This document shows, piece by piece, positions 1 to 64,000 of a DNA stretch of 64,000 nt. A program made the position numbers and the translations under genes. Source of the stretch: Herbaspirillum sp. SJZ106 (lineage in GTDB: Bacteria; Pseudomonadota; Gammaproteobacteria; Burkholderiales; Burkholderiaceae_D); NCBI RefSeq assembly GCF_006715495.1, contig NZ_VFNI01000001.1:806001-870000 (forward strand). The letters run 5' to 3'. Positions within the stretch are counted from its first letter, which is position 1. Each line of letters opens with the position of its first letter. The notes under the pieces are model-generated. The model had not been told where the DNA came from and searched no databases. It saw only the letters and a list, made by a program, of their open reading frames with translations.

Positions 1-1
1 G

Positions 2-583
2 GCCGACACGCCCGATATCGAGGTCGCCGCCGAATGCGCCAGCGGGCCGGAAGTGATGCACAAGGCGCGGGTGGAGGCGATCGACCTGGTGTTGCTGGAT
101 ATCGCCATTGCGCAGCAGGACGGGCTGGACGTGCTGCGCCAGATCAAGCAGGAGATGCCGCGGCTGCCGGTGCTGATGCTGTCCACCTATCCTGAGAAGC
201 AGTATGCGGCGCGCTGCTACAAGCTGGGCGCGGCCGGTTACCTGAACAAGAGCACCGATCCGGAGCAACTGGCGGCGGCGATCCGCAAGGCGGCCGCCGG
301 CGGCGTGTATGTCAGCCCGCAGATGGCCGAGACGCTGGCCTCGGGGCTGAGCGCGCGCGCTTCCTCGCATGATCGGGCCGCGCATGAGAGCTTGTCGCAC
401 CGCGAATACCAGGTGTTCCAGATGATCGCGGCCGGGCGCAGCGTCAAGGAGATCGCCGACCGGCTGGAGCTGAGCCCCAATACGGTGAGCACCTACCGCA
501 GCCGCATCCTGGAGAAGACCGGGGCATCCAACGATGTCGGCATTGCGATGTATGCGGTGCGGCATCAGTTGATGCCTGTGTAG
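2..583 (+). CDS. LuxR/NarL-family response regulator (5' end missing)
   Basis: The reading frame is open from the window edge, so the N-terminus of the receiver domain is missing and 193 residues remain. The visible receiver part contains LVLLDIA, whose Asp is the likely phospho-acceptor, followed by the conserved LMLST and LGAAGYLNK segments (switch Thr/Ser and Lys). After a short linker comes a LuxR-type helix-turn-helix (LSHREYQVFQMIAAGRS, then SPNTVSTYRSRILEK), which ends close to the C-terminus. This is the usual architecture of a NarL/FixJ two-component regulator acting on DNA in the cytoplasm. The partner kinase would lie upstream of the window. It reads in the same direction as the cyanate cluster, but 173 bp of repeat-rich DNA separate them, so a regulatory link is only a possibility. 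Confidence 0.9.
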   Translation, partial: ADTPDIEVAAECASGPEVMHKARVEAIDLVLLDIAIAQQDGLDVLRQIKQEMPRLPVLMLSTYPEKQYAARCYKLGAAGYLNKSTDPEQLAAAIRKAAAGGVYVSPQMAETLASGLSARASSHDRAAHESLSHREYQVFQMIAAGRSVKEIADRLELSPNTVSTYRSRILEKTGASNDVGIAMYAVRHQLMPV

Positions 584-593
584 GACGAGTTCC

Positions 594-636
594 CGCCATA
601 CGCCATACGCCATGCGCCTGCATTTCACCTGCATTT
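594..636. repeat. Short direct repeats upstream of the cyanate operon
   Basis: Three head-to-tail 7-bp units CGCCATA, CGCCATA, CGCCATG occupy 594-614. Two copies of CCTGCATTT follow at 617-625 and 628-636, offset by 11 bp, about one helical turn. Such phased direct repeats can be binding sites for a dimeric activator. This is inference from sequence alone. Confidence 0.5.
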
Positions 637-654
637 GTAGTTGAACCACTACAA
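635..654. promoter_or_regulatory. 20-bp inverted repeat, probable operator of the cyanate cluster
   Basis: Perfect 7-bp arms TTGTAGT and ACTACAA flank a 6-bp centre, about 100 bp before the start of the binding-protein gene. The symmetry and position suit an operator for a dimeric regulator. I cannot name the regulator. A second, smaller palindrome (CGTCA, 5 bp, TGACG) follows at 660-674. Confidence 0.5.
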
Positions 655-756
655 GGCGTCGTCACACGATGACGCCATTTCCCCCGCTGGCAAATCCCTT
701 GCACGCGCTTGAGGCCATCGCAGCAAGCCGCCTCAAACTCACCAAACGGGGGAATC

Positions 757-2154
757 ATGCCGAAAGCACCGGAACACAATATCTTCCATACCTACGACGC
801 CGAGCGCGCCGGGCAGGGCTGCTCGTGCGGCCGCCACGGCAGCCAGCGGCAGCACGATACCGAGCAGGAGGTATTGCGCCAGACCAGGGCGCAGGACGTG
901 GAGACGCTGACGGAAGACGTGGTGGAAGAGTCGATCATGCGCGCCTTGTTCCCGCACATGGCCCGGCGCCGCGACTTCCTGCGCGCGGTCGGCAAGAACA
1001 CCGCGCGCGCGGCGATCGCCAGCGTGCTGCCGTTGGGCGCGCTGCAGGCGATGGCGCAGGAGAAGAACGGCGCGCTGGAAAAGAAAGACCTCAAGATCGG
1101 CTTCATCGCCATCACCTGCGCGGCGCCGCTGATCATGGCCGATCCCTTGGGCTTCTACCGCAAGCAGGGCCTGAACGTGTCGCTGAACAAGACCGCCGGC
1201 TGGGCGCTGATCCGCGACAAGATGATCAACAAGGAGCACGACGCCTCGCATTTCCTGTCGCCGATGCCCATCGCCATGTCCATGGGCGTGGGCAGCAATG
1301 CGGTGCAGATGCGCGTGGCCACCATCCAGAACATCAACGGCCAGGCCATCACGCTGCATGTGAAGCACAAGGACAAGCGCGACCCCAGGCAATGGAAGGG
1401 CTTCAAGTTCGCGGTGCCGTTCGAGTATTCGATGCACAACTTCCTGCTGCGCTATTACCTGGCCGAGCACGGCCTCGATCCGGATCGCGACGTGCAGATC
1501 CGCGTCACGCCGCCGCCGGAAATGGTGGCCAACCTGCGCGCCGGCAATATCGACGGCTTCCTCGGCCCCGATCCGTTCAACCAGCGCGCGGTGTATGACG
1601 AAGTCGGCTTCATCCACATCCTCTCCAAGGAAATCTGGGACGGCCACCCATGCTGCGCCTTCGGCGCCTCGGAAGAGTTCGTCAGGCAGAACCCCAACAC
1701 CTTTGCGGCGTTGTTCCGTTCGGTGCTGACCGCCGCCGCCATGGCGCGCGATCCGGCCAACCGCTCGCTGGTGGCCAAGGTGATCTCGCCGGCGGCCTAT
1801 CTGAACCAGCCGGAGACGGTGGTCGAGCAGGTGCTGACCGGCCGTTTCGCCGACGGCCTGGGCAATGTGAAGAACGTGCCGGGCCGCGCCGACTTCGATC
1901 CGGTGCCCTGGGATTCGATGGGCGTGTGGATCCTCACGCAGATGAAACGCTGGGGCTACATCAAGGGCGATGTCGATTACAAGGCGATCGCGGAAAAGGT
2001 GCTGCTGCTGACCGAGGCCAAGAAGCACATGAAGGAACTGGGCCAGCCGGTGCCGGACGGCGCGTACCGCAAGTACGCCATCATGGGCAAGGAATTCGAC
2101 CCGGCCAAGGCCGAAGCCTATGCCAACAGCTTCGCCATCAAGAGGACGGCGTGA
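757..2154 (+). CDS. NrtA/CmpA-type ABC transporter substrate-binding protein, Tat-exported (probably cyanate)
   Basis: A 465-residue periplasmic binding protein of the nitrate/bicarbonate/cyanate (NrtA-CmpA) family. The chosen start (MPKAPEH) follows a GGGGA ribosome site; an upstream in-frame ATG at 709 lacks one. A twin-arginine signal RRRDFLRA lies at residues 70-77, followed by a hydrophobic stretch ending AMA near 100, so export is likely by Tat. The roughly 70 residues before it are unusually long and contain CSCGRHGS at 22-29. The binding domain includes ADPLGFYRKQGLNV and a solvent-exposed DGFLGPDPFNQRA segment typical of the family. Its stop overlaps the next start by one base (TGATG). 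The ligand is inferred from the cyanase three genes downstream; nitrate or a related anion cannot be excluded. Confidence 0.85.
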   Translation: MPKAPEHNIFHTYDAERAGQGCSCGRHGSQRQHDTEQEVLRQTRAQDVETLTEDVVEESIMRALFPHMARRRDFLRAVGKNTARAAIASVLPLGALQAMAQEKNGALEKKDLKIGFIAITCAAPLIMADPLGFYRKQGLNVSLNKTAGWALIRDKMINKEHDASHFLSPMPIAMSMGVGSNAVQMRVATIQNINGQAITLHVKHKDKRDPRQWKGFKFAVPFEYSMHNFLLRYYLAEHGLDPDRDVQIRVTPPPEMVANLRAGNIDGFLGPDPFNQRAVYDEVGFIHILSKEIWDGHPCCAFGASEEFVRQNPNTFAALFRSVLTAAAMARDPANRSLVAKVISPAAYLNQPETVVEQVLTGRFADGLGNVKNVPGRADFDPVPWDSMGVWILTQMKRWGYIKGDVDYKAIAEKVLLLTEAKKHMKELGQPVPDGAYRKYAIMGKEFDPAKAEAYANSFAIKRTA

Positions 2155-3002
2155 TGGACGCGGGAAAGACCGGCTGGCGCGCGGCGCTGATCTCGCTGCT
2201 GTTGCTGGGCTGCCTGCTGCTGGTATGGCATGTGGCCACCTTGCCCAAGGAAAGCGCCGCCGGCTCGGCCCAGGATGAGTACGCCAGGTTGATGGGAAAG
2301 AGCGGCGGGGCGGCCAAGAGCGACGGCTTTCCGGGGCTGGCGCAGATGGGGGAGACCATCCGCCGCGAACTCTCCAACCCGTTCTACGACAACGGCCCCA
2401 ACGACAAGGGCATCGGGATCCAGCTGGGTTATTCGCTGGGACGTGTCGGGCTGGGATTTGCGATAGCGGCGGTGGTGGCGATCCCGCTCGGCTTCTTGCT
2501 GGGGATGTCGCCGCTGATGCAGCGCGCGCTCAATCCCTTCATCCAGATCCTCAAGCCGATTTCGCCGCTGGCGTGGATGCCGCTGGCCTTGTACACGATC
2601 AAGGATTCCTCGGTGTCGGGCGTGTTCGTGATCTTCATCTGCTCGGTGTGGCCGATGCTGATGAACACGGCCTTCGGCGTGGCGTCGGTGCGGCGCGACT
2701 GGCTCAACGTGGCCAAGACATTGGAAGTGAAGCCCCTGCGCCGCGCGTTCATGGTGATCCTGCCGGCGGCGGCGCCCACCATCCTGACCGGCATGCGCAT
2801 CTCCATGGGCATCGCCTGGCTGGTGATCGTGGCGGCCGAAATGCTGGTGGGCGGCACCGGCATCGGCTACTTCGTCTGGAACGAATGGAACAACCTGTCG
2901 CTGACCAGCGTGATCTTCGCGATCCTGGTCATCGGCGCGACCGGCATGGTGCTCGACCTGTTTTTCGCGCGCTTGCAGAAGCTGGTCACTTATGTCGAAT
3001 GA
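2154..3002 (+). CDS. NtrB/CynB-type ABC transporter permease
   Basis: A 282-residue inner-membrane permease. An N-terminal membrane segment ([20 protein letters not shown]) precedes a periplasmic loop containing the family-typical [14 protein letters not shown]. About five further membrane segments follow. The EAA-type loop that docks the ATPase is around [23 protein letters not shown]. It overlaps the binding-protein stop by one base, so translational coupling is likely. It should pair with the ATPase immediately downstream to move the anion captured by the binding protein into the cytoplasm. Family assignment is secure; substrate is inferred from context. Confidence 0.88.
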
Positions 3003-3015
3003 AGGGCGAAGCTAC

Positions 3016-3900
3016 ATGGAAAAGGCATTCCTCAACGTCGAGGGTTTGAGCAAGCGCTACGCCGCCGACGGTCCGCCGGTGTTCGAGCAGGTGTCGTTCG
3101 GCATCGAGCGCGGCGAGTTCGTCTGTGTCATCGGCCATTCGGGTTGCGGCAAGACTACCATCCTGAACGTGCTGGCCGGACTGGAAGCGGCCAGCGGCGG
3201 CGTGGTGATCATGGACCAGCGCGAGGTGAAGGGCCCCAGCCTGGACCGCGGCGTAGTATTCCAGAGCCATGCGCTGATGCCGTGGTTCAGCGTGCTGGGC
3301 AATGTGGTGTTCGCGGTGCGTTCGCGCTGGCCCGACTGGCCGCGCGCCAAGGCCGAGGAGCATGCGCGCCGCTTCATCGGGATGGTGGGCCTGAAGGGAG
3401 CCGAGCACAAGAAACCGTCGGAATTGTCGGGCGGCATGAAGCAGCGCGTGGGCATTGCCCGGGCGTTTTCCATCGAACCCAAGATGCTGCTGATGGATGA
3501 GCCCTTCGGCGCGCTCGATGCCCTGACGCGCGGCGTGGTGCAGGACGAGCTGCTGAAGATCTGCGCCGCCACGCGCCAGACCGTGTTCATGATCACGCAC
3601 GATGTCGACGAGGCGATCCTGCTGGCCGACAAGATCTTCCTGATGTCCAACGGCCCGCAGGCCTGCATCGCCGAGGTGGTGGTCAACACCATGCCCAAGG
3701 CGCGCACGCGCGAATCGATGCACCACGATCCGCAGTTCTATCGCATCCGCAACCACCTGGTCGATTTCCTGGTGCACCGTTCCCGGCAGATCCAGGCGGC
3801 GCAGGCGGCCGGCGGCGCAGCTCCCGTCACCCGCGTGGTCACGCCGGGGCTGGAGGCGGCAGCGGCGCCGGATGCCGGTTTTTCGCAGGCGCTGGCCTGA
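3016..3900 (+). CDS. NrtD/CynD-type ABC transporter ATP-binding protein
   Basis: A 294-residue ATPase subunit. Walker A is GHSGCGKTT, the signature is LSGGMKQR, Walker B runs [12 protein letters not shown], and the switch His lies in MITHDVDEA. All catalytic motifs are intact. A start at 2992 that overlaps the permease gene would add eight residues; 3016 is preferred because the family-like sequence ([15 protein letters not shown]) begins there. The C-terminal tail of about 40 Ala/Pro-rich residues is not part of the ABC fold. The gene follows the permease by 13 bp in the same operon and should energise anion uptake at the inner membrane. Confidence 0.88.
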
Positions 3901-3975
3901 ATCTGATCAATATTTTTCGCCCACGTTTTTTCATCCACATTTCATTCACATCACGTCTCATTCAAGGAGAGCAGC

Positions 3976-4419
3976 ATGGACCGCAACCAAGTCACCCAGA
4001 AGATCATCGCCGCCAAGGTCAGCAACAAGATGACCTGGGCCCAGATCGCCGAGCGCATCGGCCAGAGCAAGGAATGGACGACCGCCGCCATGCTCGGCCA
4101 GATGACGCTGACGGCCAGGCAGGCCGCCGTCGCCCAGGAGCTGTTCGCGCTGACCGACGAGGAAACCCTGTGGCTGCAGATCGTGCCCTACAAGGGTTCG
4201 CTGCCCACGCCGGTGCCGACCGACCCGCTGATCTACCGCTGGTACGAGATCGTCAGCGTCTACGGCAGCACCATCAAGGAACTGATCCACGAGGAATTCG
4301 GCGACGGCATCATGAGCGCCATCGACTTCAAGATGGATATCCAGCGCCAGGCCGATCCGAATGGCGATCGCGTTAACGTGGTGCTTTCAGGTAAGTTTTT
4401 GCCGTACAAGACCTATTGA
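3976..4419 (+). CDS. cynS: Cyanase (cyanate hydratase)
   Basis: Cyanase converts cyanate and bicarbonate to ammonia and CO2, detoxifying cyanate and freeing nitrogen. The 147-residue protein has the helical DNA-binding-like N-terminal domain and the conserved C-terminal core. The catalytic triad of Arg, Glu and Ser (96, 99 and 122 in the E. coli enzyme) is present as Arg88, Glu91 and Ser114, in YRWYEIVSVYG and GIMSAIDF. The start follows a clear AAGGAGAG ribosome site. It lies 75 bp after the ATPase gene, which makes this an uptake-plus-degradation operon like cyanobacterial cynABD-cynS. Confidence is high because sequence and spacing of the catalytic residues match throughout. Confidence 0.97.
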   Translation: MDRNQVTQKIIAAKVSNKMTWAQIAERIGQSKEWTTAAMLGQMTLTARQAAVAQELFALTDEETLWLQIVPYKGSLPTPVPTDPLIYRWYEIVSVYGSTIKELIHEEFGDGIMSAIDFKMDIQRQADPNGDRVNVVLSGKFLPYKTY

Positions 4420-4428
4420 GCCGACGTT

Positions 4429-4464
4429 CCGGAGTTGCGGCCCGCAGCGGGCTCGCAATTCCGG
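4429..4464 (+). terminator. Long hairpin after cynS, terminator or attenuator-like
   Basis: Outer arms CCGGAGTTGCG and CGCAATTCCGG (one G-U pair) and inner arms GCCCG and CGGGC enclose a 3-nt loop. No clear U-tract follows, so it may slow or stabilise rather than end transcription. It ends 25 bp before the next ATG. Confidence 0.5.
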
Positions 4465-4489
4465 CGCAACACGCTCTAAAATAGGGCGC

Positions 4490-5881
4490 ATGCTCAAAGA
4501 TAAAAACCTTTCCGCCTACAAGCCCTCGGCCAACCGCATCAAGGCGCGCTTCGTCGCCATCTCCTGGCGCGACCTAGCAGTCAGTTTCGGGCCCTTCATC
4601 CTGCTGATCCTGATCGGCGCCTGGCTGGTGATCTGGCTGATCAGGCCGGCGCCGCCGTCCAGCATCAGCATCGCGGCCGGTCCCAAGGACAGCAATTTCT
4701 GGCGCGTGGCCGAACGCTACCGTACTATCCTGGCGCGCGACGGCATCAAGCTCAATATCGTCGAGACCGGCGGCTCGCTGGATAACCTCAAGCGGCTGGC
4801 CGATCCGGCGCAGGACGTCGACGTGGGTTTCGTCCAGGGCGGTCTGGCCAGCGCGGTCACGGCCGATGCGCTGGCGCCGCTGGTGTCCTTGGGCAGCATC
4901 TCTTATGTGCCGGTTTCCATTTATTACCGCAACCCGCCGCCGCGCGAGGACGGCAAGCCCGCGCCGCCGTTGCGCCAGCTGTCGGAACTGGCGGGCAAGC
5001 GCATCGCCATCGGCGGCGCCGGCAGCGGCTCCAGCATGCTGGCCTTGACGCTGCTCAAGGCCAATGGCGTGGAGCAGGGCGGCAGCACCGAGCTGTTGAA
5101 CATCGGCGGCGACGACGCGGCCCAGGCGCTCACCAGCGGCAAGATCGATGCCGCTTTCCTGATGGGCGATTCGGTTTCGGTGGCGACCATGGGCAAGCTG
5201 CTGCGTACGCCCGGCATCCGGCTGCTGGATTTCTCGCAGGCCGATGCCTATGTGCGGCGCTTCCGTTACCTGAATATCCTGAAGATGCCGATGGGCGTGT
5301 TCGACCTGGCGCGCAACCTGCCTTCGCGCGATACCCAACTGGTGGCGCCGACGGCGGAACTGGTGGCGCGCGACGATTTGCATCCGGCCTTGTCCGACCT
5401 GCTGATCGAGGCCGCGCATGAAGTGCACGGCAAGGCCAACGTGATGCAAAAGGCGGGGGAGTTCCCGGCGCCGCTGGAGCATGAATATCCCATCAGCGAC
5501 GACGCCGCGCGTTATTACAAGTCGGGCAAGACTTTCTTCTATCGCACGCTGCCGTTCTGGCTGGCCAGCCTGGTCGACCGCGCCGTCGTGATCCTGCTGC
5601 CGGTGATTTTGCTGCTCATTCCCGGCATCCGCCTGGTGCCGATGCTGTACGGCTGGCGCATCCGTTCGCGCATCTACCGCTGGTACGGCGAACTGATTTC
5701 GCTGGAGCGCGGCATTTCCCGCGAGGCGCCGGAACAGCAGGCGGAGATACTCAAGCGCCTGGATGAGATCGAAGCGGCAGTCAACCGCATGAAGATGCCG
5801 CTGGCCTTTGCCGACCAGTTCTATGTGCTGCGCGAGCATATCGGTTTCGTCCGTGCGCGGCTGGAGCACGGGATGGCCTGA
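4490..5881 (+). CDS. Orphan TAXI-type solute-binding protein anchored in the membrane
   Basis: A 463-residue protein. A membrane segment near residues 27-47 is followed by a TAXI-type periplasmic binding domain (SISIAAGPKDSNFWRVAERY, VDVGFVQGG, AGSGSSMLALTLLKANG). A second membrane segment lies near 362-385, then a roughly 75-residue helical, charged tail predicted to be cytoplasmic. Normal TAXI proteins are free periplasmic partners of a TRAP permease. Here no TRAP permease gene is nearby and the two anchors suggest a sensor-like or regulatory role. The start at 4490 is chosen because the upstream in-frame extension lacks family character. Its position right after the cyanate operon may be incidental. 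Confidence 0.75.
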   Translation: MLKDKNLSAYKPSANRIKARFVAISWRDLAVSFGPFILLILIGAWLVIWLIRPAPPSSISIAAGPKDSNFWRVAERYRTILARDGIKLNIVETGGSLDNLKRLADPAQDVDVGFVQGGLASAVTADALAPLVSLGSISYVPVSIYYRNPPPREDGKPAPPLRQLSELAGKRIAIGGAGSGSSMLALTLLKANGVEQGGSTELLNIGGDDAAQALTSGKIDAAFLMGDSVSVATMGKLLRTPGIRLLDFSQADAYVRRFRYLNILKMPMGVFDLARNLPSRDTQLVAPTAELVARDDLHPALSDLLIEAAHEVHGKANVMQKAGEFPAPLEHEYPISDDAARYYKSGKTFFYRTLPFWLASLVDRAVVILLPVILLLIPGIRLVPMLYGWRIRSRIYRWYGELISLERGISREAPEQQAEILKRLDEIEAAVNRMKMPLAFADQFYVLREHIGFVRARLEHGMA

Positions 5882-5964
5882 ACGCCGCGCCGCAGGGGGA
5901 AAAGCCGTCGACTGGCGGCTTTGTTGTATAGTGGGCCGTCGCGGCAAAACCACTGTATGAAAAA

Positions 5965-5984
5965 TACTGTGTATTTGTACAGTA
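5965..5984. promoter_or_regulatory. LexA box (SOS operator)
   Basis: TACTGTGTATTTGTACAGTA is a perfect CTGT-N8-ACAG palindrome with TA/TA flanks. By my count it matches 17 of 20 positions of the E. coli-type consensus, including both conserved half-sites. It sits about 50 bp before the start of the small gene at 6037 and immediately upstream of an extended -10 element. Confidence 0.8.
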
Positions 5985-5988
5985 CTTG

Positions 5989-5997
5989 TGCTACAGT
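5989..5997 (+). promoter_or_regulatory. Extended -10 promoter element
   Basis: TGCTACAGT fits TGn-TAtaaT with no good -35 at normal spacing. A LexA dimer on the box just upstream would block polymerase here. The predicted start near 6003 leaves a leader of about 34 nt ahead of the small gene. Confidence 0.45.
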
Positions 5998-6036
5998 GAA
6001 GCCTCTTACAGACAGACAAGAAGGGGAATCACTGCC

Positions 6037-6267
6037 ATGACACACTTCGATCTTGCTTCAGACGCACGCTTCGCCGTCGCTTCTTCCACTCCCTCGTCGT
6101 TTACCCTGCGTCTCGGTCGCCGCGAAATCTTCGCCTGCCGCGACACTTACGTACGACGCTACCGCGTCAACCCCGTCATCGAATGCAGCGCCGGCATCGA
6201 GCCCGGCCACGTTGAAATCCTGTTGTTCCGCCGCTGGTTGCTGGTGCTGTCCAAGGCGCGCGGCTGA
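6037..6267 (+). CDS. Small SOS-controlled protein of unknown function
   Basis: A 76-residue protein starting MTHFDLASD, preceded by a good ribosome site (AAGGGG, about 9 nt before the ATG). I do not recognise its family. It is rich in Arg and Val, has two Cys (in FACRD and IECSAG) and ends with a short hydrophobic patch, ILLFRRWLLVL. No signal peptide or convincing membrane helix is seen. A LexA box and an extended -10 sit directly upstream, so induction by DNA damage is the main functional clue. Candidate roles include a cell-division checkpoint or damage-response accessory factor, but nothing in the sequence decides this. It points toward the 3' end of the iron ABC ATPase on the other strand. 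Confidence 0.65.
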   Translation: MTHFDLASDARFAVASSTPSSFTLRLGRREIFACRDTYVRRYRVNPVIECSAGIEPGHVEILLFRRWLLVLSKARG

Positions 6268-6377
6268 TGCGTCGCGCGCTCGACTGGCTGGTGATGGACG
6301 GCGGCGGCCATGCTGTGACTGCTGCCGCCATCGCCGCCATTACTGTCAATGCCGCTGTCGGCCAGGCAGCCAGCCGT

Positions 6378-7535
6378 TCAGGCGCTGGTGTCGGCCGCAA
6401 ACGTGACCAGGTGCCTGACATCCAGCCGGATGCCGATCCATTCGCCGATGTCATGATCATGGTGCGAGGGAACCAGCGACAGTAGCTGCTGGCCGTTCTC
6501 CAGTTCCAGCGTGTAGAGAAACTCCGCGCCGCGAAACGATTTGCGCAATACCTTTGCCTTGAAGGGCGAGGCGTCGTCGTGCATCACATCGTCGGCGCGC
6601 AGCAGTACGTCGACCACTGCCGGGCTCGCGCCGGGCGGGGTTGGCGCTACCTCATCCTGGCGAGATTGCCGCGGCTGGTGATCCAGGTACTCCGGATCAC
6701 CGTGGTCATCCAGGGCCTCTCCGCTCATCGTCATTGAACGCAGCCGTCCGGCTGCGGTTTCCACTTCGAAAACGCCATCTTCCCGCGGTCGCTGCAGGCG
6801 GCCTTGCATCAGCACGCCGTGGCCGATGAAGTCGGCCACGAAGCGCGTCGCGGGGCGGTGGTAGAGCGAATAGGGCGTGTTCCATTGCTCCAGGCGGGCC
6901 TGGTTCATGACGCCGACTACGTCGCCCACGGCGAAGGCTTCCATCTGGTCATGCGTGACCATCAGGGCGGTGGTGTGCGTGCGCTTGAGGATGTCGCGCA
7001 CGTCATGCGCCAGCCTTTCCCGCAATTCCACATCCAGGCTGGAGAAGGGTTCGTCCAGCAACAGCAGGCGCGGTTGCGGCGCCAGCGCACGGGCCAGGGC
7101 GATGCGCTGCTGCTGGCCGCCGGAGAGCTGGTGCGGGAATTTGCTGTGGGCGTCCGGCAGGCCGACCAGCATCAGCATCTGGTCGACGACCTCGGCGCGC
7201 TGCGCGCGCGCCATGCCGCGCAGGCCGAAGCCGACGTTGGCGGCGATGTCCAGGTGCGGGAACAGGGCGAAGTCCTGGAATACCATGCCGATGCGGCGCT
7301 CCTCGGCCGGTACGCGCGCGCCGTGGCCGTCGAGTAGGCGACCGTCCAGCAGGATGCTGCCCGATTGCGCCTGTTCCAGGCCTGCGATGGCGCGCAGCAG
7401 GCTGGTCTTGCCGCTGCCGGAGGGGCCGAGCAGCACGCCCAGCTGGCCCGGCTGCAGCTGCAGCGAGACGGCGTCGACCGCCGGCGTCGGGGTGCGCGGA
7501 TAACGGATGCTGACCTGATCGACTTCGAGAAACAT
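6378..7535 (-). CDS. FbpC-type ferric-iron ABC transporter ATP-binding protein
   Basis: A 385-residue ATPase of the iron/polyamine subfamily. Walker A GPSGSGKTS is at residues 37-45, followed by a Q-loop, signature LSGGQQQR, Walker B LLLLDEPFSSLD and a switch His in MVTHDQMEA. A C-terminal TOBE-type domain follows (RFVADFIGHG onward), the hallmark of the FbpC/PotA group. The start MFLEVDQVSIRYP is the first Met ahead of the ABC fold. It is divergent from the fused permease at 7680 across 144 bp, and the two together form the membrane core of an importer. No binding protein lies within the window. Iron is inferred from the subfamily and permease type; other substrates remain possible. Confidence 0.85.
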   Translation of the reverse strand: MFLEVDQVSIRYPRTPTPAVDAVSLQLQPGQLGVLLGPSGSGKTSLLRAIAGLEQAQSGSILLDGRLLDGHGARVPAEERRIGMVFQDFALFPHLDIAANVGFGLRGMARAQRAEVVDQMLMLVGLPDAHSKFPHQLSGGQQQRIALARALAPQPRLLLLDEPFSSLDVELRERLAHDVRDILKRTHTTALMVTHDQMEAFAVGDVVGVMNQARLEQWNTPYSLYHRPATRFVADFIGHGVLMQGRLQRPREDGVFEVETAAGRLRSMTMSGEALDDHGDPEYLDHQPRQSRQDEVAPTPPGASPAVVDVLLRADDVMHDDASPFKAKVLRKSFRGAEFLYTLELENGQQLLSLVPSHHDHDIGEWIGIRLDVRHLVTFAADTSA

Positions 7536-7679
7536 GGGGTACTCGCTTAAATGGTTACAATTCGCATTTGTTGCAGTGTAGCGTATGCGCCGGAGCAAAA
7601 TCCTCCCGCGCCATGCCGCAATGCATCGTTTGCGGTATTTCCATTTTGTTGTTGTCGTCCTTCTGATTCTTTTTAGTCC

Positions 7680-9326
7680 ATGCCCATCATCGGTTTGCTC
7701 GCAGTCCTGATCGCTTTGCCCATCCTCGGTATCCTCGGCGCCTGGCTCGGCCTGGATGCGGCCGGGGTCGACAGCTTGCGCCGGCAACTGCAGACCGTGC
7801 TGCCCGGCTACCTGGTCACTTCGGGATGGCTGGCGCTGACGGTGACGCTGGGCGTGGCGCTGGTGGGCGGGGCGGCTGCCGTGGCGATCAGCCTGTTCGA
7901 ATTCCGCGGCAAGCGTTTCTTCTCCTGGGCGCTGCTGTTGCCGATGGCCATGCCGGCGTATGTCTGCGCCTATGCCTATACCGATTTCCTGCAATACGCG
8001 GGCGTGGTGCAAAGCACGCTGCGCGGCTGGTTCCCGGGCTTTCGCTTCGATGTGCGCGGTTTGCCCGGCGCCATTTTCCTGTTCGTTTTCACGCTCTATC
8101 CCTATGCCTACCTGCTGGCCCGCAATGCCTTGTCCGAACGCGGCACGCATCTGATGGAGGCCGCGCGCATGCTGGGCACGCCGCTGCGCGAACGCATCGT
8201 GCGCGTGGCGCTGCCGCTGGCGCGCCCGGCGCTGATGGCCGGCGCCGCGCTGGCGCTGATGGAGACGCTGGCCGATTACGGCGTCTCCGCCTACTTCGGC
8301 CTGACGACGTTTACCACCGGCATCTACAAGGCCTGGATGGTGCTGGACGACCGCATCGCCGCCGCCCAGTACGCGTCGGCGCTGCTGCTGTTCGTGGCGA
8401 TCTTGTTGTGGCTGGAGCGGCGCGAGCAGCAGCGCATGCGTTTTGCGAGCGTACGCGGCCATCGCGGCCATGATGGCGGCGCCGAAGCGCGCTTGCCGGT
8501 GCTGGGCGGCGGCAGGGCGCTGCTGGCTTGGCTGGTGTGCGGCTTGCCGGTGTTGCTCGGGTTCGTGCTGCCGGTGCTGATCCTGCTGCGATTGTGGTGG
8601 GGCGAACTCGGGCACACGGCGCAGACCGGCTTCGAGGGCGGTTCGGCATCGCTGTTCAGTTTTTCGCGCTATGCCGGCTGGGTGTGGAACAGCTTCCGCT
8701 TCGGCGGCGTGGCGGCGCTGGTGGCCATCGTGCTGGCGCTGTCGCTGTGCTTCGCGCTGCGCGCCGGCGGCCTGTCGCGCGTGTCGGGATGGCTGTTGCG
8801 CGGGGTGGCGCGGCTGGCATCGATGGGTTATGCGATTCCAGGCTCGGTGATCGCGGTGGGCATCCTGCTGCCGGTGGCCTGGTTGCAGGTGGTGTGGCCG
8901 GCGGCCGGCCTGGGCGTTTTGCTCACGGCCACCTCGCTGGGTGTGATCTACGCATATCTGGTACGCTTCACTGCGGTCGCGGTGCAGTCGGTGGAAGCCG
9001 GCTACACGCGCATCCCGGCCAGCGTGGATGAGGCGGCGCGCACCTTGGGCAGCGGCCGCGGCGCCATCGCCTGGCGCCTGCACGCGCCGCTGTTGTGGCG
9101 CTCGCTGGCGACGGCGGGGCTGATGGTGTTCGTCGATGTGGTCAAGGAGTTGCCGGCGACCTTGTTGCTGCGGCCTTTCGATACCGATACCCTGGCCGTC
9201 ATCGCCCACAACCTGGCGCGCGATGAGCGGCTGGGCGAAGCGGCGCTGCCGGCATTGTCCATCGTGGCGGTCGGGCTGGTGCCGGTGCTGGTGGTGATGC
9301 GCGCGCTGGATGCGCGCCGGAACTGA
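7680..9326 (+). CDS. FbpB-type ABC transporter permease, two fused permease domains
   Basis: A 548-residue protein with about twelve membrane segments, made of two homologous permease halves as in FbpB/SfuB. The first EAA-type loop reads EAARMLGTPLRERIVRVALP. The second is DEAARTLGSGRGAIAWRLHAPLL. Both have the conserved Glu-Ala-Ala and Gly needed to contact the ATPase. It should work with the divergently encoded TOBE-type ATPase to import ferric iron or a similar periplasmic ligand. The solute-binding gene usually found beside it is absent here, so it must be elsewhere if the system works. The permease reads toward glutathione reductase and ends 101 bp before it. Confidence 0.87.
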   Translation: MPIIGLLAVLIALPILGILGAWLGLDAAGVDSLRRQLQTVLPGYLVTSGWLALTVTLGVALVGGAAAVAISLFEFRGKRFFSWALLLPMAMPAYVCAYAYTDFLQYAGVVQSTLRGWFPGFRFDVRGLPGAIFLFVFTLYPYAYLLARNALSERGTHLMEAARMLGTPLRERIVRVALPLARPALMAGAALALMETLADYGVSAYFGLTTFTTGIYKAWMVLDDRIAAAQYASALLLFVAILLWLERREQQRMRFASVRGHRGHDGGAEARLPVLGGGRALLAWLVCGLPVLLGFVLPVLILLRLWWGELGHTAQTGFEGGSASLFSFSRYAGWVWNSFRFGGVAALVAIVLALSLCFALRAGGLSRVSGWLLRGVARLASMGYAIPGSVIAVGILLPVAWLQVVWPAAGLGVLLTATSLGVIYAYLVRFTAVAVQSVEAGYTRIPASVDEAARTLGSGRGAIAWRLHAPLLWRSLATAGLMVFVDVVKELPATLLLRPFDTDTLAVIAHNLARDERLGEAALPALSIVAVGLVPVLVVMRALDARRN

Positions 9327-9427
9327 TCCCTTGCACTTAAGGCTACGCTGAACAAGTCCCCGTGGCGCGCCGCCCGCATCATCACAGGCAGCCAATACAA
9401 CTAGCAAGCCATGCGAATGGAGAAACG

Positions 9428-10804
9428 ATGAGCCAATACGATTACGACCTGTTTACCATCGGCGGCGGTTCCGGCGGCGTGCGCGCCGCGCGCTTCGCCG
9501 GGCAAGCGGGGGCCAGGGTAGGCCTGGCCGAGAGCGGCGACCTGGGCGGCACCTGCGTCAATGTCGGCTGCATCCCCAAGAAGCTGATGTCCTATAGCGC
9601 GCATTACCACAGCGATTTCAGCGATGCGGCCGGCTATGGCTGGCGCCTGGATGCGCAGCCCGGCTTCGACTGGAATACGCTGATCGCCAACAAGGACCGC
9701 GAGATCGCGCACCTGAACGATATCTACAAGCGCCTGCTGGACGGCGCCAACGTGGCGCTGCACCGCGGCTTCGCCACCGTCGAGGATGCGCACACGGTCA
9801 GCGTCGATGGCCGGCGTTTCACCGCCAGGCATATCCTGGTGGCCACCGGCGGCCATCCCGAACGTCCGGATATCCCGGGCAAGGAGCTTGGCATCACCTC
9901 CGACGATTTCTTCCATCTGACGGCCTTGCCCAAGCGGGCAGTGGTGCTGGGCGGCGGTTACATCGCGGTGGAGTTGGCCTCCATCCTCAACGGCCTGGGC
10001 AGCGAGGTTACGCTGGTCTACCGCGGCGAGCGCCTGTTGCGAACGATGGATGCCGACCTCGGCGCATTCCTGGCCGACGAGATGGCCAAGAAGGGCATCC
10101 GGCTGGTGTTCAAGGCCAATATCGAGGCGGTGGAGGCGGTCGATGCAGCGCAGGCCGGCGAGCATGCGGCCAAGACCGTGCGCCTGTCCAATGGCGAGGC
10201 GCTGCAGGCCGAGTGCGTCTTGTTCGCCACCGGCCGCAGGCCCACCACATCGAGGCTGGGCCTGGAGAAGGCCGGCGTGGCGCTGGAAAAGAATGGCGCC
10301 ATCAAGGTCAACGGGAATTTTGAAAGCAGCGTGCCCTCGATCCTCGCCGTGGGCGACGTGATCGACCGCGTGGCGCTGACGCCGGTGGCGCTGGCCGAGG
10401 CGATGGCGGTGGTGTCGCGTCTGTTCGGCAATGGCGAGCGGATGATGTCCTACCAGAACATCCCGACCGCGGTGTTCAGCCATCCCAATATCGGCACCGT
10501 CGGCTTGAGCGAGGAACAGGCGCGCAAGGAAGTGGGCGAAGTGAAGATCTTCAAGACCGAGTTCAAGCCGCTGAAACATACCCTCTCGCGCAATACCGAA
10601 CGTACCTTCATGAAACTGGTGGTGGATGCCGGCAGCGACCGCGTACTGGGCGTGCACATGGTCGGCGGCGAAGCCGGCGAGATCGTCCAGGGGTTTGCCG
10701 TGGCCTTGCAATGCGGCGCCACCAAGGCGCAGTTCGACATGACGATCGGCATTCATCCGACGTCTGCGGAGGAATTCGTGACCATGCGTACGCCGGTCGC
10801 ATAG
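9428..10804 (+). CDS. gor: Glutathione-disulfide reductase
   Basis: A flavoprotein disulfide reductase that uses NADPH to reduce oxidised glutathione in the cytoplasm. The 458-residue protein begins with the FAD dinucleotide fold (TIGGGSGGVRAARFAG). The redox pair Cys43/Cys48 lies in GGTCVNVGCIPKKLM. The NAD(P) fold is VVLGGGYIAVELASIL and is followed by Arg residues (VYRGERLLR) that favour NADPH. The dimerisation domain ends in GIHPTSAEEF, which supplies the active-site His. The start follows GGAGAAACG. Trypanothione reductase-like enzymes have a similar fold, but organism and motif context favour Gor. It stands alone and is convergent with pldA. Confidence 0.93.
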   Translation: MSQYDYDLFTIGGGSGGVRAARFAGQAGARVGLAESGDLGGTCVNVGCIPKKLMSYSAHYHSDFSDAAGYGWRLDAQPGFDWNTLIANKDREIAHLNDIYKRLLDGANVALHRGFATVEDAHTVSVDGRRFTARHILVATGGHPERPDIPGKELGITSDDFFHLTALPKRAVVLGGGYIAVELASILNGLGSEVTLVYRGERLLRTMDADLGAFLADEMAKKGIRLVFKANIEAVEAVDAAQAGEHAAKTVRLSNGEALQAECVLFATGRRPTTSRLGLEKAGVALEKNGAIKVNGNFESSVPSILAVGDVIDRVALTPVALAEAMAVVSRLFGNGERMMSYQNIPTAVFSHPNIGTVGLSEEQARKEVGEVKIFKTEFKPLKHTLSRNTERTFMKLVVDAGSDRVLGVHMVGGEAGEIVQGFAVALQCGATKAQFDMTIGIHPTSAEEFVTMRTPVA

Positions 10805-10837
10805 GCGCTGGATAAAGCCGGTTGCGCGGCGCCATGC

Positions 10838-10868
10838 ACGACGGGGATGACGATGTCATCCCCGTCGT
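10838..10868. terminator. Perfect 14-bp hairpin between gor and pldA
   Basis: Arms ACGACGGGGATGAC and GTCATCCCCGTCGT enclose a 3-nt GAT loop. It lies between two convergent genes, so it can serve both directions. No strong U-tract is present on either strand, which lowers certainty about intrinsic termination. Confidence 0.65.
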
Positions 10869-10903
10869 TCGTTGCAGCGTTCAGGCAGAGGGCCTATGGG
10901 GCG

Positions 10904-12190
10904 TCAGCGCCATAGCGCGTAACCGATGCGGAATTGCGGATGCTCCTTCTGGTTATAGGTCAGCAGGCTTTCCCCGTAGCCGTAGAAATAGCTCGCCACC
11001 AGGAAGCCGGCGGTACCCGGGATCAGGCGCGACAAGGGATAGGAGATCTGGGTATCGGCGCTGCCATGGTTGCCGCGCTGTCCCTTGCGCAGGGTGGTGG
11101 CGAATTTCCAGCCGTCCGGCTTGCCGTAGGCCAGCTTCAGGTCGACATGGCCGCGATAGTCGCCGAGGTCGGGATTGTCGCTGGTCGGGCCGAGGCTGGC
11201 GTAGGCCTTGGGGGAAACCGTCAGATGGTAGTCGTTGAGGTTCCCGAAGCTGAAGGTGGGCTGGATGAAGTAGGTGTTCACGCTGCGCGACTCCACGCCG
11301 TCGCGGCCGTTGGATTCGTGTTCCAGGCCTGTGGCCAGGGCGACGCGGCTGACGAAGCCGTTGCCAAGGCCGGTGTCGGGCAGGTAGTAGAACAGGCTGG
11401 GGCGATAGTTGGTGTCGCGAAATGGCGCCGACGGCGCGGACAGATCCCACAGCGAGAATTGCGTGTAGCCGAAATAGAGATTGTCGAGCAGGCCGCGCGA
11501 GCGCGGGTCCTCCGGCATGAACAGGCGGAACTTGAAGCTCAATTGGAACTTGGCGCTGGCGTTGTCGCCGCTGTTGCCGGCCACGAAATAGATCGGTTCG
11601 TTGAACGACAGGCGGGTACTGTTCAGGAGGTCCAGGGCCGCCGGCGCGCCGGCCGGGTTATCGGCGCCCGGCATTGGCGCGGCATCGGCCAGCGCCGGGA
11701 CGGGCGCCAGCGGGGGCTGTCCGGGCGCGGGGCGGATCACCATGACCAGCGCCGGCGAGGCATCGATGCCGATGGGTTCGATGCGCACCATGCCCCGCAA
11801 ACGTTCCGGCAGCATGCCGCGATAACGGATCTTGCGGAACTCCCCTTTCTTGAGCGTGAGACTGGTCTGTCCGGCGCTGCTGTCATTACTGTTATTGCCG
11901 GCCTCACGTGCCAACGGGATCTGCATCGGTGCAATCATGTCCGCCGAGGCCGACACCATGATGGTTCCCGGCACCTGATAGGTGTGTTCGTCCTCATCGT
12001 CCTGGCTGACCAGCAGCGTCAACTCCAGCGGCTTGCTGGCGTCCACCTGTTTGGGCGGCTGCACCATGGCAATGCCGGCGTGTGCCGTGCCGGGAAGAAA
12101 AGCCGGCAGTGGGCAGGCGCACAATAGCCAGGCGAAGGAAAACGGAAGCGTGAATCGGGGCGGTTGTCTGAACGGAAGGGGACGAAGCAT
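10904..12190 (-). CDS. pldA: Outer-membrane phospholipase A
   Basis: A calcium-dependent outer-membrane beta-barrel that removes acyl chains from misplaced phospholipids. The 428-residue precursor has a signal peptide ending near Ala38 (GTAHAG). A roughly 150-residue N-terminal region, rich in Pro and Ala toward its end, precedes the barrel. The active site reads LEHESNGRDG: His291, Ser293 and Asn305 keep exactly the 2- and 14-residue spacing of OMPLA His142, Ser144 and Asn156. The protein ends with an aromatic-Arg barrel terminus, YALWR. The start follows AAGGAC. The N-terminal region makes it longer than the E. coli enzyme and may be a separate periplasmic domain. Confidence 0.92.
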   Translation of the reverse strand: MLRPLPFRQPPRFTLPFSFAWLLCACPLPAFLPGTAHAGIAMVQPPKQVDASKPLELTLLVSQDDEDEHTYQVPGTIMVSASADMIAPMQIPLAREAGNNSNDSSAGQTSLTLKKGEFRKIRYRGMLPERLRGMVRIEPIGIDASPALVMVIRPAPGQPPLAPVPALADAAPMPGADNPAGAPAALDLLNSTRLSFNEPIYFVAGNSGDNASAKFQLSFKFRLFMPEDPRSRGLLDNLYFGYTQFSLWDLSAPSAPFRDTNYRPSLFYYLPDTGLGNGFVSRVALATGLEHESNGRDGVESRSVNTYFIQPTFSFGNLNDYHLTVSPKAYASLGPTSDNPDLGDYRGHVDLKLAYGKPDGWKFATTLRKGQRGNHGSADTQISYPLSRLIPGTAGFLVASYFYGYGESLLTYNQKEHPQFRIGYALWR

Positions 12191-12606
12191 GTTGTCCTTG
12201 GTAAAGTTTATCTCGATGCCGGCCGTTAAAAAAAGAGGAAAGCTCGCGGGAGTCCCGCCGAGGCTGAAGAATCGATGAGATCCTTGATCCTTGTAAAGAC
12301 CCTGTTGGTCGTCGACTGATCGACCATACACAATAAAGTTGTCGCATTTGCACAAAAAACGCCTTGTTGGCAAGGTCCGGATTGTGGAAATTGCTAAAAT
12401 AGCAATTTGACGAGGGGTATTTCCTGATTGTGGCAGAATGACGCGCCTTATAAGCTCCCCCGTCGTACTTGTCCGGATTTGTTTTGATGCAGGCGGTTTT
12501 TCCCCGTCGGGATGGGAAAGCTGAACGCCAACTGCTGCGGAAGATCCGCCAGCGGTGACGTCGTTATCCCGAAAACCAGACGTTCTGATACGCATCGCCT
12601 ACTGCC
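12191..12606. promoter_or_regulatory. Divergent regulatory region between pldA and the GGDEF-EAL gene
   Basis: A 416-bp region with no gene I can support. Its middle is AT-richer than the neighbours. It contains a perfect hairpin at 12388-12408, a shorter one (CCTTG, 4 nt, CAAGG) near 12362-12375, and two copies of GATTGTGG at 12380 and 12426. It must carry promoters for both flanking genes, but I could not place -35/-10 pairs with confidence. Confidence 0.6.
12388..12408. promoter_or_regulatory. Perfect inverted repeat with 9-bp AT-rich arms
   Basis: Arms AAATTGCTA and TAGCAATTT flank AAA. The low GC and lack of a U-tract beyond the arm favour a protein-binding palindrome over a terminator. 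It lies about 200 bp from both gene starts. Confidence 0.45.
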
Positions 12607-14700
12607 ATGTTAAGCGCATCCTACGACAGCCTTTTGGTTGCCGTTTCGTTGTTCGTTGCCATCCTCGCCTCCTATACGGCGCTGGATATGGCCGAACGCA
12701 TCAATACCACCAACAACCAGCATGCCATGGCCGCGCGCATGTGGCTGGCCGGCGGCGCCGTGGCGATGGGCATCGGCATCTGGTCGATGCATTTTATCGG
12801 CATGCTGGCTTTCCGCTTGCCGATCCTGCTGGGCTACGATCTCTGGATCACCATGCTGTCGCTGGCGATCGCCATTGCCGTGTCCGGCTATGCGCTGTGG
12901 ATCGCCACGCGGCCGCAGCTGCCGTGGCGCCGGCTGTTCAGCAGCGCGCTGTTGATGGGCATCGGCATCGCCGGCATGCATTACACCGGCATGGCGGCCA
13001 TGCGCATGAGTCCCGGCATCGAATACGACCCGCTCTTGTTTGCCGCATCCGTGGCTATCGCAATCGCGGCGTCGGCCGCAGCGTTGTGGATCGCCTTTCG
13101 CCTGCGCCGCAATAATCCGCATGTGAAAGCCGCCCGCGCTGCCGCCTCGGTCGTGATGGGCATTGCCATCGTCGGCATGCATTACACCGGCATGGCGGCC
13201 GCCAATTTTCCTGAGGGTTCGATCTGCATGGCTGCCCGCGAAGGCGTCAGCCCCGGCTGGCTGGCGATCCTGATCATCGTGGTCACGCTGGCCGTGTTGA
13301 CCATCGCATTGCTGACGTCGGTGCTGGATGCCCGCCTTGAGTCGCGCACCGCCAAGCTGGCCAGCTCACTGGCCGAAGCCAACGAGGAACTGACCCAGAT
13401 GGTGCTGCACGACCACCTGACCAAGTTGCCCAACCGCACGCTGCTGGAAGATCGCCTGACCCAGGCCATCAACAAGGCTTCGCGCAGCCAGGGCCACTTT
13501 GCGCTGATGTTCATGGACCTGGATGGCTTCAAGACCATCAACGACTCGCTCGGCCACCATATCGGCGACCGCTTGCTGGTCGAGGTGGCGCAGCGCCTGA
13601 ACAACGCCATGCGCGCGCACGACACGGTGGCGCGCTTGGGCGGCGACGAGTTCGTGATCCTGGTGGAACTGAATCAGCCGGACGACGCCATGCCGGTCGC
13701 GGAGAAGCTGGTCGAGGTCGTCAACCAGCCCTTTACCGTGGAAAAGCACGAGCTACGCGTCTCGGCCAGTATCGGCATCGCCATCTATCCGGACGACGGC
13801 GACACGCGCCATGACCTGGTGATCAATGCCGATGCCGCCATGTACCACACCAAGCGCAGCGGCCGCAACGGCTACAACTTCTTCGAGCCGTCGATGAACG
13901 CCAACGCGCACAACCAGTTGCAATGGCTGCAGGACTTGCGTGTGGCGCTGGAGCGCAAGCAGTTCCGCCTGGTGTACCAGCCCAAGTTCAGGTCGCCCGC
14001 CGGCCCCGTGATCGGCGCCGAGGCGCTCTTGCGCTGGCAGCATCCGGTGCATGGCATGGTTGGCCCGGACGACTTCATCGCGCTGGCCGAACGCTCCGGC
14101 CTGATCATTCCGATCGGCGCCTGGGTGCTCGACGAGGCCTGTCGCCAGATGCGCGAATGGCGCACGCTGGGTTACCGGGACTGGAAGATCGCGGTCAACC
14201 TGTCGGCGCTGCAATTCAACGATCCGCAGTTGCTCGACGTGGTGCAGGCGATGCTGGACAAGCACCGGCTGCCGCCGCATTGCCTCACGCTCGAAGTGAC
14301 CGAATCGACGGCCATGCATGACACCGCATCCAGCATGCAGACGCTGCAGAAGATCGCCGACCTGGGCGTGGATATTTCCATCGACGATTTCGGCACCGGC
14401 TATTCCAGCCTGTTGTACCTCAAGCGCTTGCCGGCCAATGAACTCAAGATCGACCGCGGTTTCGTCCGCGACCTGTCGGCCGGCACCGAGGATGCGGCCA
14501 TCGTCTCGGCCATCGTGGCATTGGGGCGCACGCTCAACTTGCGCATCGTGGCCGAAGGGGTGGAAACCGAAGTGCAGCAGGCGTTTCTTGCCTCGGTCGG
14601 CTGCGATGCGCTGCAGGGCTACCTGATGGGACGTCCGGTGCCGCCGGAACAGTTCCTGCAGGCAATCGAGCCGCAACAGACGGGCATGCGCCAGGCCTGA
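12607..14700 (+). CDS. MHYT-GGDEF-EAL membrane protein (cyclic-di-GMP turnover)
   Basis: A 697-residue inner-membrane protein. Residues 1 to about 240 form an MHYT sensor of seven helices with the three signature repeats MHFIGM, MHYTGM and MHYTGM; such domains have been proposed to bind copper and sense O2, CO or NO. A GGDEF domain follows, with an intact RLGGDEF near residue 343 and an RAHD inhibitory site five residues before it, so cyclase activity and product inhibition are plausible. The EAL domain keeps EALLRW (about 471), NLSALQF, EVTES, IDDFGTGYSSL and EGVET, so phosphodiesterase activity is also plausible. It is transcribed alone. Which activity dominates cannot be read from sequence. 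Confidence 0.95.
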   Translation: MLSASYDSLLVAVSLFVAILASYTALDMAERINTTNNQHAMAARMWLAGGAVAMGIGIWSMHFIGMLAFRLPILLGYDLWITMLSLAIAIAVSGYALWIATRPQLPWRRLFSSALLMGIGIAGMHYTGMAAMRMSPGIEYDPLLFAASVAIAIAASAAALWIAFRLRRNNPHVKAARAAASVVMGIAIVGMHYTGMAAANFPEGSICMAAREGVSPGWLAILIIVVTLAVLTIALLTSVLDARLESRTAKLASSLAEANEELTQMVLHDHLTKLPNRTLLEDRLTQAINKASRSQGHFALMFMDLDGFKTINDSLGHHIGDRLLVEVAQRLNNAMRAHDTVARLGGDEFVILVELNQPDDAMPVAEKLVEVVNQPFTVEKHELRVSASIGIAIYPDDGDTRHDLVINADAAMYHTKRSGRNGYNFFEPSMNANAHNQLQWLQDLRVALERKQFRLVYQPKFRSPAGPVIGAEALLRWQHPVHGMVGPDDFIALAERSGLIIPIGAWVLDEACRQMREWRTLGYRDWKIAVNLSALQFNDPQLLDVVQAMLDKHRLPPHCLTLEVTESTAMHDTASSMQTLQKIADLGVDISIDDFGTGYSSLLYLKRLPANELKIDRGFVRDLSAGTEDAAIVSAIVALGRTLNLRIVAEGVETEVQQAFLASVGCDALQGYLMGRPVPPEQFLQAIEPQQTGMRQA

Positions 14701-14793
14701 CGGCGCTCCCAGGCGCATTCCATCATATCTGCCAACAACGCCTGCTCCGCGCTTGCCGCACATCGTGCCCGGCCCGCGGCGGCATAAAACCCG

Positions 14794-16200
14794 TCAGATG
14801 ACCTTGCCCGGATTCATCAGGTGATGCGGATCCAGCGCGGTTTTGATGGCGCGCATCAGTTTCAGTTCGACCGGCGACTTGTAGCGCCTGATCTCTTCGC
14901 GCTTGAGCGCGCCCAGCCCGTGTTCGGCCGAGATGGAGCCGCCGAAACGCTCGACACTGTCATGCACCGCCAGGTTGATGGCCTGCTGCTGGCCGATGAA
15001 GTCGGTATCGGCCACGCCGGGCGGCGGCGAGACGTTGTAGTGCAGGTTGCCGTCGCCGAGATGGCCGAAGGTCACCATGCGGCAAGCGGGCGAGACCTGC
15101 TGCACCAGCTGGTCGGTGACTTCGATGAACTCGGCGATGCGCGAGATCGGCACCGAGATGTCGTGCTTGATGTTCTTGCCTTCATGGGCCTGGGCCATCG
15201 AAATATTCTCGCGCAGTTGCCATAGCGCTTTCGATTGCGTGATCGACGAGGCAATGACGGCGTCGTCGATCAATTCCTGTTCCAGCGCATCGCCGATGAC
15301 TGCCTCGAACATGGCGCGGGCATGTTCTTCCGATTCGCTGTCCGACAATTCCAGCAGCACGTATTGGGCGTGGCGCTGTGCGAAGGGCAGGCGCTGTTCG
15401 GGGAAGTGCTTGCACACCAGCTGCAGGCAAAAGTCCGACATCAGCTCGAAGCCGGTCAGCGCCGGGCCGCAACGCGATTGCGCCAGGTCCAGCAATCGCA
15501 GCGCCTGCGCCGGCGTCTTCAGCGCGGCCAGCGCGGTGACTTGCGCGCGCGGCTGCGGGAACAGCTTGAGCACCGCGGCCGTGATCACGCCCAAGGTGCC
15601 CTCGGCGCCGATGAACAGGTCGCGCAGGTCGTAGCCGGTATTGTCCTTGCGCAGGCCGCGCAGGCTGCTCATCACCTCGCCTTGCGCCGTGACCACTTCC
15701 AGCCCGAGGCACAGCTCGCGGGTATTGCCATAGCGCAGCACGCCGGTGCCGCCGGCATTGGTGGAGAGGTTGCCGCCGATGGTGCAGCTGCCTTCGGCGG
15801 CCAGCGACAGCGGGAACAGCCGTCCGGCGGCGGCCGCTTCCTGCTGGATGTGCTGCAGGATGCAGCCGGCTTCGACCGTCATGGTGTTGTTGGCCGGATC
15901 GACGGCGCGCACGCGGTTCAGGCGTCTGGTCGAGAGCACGGCGGCGTTGCCTTGCCGGTCGGGCACGCTGCCCAGCACCAGGCCGGTGTTGCCGCCTTGC
16001 GGCACCAGCGGTACCCGATGCCGGTCGCACAGCTTGACGATGGCGGCCACCTCGGCGGTGTCTGCCGGGCGCAGCACCGCCACTGCACGGCCGGTGAAGC
16101 GGCCGCGCTGGTCGGTCAGGTAGCCGGCGGTGTCGTGGGGTTCGGTGAGGACATGCGCCGTGCCGATGGCGGCGCGGCAGGCTTGCAGGAATGCATTCAT
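14794..16200 (-). CDS. FAD-binding oxidoreductase, GlcD/D-2-hydroxyacid dehydrogenase type
   Basis: A 468-residue cytoplasmic or membrane-associated flavoprotein of the vanillyl-alcohol-oxidase-like fold. The FAD-binding half has PQGGNTGLVLGSVPD, GCTIGGNLSTNAGG-like sequence and FIGAEGTLGVIT. The C-terminal FAD-oxidase half contains FGHLGDGNLHYN with metal-ligand His residues and SAEHGLGALKREE, and ends in DPHHLMNPGKV. These are hallmarks of D-lactate, glycolate and D-2-hydroxyglutarate dehydrogenases. Substrate cannot be told from sequence alone; D-2-hydroxyglutarate is a common assignment for the stand-alone form. The start MNAFLQACR is the first Met before the conserved domain. It follows the DUF2069 gene by 95 bp on the same strand. 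Confidence 0.88.
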   Translation of the reverse strand: MNAFLQACRAAIGTAHVLTEPHDTAGYLTDQRGRFTGRAVAVLRPADTAEVAAIVKLCDRHRVPLVPQGGNTGLVLGSVPDRQGNAAVLSTRRLNRVRAVDPANNTMTVEAGCILQHIQQEAAAAGRLFPLSLAAEGSCTIGGNLSTNAGGTGVLRYGNTRELCLGLEVVTAQGEVMSSLRGLRKDNTGYDLRDLFIGAEGTLGVITAAVLKLFPQPRAQVTALAALKTPAQALRLLDLAQSRCGPALTGFELMSDFCLQLVCKHFPEQRLPFAQRHAQYVLLELSDSESEEHARAMFEAVIGDALEQELIDDAVIASSITQSKALWQLRENISMAQAHEGKNIKHDISVPISRIAEFIEVTDQLVQQVSPACRMVTFGHLGDGNLHYNVSPPPGVADTDFIGQQQAINLAVHDSVERFGGSISAEHGLGALKREEIRRYKSPVELKLMRAIKTALDPHHLMNPGKVI

Positions 16201-16295
16201 GGCGCGATGCGGGCGCATGCCCGCCTGTATGGATGACGCCAGCGCCGTGGCTTGGCGCTGGCGGGCATGGTGTGAAGAGGCGGCTAAGAGGGCGC

Positions 16296-17687
<1,392 letters not shown>

Positions 17688-19076
17688 ATGTCTTCTTTTC
17701 GTTTTTCCCTGTCACATATGCGTGGTCTGACCCGTCAGCAGTTGCGCGATCTGTTCCGCTTCGCCGCGAGCCGGCTGGGCGAGGATCGCTTGCCGCAAGT
17801 GGCAGGCAGCCTGACCTTCACCACCATCCTCTCGCTGGTGCCGATGCTGACGATCGCATTGGCGCTGTTTACCGCCTTTCCGCTGTTCTCCACCTTCCGC
17901 GCTTCGCTGGAGGCGTATTTCGTCGAGAACCTGATGCCCAAGGGCGTGGCCAACACCATCCTGGGCTACCTCAACCAGTTCGCCTCGAAGTCGGCGCGCC
18001 TGTCGGCCTTGGGCGCGGTGGCGCTGATCCTGACGTCGGTGATGACCATGTCGACCATCGAGAGCGTGTTCAACCAGATCTGGCGCGTCAAGAAATCGCG
18101 CCCGCTGGTGCAGCGCGTGCTGGTGTACTGGGCCATCATCACATTGGGGCCGTTGCTGATCGGGGTGTCGATCAGCGTGACCTCGTTTCTGTCCACGGCC
18201 ACCGGCGGCGCGGTCAAGAGCCTGCCCTGGCTGGGCGCAAGCTTCTACACGCTGGTGTCGCTGATGCTCTCGACCGTAGCGTATACCCTGCTCTACAGCA
18301 CGGTGCCCAACCGGACCGTGGACTGGCGCGATGCGCTGGCCGGCGGCTTGCTGGCGGCGGTCGGGGTGGAAATCGCCAAGCGGCTGTTCGCGGTCTATAT
18401 CCTCAAGTTCCCGACCTATACGATGGTGTACGGCGCGGTGGCCGTGCTGCCGATTTTCCTGCTGTGGATCTACATGATGTGGATGATCACGCTGCTGGGC
18501 GCGCTGCTGACGGCGGCGTTGCCGGTGGTGCGCTACGAACGCTGGTGGCATGTGTCGTCGCCGGGGGCGGAGTTCATCGATGCGGTCAGGATCCTCAAGT
18601 TCCTGCACGCCGCGCGCGCAGGCGAAGAGACCGCGGTGGTCGACATGGGGGAGGTCAGGCGCGTCACCAGGCTTGGCCTGGGCGAATTGCACGACCTGCT
18701 GCGCAAGATGGAGGAAGCCGGCTGGGTCGCCTCGATCCGGCCGGACACCTCCCGCAAGGCATCATGGAACAAGCGCATCGTCGATGGCATGGACCGCTGG
18801 GCCCTGGTCGCCAATCCGTGCACGCTGACGCTGGCGCAGGTCTATCGCCTGTTCGTATTCGACGCCTCGGTGCTGATCCAGGCGGATGAGGAAGGCGCAT
18901 TGGCCGCGCGCGTGGAAACGGCGATCGAAGCCGAGCTCGCGCAGTCGCTGGACGAATATTGCAGTGCGCCGGAAACGGCGCAGCAAAAGGTCATGGACAC
19001 GGCCGTCGCCAGCGCCGCGCCGGCCCCTTATGCCACGGTGCCGCTGGAAGAGCGGCGCAAGATGTGGGAACGCTAG
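17688..19076 (+). CDS. YihY/BrkB-family inner-membrane protein
   Basis: A 462-residue protein. The first 285 residues form the YihY domain with six membrane segments and the family motifs AGSLTFTTILSLVPML, MSTIESVFNQIWRVKKSRP and PTYTMVYGAVAVLPIFLLWIYMMW. The C-terminal 170 residues are cytoplasmic and resemble a winged-helix-like segment (TAVVDMGEVRRVTRLGLGELHDLLRKMEE). This long form is typical of betaproteobacteria. The YihY family was once misnamed ribonuclease BN; its true role is not established. A second possible start is Met11. It stands alone, divergent from wrbA. Confidence 0.88.
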   Translation: MSSFRFSLSHMRGLTRQQLRDLFRFAASRLGEDRLPQVAGSLTFTTILSLVPMLTIALALFTAFPLFSTFRASLEAYFVENLMPKGVANTILGYLNQFASKSARLSALGAVALILTSVMTMSTIESVFNQIWRVKKSRPLVQRVLVYWAIITLGPLLIGVSISVTSFLSTATGGAVKSLPWLGASFYTLVSLMLSTVAYTLLYSTVPNRTVDWRDALAGGLLAAVGVEIAKRLFAVYILKFPTYTMVYGAVAVLPIFLLWIYMMWMITLLGALLTAALPVVRYERWWHVSSPGAEFIDAVRILKFLHAARAGEETAVVDMGEVRRVTRLGLGELHDLLRKMEEAGWVASIRPDTSRKASWNKRIVDGMDRWALVANPCTLTLAQVYRLFVFDASVLIQADEEGALAARVETAIEAELAQSLDEYCSAPETAQQKVMDTAVASAAPAPYATVPLEERRKMWER

Positions 19077-19111
19077 CGCCGGGCCGGCGCCGCGGTGCTC
19101 AGAAGAGGTTC

Positions 19112-19489
19112 TCAGAAGGAAACCTGTCCGGTCAGCATTTGCCAGTACATGGTCCAGTCGCCGAGGAACGAGTACAACGGATGGCGAAAAGTGGCCGGCT
19201 GGTTTTTCTCGACCATGAAATGGCCGATCCAGGCAAAGCCGTAGCCGCAGGCGACGGCGACCGGCAGCCACCACCATTGGTGGGTGATCAGCAACAGCAT
19301 CAGGCTCAGCAAGGCCAGCGTCGAGCCGAGGAAGTGCAGTTGGCGATTGACCCGATGCGAGTGTTCGCTCAGGTATGTCGGATAGAAGTCGTTGAAGCTG
19401 GCATATTCCCGGTCGGGCAGCGCGGTGGACACATCGATCTCCCAGAGTCCTGATGCTTTCAGCTTAGCCAGCGCGTGTCGGATATTCAA
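19112..19489 (-). CDS. Mpo1-like (DUF962) membrane protein
   Basis: A 125-residue protein with three hydrophobic segments. The signature FNDFYPTYLSEHSHRVNRQLHFLGST and the later FAWIGHFMVEKNQPATFRHPLYSFLGD give the conserved His residues of the DUF962/Mpo1 family. The yeast relative is an iron-dependent dioxygenase in alpha-oxidation of 2-hydroxy fatty acids; whether the bacterial form shares this is unknown. The N-terminal 30 residues are outside the conserved domain, so the start is uncertain. It is convergent with the YihY-like gene across 35 bp. Confidence 0.8.
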   Translation of the reverse strand: MNIRHALAKLKASGLWEIDVSTALPDREYASFNDFYPTYLSEHSHRVNRQLHFLGSTLALLSLMLLLITHQWWWLPVAVACGYGFAWIGHFMVEKNQPATFRHPLYSFLGDWTMYWQMLTGQVSF

Positions 19490-19663
19490 TGAAATAGTTG
19501 CAAAGCAGCGTGATTGCCGGTTGCCGAAACCGCGCCCTTGCCCGTACCATGGTGCTTGCGCCGAAGGGGCGCATGTCCATGCGCATGTTGCCTGCGTGAA
19601 TTGGATTTTTCAGGCACCATCGGCTACAGTCAAAACAGCACAATATAAATTTAGGATGACATC

Positions 19664-20119
19664 ATGAAAGTCTCTGAAATCCTCAAGGTCAAAGGCAACA
19701 TTCTGTTCACCGTCACGCCCGAAACCCCGATTCAGGAGGCGGTCGCCGCGATGGCGGAGAAAGACATCGGTTCCCTGGTGGTGATGGAGTACGGCGACCT
19801 GGTCGGCATGTTGACCTTCCGCGAGGTATTGATGACGCTGCACAAGAGCGGCGGCGCGCTGGGTTCGTCGACCGTGCGCAAGCACATGAACGATGCGCCC
19901 ATTACCGTCACCCCCGACACCGACCTCAACGAAGTGCGCCGCATCATGCTGGAAAAGCACGCGCGCTACGTGCCGGTGATGGAGGCGCGCACCGTACTGG
20001 GCGTGATGTCCTTCTACGACGTGGCCAAGGCGGTGCTGGATGCGCAAGGCTTCGAGAACAAGATGCTCAAGGCCTACATCCGCGACTGGCCGGCCGAGCA
20101 CGAAGAGAACAACACCTGA
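19664..20119 (+). CDS. CBS-domain pair protein
   Basis: A 151-residue cytoplasmic protein consisting almost entirely of two CBS motifs, near residues 1-60 (VTPETPIQEAVAAMAEKDIGSLVVM) and 70-130 (ITVTPDTDLNEVRRIMLEKHARYVPVME). Such stand-alone Bateman modules bind adenosine nucleotides and regulate partner proteins; the partner is not evident here. AGGATG precedes the start by a few bases. A strong terminator follows at 20265. It forms a single-gene unit. Confidence 0.9.
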   Translation: MKVSEILKVKGNILFTVTPETPIQEAVAAMAEKDIGSLVVMEYGDLVGMLTFREVLMTLHKSGGALGSSTVRKHMNDAPITVTPDTDLNEVRRIMLEKHARYVPVMEARTVLGVMSFYDVAKAVLDAQGFENKMLKAYIRDWPAEHEENNT

Positions 20120-20233
20120 GCCAGGTCCGGCACAGCCCGGCCTGGATGGCGGCGCCGTTATACTGGGCCGGCCTGGCGGCAGGGACGATGGAGGCGGCGG
20201 AATCCGGCCGGCATATGTTGCCGGCCCGGCCTC

Positions 20234-20259
20234 GTCAGGCCATATAGTCAGGCCATATA
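20234..20259. repeat. Perfect 13-bp tandem duplication
   Basis: GTCAGGCCATATA occurs twice head to tail at 20234-20246 and 20247-20259, immediately before the terminator stem. It looks like a recent slippage or duplication event. Confidence 0.75.
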
Positions 20260-20264
20260 TCAAG

Positions 20265-20289
20265 ACCGTTCCCCGGGGAGCGGTTTTTT
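20265..20289 (+). terminator. Intrinsic terminator after the CBS gene
   Basis: Arms ACCGTTCCCC and GGGGAGCGGT (one G-U pair) are followed by a run of six T. It separates the CBS gene from the LplT-PlsC gene. Confidence 0.85.
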
Positions 20290-20357
20290 ATTGTCCGTTG
20301 CGTTTCGTTATTGTTTGAAGTTTTGCCGCCCACCCGATTACAGCCACCGACTTCTCC

Positions 20358-22247
20358 ATGCAAAAGAATAACCAGTTCGCCTTGTTGGCCCAGCGACGTT
20401 TCGCCCCTTTCTTCTGGACCCAGTTCCTCGGCGCGCTCAACGACAACGTCTTCAAGACCGCGCTGCTGACCATCCTGACCTACGACGCGCTGTCGTGGAC
20501 CGACCTGGATACCGGGCTGCTCAACAACCTCATTCCCGGCCTGTTCATCCTGCCGTTCTTCTTGTTCTCCGCCACCGCCGGCCAGTTGGCCGACAAGCTG
20601 GAGAAGGGGCGCGTGGCGCGCTTCGTCAAGCTGCTGGAAATCGCCATCATGGCCGTGGCCGCGTATGGCTGGATGACCCATCATCTCTGGCTGCTGGTGG
20701 CGGCGGTGGTCGGCATGGGCATCCACTCGACCATCTTCGGGCCGGTGAAATACGCCTACCTGCCGCAGCAGCTGAAGCGCGAGGAACTGATCGGCGGCAA
20801 CGGCGTGATCGAGATGGGGACGTTCGTCGGCATCCTGCTGGGCGAAATCCTGGGCGCGGTGCTGGTGGTGCATAAGCCCTGGGGGCTGGAGCTGGTGGCT
20901 GGCGTGACGCTGGGCATCGCCGTGCTGGGCTGGCTGGCCAGCCTGGGCATCCCGCACTCGCCGGCGCCCGTGCCCGAGTTGAAGGTCAACTGGAACCCGT
21001 TCACCGAGACCGTGCGCAACATCGGCTTTTCGCGCCGCAACCGTCCGGTGTTCCTGGCGCTGCTGGGCAATTCATGGTTCTGGTTTTACGGCGCCATCAT
21101 GCTGGCGCAGTTTCCGCTTTATGCGAAGAATTACCTGCATGGCGACCATAGCGTGTTCGTGCTGCTGCTGGCGGTGTTCTCGGTCGGCATCGGCGCCGGT
21201 TCGCTGCTGTGCGAACGCCTGTCCGGCCACAAGGTGGAAATCGGCCTGGTGCCGTTCGGCTCCATCGGCTTGTCGGTGTTCGGCGTGGAACTCTACCTGG
21301 CCAGCCGCGGCTATGCGACGCCGGGCGCGGCGGTCGATATCGCCGGTTTCCTGGCGCAGGGCGGCAGCTGGCGCATCCTGGCCGATTGCCTGGGCATCGG
21401 CGTGTTCGGCGGGCTCTACATCGTGCCGCTGTTCGCGTTGATCCAGACGCGCTGCGACCCGGCCCACGTCTCGCGCACCATCGCCGGCATGAACATCATG
21501 AACGCGCTGTTCATGGTGGTGGCGGCACTGGTGGCGATGGTGCTGTTGAAGGCCGGCCTGACCATTCCCGAAATCTTCCTGGTGACCGCGATCCTCAATG
21601 CGCTGGTGGCGAGCTATATCTTCTCGCTGGTGCCGGAATTCCTGATGCGTTTCCTGGCCTGGCTGCTGATCCACACCTTCTACCGGGTGCGCATCGCCAA
21701 CGGCCACGCCATCACCGAGCAGGGCGCCGGTGTGATCGTGTGCAACCACGTCAGCTATGTGGATGCCATCGTCATCATGGCGGCCAGCCCGCGTCCGATC
21801 CGTTTCGTGATGGACCACAAGATCTTCAAGATCCCGCTCTTGTCCTGGGTGTTTCGCACCGCCCGCGCGATACCGATTGCGCCGCTCAAGGAAGACCCGT
21901 GGCTGACCGAGAAAGCCTTCGTCGACATCGCCCAGGCATTGCATGAGGGCGAACTGGTTTGCATTTTCCCGGAAGGCAAGCTGACCCGCGACGGCGAGAT
22001 CAATCCTTTCCGCGGCGGCGTGCAGAAGATTCTCGCCCGCACGCCGGTGCCGGTATTGCCGATGGCCTTGCGCGGCCTGTGGGGCAGCCTGCTGTCGCGC
22101 GACAGCAGCAATCCCTTCGCACGCTCCTTCAAGCGCGGGCTGTTTTCGCGGCTGGAGCTGGTGGTGGGGGAGGCGGTGCCGCCGGAGCAGGCGACGCCGG
22201 AGTTGCTGCAACAGAAAGTGGCGGCATTGCGCGGGCAGTGGAAGTAA
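20358..22247 (+). CDS. Fused lysophospholipid transporter (LplT-like MFS) and PlsC-type acyltransferase
   Basis: A 629-residue inner-membrane protein. Residues 1 to about 430 form an MFS transporter of the LplT type (FFWTQFLGALNDNVFKTALL, YAYLPQQLKREELIGGNG). The C-terminal part is a PlsC-type acyltransferase with an intact H-x4-D (NHVSYVD, His464 and Asp469) and the FPEGKLTRDGE motif near residue 537. The expected role is to flip lysophospholipid inward and re-acylate it. E. coli uses separate lplT and aas genes, and Aas has a third acyl-ACP synthetase domain. That domain is absent here, so the acyl donor must come from elsewhere. Whether OMPLA at 10.9 kb supplies substrate is speculation. 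Confidence 0.9.
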   Translation: MQKNNQFALLAQRRFAPFFWTQFLGALNDNVFKTALLTILTYDALSWTDLDTGLLNNLIPGLFILPFFLFSATAGQLADKLEKGRVARFVKLLEIAIMAVAAYGWMTHHLWLLVAAVVGMGIHSTIFGPVKYAYLPQQLKREELIGGNGVIEMGTFVGILLGEILGAVLVVHKPWGLELVAGVTLGIAVLGWLASLGIPHSPAPVPELKVNWNPFTETVRNIGFSRRNRPVFLALLGNSWFWFYGAIMLAQFPLYAKNYLHGDHSVFVLLLAVFSVGIGAGSLLCERLSGHKVEIGLVPFGSIGLSVFGVELYLASRGYATPGAAVDIAGFLAQGGSWRILADCLGIGVFGGLYIVPLFALIQTRCDPAHVSRTIAGMNIMNALFMVVAALVAMVLLKAGLTIPEIFLVTAILNALVASYIFSLVPEFLMRFLAWLLIHTFYRVRIANGHAITEQGAGVIVCNHVSYVDAIVIMAASPRPIRFVMDHKIFKIPLLSWVFRTARAIPIAPLKEDPWLTEKAFVDIAQALHEGELVCIFPEGKLTRDGEINPFRGGVQKILARTPVPVLPMALRGLWGSLLSRDSSNPFARSFKRGLFSRLELVVGEAVPPEQATPELLQQKVAALRGQWK

Positions 22248-22361
22248 GCGGCGCATGCCGTGGGGGCAGCGCCGGCAAGCCAGCCGCTCGCCGCCCGGCC
22301 CCGACGCTGGTAGAATCGATCCCTTACTCCGTCCACTGCGCATCCACTGCGATCAAGAATC

Positions 22362-23450
22362 ATGTCCGGCAATACCTTTGGCACCCTCTTCACGGTTACC
22401 ACTTTCGGCGAATCCCACGGCCCGGCCATCGGCTGCGTGATTGACGGCTGTCCGCCGGGAATGGCGCTGTCCGAGGGCGATATCCAGCCCGAGCTGGACC
22501 GCCGCCGTCCCGGCACCTCGCGCCATGTGACGCAGCGCCAGGAGCCGGATACGGTCGAGATCCTGTCAGGCGTATTCGAGGGCAAGACCACCGGCACGCC
22601 GATCGCGCTGCTGATCCGCAACCAGGACCAGCGCAGCAAGGATTACGGCAACATCCTCGACACCTTCCGCCCCGGCCATGCCGACTATGCCTACTGGCAC
22701 AAGTACGGCATCCGCGATCCGCGCGGCGGCGGCCGCTCGTCGGCGCGCCTGACGGCGCCGGTGGTGGGCGCGGCCGCGATCGCCAAGAAGTGGCTGTTCG
22801 AAAAATACGGCACCACCTTCAAGGGCTGCATGAGCCAGCTGGGCGAGATTGAGATCCCGTTCGAATCCTGGGAGCATGTGTCCAACAATGCATTCTTCGC
22901 CGCCAATGCCGGCATCGTGCCGCAGCTGGAAGCGTACATGGATGCCTTGCGCAAGGAGGGCGATTCCATCGGCGCGCGCATCGACGTGGTCGCGCAGAAC
23001 GTGCCGGTCGGCCTGGGCGAGCCGCTGTACGACAAGCTCGACGCCGAGATCGCCTATGCGCTGATGGGCATCAACGCGGTCAAGGGCGTGGAGATCGGCG
23101 CCGGTTTCCGCTCGGTGGCGCAGAAGGGCTCCGAGCATGGCGACGCGCTCACGCCGCAAGGCTTCGTCGGCAACAACGCCGGCGGCGTGCTGGGCGGCAT
23201 TTCCACCGGGCAGGACATCACGGCCTCGATCGCCATCAAGCCGACTTCCAGCATTCGCACCCCGCGCCCGTCCATCGACAAGGCCGGCAACCCGATCGCG
23301 GTCGAAACCTTCGGCCGCCACGATCCCTGCGTGGGCATCCGCGCCACCCCCATCGCCGAGGCTATGCTGGCGCTGGTGCTGATGGATCACGCATTGCGCC
23401 ATCGCGCGCAATGCGGCGACGTCAAGGTCGATACGCCGCAGTTGCGCTGA
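22362..23450 (+). CDS. aroC: Chorismate synthase
   Basis: The last shikimate-pathway enzyme, which converts EPSP to chorismate using reduced FMN. The 362-residue protein matches the usual length. Signature segments are present in order: [18 protein letters not shown] near the N-terminus, then [22 protein letters not shown], and [21 protein letters not shown] with the C-terminal [20 protein letters not shown]. The start is the first Met of [20 protein letters not shown]. It supplies chorismate for the trp branch encoded 11 kb downstream. It follows the transporter-acyltransferase by 114 bp and is closed by a hairpin at 23471. Confidence 0.97.
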
Positions 23451-23470
23451 TCGATTTTTCCCGAAACCAG

Positions 23471-23506
23471 GCCGGCCGTCGTCCAACGATCGCCGGCTTT
23501 GTTTTT
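23471..23506 (+). terminator. Probable terminator after aroC
   Basis: GCCGGC arms at 23471-23476 and 23492-23497, with partial inner pairing, are followed by TTTGTTTTT. The stem is interrupted but the U-rich tail is good. Confidence 0.6.
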
Positions 23507-23646
23507 GGCGAACCGTCTGCGCAAGCCATGGTCGAATCGCTCGCCTGAAATCGACAGGCGGGGAGTGAGAAATGGCGGCCAAGGCGGTATCATCGCTGTC
23601 AGGCATTCCTTCCCGACATCAAATATCAAATCTAACGGAGGCGGGC

Positions 23647-24474
23647 GTGGCGCTCATCAACCCCATATTGAAAAACAGCATGCTGGCCGTGGCGCTGGCA
23701 GGATTGGTCGCTTGCGAAACGGTGCAAACCACCCAGGGCGGCGCCGTCGGCATCGACCGCAAGCAGCAGATGCTGGTGTCGTCGCAGGAGATGGAGGCGG
23801 CTTCCAGCAAGGAATACGCGCAAGTGCTGGCGCAGGCCAGGGACAAGGGCCAGTTGAACCGCAGCGCCGCGCAGACGCAGCGCGTGAGGGCGGTTGCCAA
23901 CCGCCTGATCCCGCAGACCGGGGTGTTTCGCCAGGATGCGCTGCAATGGAAATGGGAAGTCAACGTGCTGGCCTCGGACGAAGCCAACGCCTGGTGCATG
24001 CCCGGCGGGAAGATCGCGGTCTACAGCGGCCTGATCGACAAGCTCAATATCAGCGATGACGAACTGGCCGCGGTCATGGGCCATGAGATCGCCCACGCAT
24101 TGCGCGAGCATGCGCGCGAGCGCGCTTCGCAGCAGGCGGTGGCCAATTCGGCCATTTCCCTCGGCGCGGCCTTGCTGGGCCTCGGCGATGTCGGCCAGCA
24201 AAGCGCCCAATATGCCTACATGGGATTGATGGGGCTGCCCAATTCGCGCGCCAATGAAACCGAGGCCGACCGCATCGGCGTCGAGCTGGCGGCGCGCGCC
24301 GGCTACGATCCCAAGGCGGCGGTGACCCTGTGGCAGAAGATGGCGAAGCTGGGCGGCGAGGAGCCGATGAAGTTCCTGTCGACCCATCCTTCCAGCGCGG
24401 ATCGCATCGCCGACCTCACGGTGTATGCGCAACGCGTCGAGCCCTTGTACCGGCAATCCCGCAAGACGCGCTGA
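23647..24474 (+). CDS. M48-family metalloprotease lipoprotein
   Basis: A 275-residue protein. The GTG start at 23647 is chosen because GGAGG lies seven bases upstream and it places a lipoprotein signal (LAVALAGLVAC) at the N-terminus; a longer form from 23572 would bury it. The zinc motif HEIAHALREHA and the downstream Glu in NETEADRIGVELAARAGYD are intact. A loop-type motif STHPSSADRI follows. These are features of the LoiP/YcaL-like M48B group that acts on envelope proteins in the periplasm. Substrates are unknown. It sits between aroC and leuC and appears monocistronic. Confidence 0.9.
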   Translation: MALINPILKNSMLAVALAGLVACETVQTTQGGAVGIDRKQQMLVSSQEMEAASSKEYAQVLAQARDKGQLNRSAAQTQRVRAVANRLIPQTGVFRQDALQWKWEVNVLASDEANAWCMPGGKIAVYSGLIDKLNISDDELAAVMGHEIAHALREHARERASQQAVANSAISLGAALLGLGDVGQQSAQYAYMGLMGLPNSRANETEADRIGVELAARAGYDPKAAVTLWQKMAKLGGEEPMKFLSTHPSSADRIADLTVYAQRVEPLYRQSRKTR

Positions 24475-24691
24475 GCGATGCGAAGGCTTTAGTCGCTCAA
24501 GCCGAATCCATTGCCGGAAATGCCGTCCTTTTTCGATGCGCCGCTTCTTCTGCGTTTTTATTGCTGCTTCGCAGCATTATTGGCTGTTGTTGCCGCGCGC
24601 CGGAAAACGCGCCGGGAAGGGTAAGACCTGTCGCTTTATGGCATAATCGAATGCTATTTTCAACGCTCAGTGCCCTTTGCAGGACTGCAAC

Positions 24692-26092
24692 ATGCTCAAG
24701 ACGCTTTACGACAAACTCTGGGAGTCGCACGTCGTTCATACGGAAGATGACGGTACCGCCATCCTGTATATCGACCGCCATCTGCTCCACGAGGTGACCA
24801 GCCCGCAAGCCTTCGAAGGCTTGAAGCTGGCCGGACGTCAACCCTGGCGTAATTCGGCCAACCTGATGGTGGCGGACCACAACGTCCCCACCACCGACCG
24901 GGCGCACGGCATCGCCGATCCCATCTCCCGCCTGCAGGTCGAGACCCTGGACGACAATGCCAAGGAATACAACCTGACGTATTTCGGCATGAACGACAAG
25001 CGCCAGGGCATCGTGCACGTGATCGGCCCTGAGCAGGGCGCCACGCTGCCGGGCATGACGGTGGTGTGCGGCGACTCGCACACGTCCACCCACGGCGCCT
25101 TCGCCGCGCTGGCGCATGGCATCGGCACTTCCGAGGTCGAGCACGTGCTGGCTACGCAGACGCTCTTGGCGCGCAAGTCCAAGTCCATGCTGGTGCAGGT
25201 CGACGGCGCGCTGCCGGCCGGCGTCACCGCCAAGGACATCGTGCTGGCCGTGATCGGCAAGATCGGCACCGCCGGCGGCACCGGCTACGCGATCGAATTC
25301 GCCGGCTCGACCATCCGCTCGCTGTCGATGGAAGGCCGCATGACGGTGTGCAACATGGCCATCGAAGCGGGCGCGCGCGCCGGCATGGTGGCCTTCGACG
25401 ACACCACGATGCATTACCTGAAAGGCCGTCCGTATTCGCCCTCGGGCCCGCACTGGGAACGCGCCGTCAGCTACTGGCGTTCGCTGCATTCCGATCCGGG
25501 CGCCAAGTTCGACATGGTGGTCACGCTCAACGCCGCCGACATCAAGCCGCAGGTCACCTGGGGCACCTCGCCCGAGATGGTGGTGTCGGTCGATGCGCGC
25601 GTGCCGGACCCCGACAAGGAAAAGGACCCGACCAAGCGCGACGGCATGGAAAAGGCGCTGGCCTACATGGCCTTGAAGCCCAATACCCCGATCGAGGACA
25701 TCCGCATCGACAAGGTATTCATCGGCTCCTGCACCAACTCGCGCATCGAAGACCTGCGCGAAGCGGCATCGGTGGTGCGCGGAAAATTCCGCGCTTCCAA
25801 CGTCAAATTGGCGATGGTGGTGCCGGGCTCCGGCCTGGTCAAGGAACAGGCCGAGCGTGAAGGCCTGGACAAGATTTTCAAGGATGCGGGTTTCGAATGG
25901 CGCGAGCCGGGCTGCTCGATGTGCCTGGCCATGAACGCCGACCGCCTGGAACCGGGCGAGCGTTGCGCCTCGACCTCGAACCGCAACTTCGAAGGCCGCC
26001 AGGGCGCCGGCGGCCGCACCCACCTTGTGAGTCCGGCGATGGCTGCTGCCGCAGGAATCGCGGGGCATTTCGTGGATGTCCGTTCCCTGTAA
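24692..26092 (+). CDS. leuC: 3-isopropylmalate dehydratase large subunit
   Basis: The iron-sulfur subunit of isopropylmalate isomerase in leucine synthesis. The 466-residue protein has the aconitase-type cluster ligands: one Cys in [12 protein letters not shown] and two in [11 protein letters not shown]. The substrate region [28 protein letters not shown] is intact. The start [13 protein letters not shown] follows an AGGA site. LeuD is encoded 254 bp downstream with an entericidin gene in between. A CATAAT hexamer about 50 bp before the start may be a -10, without a clear -35. Confidence 0.97.
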
Positions 26093-26112
26093 CCTGTAAT
26101 AGAGAGAAAACC

Positions 26113-26244
26113 ATGAGAAAAATCTCCGCCCTGTTCCTGTTGTTTGCCGCGCTCGGTTCGCTGGCCGGTTGCAATACCGTCGATGGTTTCGGCAAGGATG
26201 TGCAGACCGTCGGCGAAAAGATGCAGGACGCCAGCAAGAAGTAA
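26113..26244 (+). CDS. Entericidin A/B-type small lipoprotein
   Basis: A 43-residue lipoprotein with signal MRKISALFLLFAALGSLAGC and lipobox Cys20. The mature part NTVDGFGKDVQTVGEKMQDASKK is the entericidin signature (amphipathic helix with Gly-Lys-Asp and Ala-Ser-Lys-Lys). Entericidins were described in E. coli as an antidote/toxin pair induced in stationary phase; single copies in betaproteobacteria are uncharacterised. It is inserted between leuC and leuD on the same strand, 20 bp after leuC. This placement recurs in related bacteria, as I recall. A GAGAG ribosome site precedes the ATG. Confidence 0.88.
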   Translation: MRKISALFLLFAALGSLAGCNTVDGFGKDVQTVGEKMQDASKK

Positions 26245-26253
26245 CAGGAAAGA

Positions 26254-26279
26254 CCGCTCCGCACGCCATGGCGGAGCGG
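26254..26279 (+). terminator. Hairpin after the entericidin gene
   Basis: Arms CCGCTCCGC and GCGGAGCGG flank an 8-nt loop. No U-tract follows, so it more likely stabilises the upstream RNA or reduces read-through into leuD than fully ends transcription. Confidence 0.45.
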
Positions 26280-26346
26280 CCAACAGTTGAACAGCAAATA
26301 GGAAGGGCGCGCTTGCCGTTTGTGCATGTCGCGCCGACTCAGTGCC

Positions 26347-26994
26347 ATGAATAAATTTATCGTCCATGACGGCCTGGTTGCACCGCTGGATCGCGCCAAC
26401 GTCGATACCGATGCGATCATCCCGAAGCAGTTCCTGAAGTCGATCAAGCGCAGCGGCTTCGGCCCCAACCTGTTCGACGAATGGCGTTACCTCGACCACG
26501 GCGAGCCGGGCATGGACAATTCCAGGCGCCCGCTCAATCCCGACTTCGTGCTCAACCAGGAGCGCTACCAGGGCGCCTCGATCCTGTTGGCGCGCAAGAA
26601 CTTCGGCTGCGGCTCCTCGCGCGAACATGCGCCGTGGGCGCTGGACCAGTACGGCTTTCGCGCCGTGATCGCGCCCAGCTTCGCGGACATCTTCTTCAAC
26701 AACTGCTTCAAGAACGGCCTGCTGCCGATCGTGTTGCCGGAGCAGCAGATCGACCACCTGTTCAACGAAGTGAAGGCCTTCCCGGGCTATCGTCTGGTCA
26801 TCGACCTGGAAAAGCAGGTCGTCACCACCGCCAACGGCAGCCAGGCTTTCCCGTTCGAGATCAGCGAGTTCCGCAAGTACTGCCTGATCAACGGTTTCGA
26901 CGACATCGGCCTGACCCTACGCAAATCGGACATCATTCGTGCTTACGAAGAGAAACACCTGCACGAACAGCCCTGGCTGAGCAACACGATCTGA
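26347..26994 (+). CDS. leuD: 3-isopropylmalate dehydratase small subunit
   Basis: The swivel-domain subunit that completes the active site of isopropylmalate isomerase with LeuC. The 215-residue protein has the conserved [14 protein letters not shown] segment and [19 protein letters not shown] near the N-terminus, matching the proteobacterial length. The start [16 protein letters not shown] is the family-typical N-terminus. It lies between the entericidin gene and leuB, and is followed by a strong hairpin at 27019. Confidence 0.97.
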
Positions 26995-27018
26995 GGGTCG
27001 TAGGCGGTACAGCAAAGC

Positions 27019-27040
27019 AGGGCGGTCAGATGACCGCCCT
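27019..27040 (+). terminator. Hairpin between leuD and leuB
   Basis: Perfect 10-bp arms AGGGCGGTCA and TGACCGCCCT enclose a 2-nt GA centre, with TTGTCATT after. It could lower leuB expression relative to leuCD. The U-tract is poor. Confidence 0.6.
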
Positions 27041-27083
27041 TGTCATTCATAACCTTTGAACCATCTTGAGAAAAGAGAGTGCC

Positions 27084-28154
27084 ATGAAGATTGCAATCCT
27101 GCCGGGTGACGGCATCGGTCCCGAAATCGTCGACCAGGCCGTGCGCGTCCTGAATTCGCTGGGCGAAAAGTTCGAGATGGAAACCGCACCGGTCGGCGGC
27201 GCCGGCTACGAGGCGCATGGACATCCGCTGCCGGACGGCACCCTCAAGCTGGCCAAGGAAGCCGACGCCATCCTGTTCGGCGCGGTGGGCGACTGGAAGT
27301 ACGACAAGCTCGAGCGCGCGCTGCGCCCGGAGCAGGCCATCCTGGGCCTGCGCAAGCACCTGCAGCTGTTCGCCAACTTCCGTCCGGCGATCTGCTATCC
27401 GGAACTGACCGGCGCCTCTTCGCTCAAGCCCGAGCTGGTGGCGAACCTCGATATCCTGATCGTGCGCGAACTCAACGGCGACATCTATTTCGGCCAGCCG
27501 CGCGGCATGCGCGAAGCGCCGGACGGCCCGTTCAAGGGCGCGCGCGAAGGATTCGATACAATGCGCTATTCCGAACCGGAAATCCGCCGCATCGCGCACG
27601 TCGCTTTCCAGGCTGCGGCCAAGCGCGGCAAGCGCCTGTGCAGCGTGGACAAGGCCAACGTGCTGGAAACCTTCCAGTTCTGGAAGGACATCGTGACCGA
27701 GGTCGGCAAGGAGTATCCGGAGGTCGAGCTGTCGCACATGTACGTTGACAATGCCGCGATGCAACTGGTCAAGGCGCCGAAGAACTTCGACGTGATCGTG
27801 ACCGGCAACATGTTCGGCGACATCCTGTCCGACGCCGCGGCCATGCTGACCGGCTCGATCGGCATGCTGCCCTCGGCCTCGCTGGACGCCAACAACAAGG
27901 GCCTGTACGAACCGTCGCACGGTTCGGCGCCGGACATCGCGGGCAAGGGCATCGCCAATCCGCTGGCGACCATCCTGTCGGCGGCGATGATGTTGCGTTT
28001 CTCGCTGAACAAGGCCCAACAGGCCGACCGTATCGAGAACGCGGTGAAGAAAGTGCTTGCGCAAGGCCTGCGCACCGCCGATATTTATGAAGCAGGCACC
28101 ACCAAGGTCAATACCCAGCAGATGGGCGAGGCCGTGGTCAAGGCGCTTGGCTAA
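27084..28154 (+). CDS. leuB: 3-isopropylmalate dehydrogenase
   Basis: An NAD-dependent oxidative decarboxylase of leucine synthesis. The 356-residue protein carries [18 protein letters not shown], the substrate-binding [14 protein letters not shown] with its Tyr, and [29 protein letters not shown] plus [18 protein letters not shown] with the metal-binding Asp residues. The start [10 protein letters not shown] follows GAAAAGAGAG. It lies 89 bp after leuD and 107 bp before asd. Confidence 0.97.
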
Positions 28155-28162
28155 AGGACAAT

Positions 28163-28199
28163 CCCGCCGCAAGGCGGGTTGCTCGCCGGATGGTCCGGC
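28163..28199 (+). terminator. Two adjacent hairpins between leuB and asd
   Basis: CCCGCC-GCAA-GGCGGG at 28163-28178 and GCCGGA-TGG-TCCGGC at 28185-28199. Both are GC-rich but weak in following T residues; they may be a leaky terminator. Confidence 0.45.
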
Positions 28200-28261
28200 A
28201 AATGTGTTCAATCGACGTTGATAACCATGGAAGTTCTAGGATTTACTAATAGGGAAAGATG

Positions 28262-29374
28262 ATGAAACTGGTTGGTTTGGTTGGCTGGCGTGGAATGGTG
28301 GGTTCGGTCCTGATGCAACGCATGCAGGACGAGGGTGATTTCGATCACATCGAACCGGTATTTTTCTCGACCTCGAATGCAGGCGGCAAAGCGCCGTCGT
28401 TCGCCAAAACGGCAACGACGCTGAAAGACGCCAACAGCATTGAAGAGCTGAAAAAATGCGACATCATTATTACCGCGCAGGGCGGCGACTACACCACCGA
28501 GATCTTCCCCAAGCTGCGCGCGGCCGGCTGGGACGGTTATTGGATCGATGCGGCGTCGACCCTGCGCATGAAGGATGATGCGGTGATCGTGCTGGATCCG
28601 GTCAACAACAATGTGATCAAGGACGCGCTGGCCAAGGGCGTCAAGAATTACATCGGCGGCAACTGCACCAACTCCATCCTGCTGATGGGCGTGGGCGGCC
28701 TGTTCAAGGAAGGTTTGGTCGAGTGGGTCAGTTCCATGACCTACCAGGCCGCTTCCGGCGGCGGTGCCAACCATATGCGCGAGCTGTTGAAGGGCATGGG
28801 CGTGATCAACGCGGCAGTGGCCGATGAACTGGCCACGCCGTCGTCGGCGATCCTGGACATCGACCGCAAGGTCGCCAAGACCATCCGCGAAGACGTGCCG
28901 ACCGAGTTTTTCGGCGCGCCGCTGGCCGGCGGCCTGATCCCCTGGATCGACGCGCAGCTGGAAAACGGCCAGTCCAAGGAAGAGTGGAAGGGCCAGGCCG
29001 AAGTCAACAAGATCCTCGGCAACGAGAAGATCATCCCGGTCGACGGCCTGTGCGTGCGTATCGGCGCGATGCGTTGCCACAGCCTGGCGCTGACCATCAA
29101 GCTGAAGCGCGACCTGCCGCTGTCGGAAATCGAATCGATCATCCGCGCCGGCAACCAGTGGGTGAAATGGGTGCCGAACGAGCGTCCGGTCACGGTCAAG
29201 GAACTGACTCCGGCGGCCATCACCGGCGGCCTGGAAATCGGCGTGGGCCGCGTGCGCAAGCTCAACCAGGGGCCGGAATACATCTCGGCCTTCGTGATCG
29301 GCGACCAACTGCTGTGGGGCGCGGCCGAACCGCTGCGCCGCATGTTGCGCATCATCCTGGGCAACCTGAACTAG
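28262..29374 (+). CDS. asd: Aspartate-semialdehyde dehydrogenase
   Basis: Converts aspartyl phosphate to aspartate semialdehyde, feeding lysine, diaminopimelate, threonine and methionine. The 370-residue protein begins [21 protein letters not shown], the gammaproteobacterial-type N-terminus. The nucleophile Cys135 sits in [12 protein letters not shown] at the same position as in the E. coli enzyme, and RIGAMRCHS supplies the catalytic His. Two adjacent ATGs occur; the second is chosen because its spacing from AGGGA (6 nt) is better than that of the first (3 nt). It connects to dapA at 51.2 kb and metZ at 42.3 kb. A strong terminator follows at 29474. Confidence 0.97.
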
Positions 29375-29892
29375 GTTTGCCCGGCAGTCGGCCGGATAGG
29401 CGGGTTTGATGCGTTTAGGGCCTGGTAACAGGCCCTGGGGCTTGCCTACATCGTTGTCAGTCTGCAACAATAGCCCGCCAGTGACCATGCAAGTGGTGAC
29501 TGGCGGGTTTTTCTCGTCTTGAGAACTTGGTTACACTTGCGGGTGTAAGTTCTTGATGATAAGTTGAAAATCTAAATTCATTTCATGAAAGCCAACAAAA
29601 TGTGGCTGGCATGCCGGCGGGATGGCCCAGTAAAGATCGCTGGCGCCATTGCTGATGCGGGCAAGCCAACAGGCTGAATTTGCTGGAGTTGATGAAATGG
29701 GTCTGAAGCCTGACTCTTCGCCCCCTGCGAGAGGCATGCTCCCCGGTGGGGCTGCCGATGGGTACAGAGCAGAGCCGGAACCGGCGCAACATCCGGGATC
29801 CGGGCGTCAACATGCACCAATCACCGCTTCCATTTGATTGAACAAGAGCGTGACGGGTTCTTAGCGGAACGTTTCTCTACGCCATATAAAAC
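29375..29892. other. 518-bp intergenic region upstream of fimV
   Basis: No gene is supportable. It contains a perfect hairpin GGGCCTG-GTAA-CAGGCCC at 29418-29435, the terminator at 29474, and an inverted repeat TTACAC-6 bp-GTGTAA at 29531-29548 nested in AGAAC/GTTCT. About 250 bp of moderate GC with short, unconvincing open frames follows. The fimV promoter should lie here, but I cannot place it. No good ribosome site precedes fimV. Confidence 0.6.
29474..29512 (+). terminator. Strong intrinsic terminator after asd
   Basis: Arms CCCGCCAGT and ACTGGCGGG, extended past one mismatch by four more pairs, close on a 6-nt loop and are followed by TTTTT. It ends the leu-asd block. Confidence 0.88.
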
Positions 29893-32466
29893 ATGCCTCT
29901 GAATACAAACAAGACGCTCCCCCTGTCACAGATCAAGAAACTCAGCGCCGCGCTGGCATTGGCGCTGGCCATCCCGCTGGGCGCGCATGCCGCCGGCCTG
30001 GGCAAGCTGACCGTGCTGTCTTCCCTGGGCCAGCCGCTGCGCGCCGAGATCGAAGTCACCTCGGTGGGCGCCGACGAGGCGGACAAGCTTTCGGCCAAGC
30101 TGGCGTCGGCCGAGGCATTCAGCCGCGCCAACGTCGATTACAACCCCATCCTGTCGTCGCTGAGTTTCGCTGTCGAACAGCGCCAGGGACGCCATTTCAT
30201 TCGCATCAGCTCGTCGCAGCCGGTCAGCGAGCCGTTTGTCGACCTGTTGCTGGAACTGTCGGCCGGCAATTCGAAACTGGTGCGCGAATACACCTTCCTG
30301 CTCGACCCCGCCGACAGCAAGACGCCGCGCAATGCCCAGGTCGCGCCGTTGACGCCGGGCGCGACGGCCGCCAAGGCTGAATCGACGCCAGCGGCTGCAT
30401 CCGAGGCGCCGTCCCCGGCGTTGCAGCAGGTAGTGCCTGCCCGGCCGGCGCCGACGACAGTGGCTGCCGAGGCAACGCCGGCGCCAGCGGCGCGCGCGCA
30501 GATTCCGGCCAGCGGCGAAGAGCCCGCGACCACGATTGTCCAGCGTCCGGCCCCATCGGCATTGGCCGAAGAATTGATCCGTCGCCAGCAAGCATCCCCG
30601 GCCGCTACGCCTGAGTCTGCCAGCCCCGGGGCCGTGCCGGTGGCGGCAGGGCAGGCGGCGTCGGGCGAAGTGGCGCGGCCTGCGGCGGGCAAGGCAGCGG
30701 AGTACCGTGTCAAGCAGGGCGACACCCTGGCCGGCATCGCCTTGCGCAACAAGCAGGCCAACGTCTCGCTGGATCAGATGCTGATCGCGCTGTACCGCGC
30801 CAACCCTGACGCATTCATGGGCAATAACATCAACCGCCTGCGGGCCGGCCACATCCTGGCGCTCCCCGACCAGCCGACGGCGTCGGCAGTCGACCAGGAT
30901 GAAGCGCATGGCATGGTGGTGGCGCAAGCGCAGGATTTCAACGCCTACCGCAACAAGCTGGCCGCGCAGGTCGCCAACGCACCCGCCGGCAAGCCTGGCG
31001 CCGACCGCCGCAGCGCAGGCGGCAAGATCACTACCCGGGTGGAGGAGCGTTCCGGCACAGCGTCCGCCAAAGACCGGCTGGAACTGTCGCGCGCCAACGG
31101 CGGCAAGGGCAATACCGGCAATGCCGGTTCGGCCGAAGAGAAGGCGGCGGCCGAGCGCGCGCTGTCCGAGGCCAATGACCGCGTCAAGGAGCTTGAGAAG
31201 AACGTCAGCGATCTCCAGAAGCTGCTGGAAATGAAGAACAAGGCCATCGCCGACCTGAGCGAGCAGCAGAAGCCGGCCGATGCCGCCCAGGCCGCGCCGG
31301 CACCGGATGCCGCCAAGCCTGGCGAGAAACCGGCCGAGCCCGAGGCGGCGCCGGCTCCGGCCGCCCCTGCGCCGGCAACGCCAGCCGTCCCGGCGCCTGC
31401 CAAGCCGGAGTCCAAGTCCGGCTTCATCGACAGCGTGCGGGAGAACCCGTACATCCTCGCGGGTGTCGGCGGCGCTGCCGCGCTGCTGGTCGCGGCATTG
31501 GGCGTGGTTGGCCTGCGCCGCCGCAAGAAAAAGGCGGAAGAGCCCGCGGCGGAAGACGCCGCGGAGCCTGAGCCTGCGTCTGCCCCCCCGGCGGCGGCAA
31601 CTGCGGCCGTAGCTGAGGCCGATGCTGCTGTCGATGCCGAGCCCGTGCCGCCAGCCGCGGCAGAAGAACCGGCGGCGGAAGCGGCGCCGGCCGAGGAGGA
31701 AGGCCCGGTCGATCCGATCGCCGAGGCTGACATGTACATCGCTTACGGCCGCGACGAACAGGCCGAGGATATCCTCAAGCTGGCCTTGCAGACCCAACCC
31801 GAACGCCAGGCGCTGCATTCCAAGCTGCTGGAAATCTACGCCAAGCGCCAGGACGTGGACAGTTTCAACAAGGTCGCCCTCGACCTGCATCAACTGAGCG
31901 GCGGCCTGAATGAGGCATGGGTCAAGGCCGCCAGCCTGGGCATCGTGCTCGATCCGACCAATCCCCTGTACGGCGGCACGCCCGAAGCGCCGGCAGCGCC
32001 CGAGCCGGAAGAGCCGGGCATGGAGTTCGACCTGAGCGACTTCAAGGGCGCCGAGATCCAGCCATCCGCGGCCATGCCGGCGGTCGACCTGGGCAAGGAT
32101 ATCGATTTCGATCTGGACTTGGAGAATGGCGCCAAGCCGGACGACAACGAACCGATCCTGCCCGCATCGACTTCCGCCTCATCCTTGCTCGACAGCGGCG
32201 ATGATGCCAAGCCGGCCATGAGCCTGGCCGACCTCGACCTGGATTTGCCGGCCGAGCCCCCGGCGCCGCCGCCGTCGGCCAACCTGCTGGAAGAGGATGA
32301 AGAATCGGCTTTCGAGGCGGAAATGACCACCAAGCTGGATCTGGCCGCTGCGTACCAGGAGATCGGCGACAAGGAAGGCGCGCGCGAATTGCTCGAAGAA
32401 GTCACGCGCGGCGGCAACGACGCCCAGGTGGCGCGGGCCAAGGACATGCTGTCGAAACTGGCCTGA
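29893..32466 (+). CDS. fimV: FimV-like peptidoglycan-binding polarity protein
   Basis: An 857-residue inner-membrane protein. Residues 1-36 are a signal peptide, followed by the FimV N-terminal domain (LTVLSSLGQPLRAEIEVTS). A LysM domain lies near residues 271-325 (YRVKQGDTLAGIALRN), then a coiled coil with Leu-Glu-Lys heptads (about 415-460). A membrane segment follows near 517-540, then an acidic Ala/Pro-rich cytoplasmic region with TPR-like repeats and the C-terminal FimV motif (TKLDLAAAYQEIGDKEGARELLEEV). In Pseudomonas FimV organises the cell pole and type IV pili, binding peptidoglycan by LysM. The gene heads the truA-trp block and ends with a terminator, so it is probably its own unit. 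Confidence 0.93.
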   Translation: MPLNTNKTLPLSQIKKLSAALALALAIPLGAHAAGLGKLTVLSSLGQPLRAEIEVTSVGADEADKLSAKLASAEAFSRANVDYNPILSSLSFAVEQRQGRHFIRISSSQPVSEPFVDLLLELSAGNSKLVREYTFLLDPADSKTPRNAQVAPLTPGATAAKAESTPAAASEAPSPALQQVVPARPAPTTVAAEATPAPAARAQIPASGEEPATTIVQRPAPSALAEELIRRQQASPAATPESASPGAVPVAAGQAASGEVARPAAGKAAEYRVKQGDTLAGIALRNKQANVSLDQMLIALYRANPDAFMGNNINRLRAGHILALPDQPTASAVDQDEAHGMVVAQAQDFNAYRNKLAAQVANAPAGKPGADRRSAGGKITTRVEERSGTASAKDRLELSRANGGKGNTGNAGSAEEKAAAERALSEANDRVKELEKNVSDLQKLLEMKNKAIADLSEQQKPADAAQAAPAPDAAKPGEKPAEPEAAPAPAAPAPATPAVPAPAKPESKSGFIDSVRENPYILAGVGGAAALLVAALGVVGLRRRKKKAEEPAAEDAAEPEPASAPPAAATAAVAEADAAVDAEPVPPAAAEEPAAEAAPAEEEGPVDPIAEADMYIAYGRDEQAEDILKLALQTQPERQALHSKLLEIYAKRQDVDSFNKVALDLHQLSGGLNEAWVKAASLGIVLDPTNPLYGGTPEAPAAPEPEEPGMEFDLSDFKGAEIQPSAAMPAVDLGKDIDFDLDLENGAKPDDNEPILPASTSASSLLDSGDDAKPAMSLADLDLDLPAEPPAPPPSANLLEEDEESAFEAEMTTKLDLAAAYQEIGDKEGARELLEEVTRGGNDAQVARAKDMLSKLA

Positions 32467-32498
32467 ACGCATCGAGCGATTACAATAGCTCCATCTCG

Positions 32499-32531
32499 CG
32501 GGCGCCTCGCATGAGGTGCCCGTTTGTTTTT
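32499..32531 (+). terminator. Intrinsic terminator after fimV
   Basis: Arms CGGGCGCCTC and GAGGTGCCCG (one G-U pair) enclose GCAT and are followed by TTTGTTTTT. Confidence 0.88.
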
Positions 32532-32559
32532 GTGGTCCCGCATAGCGGGGCCGCATGCG

Positions 32560-32595
32560 TGCAATACATGCAATACATGTAATACGTGCAATACA
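32560..32595 (+). repeat. Four 9-bp tandem repeats ahead of truA
   Basis: Units TGCAATACA, TGCAATACA, TGTAATACG and TGCAATACA run head to tail and end 10 bp before the truA ATG. Nine is a multiple of three, so copy number changes would keep the frame if it is translated. From an ATG at 32555, preceded by GCGGGG, it encodes a repeated Ala/Val-Ile-His/Arg. Confidence 0.75.
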
Positions 32596-32605
32596 CACCA
32601 AGGCA

Positions 32606-33523
32606 ATGACAGATACATCAGGACAATCGGGCGCGGCGGCAGAACAGGGCGCAGGCCTGCGCCGCGTGGCGCTGGGCGTGCAATACGACGGCTCGCAATG
32701 GCAGGGCTGGCAGACCCAGCCGCACCGCCAGACGGTGCAGGACCAGCTGGAAGCCGCCCTGGAGCGTTTCACCCTGCAGCGCATCGCCACTACCTGCGCC
32801 GGCCGTACCGACTCGGGCGTGCATGCGCTGGAGCAGGTGGTGCATTTCGACACGGCCATCGCGCGCGACCTGTTCTCATGGGTACGCGGCACCAATGCCT
32901 TCTTGCCGCCGAGCATTGCCGTGCGCTGGGCTTGCGAACTGCCTTATGTGGACGATGCCGCCATTGCCGCCTTGGCCGCGCAGACGGAAGAGGCGCACGG
33001 CGCCGGCCGCACCGCCATGCCGGCGCAATTCGGTTTCCACGCACGCTTTTCCGCGGTGGCGCGCACGTATCACTATGTGCTGTACAACCATCCGGTGCGC
33101 TCGCCGCTGCTGGCCGGCAAGGCCGGCTGGACCTTCCGTCCGCTGGATGCCGAACGCATGCACCGGGCCGCGCAGCACCTGATCGGCGAGCACGACTTCA
33201 CCAGTTTTCGCGCGGTCGAATGCCAGGCCAAGTCGCCGGTGCGGCAGATGGAAAGCATCACCGTGCGCCGCCACGGCGATATGATCGTATTCACCTTGAA
33301 GGCCAATGCCTTCCTGCACCACATGGTGCGCAACATCGTCGGTTCGCTGATCTTCGTGGGCAACGGCAATCAGCCGCCGGAATGGATCGCCCAGGTGCTG
33401 GCCCAGCGCGACCGCAGCCGCGCCGCGCCGACCTTCATGCCGGACGGCTTGTATCTGGCGCGCGTCGACTATCCCGACACCTGGGCCCTGCCGCAGGAAG
33501 CGCGCGCCTGGCCCTGGTTGTAG
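32606..33523 (+). CDS. truA: tRNA pseudouridine(38-40) synthase
   Basis: Isomerises uridines 38-40 in the tRNA anticodon stem. The 305-residue protein has the catalytic Asp69 in [12 protein letters not shown] and the family segments [16 protein letters not shown] and [17 protein letters not shown]. The chosen start MTDTSGQ has a close AAGG only 2 nt upstream. An in-frame ATG at 32555, with GCGGGG before it, would add 17 residues encoded by the 9-bp repeats. The first 18 residues of the shorter form are already outside the conserved fold, so either start is possible. It is followed by trpF after 52 bp, an order common in this group. Confidence 0.93.
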
Positions 33524-33575
33524 CGGCGACACCCCAGCCCATGAACAACCGATAACTATCGCAGGTGCCATTGCC

Positions 33576-34244
33576 ATGACCCACCGTACCCGAATCAAGA
33601 TCTGCGGCCTGACCCGCAAGGAAGACGTCGCCGCCGCCGTGGCCAGCGGGGCCGATGCCGTCGGTTTCGTGTTCTACCCCAAGAGTCCGCGTTATGTGAC
33701 CGCGCAGCAGGCCGCCGAACTGGCCGCCGGCGTGCCGCCGTTCGTCAGCACGGTCGGGCTGTTCGTCAACCCGAGCGTCGAAGAGGTGAGGGCAGTGCTG
33801 GCGCAGGTGCCGTTGACGCTGTTGCAATTCCACGGCGACGAGACGCCGCAGCAATGCGCGGCTATCGCCGCCGCCGTGGTGCGCCCCTTCATGCGCGCCG
33901 CGCGCATCGGAAGCGCTACGCAGCCTGCTGATTTGCTAGAATACGAGCTTCAATATCGCTCTGCCAGCCCGTTCTTCAACGGCTTGCTGCTCGACACCCT
34001 GGTCGAGCAATATGGCGGCAGCGGAAAGGTCTTCGATTGGTCAGTCATTCCAAAAGAACTCGCGCCTCGGGCCGTTTTAAGTGGTGGCTTGAGCGTGCAC
34101 AACGCCACTGAGGCGGTGGCTGGCGTTCGTCCCTATGCGGTCGACATCAGCAGCGGTGTCGAAGCCGCCAAGGGCATCAAGGATGCCGCCAGGATTGCCG
34201 CCTTCATACAAGCGGTTCGCCTGGCGGATGCTACGCAAGCGTAG
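33576..34244 (+). CDS. trpF: Phosphoribosylanthranilate isomerase
   Basis: An (beta/alpha)8 enzyme of tryptophan synthesis that rearranges PRA to CdRP. The 222-residue protein starts [18 protein letters not shown], with the catalytic general base Cys10, and later has the general-acid Asp region ([19 protein letters not shown]). The phosphate-binding SGGLSVHNA and [15 protein letters not shown] segments are present. TrpB begins 25 bp after, so the two are co-transcribed. TrpF is separate from TrpC here, as is usual in betaproteobacteria. Confidence 0.96.
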
Positions 34245-34269
34245 CGCGCAACCTGTACAGAGGATTTCC

Positions 34270-35529
<1,260 letters not shown>

Positions 35530-35612
35530 GCCCCGGCCGGATGCCTCACGTGGCCCGGCCGGCCCTGCCGTCCGGGCATGCAGCCTGAACAACCACGGAA
35601 CACGCAAAGACC

Positions 35613-36410
35613 ATGTCCAGAATCCAACCGACTTTCTCCAAGCTGGCCGAGCAGAAGCGCAAGGCCCTGATTACCTTCATCACCGCCGGCGACCCGGCGC
35701 CGGAACTGACCGTGCCGCTGATGCACGCGCTGGTGGCCGGCGGCGTCGACATCCTCGAACTGGGCGTGCCGTTCTCCGACCCGATGGCCGAGGGCCCGGT
35801 GATCCAGCGCGCCTGCGAGCGCGCCCTGAAGTTCAACGTCAGCACCCGCGACGTGCTCGGCTATGTGCGCCAATTCCGCCAGACCAACAGCCATACCCCG
35901 GTGGTGCTGATGGGCTACGCCAACCCGATCGAGCGCTTTGGCATCGATGCCTTCATCGCGGCCGCCAGGGAGGCGGGCGTGGACGGCACCATCGTGGTCG
36001 ACTATCCGCCGGAAGAGTGCGAAGAGTTTGCGCAGAAGATGCAGGCCAACGGCATGGATCCGATCTTCCTGCTGGCGCCGACCTCGACCGAGGAGCGCAT
36101 CCGCCAGGTGGCCAAGGTCAGCAGCGGCTTTTCATACTACGTGTCGCTCAAGGGCGTGACCGGCGCCGGCCATATCGACACGGCCGAAGTGGCCGAACGC
36201 ATCGCCGCCATCCGCCAGCACGTCAAGCTGCCGATCGGCGTGGGCTTTGGCATCCGCGACGGCGCTACCGCGAAAGCGGTGGGCGCGGCGGCGGACGCGG
36301 TGGTGATCGGCAGCCGCATCATCTCGGAACTGGAAAACACGCCGCCCAACAAGGCATGCGAAGCGGTGCAGGCCTTCGTGGCCGATATCCGCCGGGCGCT
36401 GGACAGCTGA
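35613..36410 (+). CDS. trpA: Tryptophan synthase alpha subunit
   Basis: Releases indole from indole-3-glycerol phosphate for channeling to TrpB. The 265-residue protein aligns without gaps with the E. coli N-terminus. Glu49 is present in [12 protein letters not shown], but the position of the catalytic Asp60 is Glu here (PMAEGP, codon GAG). The phosphate-binding GFGIRDG and VIGSRI segments are intact. The change is conservative and the rest of the gene looks under normal selection, so it is probably active. The trp unit ends with a strong terminator at 36443. Confidence 0.96.
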
Positions 36411-36442
36411 GACGGCCGGCATTGCCGTGCGGCATGAAAAAC

Positions 36443-36476
36443 GCCTCCGGTTTGCCTCCGGAGGCTTTCTTTTTTG
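36443..36476 (+). terminator. Intrinsic terminator of the truA-trp unit
   Basis: Perfect arms GCCTCCGG and CCGGAGGC with a 7-nt loop are followed by TTTCTTTTTT. Confidence 0.9.
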
Positions 36477-36593
36477 GCAACCCTGCCGGGCCGGATGCCC
36501 CGGAAAGGCCCTCCGGCCAGCCTTGCCTGGCTTTACGTGCGTCGTTGGCGGCCTCTGGTACAATGCGCCACCGGAAATTTGAAAGAGGACTCT

Positions 36594-37463
36594 ATGAGCT
36601 GGCTCGAGAAGTTATTGCCACCCCAGATTCAACGCGGCTCCACCAGCCGCAAGGCTATCCCGGAAGGCCTGTGGGTCAAGTGCCCCTCCTGCGAAGCAGT
36701 GCTTTACCGTACCGACCTGGAGTCCAATCTCCACGTCTGCCCCAAGTGCAGCCACCATATGCGCATCCGCGCCCGCGCTCGTCTCGATGCCCTGCTCGAC
36801 GAAGGCGGCCGCTATGAGATCGGCCAGGAGGCGCTGCCGGTCGACACCCTCAAGTTCAAGGACAGCAAGAAGTACCCCGACCGTCTCAAGGACGCCATGG
36901 AATCCACCGGCGAAACCGATGCCATGGTGGTCATGGGCGGCGCGATCATGACCCTGCCGGTTGTGGTGGCGTGCTTCGAATTCGAATTCATGGGCGGCTC
37001 CATGGGCTCGGTGGTCGGCGAGCGCTTCACCCGCGGCGCCCAGGCGGCGCTGGAGCAGAAAGTGCCGTTCATCTGCATCACCGCCACCGGCGGCGCGCGC
37101 ATGCAGGAAGGCCTGCTGTCGCTGATGCAGATGGCCAAGACCACTGCCATGCTGACCAAGTTGTCGGAAAAGAAACTGCCGTTCATCAGCGTGCTGACCG
37201 ACCCCACCATGGGCGGCGTGTCGGCCTCGTTCGCCTTCATGGGCGACGTGGTGATGGCCGAGCCCCGTGCGCTGATCGGCTTTGCCGGCCCGCGCGTGAT
37301 CGAGAACACGGTGCGCGAGAAACTGCCGGAAGGCTTCCAGCGCGCCGAATTCCTGGTGACCAAGGGCGCCATCGACATGATCGTCGACCGCCGCCAGATG
37401 CGCGAGGAAATCGCCCATTTGCTGGCCCTGCTGCAAAACCAGGCGGCCGAAACCATTTCCTGA
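36594..37463 (+). CDS. accD: Acetyl-CoA carboxylase carboxyltransferase beta subunit
   Basis: The zinc-bearing subunit of the carboxyltransferase half of acetyl-CoA carboxylase, the first step of fatty-acid synthesis. The 289-residue protein has the zinc finger Cys30, Cys33, Cys49 and Cys52, then the crotonase-like core with [23 protein letters not shown] and [15 protein letters not shown]. The start [10 protein letters not shown] is family-typical. It has GAAAGAGGAC upstream. A TACAAT hexamer near 36559 is a possible -10 with no good -35. A strong terminator separates it from folC. Confidence 0.97.
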
Positions 37464-37480
37464 TACGCGGTATACTTCAG

Positions 37481-37520
37481 GCCCGGATTTGCTGGACAGC
37501 AAATCCGGGCTTTGTTTTTT
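37481..37520 (+). terminator. Strong intrinsic terminator after accD
   Basis: Perfect 14-bp arms GCCCGGATTTGCTG and CAGCAAATCCGGGC around GA are followed by TTTGTTTTTT. Confidence 0.92.
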
Positions 37521-37550
37521 GCAGATTTGTTTTTTCCATCGAGCGGCGCC

Positions 37551-38873
37551 ATGACATCGCAAGCATCCCCAACCCCTAGCAGCCTCAACGAATGGCTGGC
37601 CCTGCTGGAGCAGCGCCACTTCAAGCAGATCGACATGGGGCTGGATCGCGTCATGCAGGTCAAGCAGAAGCTCGATATCCGGTTCGACTGCCCGGTCATC
37701 ATGGTGGCCGGCACCAACGGCAAGGGCTCGACCTGCGCCATGCTGGAATCGATCCTGAGGCGCGCCGGCTACCGCGTGGGCCTCTACATCAAGCCGCATT
37801 TCCTGCACTTCAACGAGCGCGCCCGCATCGACGGCGACATGGCCAGCGACGCCCAACTGATCGCCGCCTTCAACGCCGTGGAAGCGGGACGCATTGAAAG
37901 CGGCGACGTCTCGCTGACCTATTTCGAATTCACCACGCTGGCCATCATGAAGCTGCTGGCCGACGCCAGGCTGGACGTGGCGATCCTGGAAGTCGGCCTG
38001 GGCGGCCGGCTGGATGCGGTCAACGTAGTGGATGCGGATGTGTCCATCGTCACCAGCATCGACATCGACCACACCGAATACCTGGGCAACACGCGCGAGG
38101 AGATCGGCTTCGAGAAGGCCGGCATCTTCCGTCCCGGCAAGGCCGCCGTCTGCGGCGATCCGGTGCCACCCAAGTCGCTCATTGCCCATGCCGAGAAGAT
38201 CGGCGCCGACCTGTGGCTGTTGGGGCGCGACTTCAATTACCAGGGTGACAAGCAGCAATGGGCCTACGGCGGACGCGGCATGCGCCGCAATTCGCTGGCT
38301 TACCCGAGCTTGCGCGGGGCCAACCAGATATTGAACGCATCGGCCGCGCTGGCCGCGCTGGAAGCGCTGCGCGAGGTATTGCCGGTGGGCGCGCAGGACG
38401 TGCGCACGGGCCTGGCCACGGTCGAACTGCCGGCGCGCTTCCAGGTGCTGCCGGGCCAGCCGCTGGTGATCCTGGACGTGGCGCACAACCCGCACGCGGC
38501 CGCCACGCTGGCGCAAAACCTCGACAACATGGGCTTTCATCCCTACACCTATGCGGTGTTCGGTTCCATGCTGGACAAGGATATCGAAGGCGTCATCGGC
38601 CACCTCAAGGACAAGATCGATCACTGGTGCGTGACCGATTTGCCGCTGCCGCGCGCTGCTACGGCGCAACAACTCAAGGATGCCCTGCTGGAAGCCGGCG
38701 TGGAGCCGGAATTCAAGCCCGATGCGGCGCGCAGCATCGAGACCTTCGACACGCCCGCTGCCGCGTACGCAAATGCCCTGAGCAGAGCAGGGGAGAATGA
38801 TAGAATTGTGGTTTTCGGATCCTTCCTTACCGTGGCGGGCGTGATGCAAGTGCGCCGTCCCGGTTTGCACTGA
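37551..38873 (+). CDS. folC: Bifunctional folylpolyglutamate/dihydrofolate synthase
   Basis: Mur-ligase-like enzyme that makes dihydrofolate and adds glutamates to folates. The 440-residue protein has the P-loop VAGTNGKGSTCAML, the metal-ligand region EVGLGGRLDAVNVV and DIDHTEYLGNTREEIGFEKAGIFR, and the C-terminal domain start ILDVAHNPHAAATL. Length is usual for the family. The promoter is presumably in the 30 bp after the accD terminator or within accD. It leads into the SPOR-cvpA-purF genes. Confidence 0.95.
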   Translation: MTSQASPTPSSLNEWLALLEQRHFKQIDMGLDRVMQVKQKLDIRFDCPVIMVAGTNGKGSTCAMLESILRRAGYRVGLYIKPHFLHFNERARIDGDMASDAQLIAAFNAVEAGRIESGDVSLTYFEFTTLAIMKLLADARLDVAILEVGLGGRLDAVNVVDADVSIVTSIDIDHTEYLGNTREEIGFEKAGIFRPGKAAVCGDPVPPKSLIAHAEKIGADLWLLGRDFNYQGDKQQWAYGGRGMRRNSLAYPSLRGANQILNASAALAALEALREVLPVGAQDVRTGLATVELPARFQVLPGQPLVILDVAHNPHAAATLAQNLDNMGFHPYTYAVFGSMLDKDIEGVIGHLKDKIDHWCVTDLPLPRAATAQQLKDALLEAGVEPEFKPDAARSIETFDTPAAAYANALSRAGENDRIVVFGSFLTVAGVMQVRRPGLH

Positions 38874-39027
38874 TTCCGGAACGGATCCAGAGGCCGGCAT
38901 ACGCGCGCCGCATCCGCAAGCAAGGCGCGCATGCCAGACAGACGGGTGAATACCCTCCCAGCCGCGCCAGGGCCTGATGTGCCGGGCAGTTTTTTCAGAC
39001 ATTCAGATCAATTCAATTCGACTCCGC

Positions 39028-39963
39028 ATGGGCTTGTTCTCGTTTTTCCGTAAAAACAAGCAGGAATCTGCTTCAGACCAGGGCGAATTCCGTTCGCGTT
39101 CCGCGGAGGAAACATCGGTTCTGCGCAGCCGCAGCAACCGCGCATCCAATACGCCGGGCCGTGCCCCGGGCGGACGCGGCAAGGCCGGCAAGGAAGCCGC
39201 AGCCGACCCGCTGCTGCCGGAAAAGAAACGCGCCCGCCGCCGCCTGATCGGGGCCGTGGCGCTGGCGCTGGCGGTAGTCATCGTGCTGCCGATGATCCTC
39301 GATTCCGAGCCGAAGTCCCTGAACGAAGACATCGCCATCCAGATTCCATCCAAGGACCAGCCGGCCGCCAATGCCATCGCTGGCGGCGCGCAGTCCGACC
39401 AGGGCGCGCAACCTGGCGGCGAGAAGCTGGCGTCGGCGGCGTCGGCCCTGGACCAGAAGGAAGAAATCGTCGAGCCGACCAGCGTCAACCCGGCGCCTGC
39501 CGCGGCGGCGCAGGCAGCCCCGGCGGCCCCATCCAGGCCGGCGGAGAAACCCGCCGCCAAGCCGGAAGAAAAGAAACCGGCCGCGGCCGAGCGCAAGGAA
39601 GAAGCGAAGAAGGAAGCGCCGAAGAAGGAAACACCCAAGCCCAAGGCGGCCGAGCAGGGCGACGATGCGCGCGCACTGGCGATCCTGGAAGGCAAGTCGG
39701 CCTCCGGCGCCGACAAGAAACCGGCGGCGGCCGGCGGCAAGTTCGTGATCCAGGTCGCCGCGCTGGCGACCCAGGACAAGGTCAATGAATTGCGCAACAA
39801 GCTCAGTGGCGCCGGCATCCATTCCTTCACGCAGAAGATCGCGACCCAGTCGGGCGACCGCACGCGCATCCGCGTCGGCCCGTTTGCCAGCCGCGACGAG
39901 GCCGAGAAGATGGGCGCCCGCATCAAGAAGCTGGGCCTGAATGCGACCATCATTCCGGCTTGA
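39028..39963 (+). CDS. DedD-like SPOR-domain protein
   Basis: A 311-residue bitopic inner-membrane protein. Residues 1-72 are a basic cytoplasmic tail, 73-91 a membrane segment (LIGAVALALAVVIVLPMIL), and 95-235 a low-complexity Ala/Pro/Lys/Glu periplasmic linker. The last 75 residues form a SPOR domain (KFVIQVAALATQDKVNELRNKL, RTRIRVGPFASRDEAEKMGARIKKLG) that binds denuded glycan at the septum. This fits the division protein DedD. It lies between folC and cvpA, as is common in proteobacteria. The start MGLFSFFRKNK is family-typical. Confidence 0.9.
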   Translation: MGLFSFFRKNKQESASDQGEFRSRSAEETSVLRSRSNRASNTPGRAPGGRGKAGKEAAADPLLPEKKRARRRLIGAVALALAVVIVLPMILDSEPKSLNEDIAIQIPSKDQPAANAIAGGAQSDQGAQPGGEKLASAASALDQKEEIVEPTSVNPAPAAAAQAAPAAPSRPAEKPAAKPEEKKPAAAERKEEAKKEAPKKETPKPKAAEQGDDARALAILEGKSASGADKKPAAAGGKFVIQVAALATQDKVNELRNKLSGAGIHSFTQKIATQSGDRTRIRVGPFASRDEAEKMGARIKKLGLNATIIPA

Positions 39964-39994
39964 ATTTGAGCGCCGATAGCGCCATATTGTCATC

Positions 39995-40495
39995 GTGACG
40001 ATCTTTGACTACCTGGTGCTGCTGGTGATGGCCTGTTCGGTCATCATCGGCACCTTGCGAGGCTTGGTGCGCGAAGTGCTGTCGCTGGCGAGCTGGATCG
40101 TGGCGCTGGTGGTGGCCAATGCCTATGGCGAAGCGCTGGCGGCCATGCTGCCGGAAGCGGTGCCCGGCGAATCGACACGACTGATTGTGGCATTCATCGC
40201 CTTGTTCATCGGTACCCGGCTGTTGATGGCGCTGGTATCGAGAACCTTGAGCGAATTGATCAAGGCCAGCGGACTGACGCTGGTCGACAGGGGATTTGGC
40301 AGCATCTTCGGTGTGGCGCGCGGTGTGCTGATCGTGGTGGCGGTGGCGTTGTTGTGCGGCACCACCTCGATCCCGCAGCAGCCATTCTGGAAAGATGCGG
40401 TATTGAGCCCGTGGGTGGAAGAGGCGGCGCTGTCGGTGATGCCGTTCCTCCCGGGCAAGTTTGCCGAGCATGTGAGTTTTTCCGTCCCTGTCTGA
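39995..40495 (+). CDS. cvpA: CvpA-family membrane protein
   Basis: A 166-residue inner-membrane protein with about four membrane helices. The family opening TIFDYLVLLVMACSVIIGTLRGLVREVLSLASWI and GFGSIFGVARGVLIV are present. It starts with GTG, with only a weak ribosome site; no in-frame ATG gives the family N-terminus. CvpA was named for colicin V production and its molecular role remains unclear; it has been linked to envelope stress. It sits 69 bp before purF, the classic cvpA-purF pairing. Confidence 0.9.
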   Translation: MTIFDYLVLLVMACSVIIGTLRGLVREVLSLASWIVALVVANAYGEALAAMLPEAVPGESTRLIVAFIALFIGTRLLMALVSRTLSELIKASGLTLVDRGFGSIFGVARGVLIVVAVALLCGTTSIPQQPFWKDAVLSPWVEEAALSVMPFLPGKFAEHVSFSVPV

Positions 40496-40564
40496 TGCCA
40501 CGGCATCGGTCGCGGTTTGCAGTAGCGGTTCATTTTCGTTTTCGTTTTTCGTTAGGAGTCCACC

Positions 40565-42082
<1,518 letters not shown>

Positions 42083-42111
42083 TCCGATACCCCTCGCGCC
42101 GCCAGGAAACG

Positions 42112-42146
42112 ACGCCGGTTGCCGCTCACGCGGCGCCGGCGTTTTT
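42112..42146 (+). terminator. Intrinsic terminator after purF
   Basis: ACGCCGG and the matching CCGGCGT, plus an inner GCCGC/GCGGC stem across a small bulge, are followed by TTTTT. Confidence 0.8.
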
Positions 42147-42252
42147 CATTGGAGCGGATGCCGCCAAACTGGCTTATCATTTCGGATTCCCGTCACCGGT
42201 TGCGTGCCGCTGGCCCAACTCCTGCCCAACCCCTGCATTTCCCGATTCCGCG

Positions 42253-43494
42253 ATGAACGATAAAAAGACCTACGGCTTCACCACCACCATCCTGCACAGC
42301 GACCGGCAAAAAGACATCGAGCACGGTTCGCTGCACAAGCCCATCCACACCTCGGTGGCCTTCGGCTACAAGGATGCGCGCCAACTGGCCGAAGTGTTCC
42401 AGGGCAAGCAGCCCGGCTACCGCTACGGCCGCCAGGGCAACCCGACGGTCGCCGCGCTGGAAGACAAGATCAACAAGATGGAAGGCGGCAAGTCCACCAT
42501 CTGCTTCGCCACCGGCATGGCCGCCATCGGCGCCATCGTCCAGGGCCTGCTGCGCGAGGGCGATCATGTGGTGTCGTCGGCCTTCCTGTTCGGCAATACC
42601 AACAGCCTGTGGATGACGGTGGACGCGCAGGGCGCCAAGGTGTCGATGGTGGATGCCACCGATGTGAAGAACGTGGAAGCCGCGATCACCCCGCAAACGC
42701 GCCTGGTGTTCGTCGAGACCATCGCCAACCCGCGCACCCAGGTGGCGGATCTGCAGCGCATCGGCGAGCTGTGCCGCCAGCGCGGCATCCTCTACGTGGT
42801 GGACAACACCATGACCTCGCCTTACCTGTTCCAGCCCAAGGCGGTGGGGGCGGGCCTGGTGGTCAACTCGCTGACCAAGTCGATCGCCGGCCACGGCAAT
42901 GCGCTGGGCGGCGCGCTGACCGATACCGGCGAATACGACTGGACCCGTTATCCGCATATCGCCGACAGCTACAAGAAGAACCCGGCGCCGCAGTGGGGCA
43001 TGGCGCAGATCCGCGCCAAGGCCTTGCGCGACTTCGGCGCGTCGCTGGGCCCGGAAGCGGCGCACCACATCGCGGTCGGCGCCGAAACCATGGCGCTGCG
43101 CCTGGAGCGCGAATGCAAGAACGCGCTGGCGCTGGCGCAGATGCTGGACGCCGACGATCGCGTGGCGGCGGTGTACTACCCCGGCCTGGCGTCGCATCCC
43201 CAGCATGCGCTGTCGAAGCAATTGTTCCGCTCCTACGGCAGCCTGCTGTCGTTCGAACTGAAGGACGGCATCGACTGCTTCGACTACCTGAACCGTTTGC
43301 AACTGGCGGTGCCGTCCAGCAACCTGGGCGACACCCGTACGCTGGTGATCCCGGTGGCGCATACCATTTTCTACGAGATGGGCGCCGAGCGCCGCGCCGG
43401 CATGGGAATCGCCGAATCGCTGATCCGCGTGTCGGTGGGACTGGAAGACACCGACGACTTGGTCGGGGATTTCCGCCAGGCGCTGGATGCCTGA
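42253..43494 (+). CDS. metZ: O-succinylhomoserine sulfhydrylase (MetZ-type)
   Basis: A PLP enzyme of methionine synthesis that forms homocysteine directly from an O-acylhomoserine and sulfide. The 413-residue protein of the Cys/Met-metabolism family has RYGRQGNPTVAALEDKIN, the FATGMAAI segment and the PLP Lys in NSLTKSIAGHGNALGG, with VVDNTMTSPYL supplying the Asp ligand. Succinyl rather than acetyl preference is inferred from the purF-metZ neighbourhood seen in Pseudomonas and betaproteobacteria; cystathionine gamma-synthase is the main alternative. It connects to Asd through homoserine. A bidirectional terminator follows. Confidence 0.9.
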   Translation: MNDKKTYGFTTTILHSDRQKDIEHGSLHKPIHTSVAFGYKDARQLAEVFQGKQPGYRYGRQGNPTVAALEDKINKMEGGKSTICFATGMAAIGAIVQGLLREGDHVVSSAFLFGNTNSLWMTVDAQGAKVSMVDATDVKNVEAAITPQTRLVFVETIANPRTQVADLQRIGELCRQRGILYVVDNTMTSPYLFQPKAVGAGLVVNSLTKSIAGHGNALGGALTDTGEYDWTRYPHIADSYKKNPAPQWGMAQIRAKALRDFGASLGPEAAHHIAVGAETMALRLERECKNALALAQMLDADDRVAAVYYPGLASHPQHALSKQLFRSYGSLLSFELKDGIDCFDYLNRLQLAVPSSNLGDTRTLVIPVAHTIFYEMGAERRAGMGIAESLIRVSVGLEDTDDLVGDFRQALDA

Positions 43495-43514
43495 GCGCCG
43501 CCGAGGCTGAAATA

Positions 43515-43549
43515 AAAAATGCCCGCGCTCGAAAGAGGCGGGCATTTTT
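43515..43549. terminator. Bidirectional terminator between metZ and the LOG-family gene
   Basis: Arms AAAAATGCCCGC and GCGGGCATTTTT give A-run and T-run on both sides, so it can serve both convergent genes. Confidence 0.92.
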
Positions 43550-43622
43550 GTTGCCGTCGTCCCGGCCAACGCCGGGAGACAGTCATGTTGAGCAGGCGTC
43601 GATGCCTTGGCAACGTTGCCGG

Positions 43623-44219
43623 TTACGGCACCAGATTGGCCACCGCTTCGCGGTCGGCCCACTTGGTGATATAGCTGGGCTTGAAGGTCTGGAAACGTTC
43701 GATCAGCACCGCCGGATCGGCCTCATGCATCATCAGCTTGGACTGGTCGGCGCTGACAAAGCGCTGCGACACCAGATGGTCGACGAAGGCGATCAGGTTG
43801 TTGTAGAAGCCTTCCACGTTGTACAGGCAGATCGGCTTGTAGTGGAAGCCCAGTTGCGCCCAGGTCAGCACCTCGAACAGCTCTTCCAGCGTGCCCATGC
43901 CGCCGGGCATGGCGACGAAGCCGTCCGACAGTTCGGCCATCATGGCCTTGCGTTCGTGCATGTCCTTGACGATGTGCAGGCGGGTCAGGCCGTTGTGGCC
44001 GAGTTCCTTGTCCAGCAGCGCCTTGGGGATGACGCCGGTGGCTTCGCCGCCCAGCTTCATGATTTCAGTGGCGATGATGCCCATCAGGCCGACGTTGCCG
44101 CCGCCATACACCAGCGCAATGTTGTTCTTGACCATTTCCTGGGCCAGCTTGCGCGCCGCGTCGGCATACGCCGGGGTAGCGCCGGGGGAAGAACCGCAAT
44201 ATACGCAAATCGATTTCAT
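43623..44219 (-). CDS. LOG-family protein (TIGR00730), nucleotide 5'-monophosphate phosphoribohydrolase type
   Basis: A 198-residue Rossmann-like protein. The signature PGGMGTLEELFEVLTWAQL near the middle and VYCGSSPGATPAYADAARKLAQEM at the N-terminus identify the LOG family, once misannotated as lysine decarboxylase. Family members release the base from cytokinin riboside monophosphate or from AMP/other nucleotides. The physiological substrate here is unknown. The start MKSICVYCGSS is family-typical. It is divergent from the patatin gene. Confidence 0.9.
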   Translation of the reverse strand: MKSICVYCGSSPGATPAYADAARKLAQEMVKNNIALVYGGGNVGLMGIIATEIMKLGGEATGVIPKALLDKELGHNGLTRLHIVKDMHERKAMMAELSDGFVAMPGGMGTLEELFEVLTWAQLGFHYKPICLYNVEGFYNNLIAFVDHLVSQRFVSADQSKLMMHEADPAVLIERFQTFKPSYITKWADREAVANLVP

Positions 44220-44415
44220 GTGTCCTCTGCAATGTCCGTCAATACAATGGCAAATGGCTGTTGTGTTTCTTTGCCGGAAAGCAAACACTCCATTTAATCT
44301 CAGAACATGTTATACCATGCTCTTAGTGCGGTGCAGCATAAACTTGCCCGATGACAGAAGGATGACATAGCGGCAGGATGGCGGTGTATCCGGTGGGAGG
44401 TCTCGAAAGGACATC

Positions 44416-45432
44416 ATGCAAAACAAGATCGTCAGTCTGGCCTTGCAGGGCGGCGGTTCGCACGGCGCCTTTACCTGGGGCGTGCTGGATCGCCTGCTGG
44501 AGGATGGCCGGCTTGAGTTCGAGGGCATCAGCGGCGCTTCTGCCGGCGCCATGAACGCGGTGGTGATGACGCAAGGCTATGTGCAGGATGGACGCGAAGG
44601 CGCGCGCGCCGCGCTGGAACGCTTCTGGACCAGCCTCTCCACGCGCGAACCCTTCGATTTCATCCAGCCGGACTTTGCCGCGGCCGTGCCCAATCCCGCG
44701 CCCATGCCGGGCATGCGGACCTTGCTGGCGATGACGCGCTTTTTCTCTCCCGCGCAGTTGAACCCGCTGGACATCAATCCCCTGCGCGACATCCTCACCG
44801 AGCAGGTCGATTTCGAACGCCTGCGCGAGCAGCGCGATGTCAAGCTGTTCATCGCCGCCACCCAGGTCAGCACCGGCATCCTGAAGATTTTCCGCAACCG
44901 CGAGCTGTCGGTGGACGTGTTGCTGGCCTCGGCCTGCCTGCCTTCATTGCACCGGCCCATCGAGATCGACGGCGAGGCCTACTGGGATGGTGGCCTGACC
45001 GCCAATCCGCCGATCTTCCCGCTGCTGCATGCCTGTTCCGCGCGCGATGTGATGGTGGTGCTGCTGCATCCCAGCCGGCGCGGGGGAACGCCAACCTCCA
45101 GCCACGATATCGGCCAGCGGCTGTCGGAGATCAGCTTCAGTTCGGCCTTCTTCACCGAGCTGGGCGGGTTGGCGCTGGCCAAGCGCGAGGCCGAGAATTC
45201 CGCGGTGGCCTTCGGTTCGCTGGAGCGGCGCCTGCGCCAGCTCAACATGCACATGATCGATGCCAATGAACTGATGGAGCAGTTGAGCAACCTCTCCAAG
45301 CTCAATACGCAAGCCAGCTTCATCCGCAGCCTGCACCAGCAGGGGCGCGAGCGGGCGTCGGAATGGCTGGAGCAGAACTTCGCCCGTATCGGGAAGGAGT
45401 CCACCTTCGACCTGGGGCGCTTCCTGCAATGA
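44416..45432 (+). CDS. Patatin-like phospholipase
   Basis: A 338-residue serine acyl hydrolase. The oxyanion loop is GGGSHGAFTWG (residues 12-22), the nucleophile Ser42 sits in GASAG, and Asp191 lies in WDGGLTANPP; together these form the Ser-Asp dyad, so an active enzyme is expected. No signal peptide is visible, so it is probably cytoplasmic or peripheral. The substrate, phospholipid or neutral lipid, is unknown. An AAAGGAC site precedes the ATG. It may be co-transcribed with the hydrolase 92 bp downstream. Confidence 0.92.
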   Translation: MQNKIVSLALQGGGSHGAFTWGVLDRLLEDGRLEFEGISGASAGAMNAVVMTQGYVQDGREGARAALERFWTSLSTREPFDFIQPDFAAAVPNPAPMPGMRTLLAMTRFFSPAQLNPLDINPLRDILTEQVDFERLREQRDVKLFIAATQVSTGILKIFRNRELSVDVLLASACLPSLHRPIEIDGEAYWDGGLTANPPIFPLLHACSARDVMVVLLHPSRRGGTPTSSHDIGQRLSEISFSSAFFTELGGLALAKREAENSAVAFGSLERRLRQLNMHMIDANELMEQLSNLSKLNTQASFIRSLHQQGRERASEWLEQNFARIGKESTFDLGRFLQ

Positions 45433-45524
45433 ACCGCTTCGGCATTGTTGTGATGCTTCGCGCACGATCGTTCTAATTTGTCTATACTCTGCTGCTTCAT
45501 CCATGCAGCACGACAAAGACGACC

Positions 45525-46439
45525 ATGACCCAGCCCGGCGCCCACGATAAGCCATCCCGATCGGAATTCCTGCAGGTGCGCGGCCTGCGCTACCACGTGC
45601 GCCACTGGGGCGACCCCGGTGCGCCGAAGCTCTTCATGCTGCATGGCTGGATGGATGTGTCGGCCTCGTTCCAGTTCATGGTCGATGCGCTGCAGGGCGA
45701 CTGGCATGTGATCGCTCCCGACTGGCGCGGCTTCGGCCTGTCCGAGCGCACCCATGCCGACTCCTACTGGTTTCCCGATTACCTGGCCGATCTCGATGCC
45801 ATCCTGGCGCACTATGCCGGCGCAGAGGCCGAAGAGGCCGTCGACCTGCTGGGCCACAGCATGGGCGGCAACGTCGCCACCCTGTATGCCGGCGTGCGGC
45901 CGCAACGCATCCGCCGGCTGATCAACCTGGAAGGCCTGGGCCTGCCTTCGGCCAGGGCAGAGCAGGCGCCGGGCCGCTTCGCGCAATGGATGGACGAGGT
46001 GCGCAACCGGCCGCTCATGCGCGGCTACGATTCGCTGCAAGAGGTGGCCGCACGGCTGCAAAAGAACAATGTGCGGCTGTCCGACGAGCGCGCCGCCTTT
46101 CTGGCGCCGCATTGGGCGGCGCAGGATGCGGCCGGCCTGTGGCAGATCCTGGGTGATCCGGCGCATAAGCAGGTCAGCCCCATCCTGTACCGTGTCGACG
46201 AAATGATGGCCTGCTGGAGCCAGATCACGGCGCCGGTGCTGTGGGTCGAGGCCAAGGAGAGCGATATCTGGCGCTTCTTCGGCCAGCATGCGCTGATGCG
46301 CGACGAGATCGATCGCCGCATCGGTTTCATTCCCAAGGTGCAGGTAGAGATGATCGGCGACGCCGGCCATATGCTGCACCACGACCAGCCCGAGCTGCTG
46401 GCGGCGCTGGTCGAGCGCTTCCTGGCCCGGCCGGCCTGA
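45525..46439 (+). CDS. Alpha/beta hydrolase
   Basis: A 304-residue alpha/beta-fold hydrolase. It has the HGWMD oxyanion region, the nucleophile Ser112 in GHSMGGN, and a late His in DAGHMLHHDQPELLA. The YHVRHWGDPGAPKLFMLHG opening fits the fold. The fold covers esterases, C-C hydrolases and haloalkane-related enzymes; the substrate cannot be named. It follows the patatin gene and precedes the PHP gene on the same strand. Confidence 0.88.
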   Translation: MTQPGAHDKPSRSEFLQVRGLRYHVRHWGDPGAPKLFMLHGWMDVSASFQFMVDALQGDWHVIAPDWRGFGLSERTHADSYWFPDYLADLDAILAHYAGAEAEEAVDLLGHSMGGNVATLYAGVRPQRIRRLINLEGLGLPSARAEQAPGRFAQWMDEVRNRPLMRGYDSLQEVAARLQKNNVRLSDERAAFLAPHWAAQDAAGLWQILGDPAHKQVSPILYRVDEMMACWSQITAPVLWVEAKESDIWRFFGQHALMRDEIDRRIGFIPKVQVEMIGDAGHMLHHDQPELLAALVERFLARPA

Positions 46440-46564
46440 GCCGGCGGCGGCGCGGGAGGCGGATGGGGAGTACAATGGACAACGTTTACATCCCGTTTTT
46501 GCAGCCAGCCTGACCGGCTGCCGCCACAAGCGGCCCGTCCGGATTTCAGCGCGCTTCATTGCTT

Positions 46565-47407
46565 ATGTCCCAACTCAAGTTCGACCTGCATTGCCATTCC
46601 AACGTCTCCGACGGCCTGCTGTCGCCGGAACAGGTGGCGGCGCGCGCCAAAGCCAACGGCGTCGATGTCTGGGCGCTGACCGACCATGACGAACTGGGCG
46701 GCGTGGCGCGCGCGCGCGCGGCGGCCGAGGCGCTGGGCATGCGCTACATCCCCGGCGTGGAAATCTCGGTCACCTGGGCCGGCCAGACGGTGCATATCGT
46801 GGGATTGCGGGTCGATGAAACCAACCGGACGCTGATCGAGGGCTTGTACGCCACGCGCAACGGCCGTGAACGCCGTGCGCGCGAGATTGCAAGCGGGCTG
46901 GAAAAGGTCGGCATTTGCGGCGCCTTCGAAGGCGCGCTCAGGCACGTCGGCAATCCCGACCTGATCTCGCGCACGCACTTCGCGCGCTACATGGTCGAGG
47001 CCGGGCACTGCGGCGATACCCGGGAGGTATTCGCCAATTACCTCACCGAAGGCAAGCCTGGCTACGTGCCGCACCGCTGGGCCACGCTGAAGGAATCGGT
47101 GGACTGGATCCGCGGCGCCGGCGGCGTGGCGGTGATCGCCCATCCGGGGCGCTACCAGTACACGCAGACGCAATTCTGCGCGCTGTTCGACGAATTCAAG
47201 CAGTTGGGCGGCGCCGCCATCGAAGTCAATACCGGCAGCCATACCCCGGAGCAATACGAGGAATATGCGCAGGTAGCGCGCAGTTACGGTTTCCTGGCCT
47301 CGATGGGTTCCGATTTCCACGGGCCGGGCGAATCGCGGGTCGATTTGGGGGCGTTGCCGCCGCTGCCCAAGGGGTTGACCCCGGTATGGCATGACTGGGA
47401 TTTGTAA
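46565..47407 (+). CDS. PHP-domain phosphoesterase, RNase AM/YciV type
   Basis: A 280-residue PHP metallophosphoesterase. Metal ligands appear in FDLHCHSNVSDG, LTDHDELGG, the Glu of PGVEISV, HPGRY and DFHGPGE. This pattern belongs to the TrpH/YciV group. E. coli YciV (RNase AM) is a 5'-3' exoribonuclease that trims rRNA 5' ends and also acts on 3',5'-bisphosphates. A TTG codon two codons upstream is a possible alternative start; the ATG is preferred. It lies near yciO and trpS, as in other betaproteobacteria. Confidence 0.88.
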   Translation: MSQLKFDLHCHSNVSDGLLSPEQVAARAKANGVDVWALTDHDELGGVARARAAAEALGMRYIPGVEISVTWAGQTVHIVGLRVDETNRTLIEGLYATRNGRERRAREIASGLEKVGICGAFEGALRHVGNPDLISRTHFARYMVEAGHCGDTREVFANYLTEGKPGYVPHRWATLKESVDWIRGAGGVAVIAHPGRYQYTQTQFCALFDEFKQLGGAAIEVNTGSHTPEQYEEYAQVARSYGFLASMGSDFHGPGESRVDLGALPPLPKGLTPVWHDWDL

Positions 47408-47470
47408 GCTCTTGAATTTCCGGTATTAGAATCCTATCTAATAACCACTTTCCAGATAGGAGTTTTCCCA

Positions 47471-48346
47471 ATGAAACGAATCTTGCTGTTTGTTGCGACC
47501 AACATTGCCGTGCTGGTTGTGATGAGCGTCATCTTGTCGTTGCTGGGCGTGGACCGTTTCCTCACGCAGGCCGGCCTGAACTTGCCGATGCTGCTGGTGT
47601 TTTCGCTGGTGGTCGGCTTTACCGGGTCGATCATTTCCCTGTTGATGAGCAAGACCATGGCCAAGTGGTCGACCGGCGCGCGCGTGATCGAAACGCCGGC
47701 CAACGGCACCGAGGTGTGGCTGGTGCAGACCGTTGGCACGCTGGCCCAGCGCGCCGGCATCGGCATGCCCGAGGTAGCGGTATACGAGGGCGAACCCAAT
47801 GCCTTTGCCACCGGCGCCTTCCGCGACTCGGCATTGGTGGCGGTGTCCACCGGGCTCTTGCAAGGCATGACCAAGGATGAAGTGGAGGCGGTGCTGGGCC
47901 ACGAAGTCGCCCACATCGCCAACGGCGACATGGTGACCATGACGCTGATCCAGGGCGTGGTGAACACCTTCGTGGTCTTCCTCTCGCGCGTGGTCGGCTA
48001 TTTTGTCGACTCGGCCCTGCGCCGCAATAATGATAGTTCCGGCCCCGGCATCGGCTATATGGTGACCGTGATGGTGTGCCAGGTCGTGTTCGGCATCGGC
48101 GCCTCGATCATCGTGGCCTGGTTTTCGCGCCACCGCGAATTCCGTGCCGATGCCGGCTCGGCGCGCCTCCTGGGCAGCCCGCAGCCGATGATCCAGGCAC
48201 TGGCGCGGCTGGGCGGTTTCACGCCCGACGGCCTGCCGCAATCGATGGCGGCCATGGGCATCAGCGACAAGCCGGGTATCATGGAGCTGTTTTCGACGCA
48301 CCCGCCGCTGGAGCAGCGTATCGCAGCCCTGCGCGGCCAGCGTTAA
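47471..48346 (+). CDS. htpX: Protease HtpX
   Basis: A membrane zinc protease of envelope quality control. The 291-residue protein has two N-terminal membrane helices ([22 protein letters not shown] and [21 protein letters not shown]), the zinc site HEVAH at residues 144-148, two more hydrophobic segments and the late Glu in [10 protein letters not shown]. It ends with [14 protein letters not shown], typical of HtpX. Length and topology match the E. coli enzyme. AGATAGGAG precedes the ATG. A hairpin terminator follows. Confidence 0.95.
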
Positions 48347-48363
48347 CATAACGGAACGACAGG

Positions 48364-48398
48364 AACGGCGGTGGCGACACCGCCGTTTTGCATTTTTT
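48364..48398 (+). terminator. Intrinsic terminator after htpX
   Basis: Perfect arms AACGGCGGTG and CACCGCCGTT around GCGA overlap TTTTGCATTTTTT. Confidence 0.85.
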
Positions 48399-48447
48399 GA
48401 CGATGGCCGATGGCCTATGCATTGGAAGTGATACTGGAAGTGATGTC

Positions 48448-49083
48448 ATGAGTCAGTTTTTCGAAATCCATCCCGACAATCCGCAACTGCGCCTGATCAA
48501 GCAGGCGGCGCAGATCATCCATCAGGGAGGCCTGGTCGCCTTGCCGACCGATTCCTGCTACGCGCTGGTCTGCCAGCTGGACAACAAGGACGCGGTCGAA
48601 CGCGTGCGCCGCATCCGCGGCGTGGACGACAAGCACCACCTGACGCTCCTGTGTCGCGACTTGTCTGAAATCTCCCAGTACGCCAAGGTCGACAACCGCC
48701 AGTACCGCCTGCTCAAGGCGGCCACGCCGGGCGCCTACACCTTCATCCTGGAAGCCACCAAGGAAGTGCCGCGCCGCCTGTCCCACCCTTCGCGCAAGAC
48801 CATCGGCCTGCGCGTGCCGCAGAACCGCATCGCCCACATGCTGCTGGAAGAACTGGGCCAGCCGCTGCTGGGCACCACCCTGAACCTGCCGGACGACGAA
48901 TTGCCGCTGACCAACGCCGACGACATCCGCGCCCGGCTGGAAAAGCAGATCGAACTGGTGATCGACAGCGGCGCCTGCAGCCTGGAGCCCACCACGGTGA
49001 TCGACCTGACCGACGACAACGAAGTGGTGCTGGTGCGCCAGGGCCGGGGCGATGCCGGCATCTTCGGCTTGCAGGCTGCCTGA
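48448..49083 (+). CDS. YciO-type (Sua5/YrdC domain) protein
   Basis: A 211-residue protein consisting of a YrdC-like fold that binds ATP and tRNA-like RNA. It has the N-terminal QAAQIIHQGGLVALPTDSCYALVCQL and the KHHLTLLCRDLSEIS and KTIGLRVPQN segments. YrdC/Sua5 proteins make threonylcarbamoyl-AMP for t6A, but YciO paralogs have unclear activity. Assignment to YciO rather than TsaC rests on the KHHLTLLC region and the gene neighbourhood. The start MSQFFEIHPDNP has GGAAG upstream. Confidence 0.87.
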   Translation: MSQFFEIHPDNPQLRLIKQAAQIIHQGGLVALPTDSCYALVCQLDNKDAVERVRRIRGVDDKHHLTLLCRDLSEISQYAKVDNRQYRLLKAATPGAYTFILEATKEVPRRLSHPSRKTIGLRVPQNRIAHMLLEELGQPLLGTTLNLPDDELPLTNADDIRARLEKQIELVIDSGACSLEPTTVIDLTDDNEVVLVRQGRGDAGIFGLQAA

Positions 49084-49173
49084 ACATCTGTCTGTAATGC
49101 TCCGCCAGGGCAGGGTTCCGAAGTTTTGGAATTTCCCCGGCCCGCTCTTGCCTCTCTGATAAAATCCCCGCCC

Positions 49174-49836
49174 ATGAACGATCTCATCCAGACTGTCGCG
49201 GTGTATGCGCTTCCCGTTTTGTTCGCCATTACACTGCACGAGGCAGCGCACGCCTACGCGGCAAGGTTTTTCGGCGACAACACGGCTTATTCGATGGGGC
49301 GCATGAGCCTCAATCCGCTCAAGCACATCGACCCCTTCGGCACCATCCTGATCCCGGTACTGCTGTATTTCGCCACCAGCGGCGCCTTCCTGTTCGGCTA
49401 CGCCAAACCGGTACCGATCAATTTCGGCCATTTGCGCCGTCCCAAGCGCGACATGGCATGGGTCGCGTTGGCCGGGCCGGGCGCCAATTTCCTGATGGCG
49501 CTGCTGTGGACGCTGGTGATCTACGGGCTGGCGCTGGGCGGCGTGCAGGAAGAGTTCTTCATGCTCATGGCCAAGGCCGGGGTGCTGACCAACCTGGTCA
49601 TGTTTGCCTTCAACCTGTTCCCGATCCCGCCGCTGGACGGCGGTCGTGTGCTGACCAGCTTGTTGCCGAACAAATATGCGTATAAGTTCGCGCAGATCGA
49701 ACCCTACGGCTTTTTCATCGTGATGGCGCTGGTGCTGCTCAAGGTGATCTACACTTGGTGGATGGCGCCGGTCATGTATGCCGCAAGCCTGTTGCTGCAA
49801 CTGATCACGTACCCGATCACTTTCCTGTTCCATTGA
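49174..49836 (+). CDS. Site-2 protease family (M50) membrane metalloprotease
   Basis: A 220-residue multi-pass protease. The zinc motif HEAAH (residues 22-26) lies in the first helix, and NLFPIPPLDGGRV supplies the third ligand Asp, both intact. The protein lacks a PDZ domain, unlike RseP, so it belongs to the short M50B group found in many bacteria. Its substrate is unknown. It is 90 bp after the YciO-type gene and 30 bp before trpS, an order common in betaproteobacteria. Confidence 0.9.
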   Translation: MNDLIQTVAVYALPVLFAITLHEAAHAYAARFFGDNTAYSMGRMSLNPLKHIDPFGTILIPVLLYFATSGAFLFGYAKPVPINFGHLRRPKRDMAWVALAGPGANFLMALLWTLVIYGLALGGVQEEFFMLMAKAGVLTNLVMFAFNLFPIPPLDGGRVLTSLLPNKYAYKFAQIEPYGFFIVMALVLLKVIYTWWMAPVMYAASLLLQLITYPITFLFH

Positions 49837-49866
49837 ACCGCCACCGCCAAGAACACAGCCACCGCC

Positions 49867-51066
49867 ATGTATCCTGACCGCGTTGTCTCCGGCATGCGCC
49901 CCACGGGCGCGCTGCACCTGGGCCACTACCACGGCGCCCTGAAGAACTGGGTGAGGTTGCAATCCGAATTGCCTTGCCTGTTCTTCGTCGCGGACTGGCA
50001 TGCATTGACCACCCACTACGACGATCCGTCCGTCATCGAAACCAGCACCTGGGAAATGGTGATCGACTGGCTCGCTGCCGGCGTCGATCCCGCGCAGTCG
50101 ACCCTGTTCATCCAGTCGCGCGTGCCCGAGCATGCCGAGCTGCACCTGCTGCTGTCGATGGCCACGCCGCTGGGCTGGCTGGAACGCGTGCCGACCTACA
50201 AGGACCAGCAGGAAAAGCTGTCCGACCGCGACCTGGCGACCTACGGCTTCCTCGGCTATCCATTGCTGCAGGCCGCCGATGTGCTGATCTACCGCGCCAG
50301 CCAGGTGCCGGTCGGCGAGGACCAGGTGCCGCATATCGAGATCATGCGCGAGATCGCGCGCCGCTTTAACCACCTGTACGGCAAGGAAAAGGGCTTCGAA
50401 GAGAAGGCTCGCGCAGCCGTCAAGAAACTGGGCGGCAAGCGCTCCAAGCTGTACCTGGAACTGCGCACGCAATTCCAGGAAAAGGGCGATGAGGAAGCGC
50501 TGGAGCAGGCCAAGGCGATGCTGGACGATGCCCAGAACCTGTCGATGATCGACCGTGAGCGCCTGTTCGGCTACCTCGAAGGCAGCCGCAAGCTGATCCT
50601 GACCGAGCCGCAGGCGCTGCTGACGGAAGCGTCGCGCCTGCCGGGGCTGGACGGCGCCAAGATGTCCAAGAGCTATGGCAATGCCATCGCCCTGCGCGAA
50701 GACAAGGAATCGGTCACGAAAAAGGTGCGCACCATGCCGACCGACCCGCAACGCGTGCGCCGCAGCGACGCCGGCGATCCGGACAAATGCCCGGTATGGC
50801 AATTCCACATGGTGTATTCTGCGCCTGAGGTGCAGGAATGGGCGGCCAAGGGGTGCCGTTCAGCCGGGATCGGTTGCCTGGAATGCAAGCAGCCGGTGAT
50901 CGATGCCATCTTGCAAGAGCAGCAACCGATGCTGGAACGGGCGCAGCCTTACCTGGACGACCCGTCCCTGGTGCGGGCGATCGTGGCCGATGGCTGCGAA
51001 AAGGCGCGCAAACTGGCGCAAGACACCATGCGCGACGTGCGCGAGTCGATGGGGCTGGGGTATTGA
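49867..51066 (+). CDS. trpS: Tryptophanyl-tRNA synthetase
   Basis: Class I synthetase charging tRNA-Trp. The 399-residue protein has the HIGH-like GALHLGHYHGAL near the N-terminus and KMSKS as GAKMSKSYGN near residue 262. It is longer than the roughly 334-residue E. coli enzyme; the extra part is a mid-protein segment after the KEKGFEEKARAAVKKLGGKR region, seen in related bacteria. It is likely co-transcribed with the M50 gene, 30 bp upstream. Confidence 0.95.
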   Translation: MYPDRVVSGMRPTGALHLGHYHGALKNWVRLQSELPCLFFVADWHALTTHYDDPSVIETSTWEMVIDWLAAGVDPAQSTLFIQSRVPEHAELHLLLSMATPLGWLERVPTYKDQQEKLSDRDLATYGFLGYPLLQAADVLIYRASQVPVGEDQVPHIEIMREIARRFNHLYGKEKGFEEKARAAVKKLGGKRSKLYLELRTQFQEKGDEEALEQAKAMLDDAQNLSMIDRERLFGYLEGSRKLILTEPQALLTEASRLPGLDGAKMSKSYGNAIALREDKESVTKKVRTMPTDPQRVRRSDAGDPDKCPVWQFHMVYSAPEVQEWAAKGCRSAGIGCLECKQPVIDAILQEQQPMLERAQPYLDDPSLVRAIVADGCEKARKLAQDTMRDVRESMGLGY

Positions 51067-51166
51067 GGCCGCGGCGGCAGGGGCTGCGCAGCTTTTGTCC
51101 GGATGCCGGAAAGCTTGCCGAGAATCAGGCTTTTTTACTTCCGCTTTCATCTATCAGCCCCGCGAA

Positions 51167-51197
51167 TTGACCGATTCCGGCCTCTATCCGCTACAAT
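51167..51197 (+). promoter_or_regulatory. Candidate promoter of dapA
   Basis: TTGACC at 51167-51172 and TACAAT at 51192-51197 are near consensus, but the spacer is 19 bp. They sit about 40 bp before the dapA start. Confidence 0.4.
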
Positions 51198-51238
51198 CGG
51201 TCTTTTATTTCTGACCATACTTCAAAAGTACGCACATC

Positions 51239-52117
51239 ATGATCAAGGGTAGCATTGTTGCAATCGTCACTCCCATGCATCCGGACGGCAGCCTCGATTT
51301 CGACGGCCTGCGCAAACTGATCGACTGGCACATCGCCGAGGGAACCGACAGCATCGTCATCGTCGGCACTACCGGCGAATCGCCCACTGTCTCGATGGAA
51401 GAACACTGCGAACTGATCAAGGTCGCGGTGGAGCATACTGCCAAACGCATTCCCATCATCGCCGGCACCGGCGGCAACTCGACGGCCGAGGCCATCGAGC
51501 TGACCGAGTTCGCCAAGAAGGTCGGCGCCGATGCCTCGCTGCAGGTCGTTCCCTATTACAACCGTCCGACCCAGGAAGGCATGTATCTTCACTTCAAGAA
51601 GATCGCCGAATCGGTCGACCTGCCGGTGATCCTGTACAACGTGCCCGGCCGCACCGTGGCCGATATGAGCAACGAGACCATCCTGCGCCTGGCGCAAGTG
51701 AAGGGTATCGTCGGCGTCAAGGACGCCACCGGCAATATCGGGCGCGGCACCGACCTGATCCGCCTGGCGCCGAAATCGTTCGCCGTCTATTCCGGCGACG
51801 ACCCGACTGCGATCGCGCTCATGCTGTACGGCGGCGCCGGCAACATCTCGGTCACCGCCAACATCGCGCCGCGCGACATGCATGAACTGTGCGTTGCCGC
51901 CATGGGCGGCAACGTCGCGCGCGCGGTCGAACTGAACAACAAGCTGCTGCCGCTGCATAACAAGCTGTTTGTCGAACCCAATCCGGTGCCGCTGAAGTGG
52001 GCCATGCAGGAGATGGGTTTGATCGGTTCCGGCATGCGCTTGCCGCTGGCGCCGCTGGGCGCCGGCTTCCACGATACCGTGCGCGCGGCTTTGCGCGAGT
52101 CGGGTGTATTAAAATAA
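51239..52117 (+). CDS. dapA: 4-hydroxy-tetrahydrodipicolinate synthase
   Basis: Condenses pyruvate with aspartate semialdehyde in the lysine/diaminopimelate pathway. The 292-residue barrel aligns position by position with the E. coli enzyme: Thr44, Thr45 and Tyr133 of the proton relay and the Schiff-base Lys161 in VGVKDATGN. It uses aspartate semialdehyde from the asd product at 28.3 kb. BamC follows after 68 bp, a dapA-bamC pairing also seen in enterics. Confidence 0.97.
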
Positions 52118-52185
52118 CGGACTTGGCTGTTTCTGCCCTTTCTGGCCGTCTTCCGAAAAACGATCCCGCTTTCAATAGTAACGAT

Positions 52186-53370
52186 ATGACTAATCGCAAG
52201 AACGTTCGTCCTGTAGTCCGCACCGCGTACAGCACTCTTACCCAACGCAGTATCGTCGTCGCACTGGCTCTCGCGGCACTCGCAGGATGCTCGTCGGTCG
52301 GCAGCATACTCGAAGGCGATCGTATCGATTACAAGAGCGCGGAAAAGGCCCGCGGCCCGCGTCTGGAAATCCCGCCCGACCTGACCCAGCTGCAGCGCGA
52401 CAACCGCTATGCGATCCCCGAGGCCAACAAGGGCGTGGCTACCGCTTCCGGCTATACCCTGGAGCAACAGACCAAGCCAACGGCTGAAGTCGCCTCGGTG
52501 GCGCCGCAGGCCAACGGCAGCGACATCCGCATCGAACGCGACGGCACCCAGCGCTGGCTGGTGGTCAAGCAGTCCCCCGAAGTCCTGTGGCCGCAGATCA
52601 AGGACTTCTGGCAGGACAGCGGCTTCCTGATCAACATCGAATCGCCGGATACCGGCGTGATGGAAACCGACTGGGCCGAGAACCGCGCCAAGATCCCGCA
52701 GGATTTCGTGCGCAACACGCTGGGCAAGGTATTCGACTCGCTGTACTCGACCGGCGAACGCGACAAGTTCCGCACCCGCCTGGAGCGCGGCCCCAACGGC
52801 ACCACCGAGATCTTCATCAGCCACCGCGGCGCCGAGGAAGTGCTGACCGGCTCGGCCAAGGAAACCTCGGTATGGACCGCGCGTCCGTCCGATCCGGGCC
52901 TGGAAGCTGAATTCCTGGCGCGCCTGATGGTGCGCCTGGGCGCCGAAGAAACCAAGGCCAAGGCCGCCGTGGCCAATGCTCCGTCGCTGCAGGCCCGTTC
53001 CAGGCTGTTGAAGAGCGCCGCCGGTTCCAGCGTCCAGGTCGATGAAAGCTTCGACCGCGCATGGCGCCGCGTGGGCCTGGCGCTGGACCGCGTCGGTTTC
53101 ACCGTGGAAGACCGCGACCGCACCCAGGGCACCTATTTCGTGCGCTATGTCGACCAGAACCAGGACGCCAAGGACAAGAAGGACCAGGGCTTCTTCTCGC
53201 GCATCTTCTCCAGCTCCAAGGACAAGGAAAAGACCGCCGCCAAGTACCGTATCGTGGTCAAGGGCAGCGGCGACAGCAGCAACATCGTGGTTCAGAACGG
53301 CGAAGGCAAGCCGGAGGTCTCCGATACTGCCGACAAGATCCTCGGCCTGCTGAACGAGCAGCTGAAGTAA
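52186..53370 (+). CDS. bamC: Outer-membrane assembly lipoprotein BamC
   Basis: A 394-residue lipoprotein of the BAM complex that inserts beta-barrels. The signal ends with the lipobox LAALAGC (Cys35). An unstructured N-terminal segment (ARGPRLEIPPDLTQLQRDNRYAIP) corresponds to the part that binds BamD in E. coli. Two helix-grip domains follow (RDGTQRWLVVKQSPEVLWPQI and FDRAWRRVGLALDRVGFTVEDRDR). It lies 68 bp after dapA and 35 bp before the hydrolase gene. Confidence 0.92.
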   Translation: MTNRKNVRPVVRTAYSTLTQRSIVVALALAALAGCSSVGSILEGDRIDYKSAEKARGPRLEIPPDLTQLQRDNRYAIPEANKGVATASGYTLEQQTKPTAEVASVAPQANGSDIRIERDGTQRWLVVKQSPEVLWPQIKDFWQDSGFLINIESPDTGVMETDWAENRAKIPQDFVRNTLGKVFDSLYSTGERDKFRTRLERGPNGTTEIFISHRGAEEVLTGSAKETSVWTARPSDPGLEAEFLARLMVRLGAEETKAKAAVANAPSLQARSRLLKSAAGSSVQVDESFDRAWRRVGLALDRVGFTVEDRDRTQGTYFVRYVDQNQDAKDKKDQGFFSRIFSSSKDKEKTAAKYRIVVKGSGDSSNIVVQNGEGKPEVSDTADKILGLLNEQLK

Positions 53371-53405
53371 GTCGCTGCAATGGCAATGGGTTATCGGGGC
53401 CGCGC

Positions 53406-54191
53406 ATGAAGTTCGCGAGCCTCGGTAGCGGCAGCGAAGGCAATGCGCTGCTGATTTCGGCCGCAGCCGGCTCACATCGCCCCAATGCGGGGACGACCGT
53501 GATGCTGGACTGCGGCTTTGCTTTGCGCGAAACCGAAAGGCGCATGCTGCGCATCGGCATCGATCCCTCGGATGTTGCCGCCATCGTGGTGACCCACGAA
53601 CATTCCGACCATGTCAGCGGCGTCTTCAAGTTCGCGCGCCGCTACCGCATTCCGGTCTGGCTCAGTTACGGCACCTACCAGGCGATCGCGGATCACGCCG
53701 CCGATGTCGACATCCAATTGTGCGCCGATGGCCAGAAGGTCGCCATCGGCGACCTTGAACTCACCCCCTACACCGTACCGCACGACGCCCGCGAACCGAT
53801 CCAGTACATCGCAAGCGACGGCGACCGGCGCCTGGGCGTATTGACTGACGCCGGGCAGTCCACGTCCCACATGATCCAGGCATTGGGCGCCTGCGATTCG
53901 CTTCTGCTCGAATGCAATCACGACCGCGCCATGCTGGAGAATTCCCCTTACCCGGCTTTCCTCAAGCGCCGCATCGGCGGGGCGTACGGGCACCTGGCCA
54001 ATGAAACCAGCGCCGAGATCCTGCAGTTGCTCGACAAGAGCCGCCTCAAACAGGTGGTCGGCGCTCACTTGAGCCGCCAGAACAACACGCCTGCACTGGC
54101 GCGCGCAGCCTTGGAGAGCGTGCTTGGCGGCAGCTTCGGCGGTATCGACATCGCTTGCCAGGACGAGGGTTTCGGCTGGCGCGACGTGTAA
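53406..54191 (+). CDS. MBL-fold metallohydrolase, YycJ/WalJ type
   Basis: A 261-residue metallo-beta-lactamase-fold hydrolase. The metal motif THEHSDH lies at residues 63-69, and SLGSGSEGNALLI opens the fold. Later ligands appear as Asp in LTDAGQST, in ECNHD and in VVGAHLSRQN. In Gram-positives WalJ is linked to cell-wall and DNA-damage responses; the proteobacterial form is uncharacterised, and an exonuclease activity has been proposed for relatives. It is downstream of bamC by 35 bp, so co-transcription is likely. Confidence 0.88.
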   Translation: MKFASLGSGSEGNALLISAAAGSHRPNAGTTVMLDCGFALRETERRMLRIGIDPSDVAAIVVTHEHSDHVSGVFKFARRYRIPVWLSYGTYQAIADHAADVDIQLCADGQKVAIGDLELTPYTVPHDAREPIQYIASDGDRRLGVLTDAGQSTSHMIQALGACDSLLLECNHDRAMLENSPYPAFLKRRIGGAYGHLANETSAEILQLLDKSRLKQVVGAHLSRQNNTPALARAALESVLGGSFGGIDIACQDEGFGWRDV

Positions 54192-54648
54192 AGAAAAAGC
54201 GAGCAGGTCAGCCTCCCGTCAGCTTTGCCGGGCATGCCCCTGAAACATTCTGTTGCGATTTCGATGCCCTCTGCGCCTGCGCGCGGGGCCTATCCAATGT
54301 CTTTTCCATCTCCGCGCGCAAGACCGGAATGTCCATGCAGGTACTGAAGGTAAAAAATCAAATGGGCCAGGGAAGGGCAAGGACTGGCGCCGGCAGAAAA
54401 TGCAGGGGCATTGGCAGCCCTGGGTGCGTCTGTAAGGGCTTTGTCAGGAGCGGTGGTGAAAAGGGTGTCCGCCCGACCGTCAACGCGCCAGGGCCGTTCT
54501 ATTGAGGCGCAGGGGGCTTTCGCATATCGCCCGGTTCGCGATGGGGATGTGCGCGTAACAGCAGGAAGGTTGGAGAGGGGATGCGGGGGAGAGGCGCGGG
54601 CGAAAAAAAACCGGTCGTGAGACCGGTTTTTTGAAAATAATCTGATGA
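54192..54648. other. 457-bp intergenic region, no gene seen
   Basis: It lies between the WalJ-like gene and the convergent lipoprotein gene. Short open frames here show no family resemblance or ribosome sites. The only clear element is the terminator at 54603. Confidence 0.6.
54603..54632. terminator. Bidirectional terminator beside the Ala/Pro-rich lipoprotein gene
   Basis: Arms CCGGTC and GACCGG around GTGA are flanked by eight A on one side and six T on the other. It is placed to end the leftward lipoprotein gene. Confidence 0.88.
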
Positions 54649-54900
54649 TTATTTTGCCGGGGCTTCAGCTGGCTTGGCAGCGTCGGCAGCAGGAGCAGCG
54701 TCAGCCGGCTTGGCGGCGTCAGCAGCAGGAGCAGCAGCGTCAGCGGCCGGAGCAGCAGGTGCAGCAGCAGGAGCTTCAGCAGCGGCAGGAGCGGCAGCAG
54801 GAGCTTCAGCAGCAGGTGCTGGTGCAGGAGCTTCTTCCTTCTTGCCGCAAGCAGCCAGGGCAACAGCCAACAACGAAGCGATCAACAGAGTCTTTTTCAT
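54649..54900 (-). CDS. Small Ala/Pro-rich lipoprotein
   Basis: An 83-residue lipoprotein with a textbook signal MKKTLLIASLLAVALAAC (lipobox Cys18). The mature part after GKKEE consists almost only of Ala, Pro, Glu, Asp and Lys in short repeats such as APAA and AADAAKPA, so it is probably an extended, flexible chain. No domain is recognisable. A GAAGGAA site precedes the ATG, and an AT-rich upstream region with palindromes suggests dedicated control. It may act as a periplasmic spacer or a surface lipoprotein; this is inference. Confidence 0.82.
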   Translation of the reverse strand: MKKTLLIASLLAVALAACGKKEEAPAPAPAAEAPAAAPAAAEAPAAAPAAPAADAAAPAADAAKPADAAPAADAAKPAEAPAK

Positions 54901-55227
54901 GAATATTCCTTCAGTATTTAAAAATTGTGCGATGAATAATTACCGGTAATTATCGCTCTACAGGAGGCTCTCGCCGTACTTGGAAACCTCGCGGTTTCGT
55001 TTCGGTTCTTGCTTCTTTTTACTGCCGAAACTTGCTCGGACAACGAAAACTTTCCAGCCCGTCATTATAGCTATTTTTTTTCGATATCACACCGAAATCA
55101 TTCTTTTTCGTAAGAATTTGTAAGTTCTTACAATTGAATCCATGTGGCCGGAAGGCCTTTATCCAGGCCGCTTTCCGCCGATCGTCGAATGGCAGGCCCG
55201 TGTGTTTTTGGGATATTTTGAAGCAAA
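54901..55227. promoter_or_regulatory. AT-rich upstream region of the lipoprotein gene
   Basis: A 327-bp region between the roxA-like stop and the lipoprotein start, markedly AT-richer than the surroundings. It contains GAAACC-TCGC-GGTTTC at 54983-54998 and overlapping palindromes at 55110-55133. No gene is supportable. Confidence 0.55.
55110..55133. promoter_or_regulatory. Two overlapping inverted repeats
   Basis: GTAAGAA and TTCTTAC (55110-55116 and 55125-55131) overlap TTGTAAG and CTTACAA around TT (55118-55133). Mutually exclusive hairpins, or a dense protein-binding site, are possible. Confidence 0.5.
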
Positions 55228-56349
55228 TCAAGAAAATTCCAGCCACCCGCTTTCATGCCATTGATGCAAGGCTTCGAGCAGGTCTTCCGAGGCGTTTTCG
55301 AATTCCGATTTTTCCAGCCGGCGATGATTGGCCAGCTTGGCGAGAATGACTTTGTCGGCCCGCCCGACCTGGAACGACTCGCCGTTGATGAACACGTTCG
55401 AGCCGCGATAGAGCATCTGCGATTTGCGGTGCAATGCCAATCCGCGCTTTTTGGCGCCCTGGTAAAAGCGAGCAAAGGACAATTGCTCGGCCGGCGCATC
55501 GAAGAACACGCTGGGTTTGGGCTCCGACAAATGCTGGCCGAGGAAGATGGCGATGTCGTCGTCGGTGAAACGGATCTTGTTCAATTCGTCGCGGATGCGG
55601 CCGAGCATGTCGGCCGGCAGTTCGGCCGGATTGGCGCTGGGCTTGAGATCCGGATCGGCATAGCGGCCGGGCAGGTCGATGGTGTCCATCATGAAGTCGA
55701 GGAAGGACTCGCCCAGTTCCTGGTAGGCCGGCGCGCGAAAGCCGATGGAATATGTCATGCATTCGCCGACGGCCGTGCCGTCGTGCGCGTAATGCGGCGG
55801 CAGGTAAAGCATGTCGCCCGGTTCCAGCACGAACTCTTCTTCCGGCTGGAAGTTGCTCAGTATTTTCAGCGGCACCCCGTCCTCCAGCGACAGGTCGTCC
55901 TGCGCGCTGATGCGCCAGCGGCGCCGGCCATGAGCCTGCAACAGGAACACGTCGTAGGAATCGAAGTGCGGGCCGACGCCGCCGCCGTCGCTGGCGTAGC
56001 TGATCATCAGGTCGTCCAGGCGCGCGTCGGGGATGAAGCGGAACTGGCGCAGCAGCGCATCGGCCGCCGCATGGTGCAGGTTGACGCCTTGCACCAGCAG
56101 CGTCCAGGCCTTTTGCTTGAGCGCCGGCAGCTTGTCGATGGGGCCGTGCTGCATGTCCCAGCCTGCGGCGCGGTGCGTGATCAGGCGCGATTCGACGTCG
56201 TCGCGCCTGGCCAGGTCGAACAGTTCGGCGCGCGGCAGCGGCGCCTCAAAGCCGGGAATGGCCTGGCGGATCAGCAACGGTTTCTTGTGCCAGTAGTCAC
56301 GCAGGAATTGGGCGGGCGTGAGGCCGCCGAGCAGGGCGAGTTTTTTCAT
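55228..56349 (-). CDS. Cupin (JmjC-type) ribosomal protein hydroxylase, RoxA/YcfD family
   Basis: A 2-oxoglutarate- and Fe(II)-dependent oxygenase; E. coli YcfD hydroxylates an arginine of ribosomal protein L16. The 373-residue length equals that of E. coli YcfD. The iron ligands are His128 and Asp130 (GPHFDSYD) and His189 (PPHYAHDG), close to YcfD His125, Asp127 and His187. The C-terminal winged-helix-like region is present. The start MKKLALLGGLTPAQFLRDYW is family-typical. It is divergent from slyD across 233 bp. Confidence 0.93.
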   Translation of the reverse strand: MKKLALLGGLTPAQFLRDYWHKKPLLIRQAIPGFEAPLPRAELFDLARRDDVESRLITHRAAGWDMQHGPIDKLPALKQKAWTLLVQGVNLHHAAADALLRQFRFIPDARLDDLMISYASDGGGVGPHFDSYDVFLLQAHGRRRWRISAQDDLSLEDGVPLKILSNFQPEEEFVLEPGDMLYLPPHYAHDGTAVGECMTYSIGFRAPAYQELGESFLDFMMDTIDLPGRYADPDLKPSANPAELPADMLGRIRDELNKIRFTDDDIAIFLGQHLSEPKPSVFFDAPAEQLSFARFYQGAKKRGLALHRKSQMLYRGSNVFINGESFQVGRADKVILAKLANHRRLEKSEFENASEDLLEALHQWHESGWLEFS

Positions 56350-56582
56350 CGCGACATTATAGGCGCGCGCGCCGCGTTGAAACGCCGCCAAGGCGACGAA
56401 GTTTGATGCGGGTATAATCGCGCTTTGATTAAAGAAGAGTCCTTGCCGCGCGGGAATGGCAAGGGGGAACGCTCTTTGGCCCCACTGTGCCCGGCCATGA
56501 ACGGCAAGCGCCGCGGAAAGCGGCATTGAAAGCATGGCAGGCCGCTCCCGCACCCAATACCGTTAGCAAAGGACCCCACACG

Positions 56583-57122
56583 ATGAAGATCGCAAAGAAC
56601 TCCGTAGTTTCCGTGAACTATAAATTGTCGGACGCGCAAAACAACCTGATCGAGGAAAGCCGCGAGCCGATGGTTTACCTGCACGGCGGCTACCAGAACA
56701 CGCTGCCCAAGATCGAAGAAGCGCTGGACGGCAAGGAAGCCGGTTTCAAGACCACCATCCAGGTCGAGCCGGAAGATGCCTTCGGCGAGTACGACTCCAA
56801 CCTGGTCAAGATCGAGCCGCTGTCGCGCCTGCCGCAACCGACCGAAGTCGGCATGCAGTTCGAAGGTTCGCCGGATGACGACAGCGAAGAATCGGTCATC
56901 TTCACCGTCACCGAAGTGGCCGACGGCAAGGCCGTGCTGGACGGCAACCATCCGCTGGCCGGCATCGCGCTGCGCTTTGAACTGTCCGTGACCGAAGTGC
57001 GCGCCGCCTCCGACGAGGAAATCGCCCACGGCCACGTGCACGGACCGCACGGCCATCATCACCATCACGGCGACGATGCGGCCGAAGACGGCGACCATTT
57101 CCGCAGCCACCCGCTGAACTGA
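56583..57122 (+). CDS. slyD: FKBP-type peptidyl-prolyl isomerase SlyD
   Basis: A 179-residue cytoplasmic chaperone and prolyl isomerase that also delivers nickel. The FKBP core includes VSVNYKLSDAQNNLIEES and the inserted chaperone flap (EPEDAFGEYDSNLVKIEP, then MQFEGSPDDDSEESVIFTVTEVADGKAVLDGNHPLAG). The C-terminus is His-rich (HGHVHGPHGHHHHHGDD) and can bind Ni or other metals, though it lacks the Cys residues of the E. coli tail. An upstream in-frame extension is not family-like, so 56583 is the start. A terminator follows. Confidence 0.95.
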   Translation: MKIAKNSVVSVNYKLSDAQNNLIEESREPMVYLHGGYQNTLPKIEEALDGKEAGFKTTIQVEPEDAFGEYDSNLVKIEPLSRLPQPTEVGMQFEGSPDDDSEESVIFTVTEVADGKAVLDGNHPLAGIALRFELSVTEVRAASDEEIAHGHVHGPHGHHHHHGDDAAEDGDHFRSHPLN

Positions 57123-57154
57123 TCCGGCCGCCGGCCTGCTTCGGATTCAAATGG

Positions 57155-57185
57155 AAACGCCCGCAGCATCGGCTGCGGGCGTTTT
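57155..57185 (+). terminator. Strong intrinsic terminator after slyD
   Basis: Perfect arms AAACGCCCGCAGC and GCTGCGGGCGTTT around ATCG, with TTTTGCTTT. Confidence 0.9.
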
Positions 57186-57223
57186 GCTTTCAGGGCCCGG
57201 CAACCTGCCGGCAAGAGGCGAAT

Positions 57224-58150
57224 TCAGCGCCGCTCGCCATCGGCATCGGCCACCGCAAACAATTGCGGAAGATGGTCGTCCACCACGATCTTCAGCCAGC
57301 GCTCGCCCGCGCCTACGCTGCCCAGGTTGCCGCTCCACAGGATATGCGGCGGCCCCTTGCCCTTGGCGGCTTCGCCATGCACGACCAGCACCCGCCCCCG
57401 GTACTTGCCGGCCAGGTCGGAGAAAGTGCGGCGCATCTCGGCGAAACCGTCGCGCTGGGTGCGGAAAAAGGAACGCTTCGGCGGCGAGCCGAAAGGATTG
57501 CCATCGGTAAAGAACACGATGGCGGCCGATTTTTTCAGGGCCGCGAAGGCGAACAGGTGCTGCAGCCAGTTGCGGTTGGCGATCAGGCGGTCTTCGAACT
57601 CGTTGTTGCGCCCGCCGTCGAGCAGGAAATGGTTGTTGCCGGCCGGGAGGTTGACGGTGGCGAACAGGACATTGCCGACTTCCCAGCGCGAATTCTCGGC
57701 ATAGCTGCGGAACTTGGCCGTGAGCGACTGGCGCAGCAGCGGCAGCTTGCTGGCGCCGAAAGAGAACTCCCCGGAATAGAACTGCTCGCGCACGCGCGCC
57801 AGGCGCTCGATGGCGTCGGAGCGTTGCGCACGGTCGCGGCAGGCAATCCAGTCGCTGGCGGCCAGCGACACGATCACGCCATTTTGCGCATGCGAAAGAA
57901 TGTCGCGTCGTTGGCCATACAGGGCATCGTCGCAGGGCTCGGCGGAGGACTTGATGCCGTTGACCACGACGAACGCCAGGTTGTCGGCATCGGTTTCGGC
58001 GATGGCCTGGCGCAGCGCCGCTTCTCCGCCGCCGCCGGCAAACGCATGGCTGATCATGCCGAAGGCGAAGTCTTGCGGCGCCGCCGATACCGGCCGTGCC
58101 GGCATGGCGGCGGCAACGGCGAGCAGGGCGGTCAGCAGCAGGCGTGTCAT
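57224..58150 (-). CDS. Secreted protein resembling a metallophosphoesterase with degraded metal motifs
   Basis: A 308-residue protein with signal peptide ending near residue 23 (PVSAAP). Its framework follows secreted calcineurin-like phosphoesterases of Burkholderiales as I remember them. Where those have GDTPY, a GDIKSG-type and a GDNEWTDC-type motif, this protein has GMISHAF, VNGIKSS (residues 63-69) and AASDWIAC (97-104). The late H-G-D-T-H becomes HGEAA. The scaffold Cys and the RWEVGNVLFATVNLPAGNN region remain. Most metal ligands are thus absent and catalysis is unlikely. The start MTRLLLTALL gives the signal; it lies 53 bp after mutS on the same strand, so they may be co-transcribed. 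The alternative is an unrelated fold. Confidence 0.7.
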   Translation of the reverse strand: MTRLLLTALLAVAAAMPARPVSAAPQDFAFGMISHAFAGGGGEAALRQAIAETDADNLAFVVVNGIKSSAEPCDDALYGQRRDILSHAQNGVIVSLAASDWIACRDRAQRSDAIERLARVREQFYSGEFSFGASKLPLLRQSLTAKFRSYAENSRWEVGNVLFATVNLPAGNNHFLLDGGRNNEFEDRLIANRNWLQHLFAFAALKKSAAIVFFTDGNPFGSPPKRSFFRTQRDGFAEMRRTFSDLAGKYRGRVLVVHGEAAKGKGPPHILWSGNLGSVGAGERWLKIVVDDHLPQLFAVADADGERR

Positions 58151-58203
58151 GGTCGGTTCGGCATCGGTCAGCATCGGTTGCGGCCTGCGGTCAAGCCACG
58201 AGG

Positions 58204-60909
58204 TCAGTTGTTCCGGCTCAGTTCCTTCAGCTTGTATAGCGCATCGAGCGCCTGGCGCGGGGTCAGCGTATCGGGGTCGATTTGCTCCAGCGACTGGAGT
58301 ACGGCTTGCGCCTGCGGATCCGGTTCGACTGCGACGGGCGGCGCTGGTTCGGCGCTGGCGCCATCCGTCTCCAGCGCGGCAGCATGCAGCGGTTCTTCGT
58401 CGCGTTCGATGAATTGCTGGGTACTGAACAGGTCGAATTGCGGCGTCGGCTGCACCGACTGGCTTTCCAGCGCCGAGAGGTGCTTGCGCGCGGCGCGGAT
58501 CACCGGCGCCGGCACGCCGGCCAGTTGCGCCACCTGCAAGCCGTAGCTCTGCGAAGCCGGGCCGCTTTGCACCGCATGCAGGAACACGATGCTGTCCTTG
58601 TGTTCCACTGCCGACAAGTGCACGTTGGCGGCGCTCGGGTGGATTTCAGGCAACTGCGTCAGCTCGAAATAGTGGGTGGCGAACAGCGTGAAGCTGCGGG
58701 TCACGTCGATCAGGTGCCTGGCGATGGCCCAGGCCAGCGCCAGGCCGTCGAAGGTCGAGGTGCCGCGCCCGACTTCATCCATCAGCACCAGCGAATGCTC
58801 GCTGGCGTTGTTGAGGATGGCGGCCGATTCGGTCATTTCCACCATGAAGGTCGAGCGGCCGCCGGCCAGGTCGTCGGCCGCGCCGATGCGGGTGAAGATA
58901 CGGTCGATCGGGCCGATGGCGGCGCTGGTTGCCGGCACGAAGCTGCCCACGTAGGCCAGCAGCGTGATCAGCGCCACCTGGCGCATGAAGGTGGATTTAC
59001 CGCCCATGTTGGGGCCGGTGATCAAGAGCAGCTTGCGTTCGGCCGCCAACTGGCAATCGTTGGCGATGAAGCGCTCGATCTGGTTTTCCACCACCGGATG
59101 GCGGCCCTGTTCGATCTGGATGCAGGGTTCGGCCACCAGTTGCGGCGCGCACCAGTTGTTGCGCGCGGCGTGGTCGGCCAGCGCCACCAGCGTGTCGAGC
59201 TGGGCCAGCGCGTGGGCGATGGCCTGCAGCGTGACGATATGCGGCGCCATGTCGTTCAGCAATTTTTCGTACAGGAATTTCTCGCGCGACAGCGAGCGTT
59301 CCTGCGCCGACAGCGCCTTGTCCTCGAAGGCCTTGAGCTCGGGGATGATGTAGCGCTCGGCGTTCTTGAGCGTCTGGCGGCGGCGGTAATCGTCCGGCAC
59401 CTTGTCGCTCTGGCCGTTGGTGACTTCGATGTAGAAGCCGTGCACCTTGTTGTATTCCACGCGCAGGTTGGCGATGCCGGTGCGCGCGCGTTCGCGCGCT
59501 TCCAGGTCCAGCAGGTACTGGCCGGCGTTTTCCGACAGGCCGCGCAACTCGTCCAGCTCGGCATCAAAGCCGCGCGCGATCACGCCGCCGTCGCGCACCA
59601 GCGCGGCCGGTTCCAGCATGATGGCGCGTTCCAGCAGATCCAGGCATTCCACCGGCGTGGCCAGCGCTTCATGCAGTTGCCTGAGCAGCGGCGCATCGGC
59701 GTCGCGCGCGCACATGTCGACATAGGCGCGCAGCGAGCCAAGCTGCTGCAGGCCGGCGCGCAAGCCCGCCAGGTCGCGCGGGCGCGCCGACAGCAGGGCG
59801 ATGCGGGTAGTGATGCGTTCGATATCGGGCACCGCCGCCAGCGTGGCCGACAGGCCCGAGCAGGCATCGGTGCGCATCAGCGCATTGATGGCGGCGTGGC
59901 GCGCGCGCGCCACGTCTTGGTCGCGCAGCGCATGGTGCAGCCAATGGCGCAACAGGCGCGAACCCATCGCGGTGCGGCAATGGTCGAGCGTGGAGAACAG
60001 CGTCGGCGCCAGCGCATTGGCATCCTGGGCGCGGATGGTCTCGGTCAGTTCGAGGTTGCGGCGGGTGGCCGCGTCCAGTCCGATGAATTCGTTTTCCGAT
60101 TCGACCGTGAGCGCGCGCACATGCTGCAGGCCGCGGCCTTGCGTCGACTGTGCGTAACGCAGCAGCGCGCCGGCCGCGCCGATGGCCGTGCTCAGGCCTT
60201 GCGCGCCGAAGCCGTCCAGCGTCGCCACCGACAATTGCTCCAGCAAGGCCTTCTCGCTGCTGGGCTGGTCGAAATGCCAGTCGGGCACCGTCACGGCGCG
60301 ATTGGGCAACAGCGGTTCGCATTGTTCCAGCTGGCTGTCGGCAATCAGGATCTCGGCCGGGGAGATGCGTTCCAGTTCCTGCCTGATGCGGGTTTCGAGC
60401 ACATTGGCATCGACCGTGAACTCCATCAGCTTCAATGCGCCGCTGGCCATCGACAGCCACGACAGGCCGACCTGCACTTGCTTGCGCGGCCGGCCGGCGG
60501 CGATCTGCATCGCCAGCAGGCAGCGTTCGGCCTTTTCCGGCAACAGGTCGGAGTCGGTCAGCGTGCCGGGGGTGACTACCCGCACCACCTTGCGCTCGAC
60601 CGGTCCCTTGCTGGTGGCCGGGTCGCCGATCTGCTCGCAGATCGCCACCGACTCGCCCAGCTTGATCAGGCGCGCCAGGTATTGCTCGACGGAGTGGAAG
60701 GGCACGCCGGCCATCTTGATCGGCGTGCCGTTGGACGAGCCGCGCTGGGTCAGCGTCACGCCCATCAGGCGCGAGGCTTTCTCGGCGTCGTCGAAAAACA
60801 GTTCATAGAAGTCGCCCATCCGGTAGAACAGCAGGGTCTGCGGATGGTCGGCCTTGATGCGCAGGTATTGCTGCATCATCGGCGTATGGGCGGCGAGGTC
60901 TTTGGTCAT
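58204..60909 (-). CDS. mutS: DNA mismatch repair protein MutS
   Basis: The mismatch-recognition ATPase. The 901-residue protein has the mismatch-probing Phe34 and Glu36 in MGDFYELFF, followed by the connector, core and clamp domains. The C-terminal ATPase has Walker [29 protein letters not shown] as Walker B region and THYFELTQL. It ends with the Ala/Pro-rich linker and a helix-turn-helix ([23 protein letters not shown]). Length is slightly above the E. coli 853 residues. It leads a leftward unit with the secreted protein at 57.2 kb. Confidence 0.96.
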
Positions 60910-61059
60910 CAGGCGATTGGTTCAGAACCCGAAGCTCGGGTATTGCGTGTCAGGGATTGCGTCTGCCGCACGCGCCGTGGCGCAGGAAAAGTCCACGGCC
61001 GGCGACAGGAAAGGCTGGCCGGGCGCTGGCGGATGGCTCGTGCCGGGCATGCCATAAAT

Positions 61060-61084
61060 CAAAAATGCGGACCTGGGTCCGCAT
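61060..61084 (-). terminator. Leftward intrinsic terminator upstream of mutS
   Basis: Perfect 9-bp arms around a 2-nt centre, with a run of five T on the minus strand. No gene reading leftward into it is evident. Confidence 0.6.
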
Positions 61085-61363
61085 GCATGAGAGGGGATTG
61101 TACGCGTAATGGGGCGGGGTAGCCAAGCCGGGCGTGGGGCGAATTCAGCGCTGATGGGGAAAGGACGTGAAAAGGGATCAAATGGGTAGGGCTGCTCCGA
61201 ATATCCGGAGAGTTTCCCGAGTTCATTGCTATGCCTGGTAGTGATACGACATCAGGCGAAAGTATTTTGCAAAGACTTGAAAAATGGGCGGATTCGAATC
61301 CGGGAGGTCGTCTATGGGAAATAGTGTTGCTGTCAGTCGGTGACAAGGATGTTTTCCTCATTC

Positions 61364-61386
61364 TCAAGTTTGCAAAATATACTTGA
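61364..61386. promoter_or_regulatory. Candidate operator of the toxin-antitoxin operon
   Basis: TCAAGT and ACTTGA are inverted about 11 bp apart, ending 11 bp before the toxin start. A TTGCAA (61370) and a TATATT (61392) with 16-bp spacing overlap it, though this -10 would abut the ATG. Autorepression by the antitoxin is the normal mode for such operons. Confidence 0.45.
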
Positions 61387-61397
61387 ACGGATATATT

Positions 61398-61763
61398 ATG
61401 ATGTCGCAACAACGCAAACTCCTATACTGGGAAGGGGCATCGAAAAAGGATTTCAAGGCATTTCCGATTGATGTACAAAAAGACATGGGTGTGGCCTTGT
61501 TCATCGTTCAATCGGGCGGCACGCCGGAGTCGGCCAAGCCTTGGAAGGGGCTGGGTTCGGGGGTGTACGAACTGGTGGAGGACTATCGGGGCGACACTTT
61601 TCGCGCGGTCTATACCGTGCGGGTAGGAGACGCAGTGCATGTGTTGCATGCGTTCCAGAAGAAATCCAAATCCGGAATTGCTACGCCGCAGCCGGATGTG
61701 GAACTGATCGAAAAACGGCTGAAGGCAGTGCTCGCACGTTACAGGGCGAGCGGGAGAGCATGA
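61398..61763 (+). CDS. RelE/Gp49-like (HigB-type) toxin
   Basis: A 121-residue toxin of the phage-derived Gp49-like/HigB group. Family features are LYWEGASKKDFKAFPIDVQKDMG, the GSGVYELVEDYRGDTFRAVYTV core with basic residues, and VHVLHAFQKKSKSGIATPQPD. Such toxins cleave ribosome-bound mRNA. An adjacent ATG (61401) is an equally likely start. Its stop overlaps the antitoxin start (ATGATG), so the pair is translationally coupled with the toxin first, as in higBA. Confidence 0.88.
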   Translation: MMSQQRKLLYWEGASKKDFKAFPIDVQKDMGVALFIVQSGGTPESAKPWKGLGSGVYELVEDYRGDTFRAVYTVRVGDAVHVLHAFQKKSKSGIATPQPDVELIEKRLKAVLARYRASGRA

Positions 61764-62083
61764 TGACACATGAAGACAATCCAAAAGGCACCGACAACGT
61801 GTTGCAGGATCTTGGTTTCGAGGATGCCGAAGAACTGTCGGCGAAGGCCGCGCTTGCCCTTAAATTTAATCAGTTGATCGAACAGCGCCGGCTGAGCCAG
61901 ATGGAGGCGGCGGCGCTCACTGGCATGACTCAGCCCAAGGTGTCGCAGATACGTCGCTACAAGCTCCAGAACATTTCACTGGAGCGGCTGATGCAGGCGC
62001 TGGTGTCGTTGGATCAACGTGTCGAGATCGTGGTGCAGCTTGCGCGCCGTGCCAAGGTTCCCGGCATCATCGTCGCAGTTTGA
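61760..62083 (+). CDS. XRE-family (HigA-type) antitoxin
   Basis: A 107-residue helix-turn-helix antitoxin. The HTH is LSQMEAAALTGMTQPKVSQIRRYKLQNISLERLMQAL, preceded by an N-terminal segment (LGFEDAEELSAKAALALKFNQLIEQR) and followed by a short tail. It should bind the toxin and repress the operon. It overlaps the toxin stop and has GGGAGAG as a ribosome site. A second ATG directly follows the first. It is convergent with the efflux operon. Confidence 0.88.
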   Translation: MMTHEDNPKGTDNVLQDLGFEDAEELSAKAALALKFNQLIEQRRLSQMEAAALTGMTQPKVSQIRRYKLQNISLERLMQALVSLDQRVEIVVQLARRAKVPGIIVAV

Positions 62084-62119
62084 TCGATCCAGTAAGTGAA
62101 GGCGGCGAGGCAATGAGGC

Positions 62120-62153
62120 AAAAAAAACAGGCGGCCGCTTGCGCAACCGCCTG
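62120..62153 (-). terminator. Terminator of the emrAB-type operon
   Basis: On the minus strand, CAGGCGG and CCGCCTG enclose a 12-nt loop and are followed by eight T. A further hairpin, AGCCCGG/CCGGGCT, lies just upstream at 62157-62185. Confidence 0.82.
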
Positions 62154-62203
62154 CCCAGCCCGGAGAAGGGGAGAGACCCCGGGCTGTAGGGGACCGGTAA
62201 AAA

Positions 62204-63787
62204 TCAGTGCGCCGACGAGGTATCGGCCACGCGGGTCGGCCTGGGCGCCAGCCAGACCGCCATGGCGGCCAGCGAGAACGAGATCGCGGCCATCATGAAG
62301 ATGTGGTTGGTGGCCAGCATGATGGCCTGGTTCTGCACCGTCTGCGCCAGCGAGGCGGTCGCCTGTTCGGCCGACATGCCGGAGGCGGCCATCGTATTGA
62401 CGGCATCGCCCATCCGGTCCACCAGGCCGGACAGCTCGGCGTGGAAGTAAGTGGCGTCGTTCTCCCAGCTGGTATTGACGATGGAAGTGGCGATGGCGCC
62501 TGCCATGGTGCGGCAGAAGCTCATCAGGCCGGCCGCCGAGGCGGTTTCCTCCGGGTTGACCGAGGACAGCGCCAGGCCGGTCAGCGGCACGAAGAACAGC
62601 GGCAGCCCGATGCCTTGCAGGAACAGCGGCCAGCCGATCTGGAACATCGACATGTCGGTGGTGTTGAAGGCCCGCACGAAGGTCATCAGCCCCAGCCATA
62701 CCACGCCGATGCAGACCAGCTTGCGGGCGTCCACGGTGGTCGACATCTTGGCCACCAGGGGCGCGGTCATCACCGCCAGGATGCCGGTCAGCGCCGAGAC
62801 GCAGCCCGACCAGGTCGCCGTGTAGCCCATGTAGCCCTGCAGCCACAGGGGCGTGAGCACCACCGAGCCGAAGAAGGCGCCGAAGGCCAGGCAGATGGTG
62901 GTCACGCTGGCGGTGAAGCCGCGGTGGCGGAATACCCGCAGGTCGACGATGGGGTTCCTTTCGGTCAATTCCCAGATCAGGAAGGCGATGAAGAACACCA
63001 CCGCCACCACCGCCAGCAGCACGATCTCGGTGGAGGCGAACCAGTCCTTTTCCTTGCCTTCGTCCAGCATCAGCTGCAACGCGGCGACCCACACCACCAT
63101 CAGGACCAGGCCGATGCGGTCGATCGGCAGCTTGGCGGTGGTGGTTTCATAGCGCTTGAGCATGCGCCAGCCGATATAGCCGCATACCAGCGCCACCGGC
63201 ACGTTGATCCAGAAGATGTAGGGCCAGCTGTACTGGTCGCACAGCACGCCGCCCAGGATCGGGCCGGCGATCGGCGCCACCAGCGTGGTCATGGCCCACA
63301 GCCCGATGGCGGCGGGCGCCTTTTCCTTGGGGAAGATGCGCAGCAGCAGGGTTTGCGAAAGCGGCATCAGCGGGCCGCCGGCCAGGCCTTGCAGCACGCG
63401 GAAGGCGATCAGCATGCCCAGCGAATTGGCCAGGCCGCACAGCGCCGAGAACAGGCCGAACATCACCATCGACAGGATGAAGACGCGCACCGTGCCGAAG
63501 CGGTTGGCCAGCCAGCCGGTCAAGGGCACCGTGATGGCCTCGGCCACCGCGTACGAGGTGATGACGTAGGTGCCCTGGCTGGTGGAGGCGCCTAGCGCGC
63601 CGGAAATGGTGGAGACCGAGACGTTGGCGATGGTGGTGTCGAGCACCGCGATGAAATTGGCCGCCGCCAGCAGGATGCCGGCGCCGACCAGCCTGCCGCC
63701 GGTCAGCGGCGCTTCGAACAGGCCCGGCACTGGCGTCGGCCTGGGCGCAGGCAGCGACGCCGCATCTGCGCTAACAGTGGATGACAT
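62204..63787 (-). CDS. EmrB-type MFS drug efflux protein (DHA2 family)
   Basis: A 527-residue inner-membrane transporter with about 14 helices. Motifs include ANFIAVLDTTIANVSVSTISG (motif D1-like), GWLANRFGTVRVF (motif A), RVLQGLAGGPLMPLSQTLLL (motif B) and GPILGGVLCDQYSWPYIFWINVP (motif C), which together mark the EmrB/QacA group of drug:proton antiporters. It pairs with the HlyD-family protein 32 bp upstream. An outer-membrane partner would be expected beyond the window. Substrates are not known. Confidence 0.92.
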   Translation of the reverse strand: MSSTVSADAASLPAPRPTPVPGLFEAPLTGGRLVGAGILLAAANFIAVLDTTIANVSVSTISGALGASTSQGTYVITSYAVAEAITVPLTGWLANRFGTVRVFILSMVMFGLFSALCGLANSLGMLIAFRVLQGLAGGPLMPLSQTLLLRIFPKEKAPAAIGLWAMTTLVAPIAGPILGGVLCDQYSWPYIFWINVPVALVCGYIGWRMLKRYETTTAKLPIDRIGLVLMVVWVAALQLMLDEGKEKDWFASTEIVLLAVVAVVFFIAFLIWELTERNPIVDLRVFRHRGFTASVTTICLAFGAFFGSVVLTPLWLQGYMGYTATWSGCVSALTGILAVMTAPLVAKMSTTVDARKLVCIGVVWLGLMTFVRAFNTTDMSMFQIGWPLFLQGIGLPLFFVPLTGLALSSVNPEETASAAGLMSFCRTMAGAIATSIVNTSWENDATYFHAELSGLVDRMGDAVNTMAASGMSAEQATASLAQTVQNQAIMLATNHIFMMAAISFSLAAMAVWLAPRPTRVADTSSAH

Positions 63788-63819
63788 GGAAAACCTCTTC
63801 TTGTCTTGTCACGCGCCGC

Positions 63820-63999
63820 TTACAGCGCGGCGGCCCGGCCGTTCGCGTTCTGCGCGGTCTTGGGGACGGTATCGCCGGCCTGGATCTGTCCGCGGGTGTC
63901 GATCTCGACCACCATCGACAGGCCTACCGACAGCGGACGCTGCGCCAGCTCCTTGGGATCGATCGAGATGCGCACCGGCAGGCGCTGCACCACCTTGAT
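63820..63999 (-). CDS. EmrA-type HlyD-family membrane fusion protein (3' end only)
   Basis: The last 59 codons before TAA, read leftward from the window edge: VVQRLPVRISIDPKELAQ, then PLSVGLSMVVEIDTRG. This matches the C-terminal beta-barrel strands of EmrA adaptor proteins. The gene continues off the window. It is 32 bp ahead of the emrB-like gene in the same operon. Confidence 0.85.
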   Translation of the reverse strand: MKVVQRLPVRISIDPKELAQRPLSVGLSMVVEIDTRGQIQAGDTVPKTAQNANGRAAAL

Positions 64000-64000
64000 C

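Follow-up and report, generated by a model that had tools for sequence, protein, structure and literature searches.

A predicted LexA-repressed gene for a small basic protein in Herbaspirillum and other Oxalobacteraceae

Most knowledge of SOS regulons comes from a small number of model groups. In the textbook mechanism, DNA damage leads to the RecA-triggered self-cleavage of LexA. SulA is a small LexA-controlled product; SidA and YneA, small SOS-induced division inhibitors other than SulA, are membrane proteins; among toxins, SymE is small and SOS controlled in E. coli, and TisB has a hydrophobic segment. In a published account (PMC9578287), SulA (PF03846) is the SOS division inhibitor of gammaproteobacteria, SosA (a further small, SOS-induced division inhibitor) is a membrane protein, and imuA can be mistaken for sulA in annotations. 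Here, we report a gene of Herbaspirillum for a 76-residue basic protein that, judged by sequence comparison, is very probably a stand-alone, LexA-repressed SOS gene of the Oxalobacteraceae (the name that the genus labels suggest for the family sampled in the genome collection), a candidate carried by 126 of 195 genomes of that one family.

The operator and its conservation

The window (the whole 64-kb stretch of DNA that was analyzed) contains the features listed in Table 1. Matches to named genomes assign it to Herbaspirillum, of the family Oxalobacteraceae. The original prediction had placed a 20-bp palindrome resembling the E. coli SOS box between an extended -10 element and a 76-codon gene with a good ribosome site. 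The palindrome, the gene, and the ribosome site were confirmed; the position given for the -10 element was wrong, the conserved one lying downstream of the box and the upstream one not being kept across loci.

Table 1. Coordinates of the features of the locus within the window
Feature	Coordinates	Strand	Details
LexA operator (SOS box), TACTGTGTATTTGTACAGTA	5965-5984	.	17/20 positions matching the E. coli consensus
Extended -10 element	5989..5997	+	TG 5989-5990, one base, TACAGT 5992-5997; 4 bp 3' of the box
Ribosome binding site, GAAGGGG	6020..6026	+	Ends 10 nt before the ATG
Gene for 76-aa basic protein	6037..6267	+	ATG at 6037, coding 6037-6264, stop 6265-6267; homologues, purifying selection, no family match

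The box is the sole site in the window with three or fewer mismatches from TACTGTATATATATACAGTA (shuffles, 0/100), and the whole 4,576,925-bp genome has three such sites (reversed pattern, none). Exact TACTGTN8ACAGTA sites number four in the genome, this box included, against a chance expectation of 0.056 at the base composition of the window; one lies 50 bp before ruvA, which is followed by ruvB, and another directly 5' of a PA0069-type radical SAM gene (NCBIfam name), PA0069 being a LexA target in Pseudomonas. With two or fewer mismatches allowed, 21 genome sites were found versus 63 for the reversed control, and meaning can therefore be attached only to the best of the 21. One site with two mismatches (C7:18341) adjoins a frame that was named MFS-like by eye and has no evident connection with the SOS response. 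The original prediction had proposed a comparison with the boxes of recA and lexA. In the same genome, the recA box matches at 16/20, with one mismatch among the 12 fixed positions, and lexA has two boxes, which match at 15/20 and 13/20; by match count, the box reported here outscores them all. In all 27 genomes examined from three genera (27 of 27), both lexA and recA are preceded by LexA boxes of the same kind. The fourth exact TACTGTN8ACAGTA site of the genome, a candidate SOS box for recG, is between recG and queA (NCBIfam names; C6:37166-37185 in L136), where the locus ends within the recG frame.

Relatives were collected by a peptide-based scan of GTDB contigs, which gave 186 encoded relatives, and the best 80 were kept as the locus set. 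These best 80 of 186 come from Herbaspirillum, Undibacterium, Noviherbaspirillum, Herminiimonas, Rugamonas, Janthinobacterium, Massilia, Pseudoduganella, and Duganella (a MAG), with other MAGs labelled only Oxalobacteraceae, Burkholderiaceae, or Burkholderiales. A CTGN10CAG box matching at 13/20 or better lay within 400 bp upstream of the gene in 79 of these 80 best loci versus 1 of 305 control stretches drawn from the same loci, a comparison that strongly supports the predicted SOS (LexA) control. Boxes of at least 15/20 were found within 300 bp upstream in 76 of the best 80 and, in a second set of 49 loci that partly repeats the first, within 500 bp in 46; the three loci without one were L009, the diverged copy L048, and the doubtful match L049. 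Among six diverged copies (five second copies and that of G497, where it is the sole copy), five have a box of their own at 16-18/20 (L044 and L304-L307), and L048 has none. Conservation of both box and reading frame in relatives, the absence of which the original prediction had named as refuting it, was thus found to be present.

At least two boxes lie upstream in 50 of the best 80 loci, and in 29 of the 80, mostly from Janthinobacterium and its relatives, paired boxes stand 17-20 bp apart. In Undibacterium, the box at the homologue has drifted to TACTGATTG... (e.g., L081-L099). The A after CTG (left half CTGA) recurs in 6 of 10 Undibacterium recA boxes (L270, L271, L273, L274, L276, and L277) and in 9 of 14 imuA-side boxes and is not seen in the lexA boxes of the genus; CTGA is therefore a genus-level operator drift that is shared only in part. 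In the window, a half-site ACTGTAT (5952-5958) with an A-run stands just 5' of the box, as it does in a number of Herbaspirillum loci (uncounted). In a Herbaspirillum frisingense MAG (L051:1-150), the one exception among the best 80 loci, the upstream DNA differs up to the position of the box and the good box is gone; L009 has the same 13/20 site, and by eye the altered DNA of L051 (also of L009) may belong to the terminus of an inserted element.

Promoter layout and predicted repression

The pattern TGnTA..nT follows the box at a distance of 1-6 bp in 69 of the best 80 loci (rate in mononucleotide-shuffled upstream regions, 0.001) and is missing in 11 (L051 and ten others, several from Undibacterium among them). 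In the window, a -35 element at 17-bp spacing would fall inside the LexA box; since the conserved extended -10 lies just downstream of the box, the operator covers the -35/spacer region. A local promoter/terminator scan, in which a sigma-70 promoter must have a -35, found none. The predicted transcript start is near 6004. A ribosome-site motif (GGA, GAG, AGG, or GGGG) stands 5-20 nt before the start codon in 79 of the best 80 loci.

Bound to the 20-bp operator, LexA would mask the -35/spacer of the extended -10 promoter and so block it, and RecA-triggered self-cleavage of LexA after DNA damage would free the promoter. Given an operator this close to consensus, and its doubling in some genera, expression would probably be tightly repressed and switched on late, timing that would fit a product costly in healthy cells.

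The protein, its relatives, and known SOS proteins

The predicted protein (8.7 kDa; pI, 10.25) is encoded downstream of genes for a cyanate hydratase and an NMT1-type protein and faces a convergent ABC-transporter gene. A 72-aa frame at 6267 had no NCBIfam match, and the gene looks monocistronic. Median dN/dS was 0.11 (76 usable of 78 pairs among 13 Herbaspirillum copies, picked from 33 of 34 Herbaspirillum genomes with a match), and the gene is under purifying selection. Over 22 diverged members, G27, R29, G57, and W67 are invariant, and R25, R35, D36, R40, Y42, P46, G53, L62, L68, and A74 are nearly so. Beta periodicity is favored in eight-residue windows starting at 17-23 and 47-60, and helix in those starting at 24-25, 41-46, 61, and 63-64; our guess is a small, mainly beta protein. 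Hydropathy gave no transmembrane segment (best 19-residue window, 0.95, Kyte-Doolittle), and the protein is probably soluble. A chance box beside a chance reading frame is contradicted by the comparative data, box, promoter, and protein all being conserved, and has almost no probability left.

The homologues in the family sample span 24 of 44 genera (one match marginal, 6e-4) and are single-copy in nearly all genomes that have one; 47 of 100 relatives also carry one (one marginal, 9e-4). In an order-wide sample, 12 of 399 genomes had a homologue, and all 12 belong to the host family.

Searches of profile libraries gave no family for the protein. Pfam had no match for five members and, for 30 members at an E value of 10 or less, only DUF6619 and GlgX_C with one member each; NCBIfam gave nothing above chance; and PADLOC matched JetA3 with 2 of 30 members (best, 0.035), which was taken as chance. 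Against the PDB, one alignment (A2) had 86 matches up to an E value of 10, the best at 0.041 and nearly all of the 60 listed being antibody chains, which we regard as chance, and another (A3) had one match (E value, 0.59). At abstract level, the open literature yielded no paper that apparently describes the gene. The protein thus represents a family undescribed in the libraries searched and, as a kind, the product of a putative SOS-regulon gene.

One reading is that the gene is a remnant of a prophage or other mobile element that has kept its LexA-controlled promoter. The neighbors of the homologues do vary between genera, and in a PHROGs search of 22 members a diverged one (L047) matched most of phrog_4140, a profile of unassigned function (E value, 0.0023); a single member at that value is too weak for a phage link. 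However, homologues of the window protein were absent from 50,697 phage and 72,556 plasmid records and from viral contigs (two peptide-based scans), a phage search with a diverged copy found none, and that with L047 gave only matches at E values of 1 or above. With the gene mostly single-copy, under purifying selection, and spread over 24 of 44 genera, a mobile remnant is very improbable.

Like SulA, the protein is small and under LexA control (here predicted), but the two have no sequence match, and membership in PF03846 was rejected by the Pfam scan of 30 members. PF03846 had no match in G000 or in the 12 Herbaspirillum genomes of the 195-genome sample; across the sample, 22 of the 195 genomes have 25 PF03846 matches, every one within a frame of 269-390 aa, and all but one of them (24 of the 25) fall at listed ImuA places (that of G479 lies outside the list). 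A stand-alone SulA did not turn up in the 195 sampled genomes. The membrane-bound inhibitors YneA, SosA, and SidA differ from the protein in having a membrane segment, and that class was rejected by hydropathy.

The small size and the near-consensus operators, doubled in 29 of the best 80 loci, would suit a self-limiting toxin of the toxin-antitoxin type (SymE- or TisB-like) that stays silent before the SOS response. SymE (PF08845), which is likewise small, was considered after a resemblance was seen by eye, but hhalign against 10 SymE-domain pieces gave a probability of <1% (run without a positive control), and SymE was rejected; PF08845 had no match at an E value of 1 or less in the window genome. 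A hydrophobic segment as in TisB is absent and the window has no Rfam match, and we consider a toxin unlikely.

Gene neighborhood and possible role

In 15 of the best 80 loci, the opposite strand carries imuA and imuB matches upstream of the gene, with dnaE2 present in 13 of the 15 (in L089, ImuA and DnaE2 were named by NCBIfam and ImuB by position, with only a weak polymerase IV model match). In 14 of these loci, 9 of them labelled Undibacterium, 206-433 bp separate the gene from the start of the imuA match, and in L094 the distance is 1.7 kb; all 14 close loci have at least two LexA boxes between or beside the gene and imuA. In these 14, the imuA-imuB-dnaE2 cassette is a direct neighbor, divergent rather than co-directional; since imuA-imuB lie on the opposite strand, the gene is outside that operon, and no co-transcription with the cassette was found. 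In the window, by contrast, the cassette does not adjoin the gene, and nothing in the window genome scores above the family cut-off for ImuA (best match, 2.7e-11; weak matches near 1e-11 are presumed to be RecA). ImuA lies above the cut-off in 147 of 195 family genomes, and an argument from co-occurrence was dropped on that account.

This neighborhood bears on the reading of the protein as an accessory damage-tolerance factor acting on DNA, RecA, or ImuA-ImuB-DnaE2 or other translesion polymerases. The close divergent imuA with its LexA boxes is consistent with such a role, as are the high pI and the conserved arginines (R25, R29, R35, and R40), although basic charge is a weak clue. Against it, the window genome and others (e.g., G002, G034, G035, and G264) have the gene without ImuA above the cut-off, and the Herbaspirillum and Janthinobacterium loci examined have neighbors other than imuA-imuB; the association is a lineage trait rather than a general one. 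We regard a damage-tolerance role as possible but doubtful.

Our first guess at the action of the protein, a tentative one, is that it serves as a checkpoint factor for growth or division and would be the Oxalobacteraceae counterpart of E. coli SulA. Two observations favor such a late, costly effector, namely the near-consensus or doubled operators and the failure to find a stand-alone SulA in the 195 sampled genomes; nothing in the sequence points to division specifically. Action on damaged DNA, RecA, or translesion polymerases would be nearly as likely, and comes close behind because of the imuA-imuB neighborhood in one group. Taken as either an SOS cell-cycle checkpoint or a damage-tolerance cofactor beside the ImuABC mutasome, kept in most Oxalobacteraceae, the new family is given a chance somewhat short of even. 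The interpretation in the original prediction is partly supported. The term damage-response factor, offered there, would follow from the predicted regulation only, and division inhibitor, the other term offered, names a possible role for a protein that has no SulA match and no membrane segment by hydropathy.

That gene and operator have been kept together in most sampled relatives points to an undescribed DNA-damage-response gene of the Oxalobacteraceae. Because no stand-alone SulA turned up in these genomes, the gene is a concrete candidate for holding division or managing lesions during the SOS response in these bacteria.

The gene is dispensable in some lineages, as 69 of the 195 family genomes have no match. 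In a 1.7-Mb genome of the family (L309), the homologue has a premature stop, and the gene may be decaying there.
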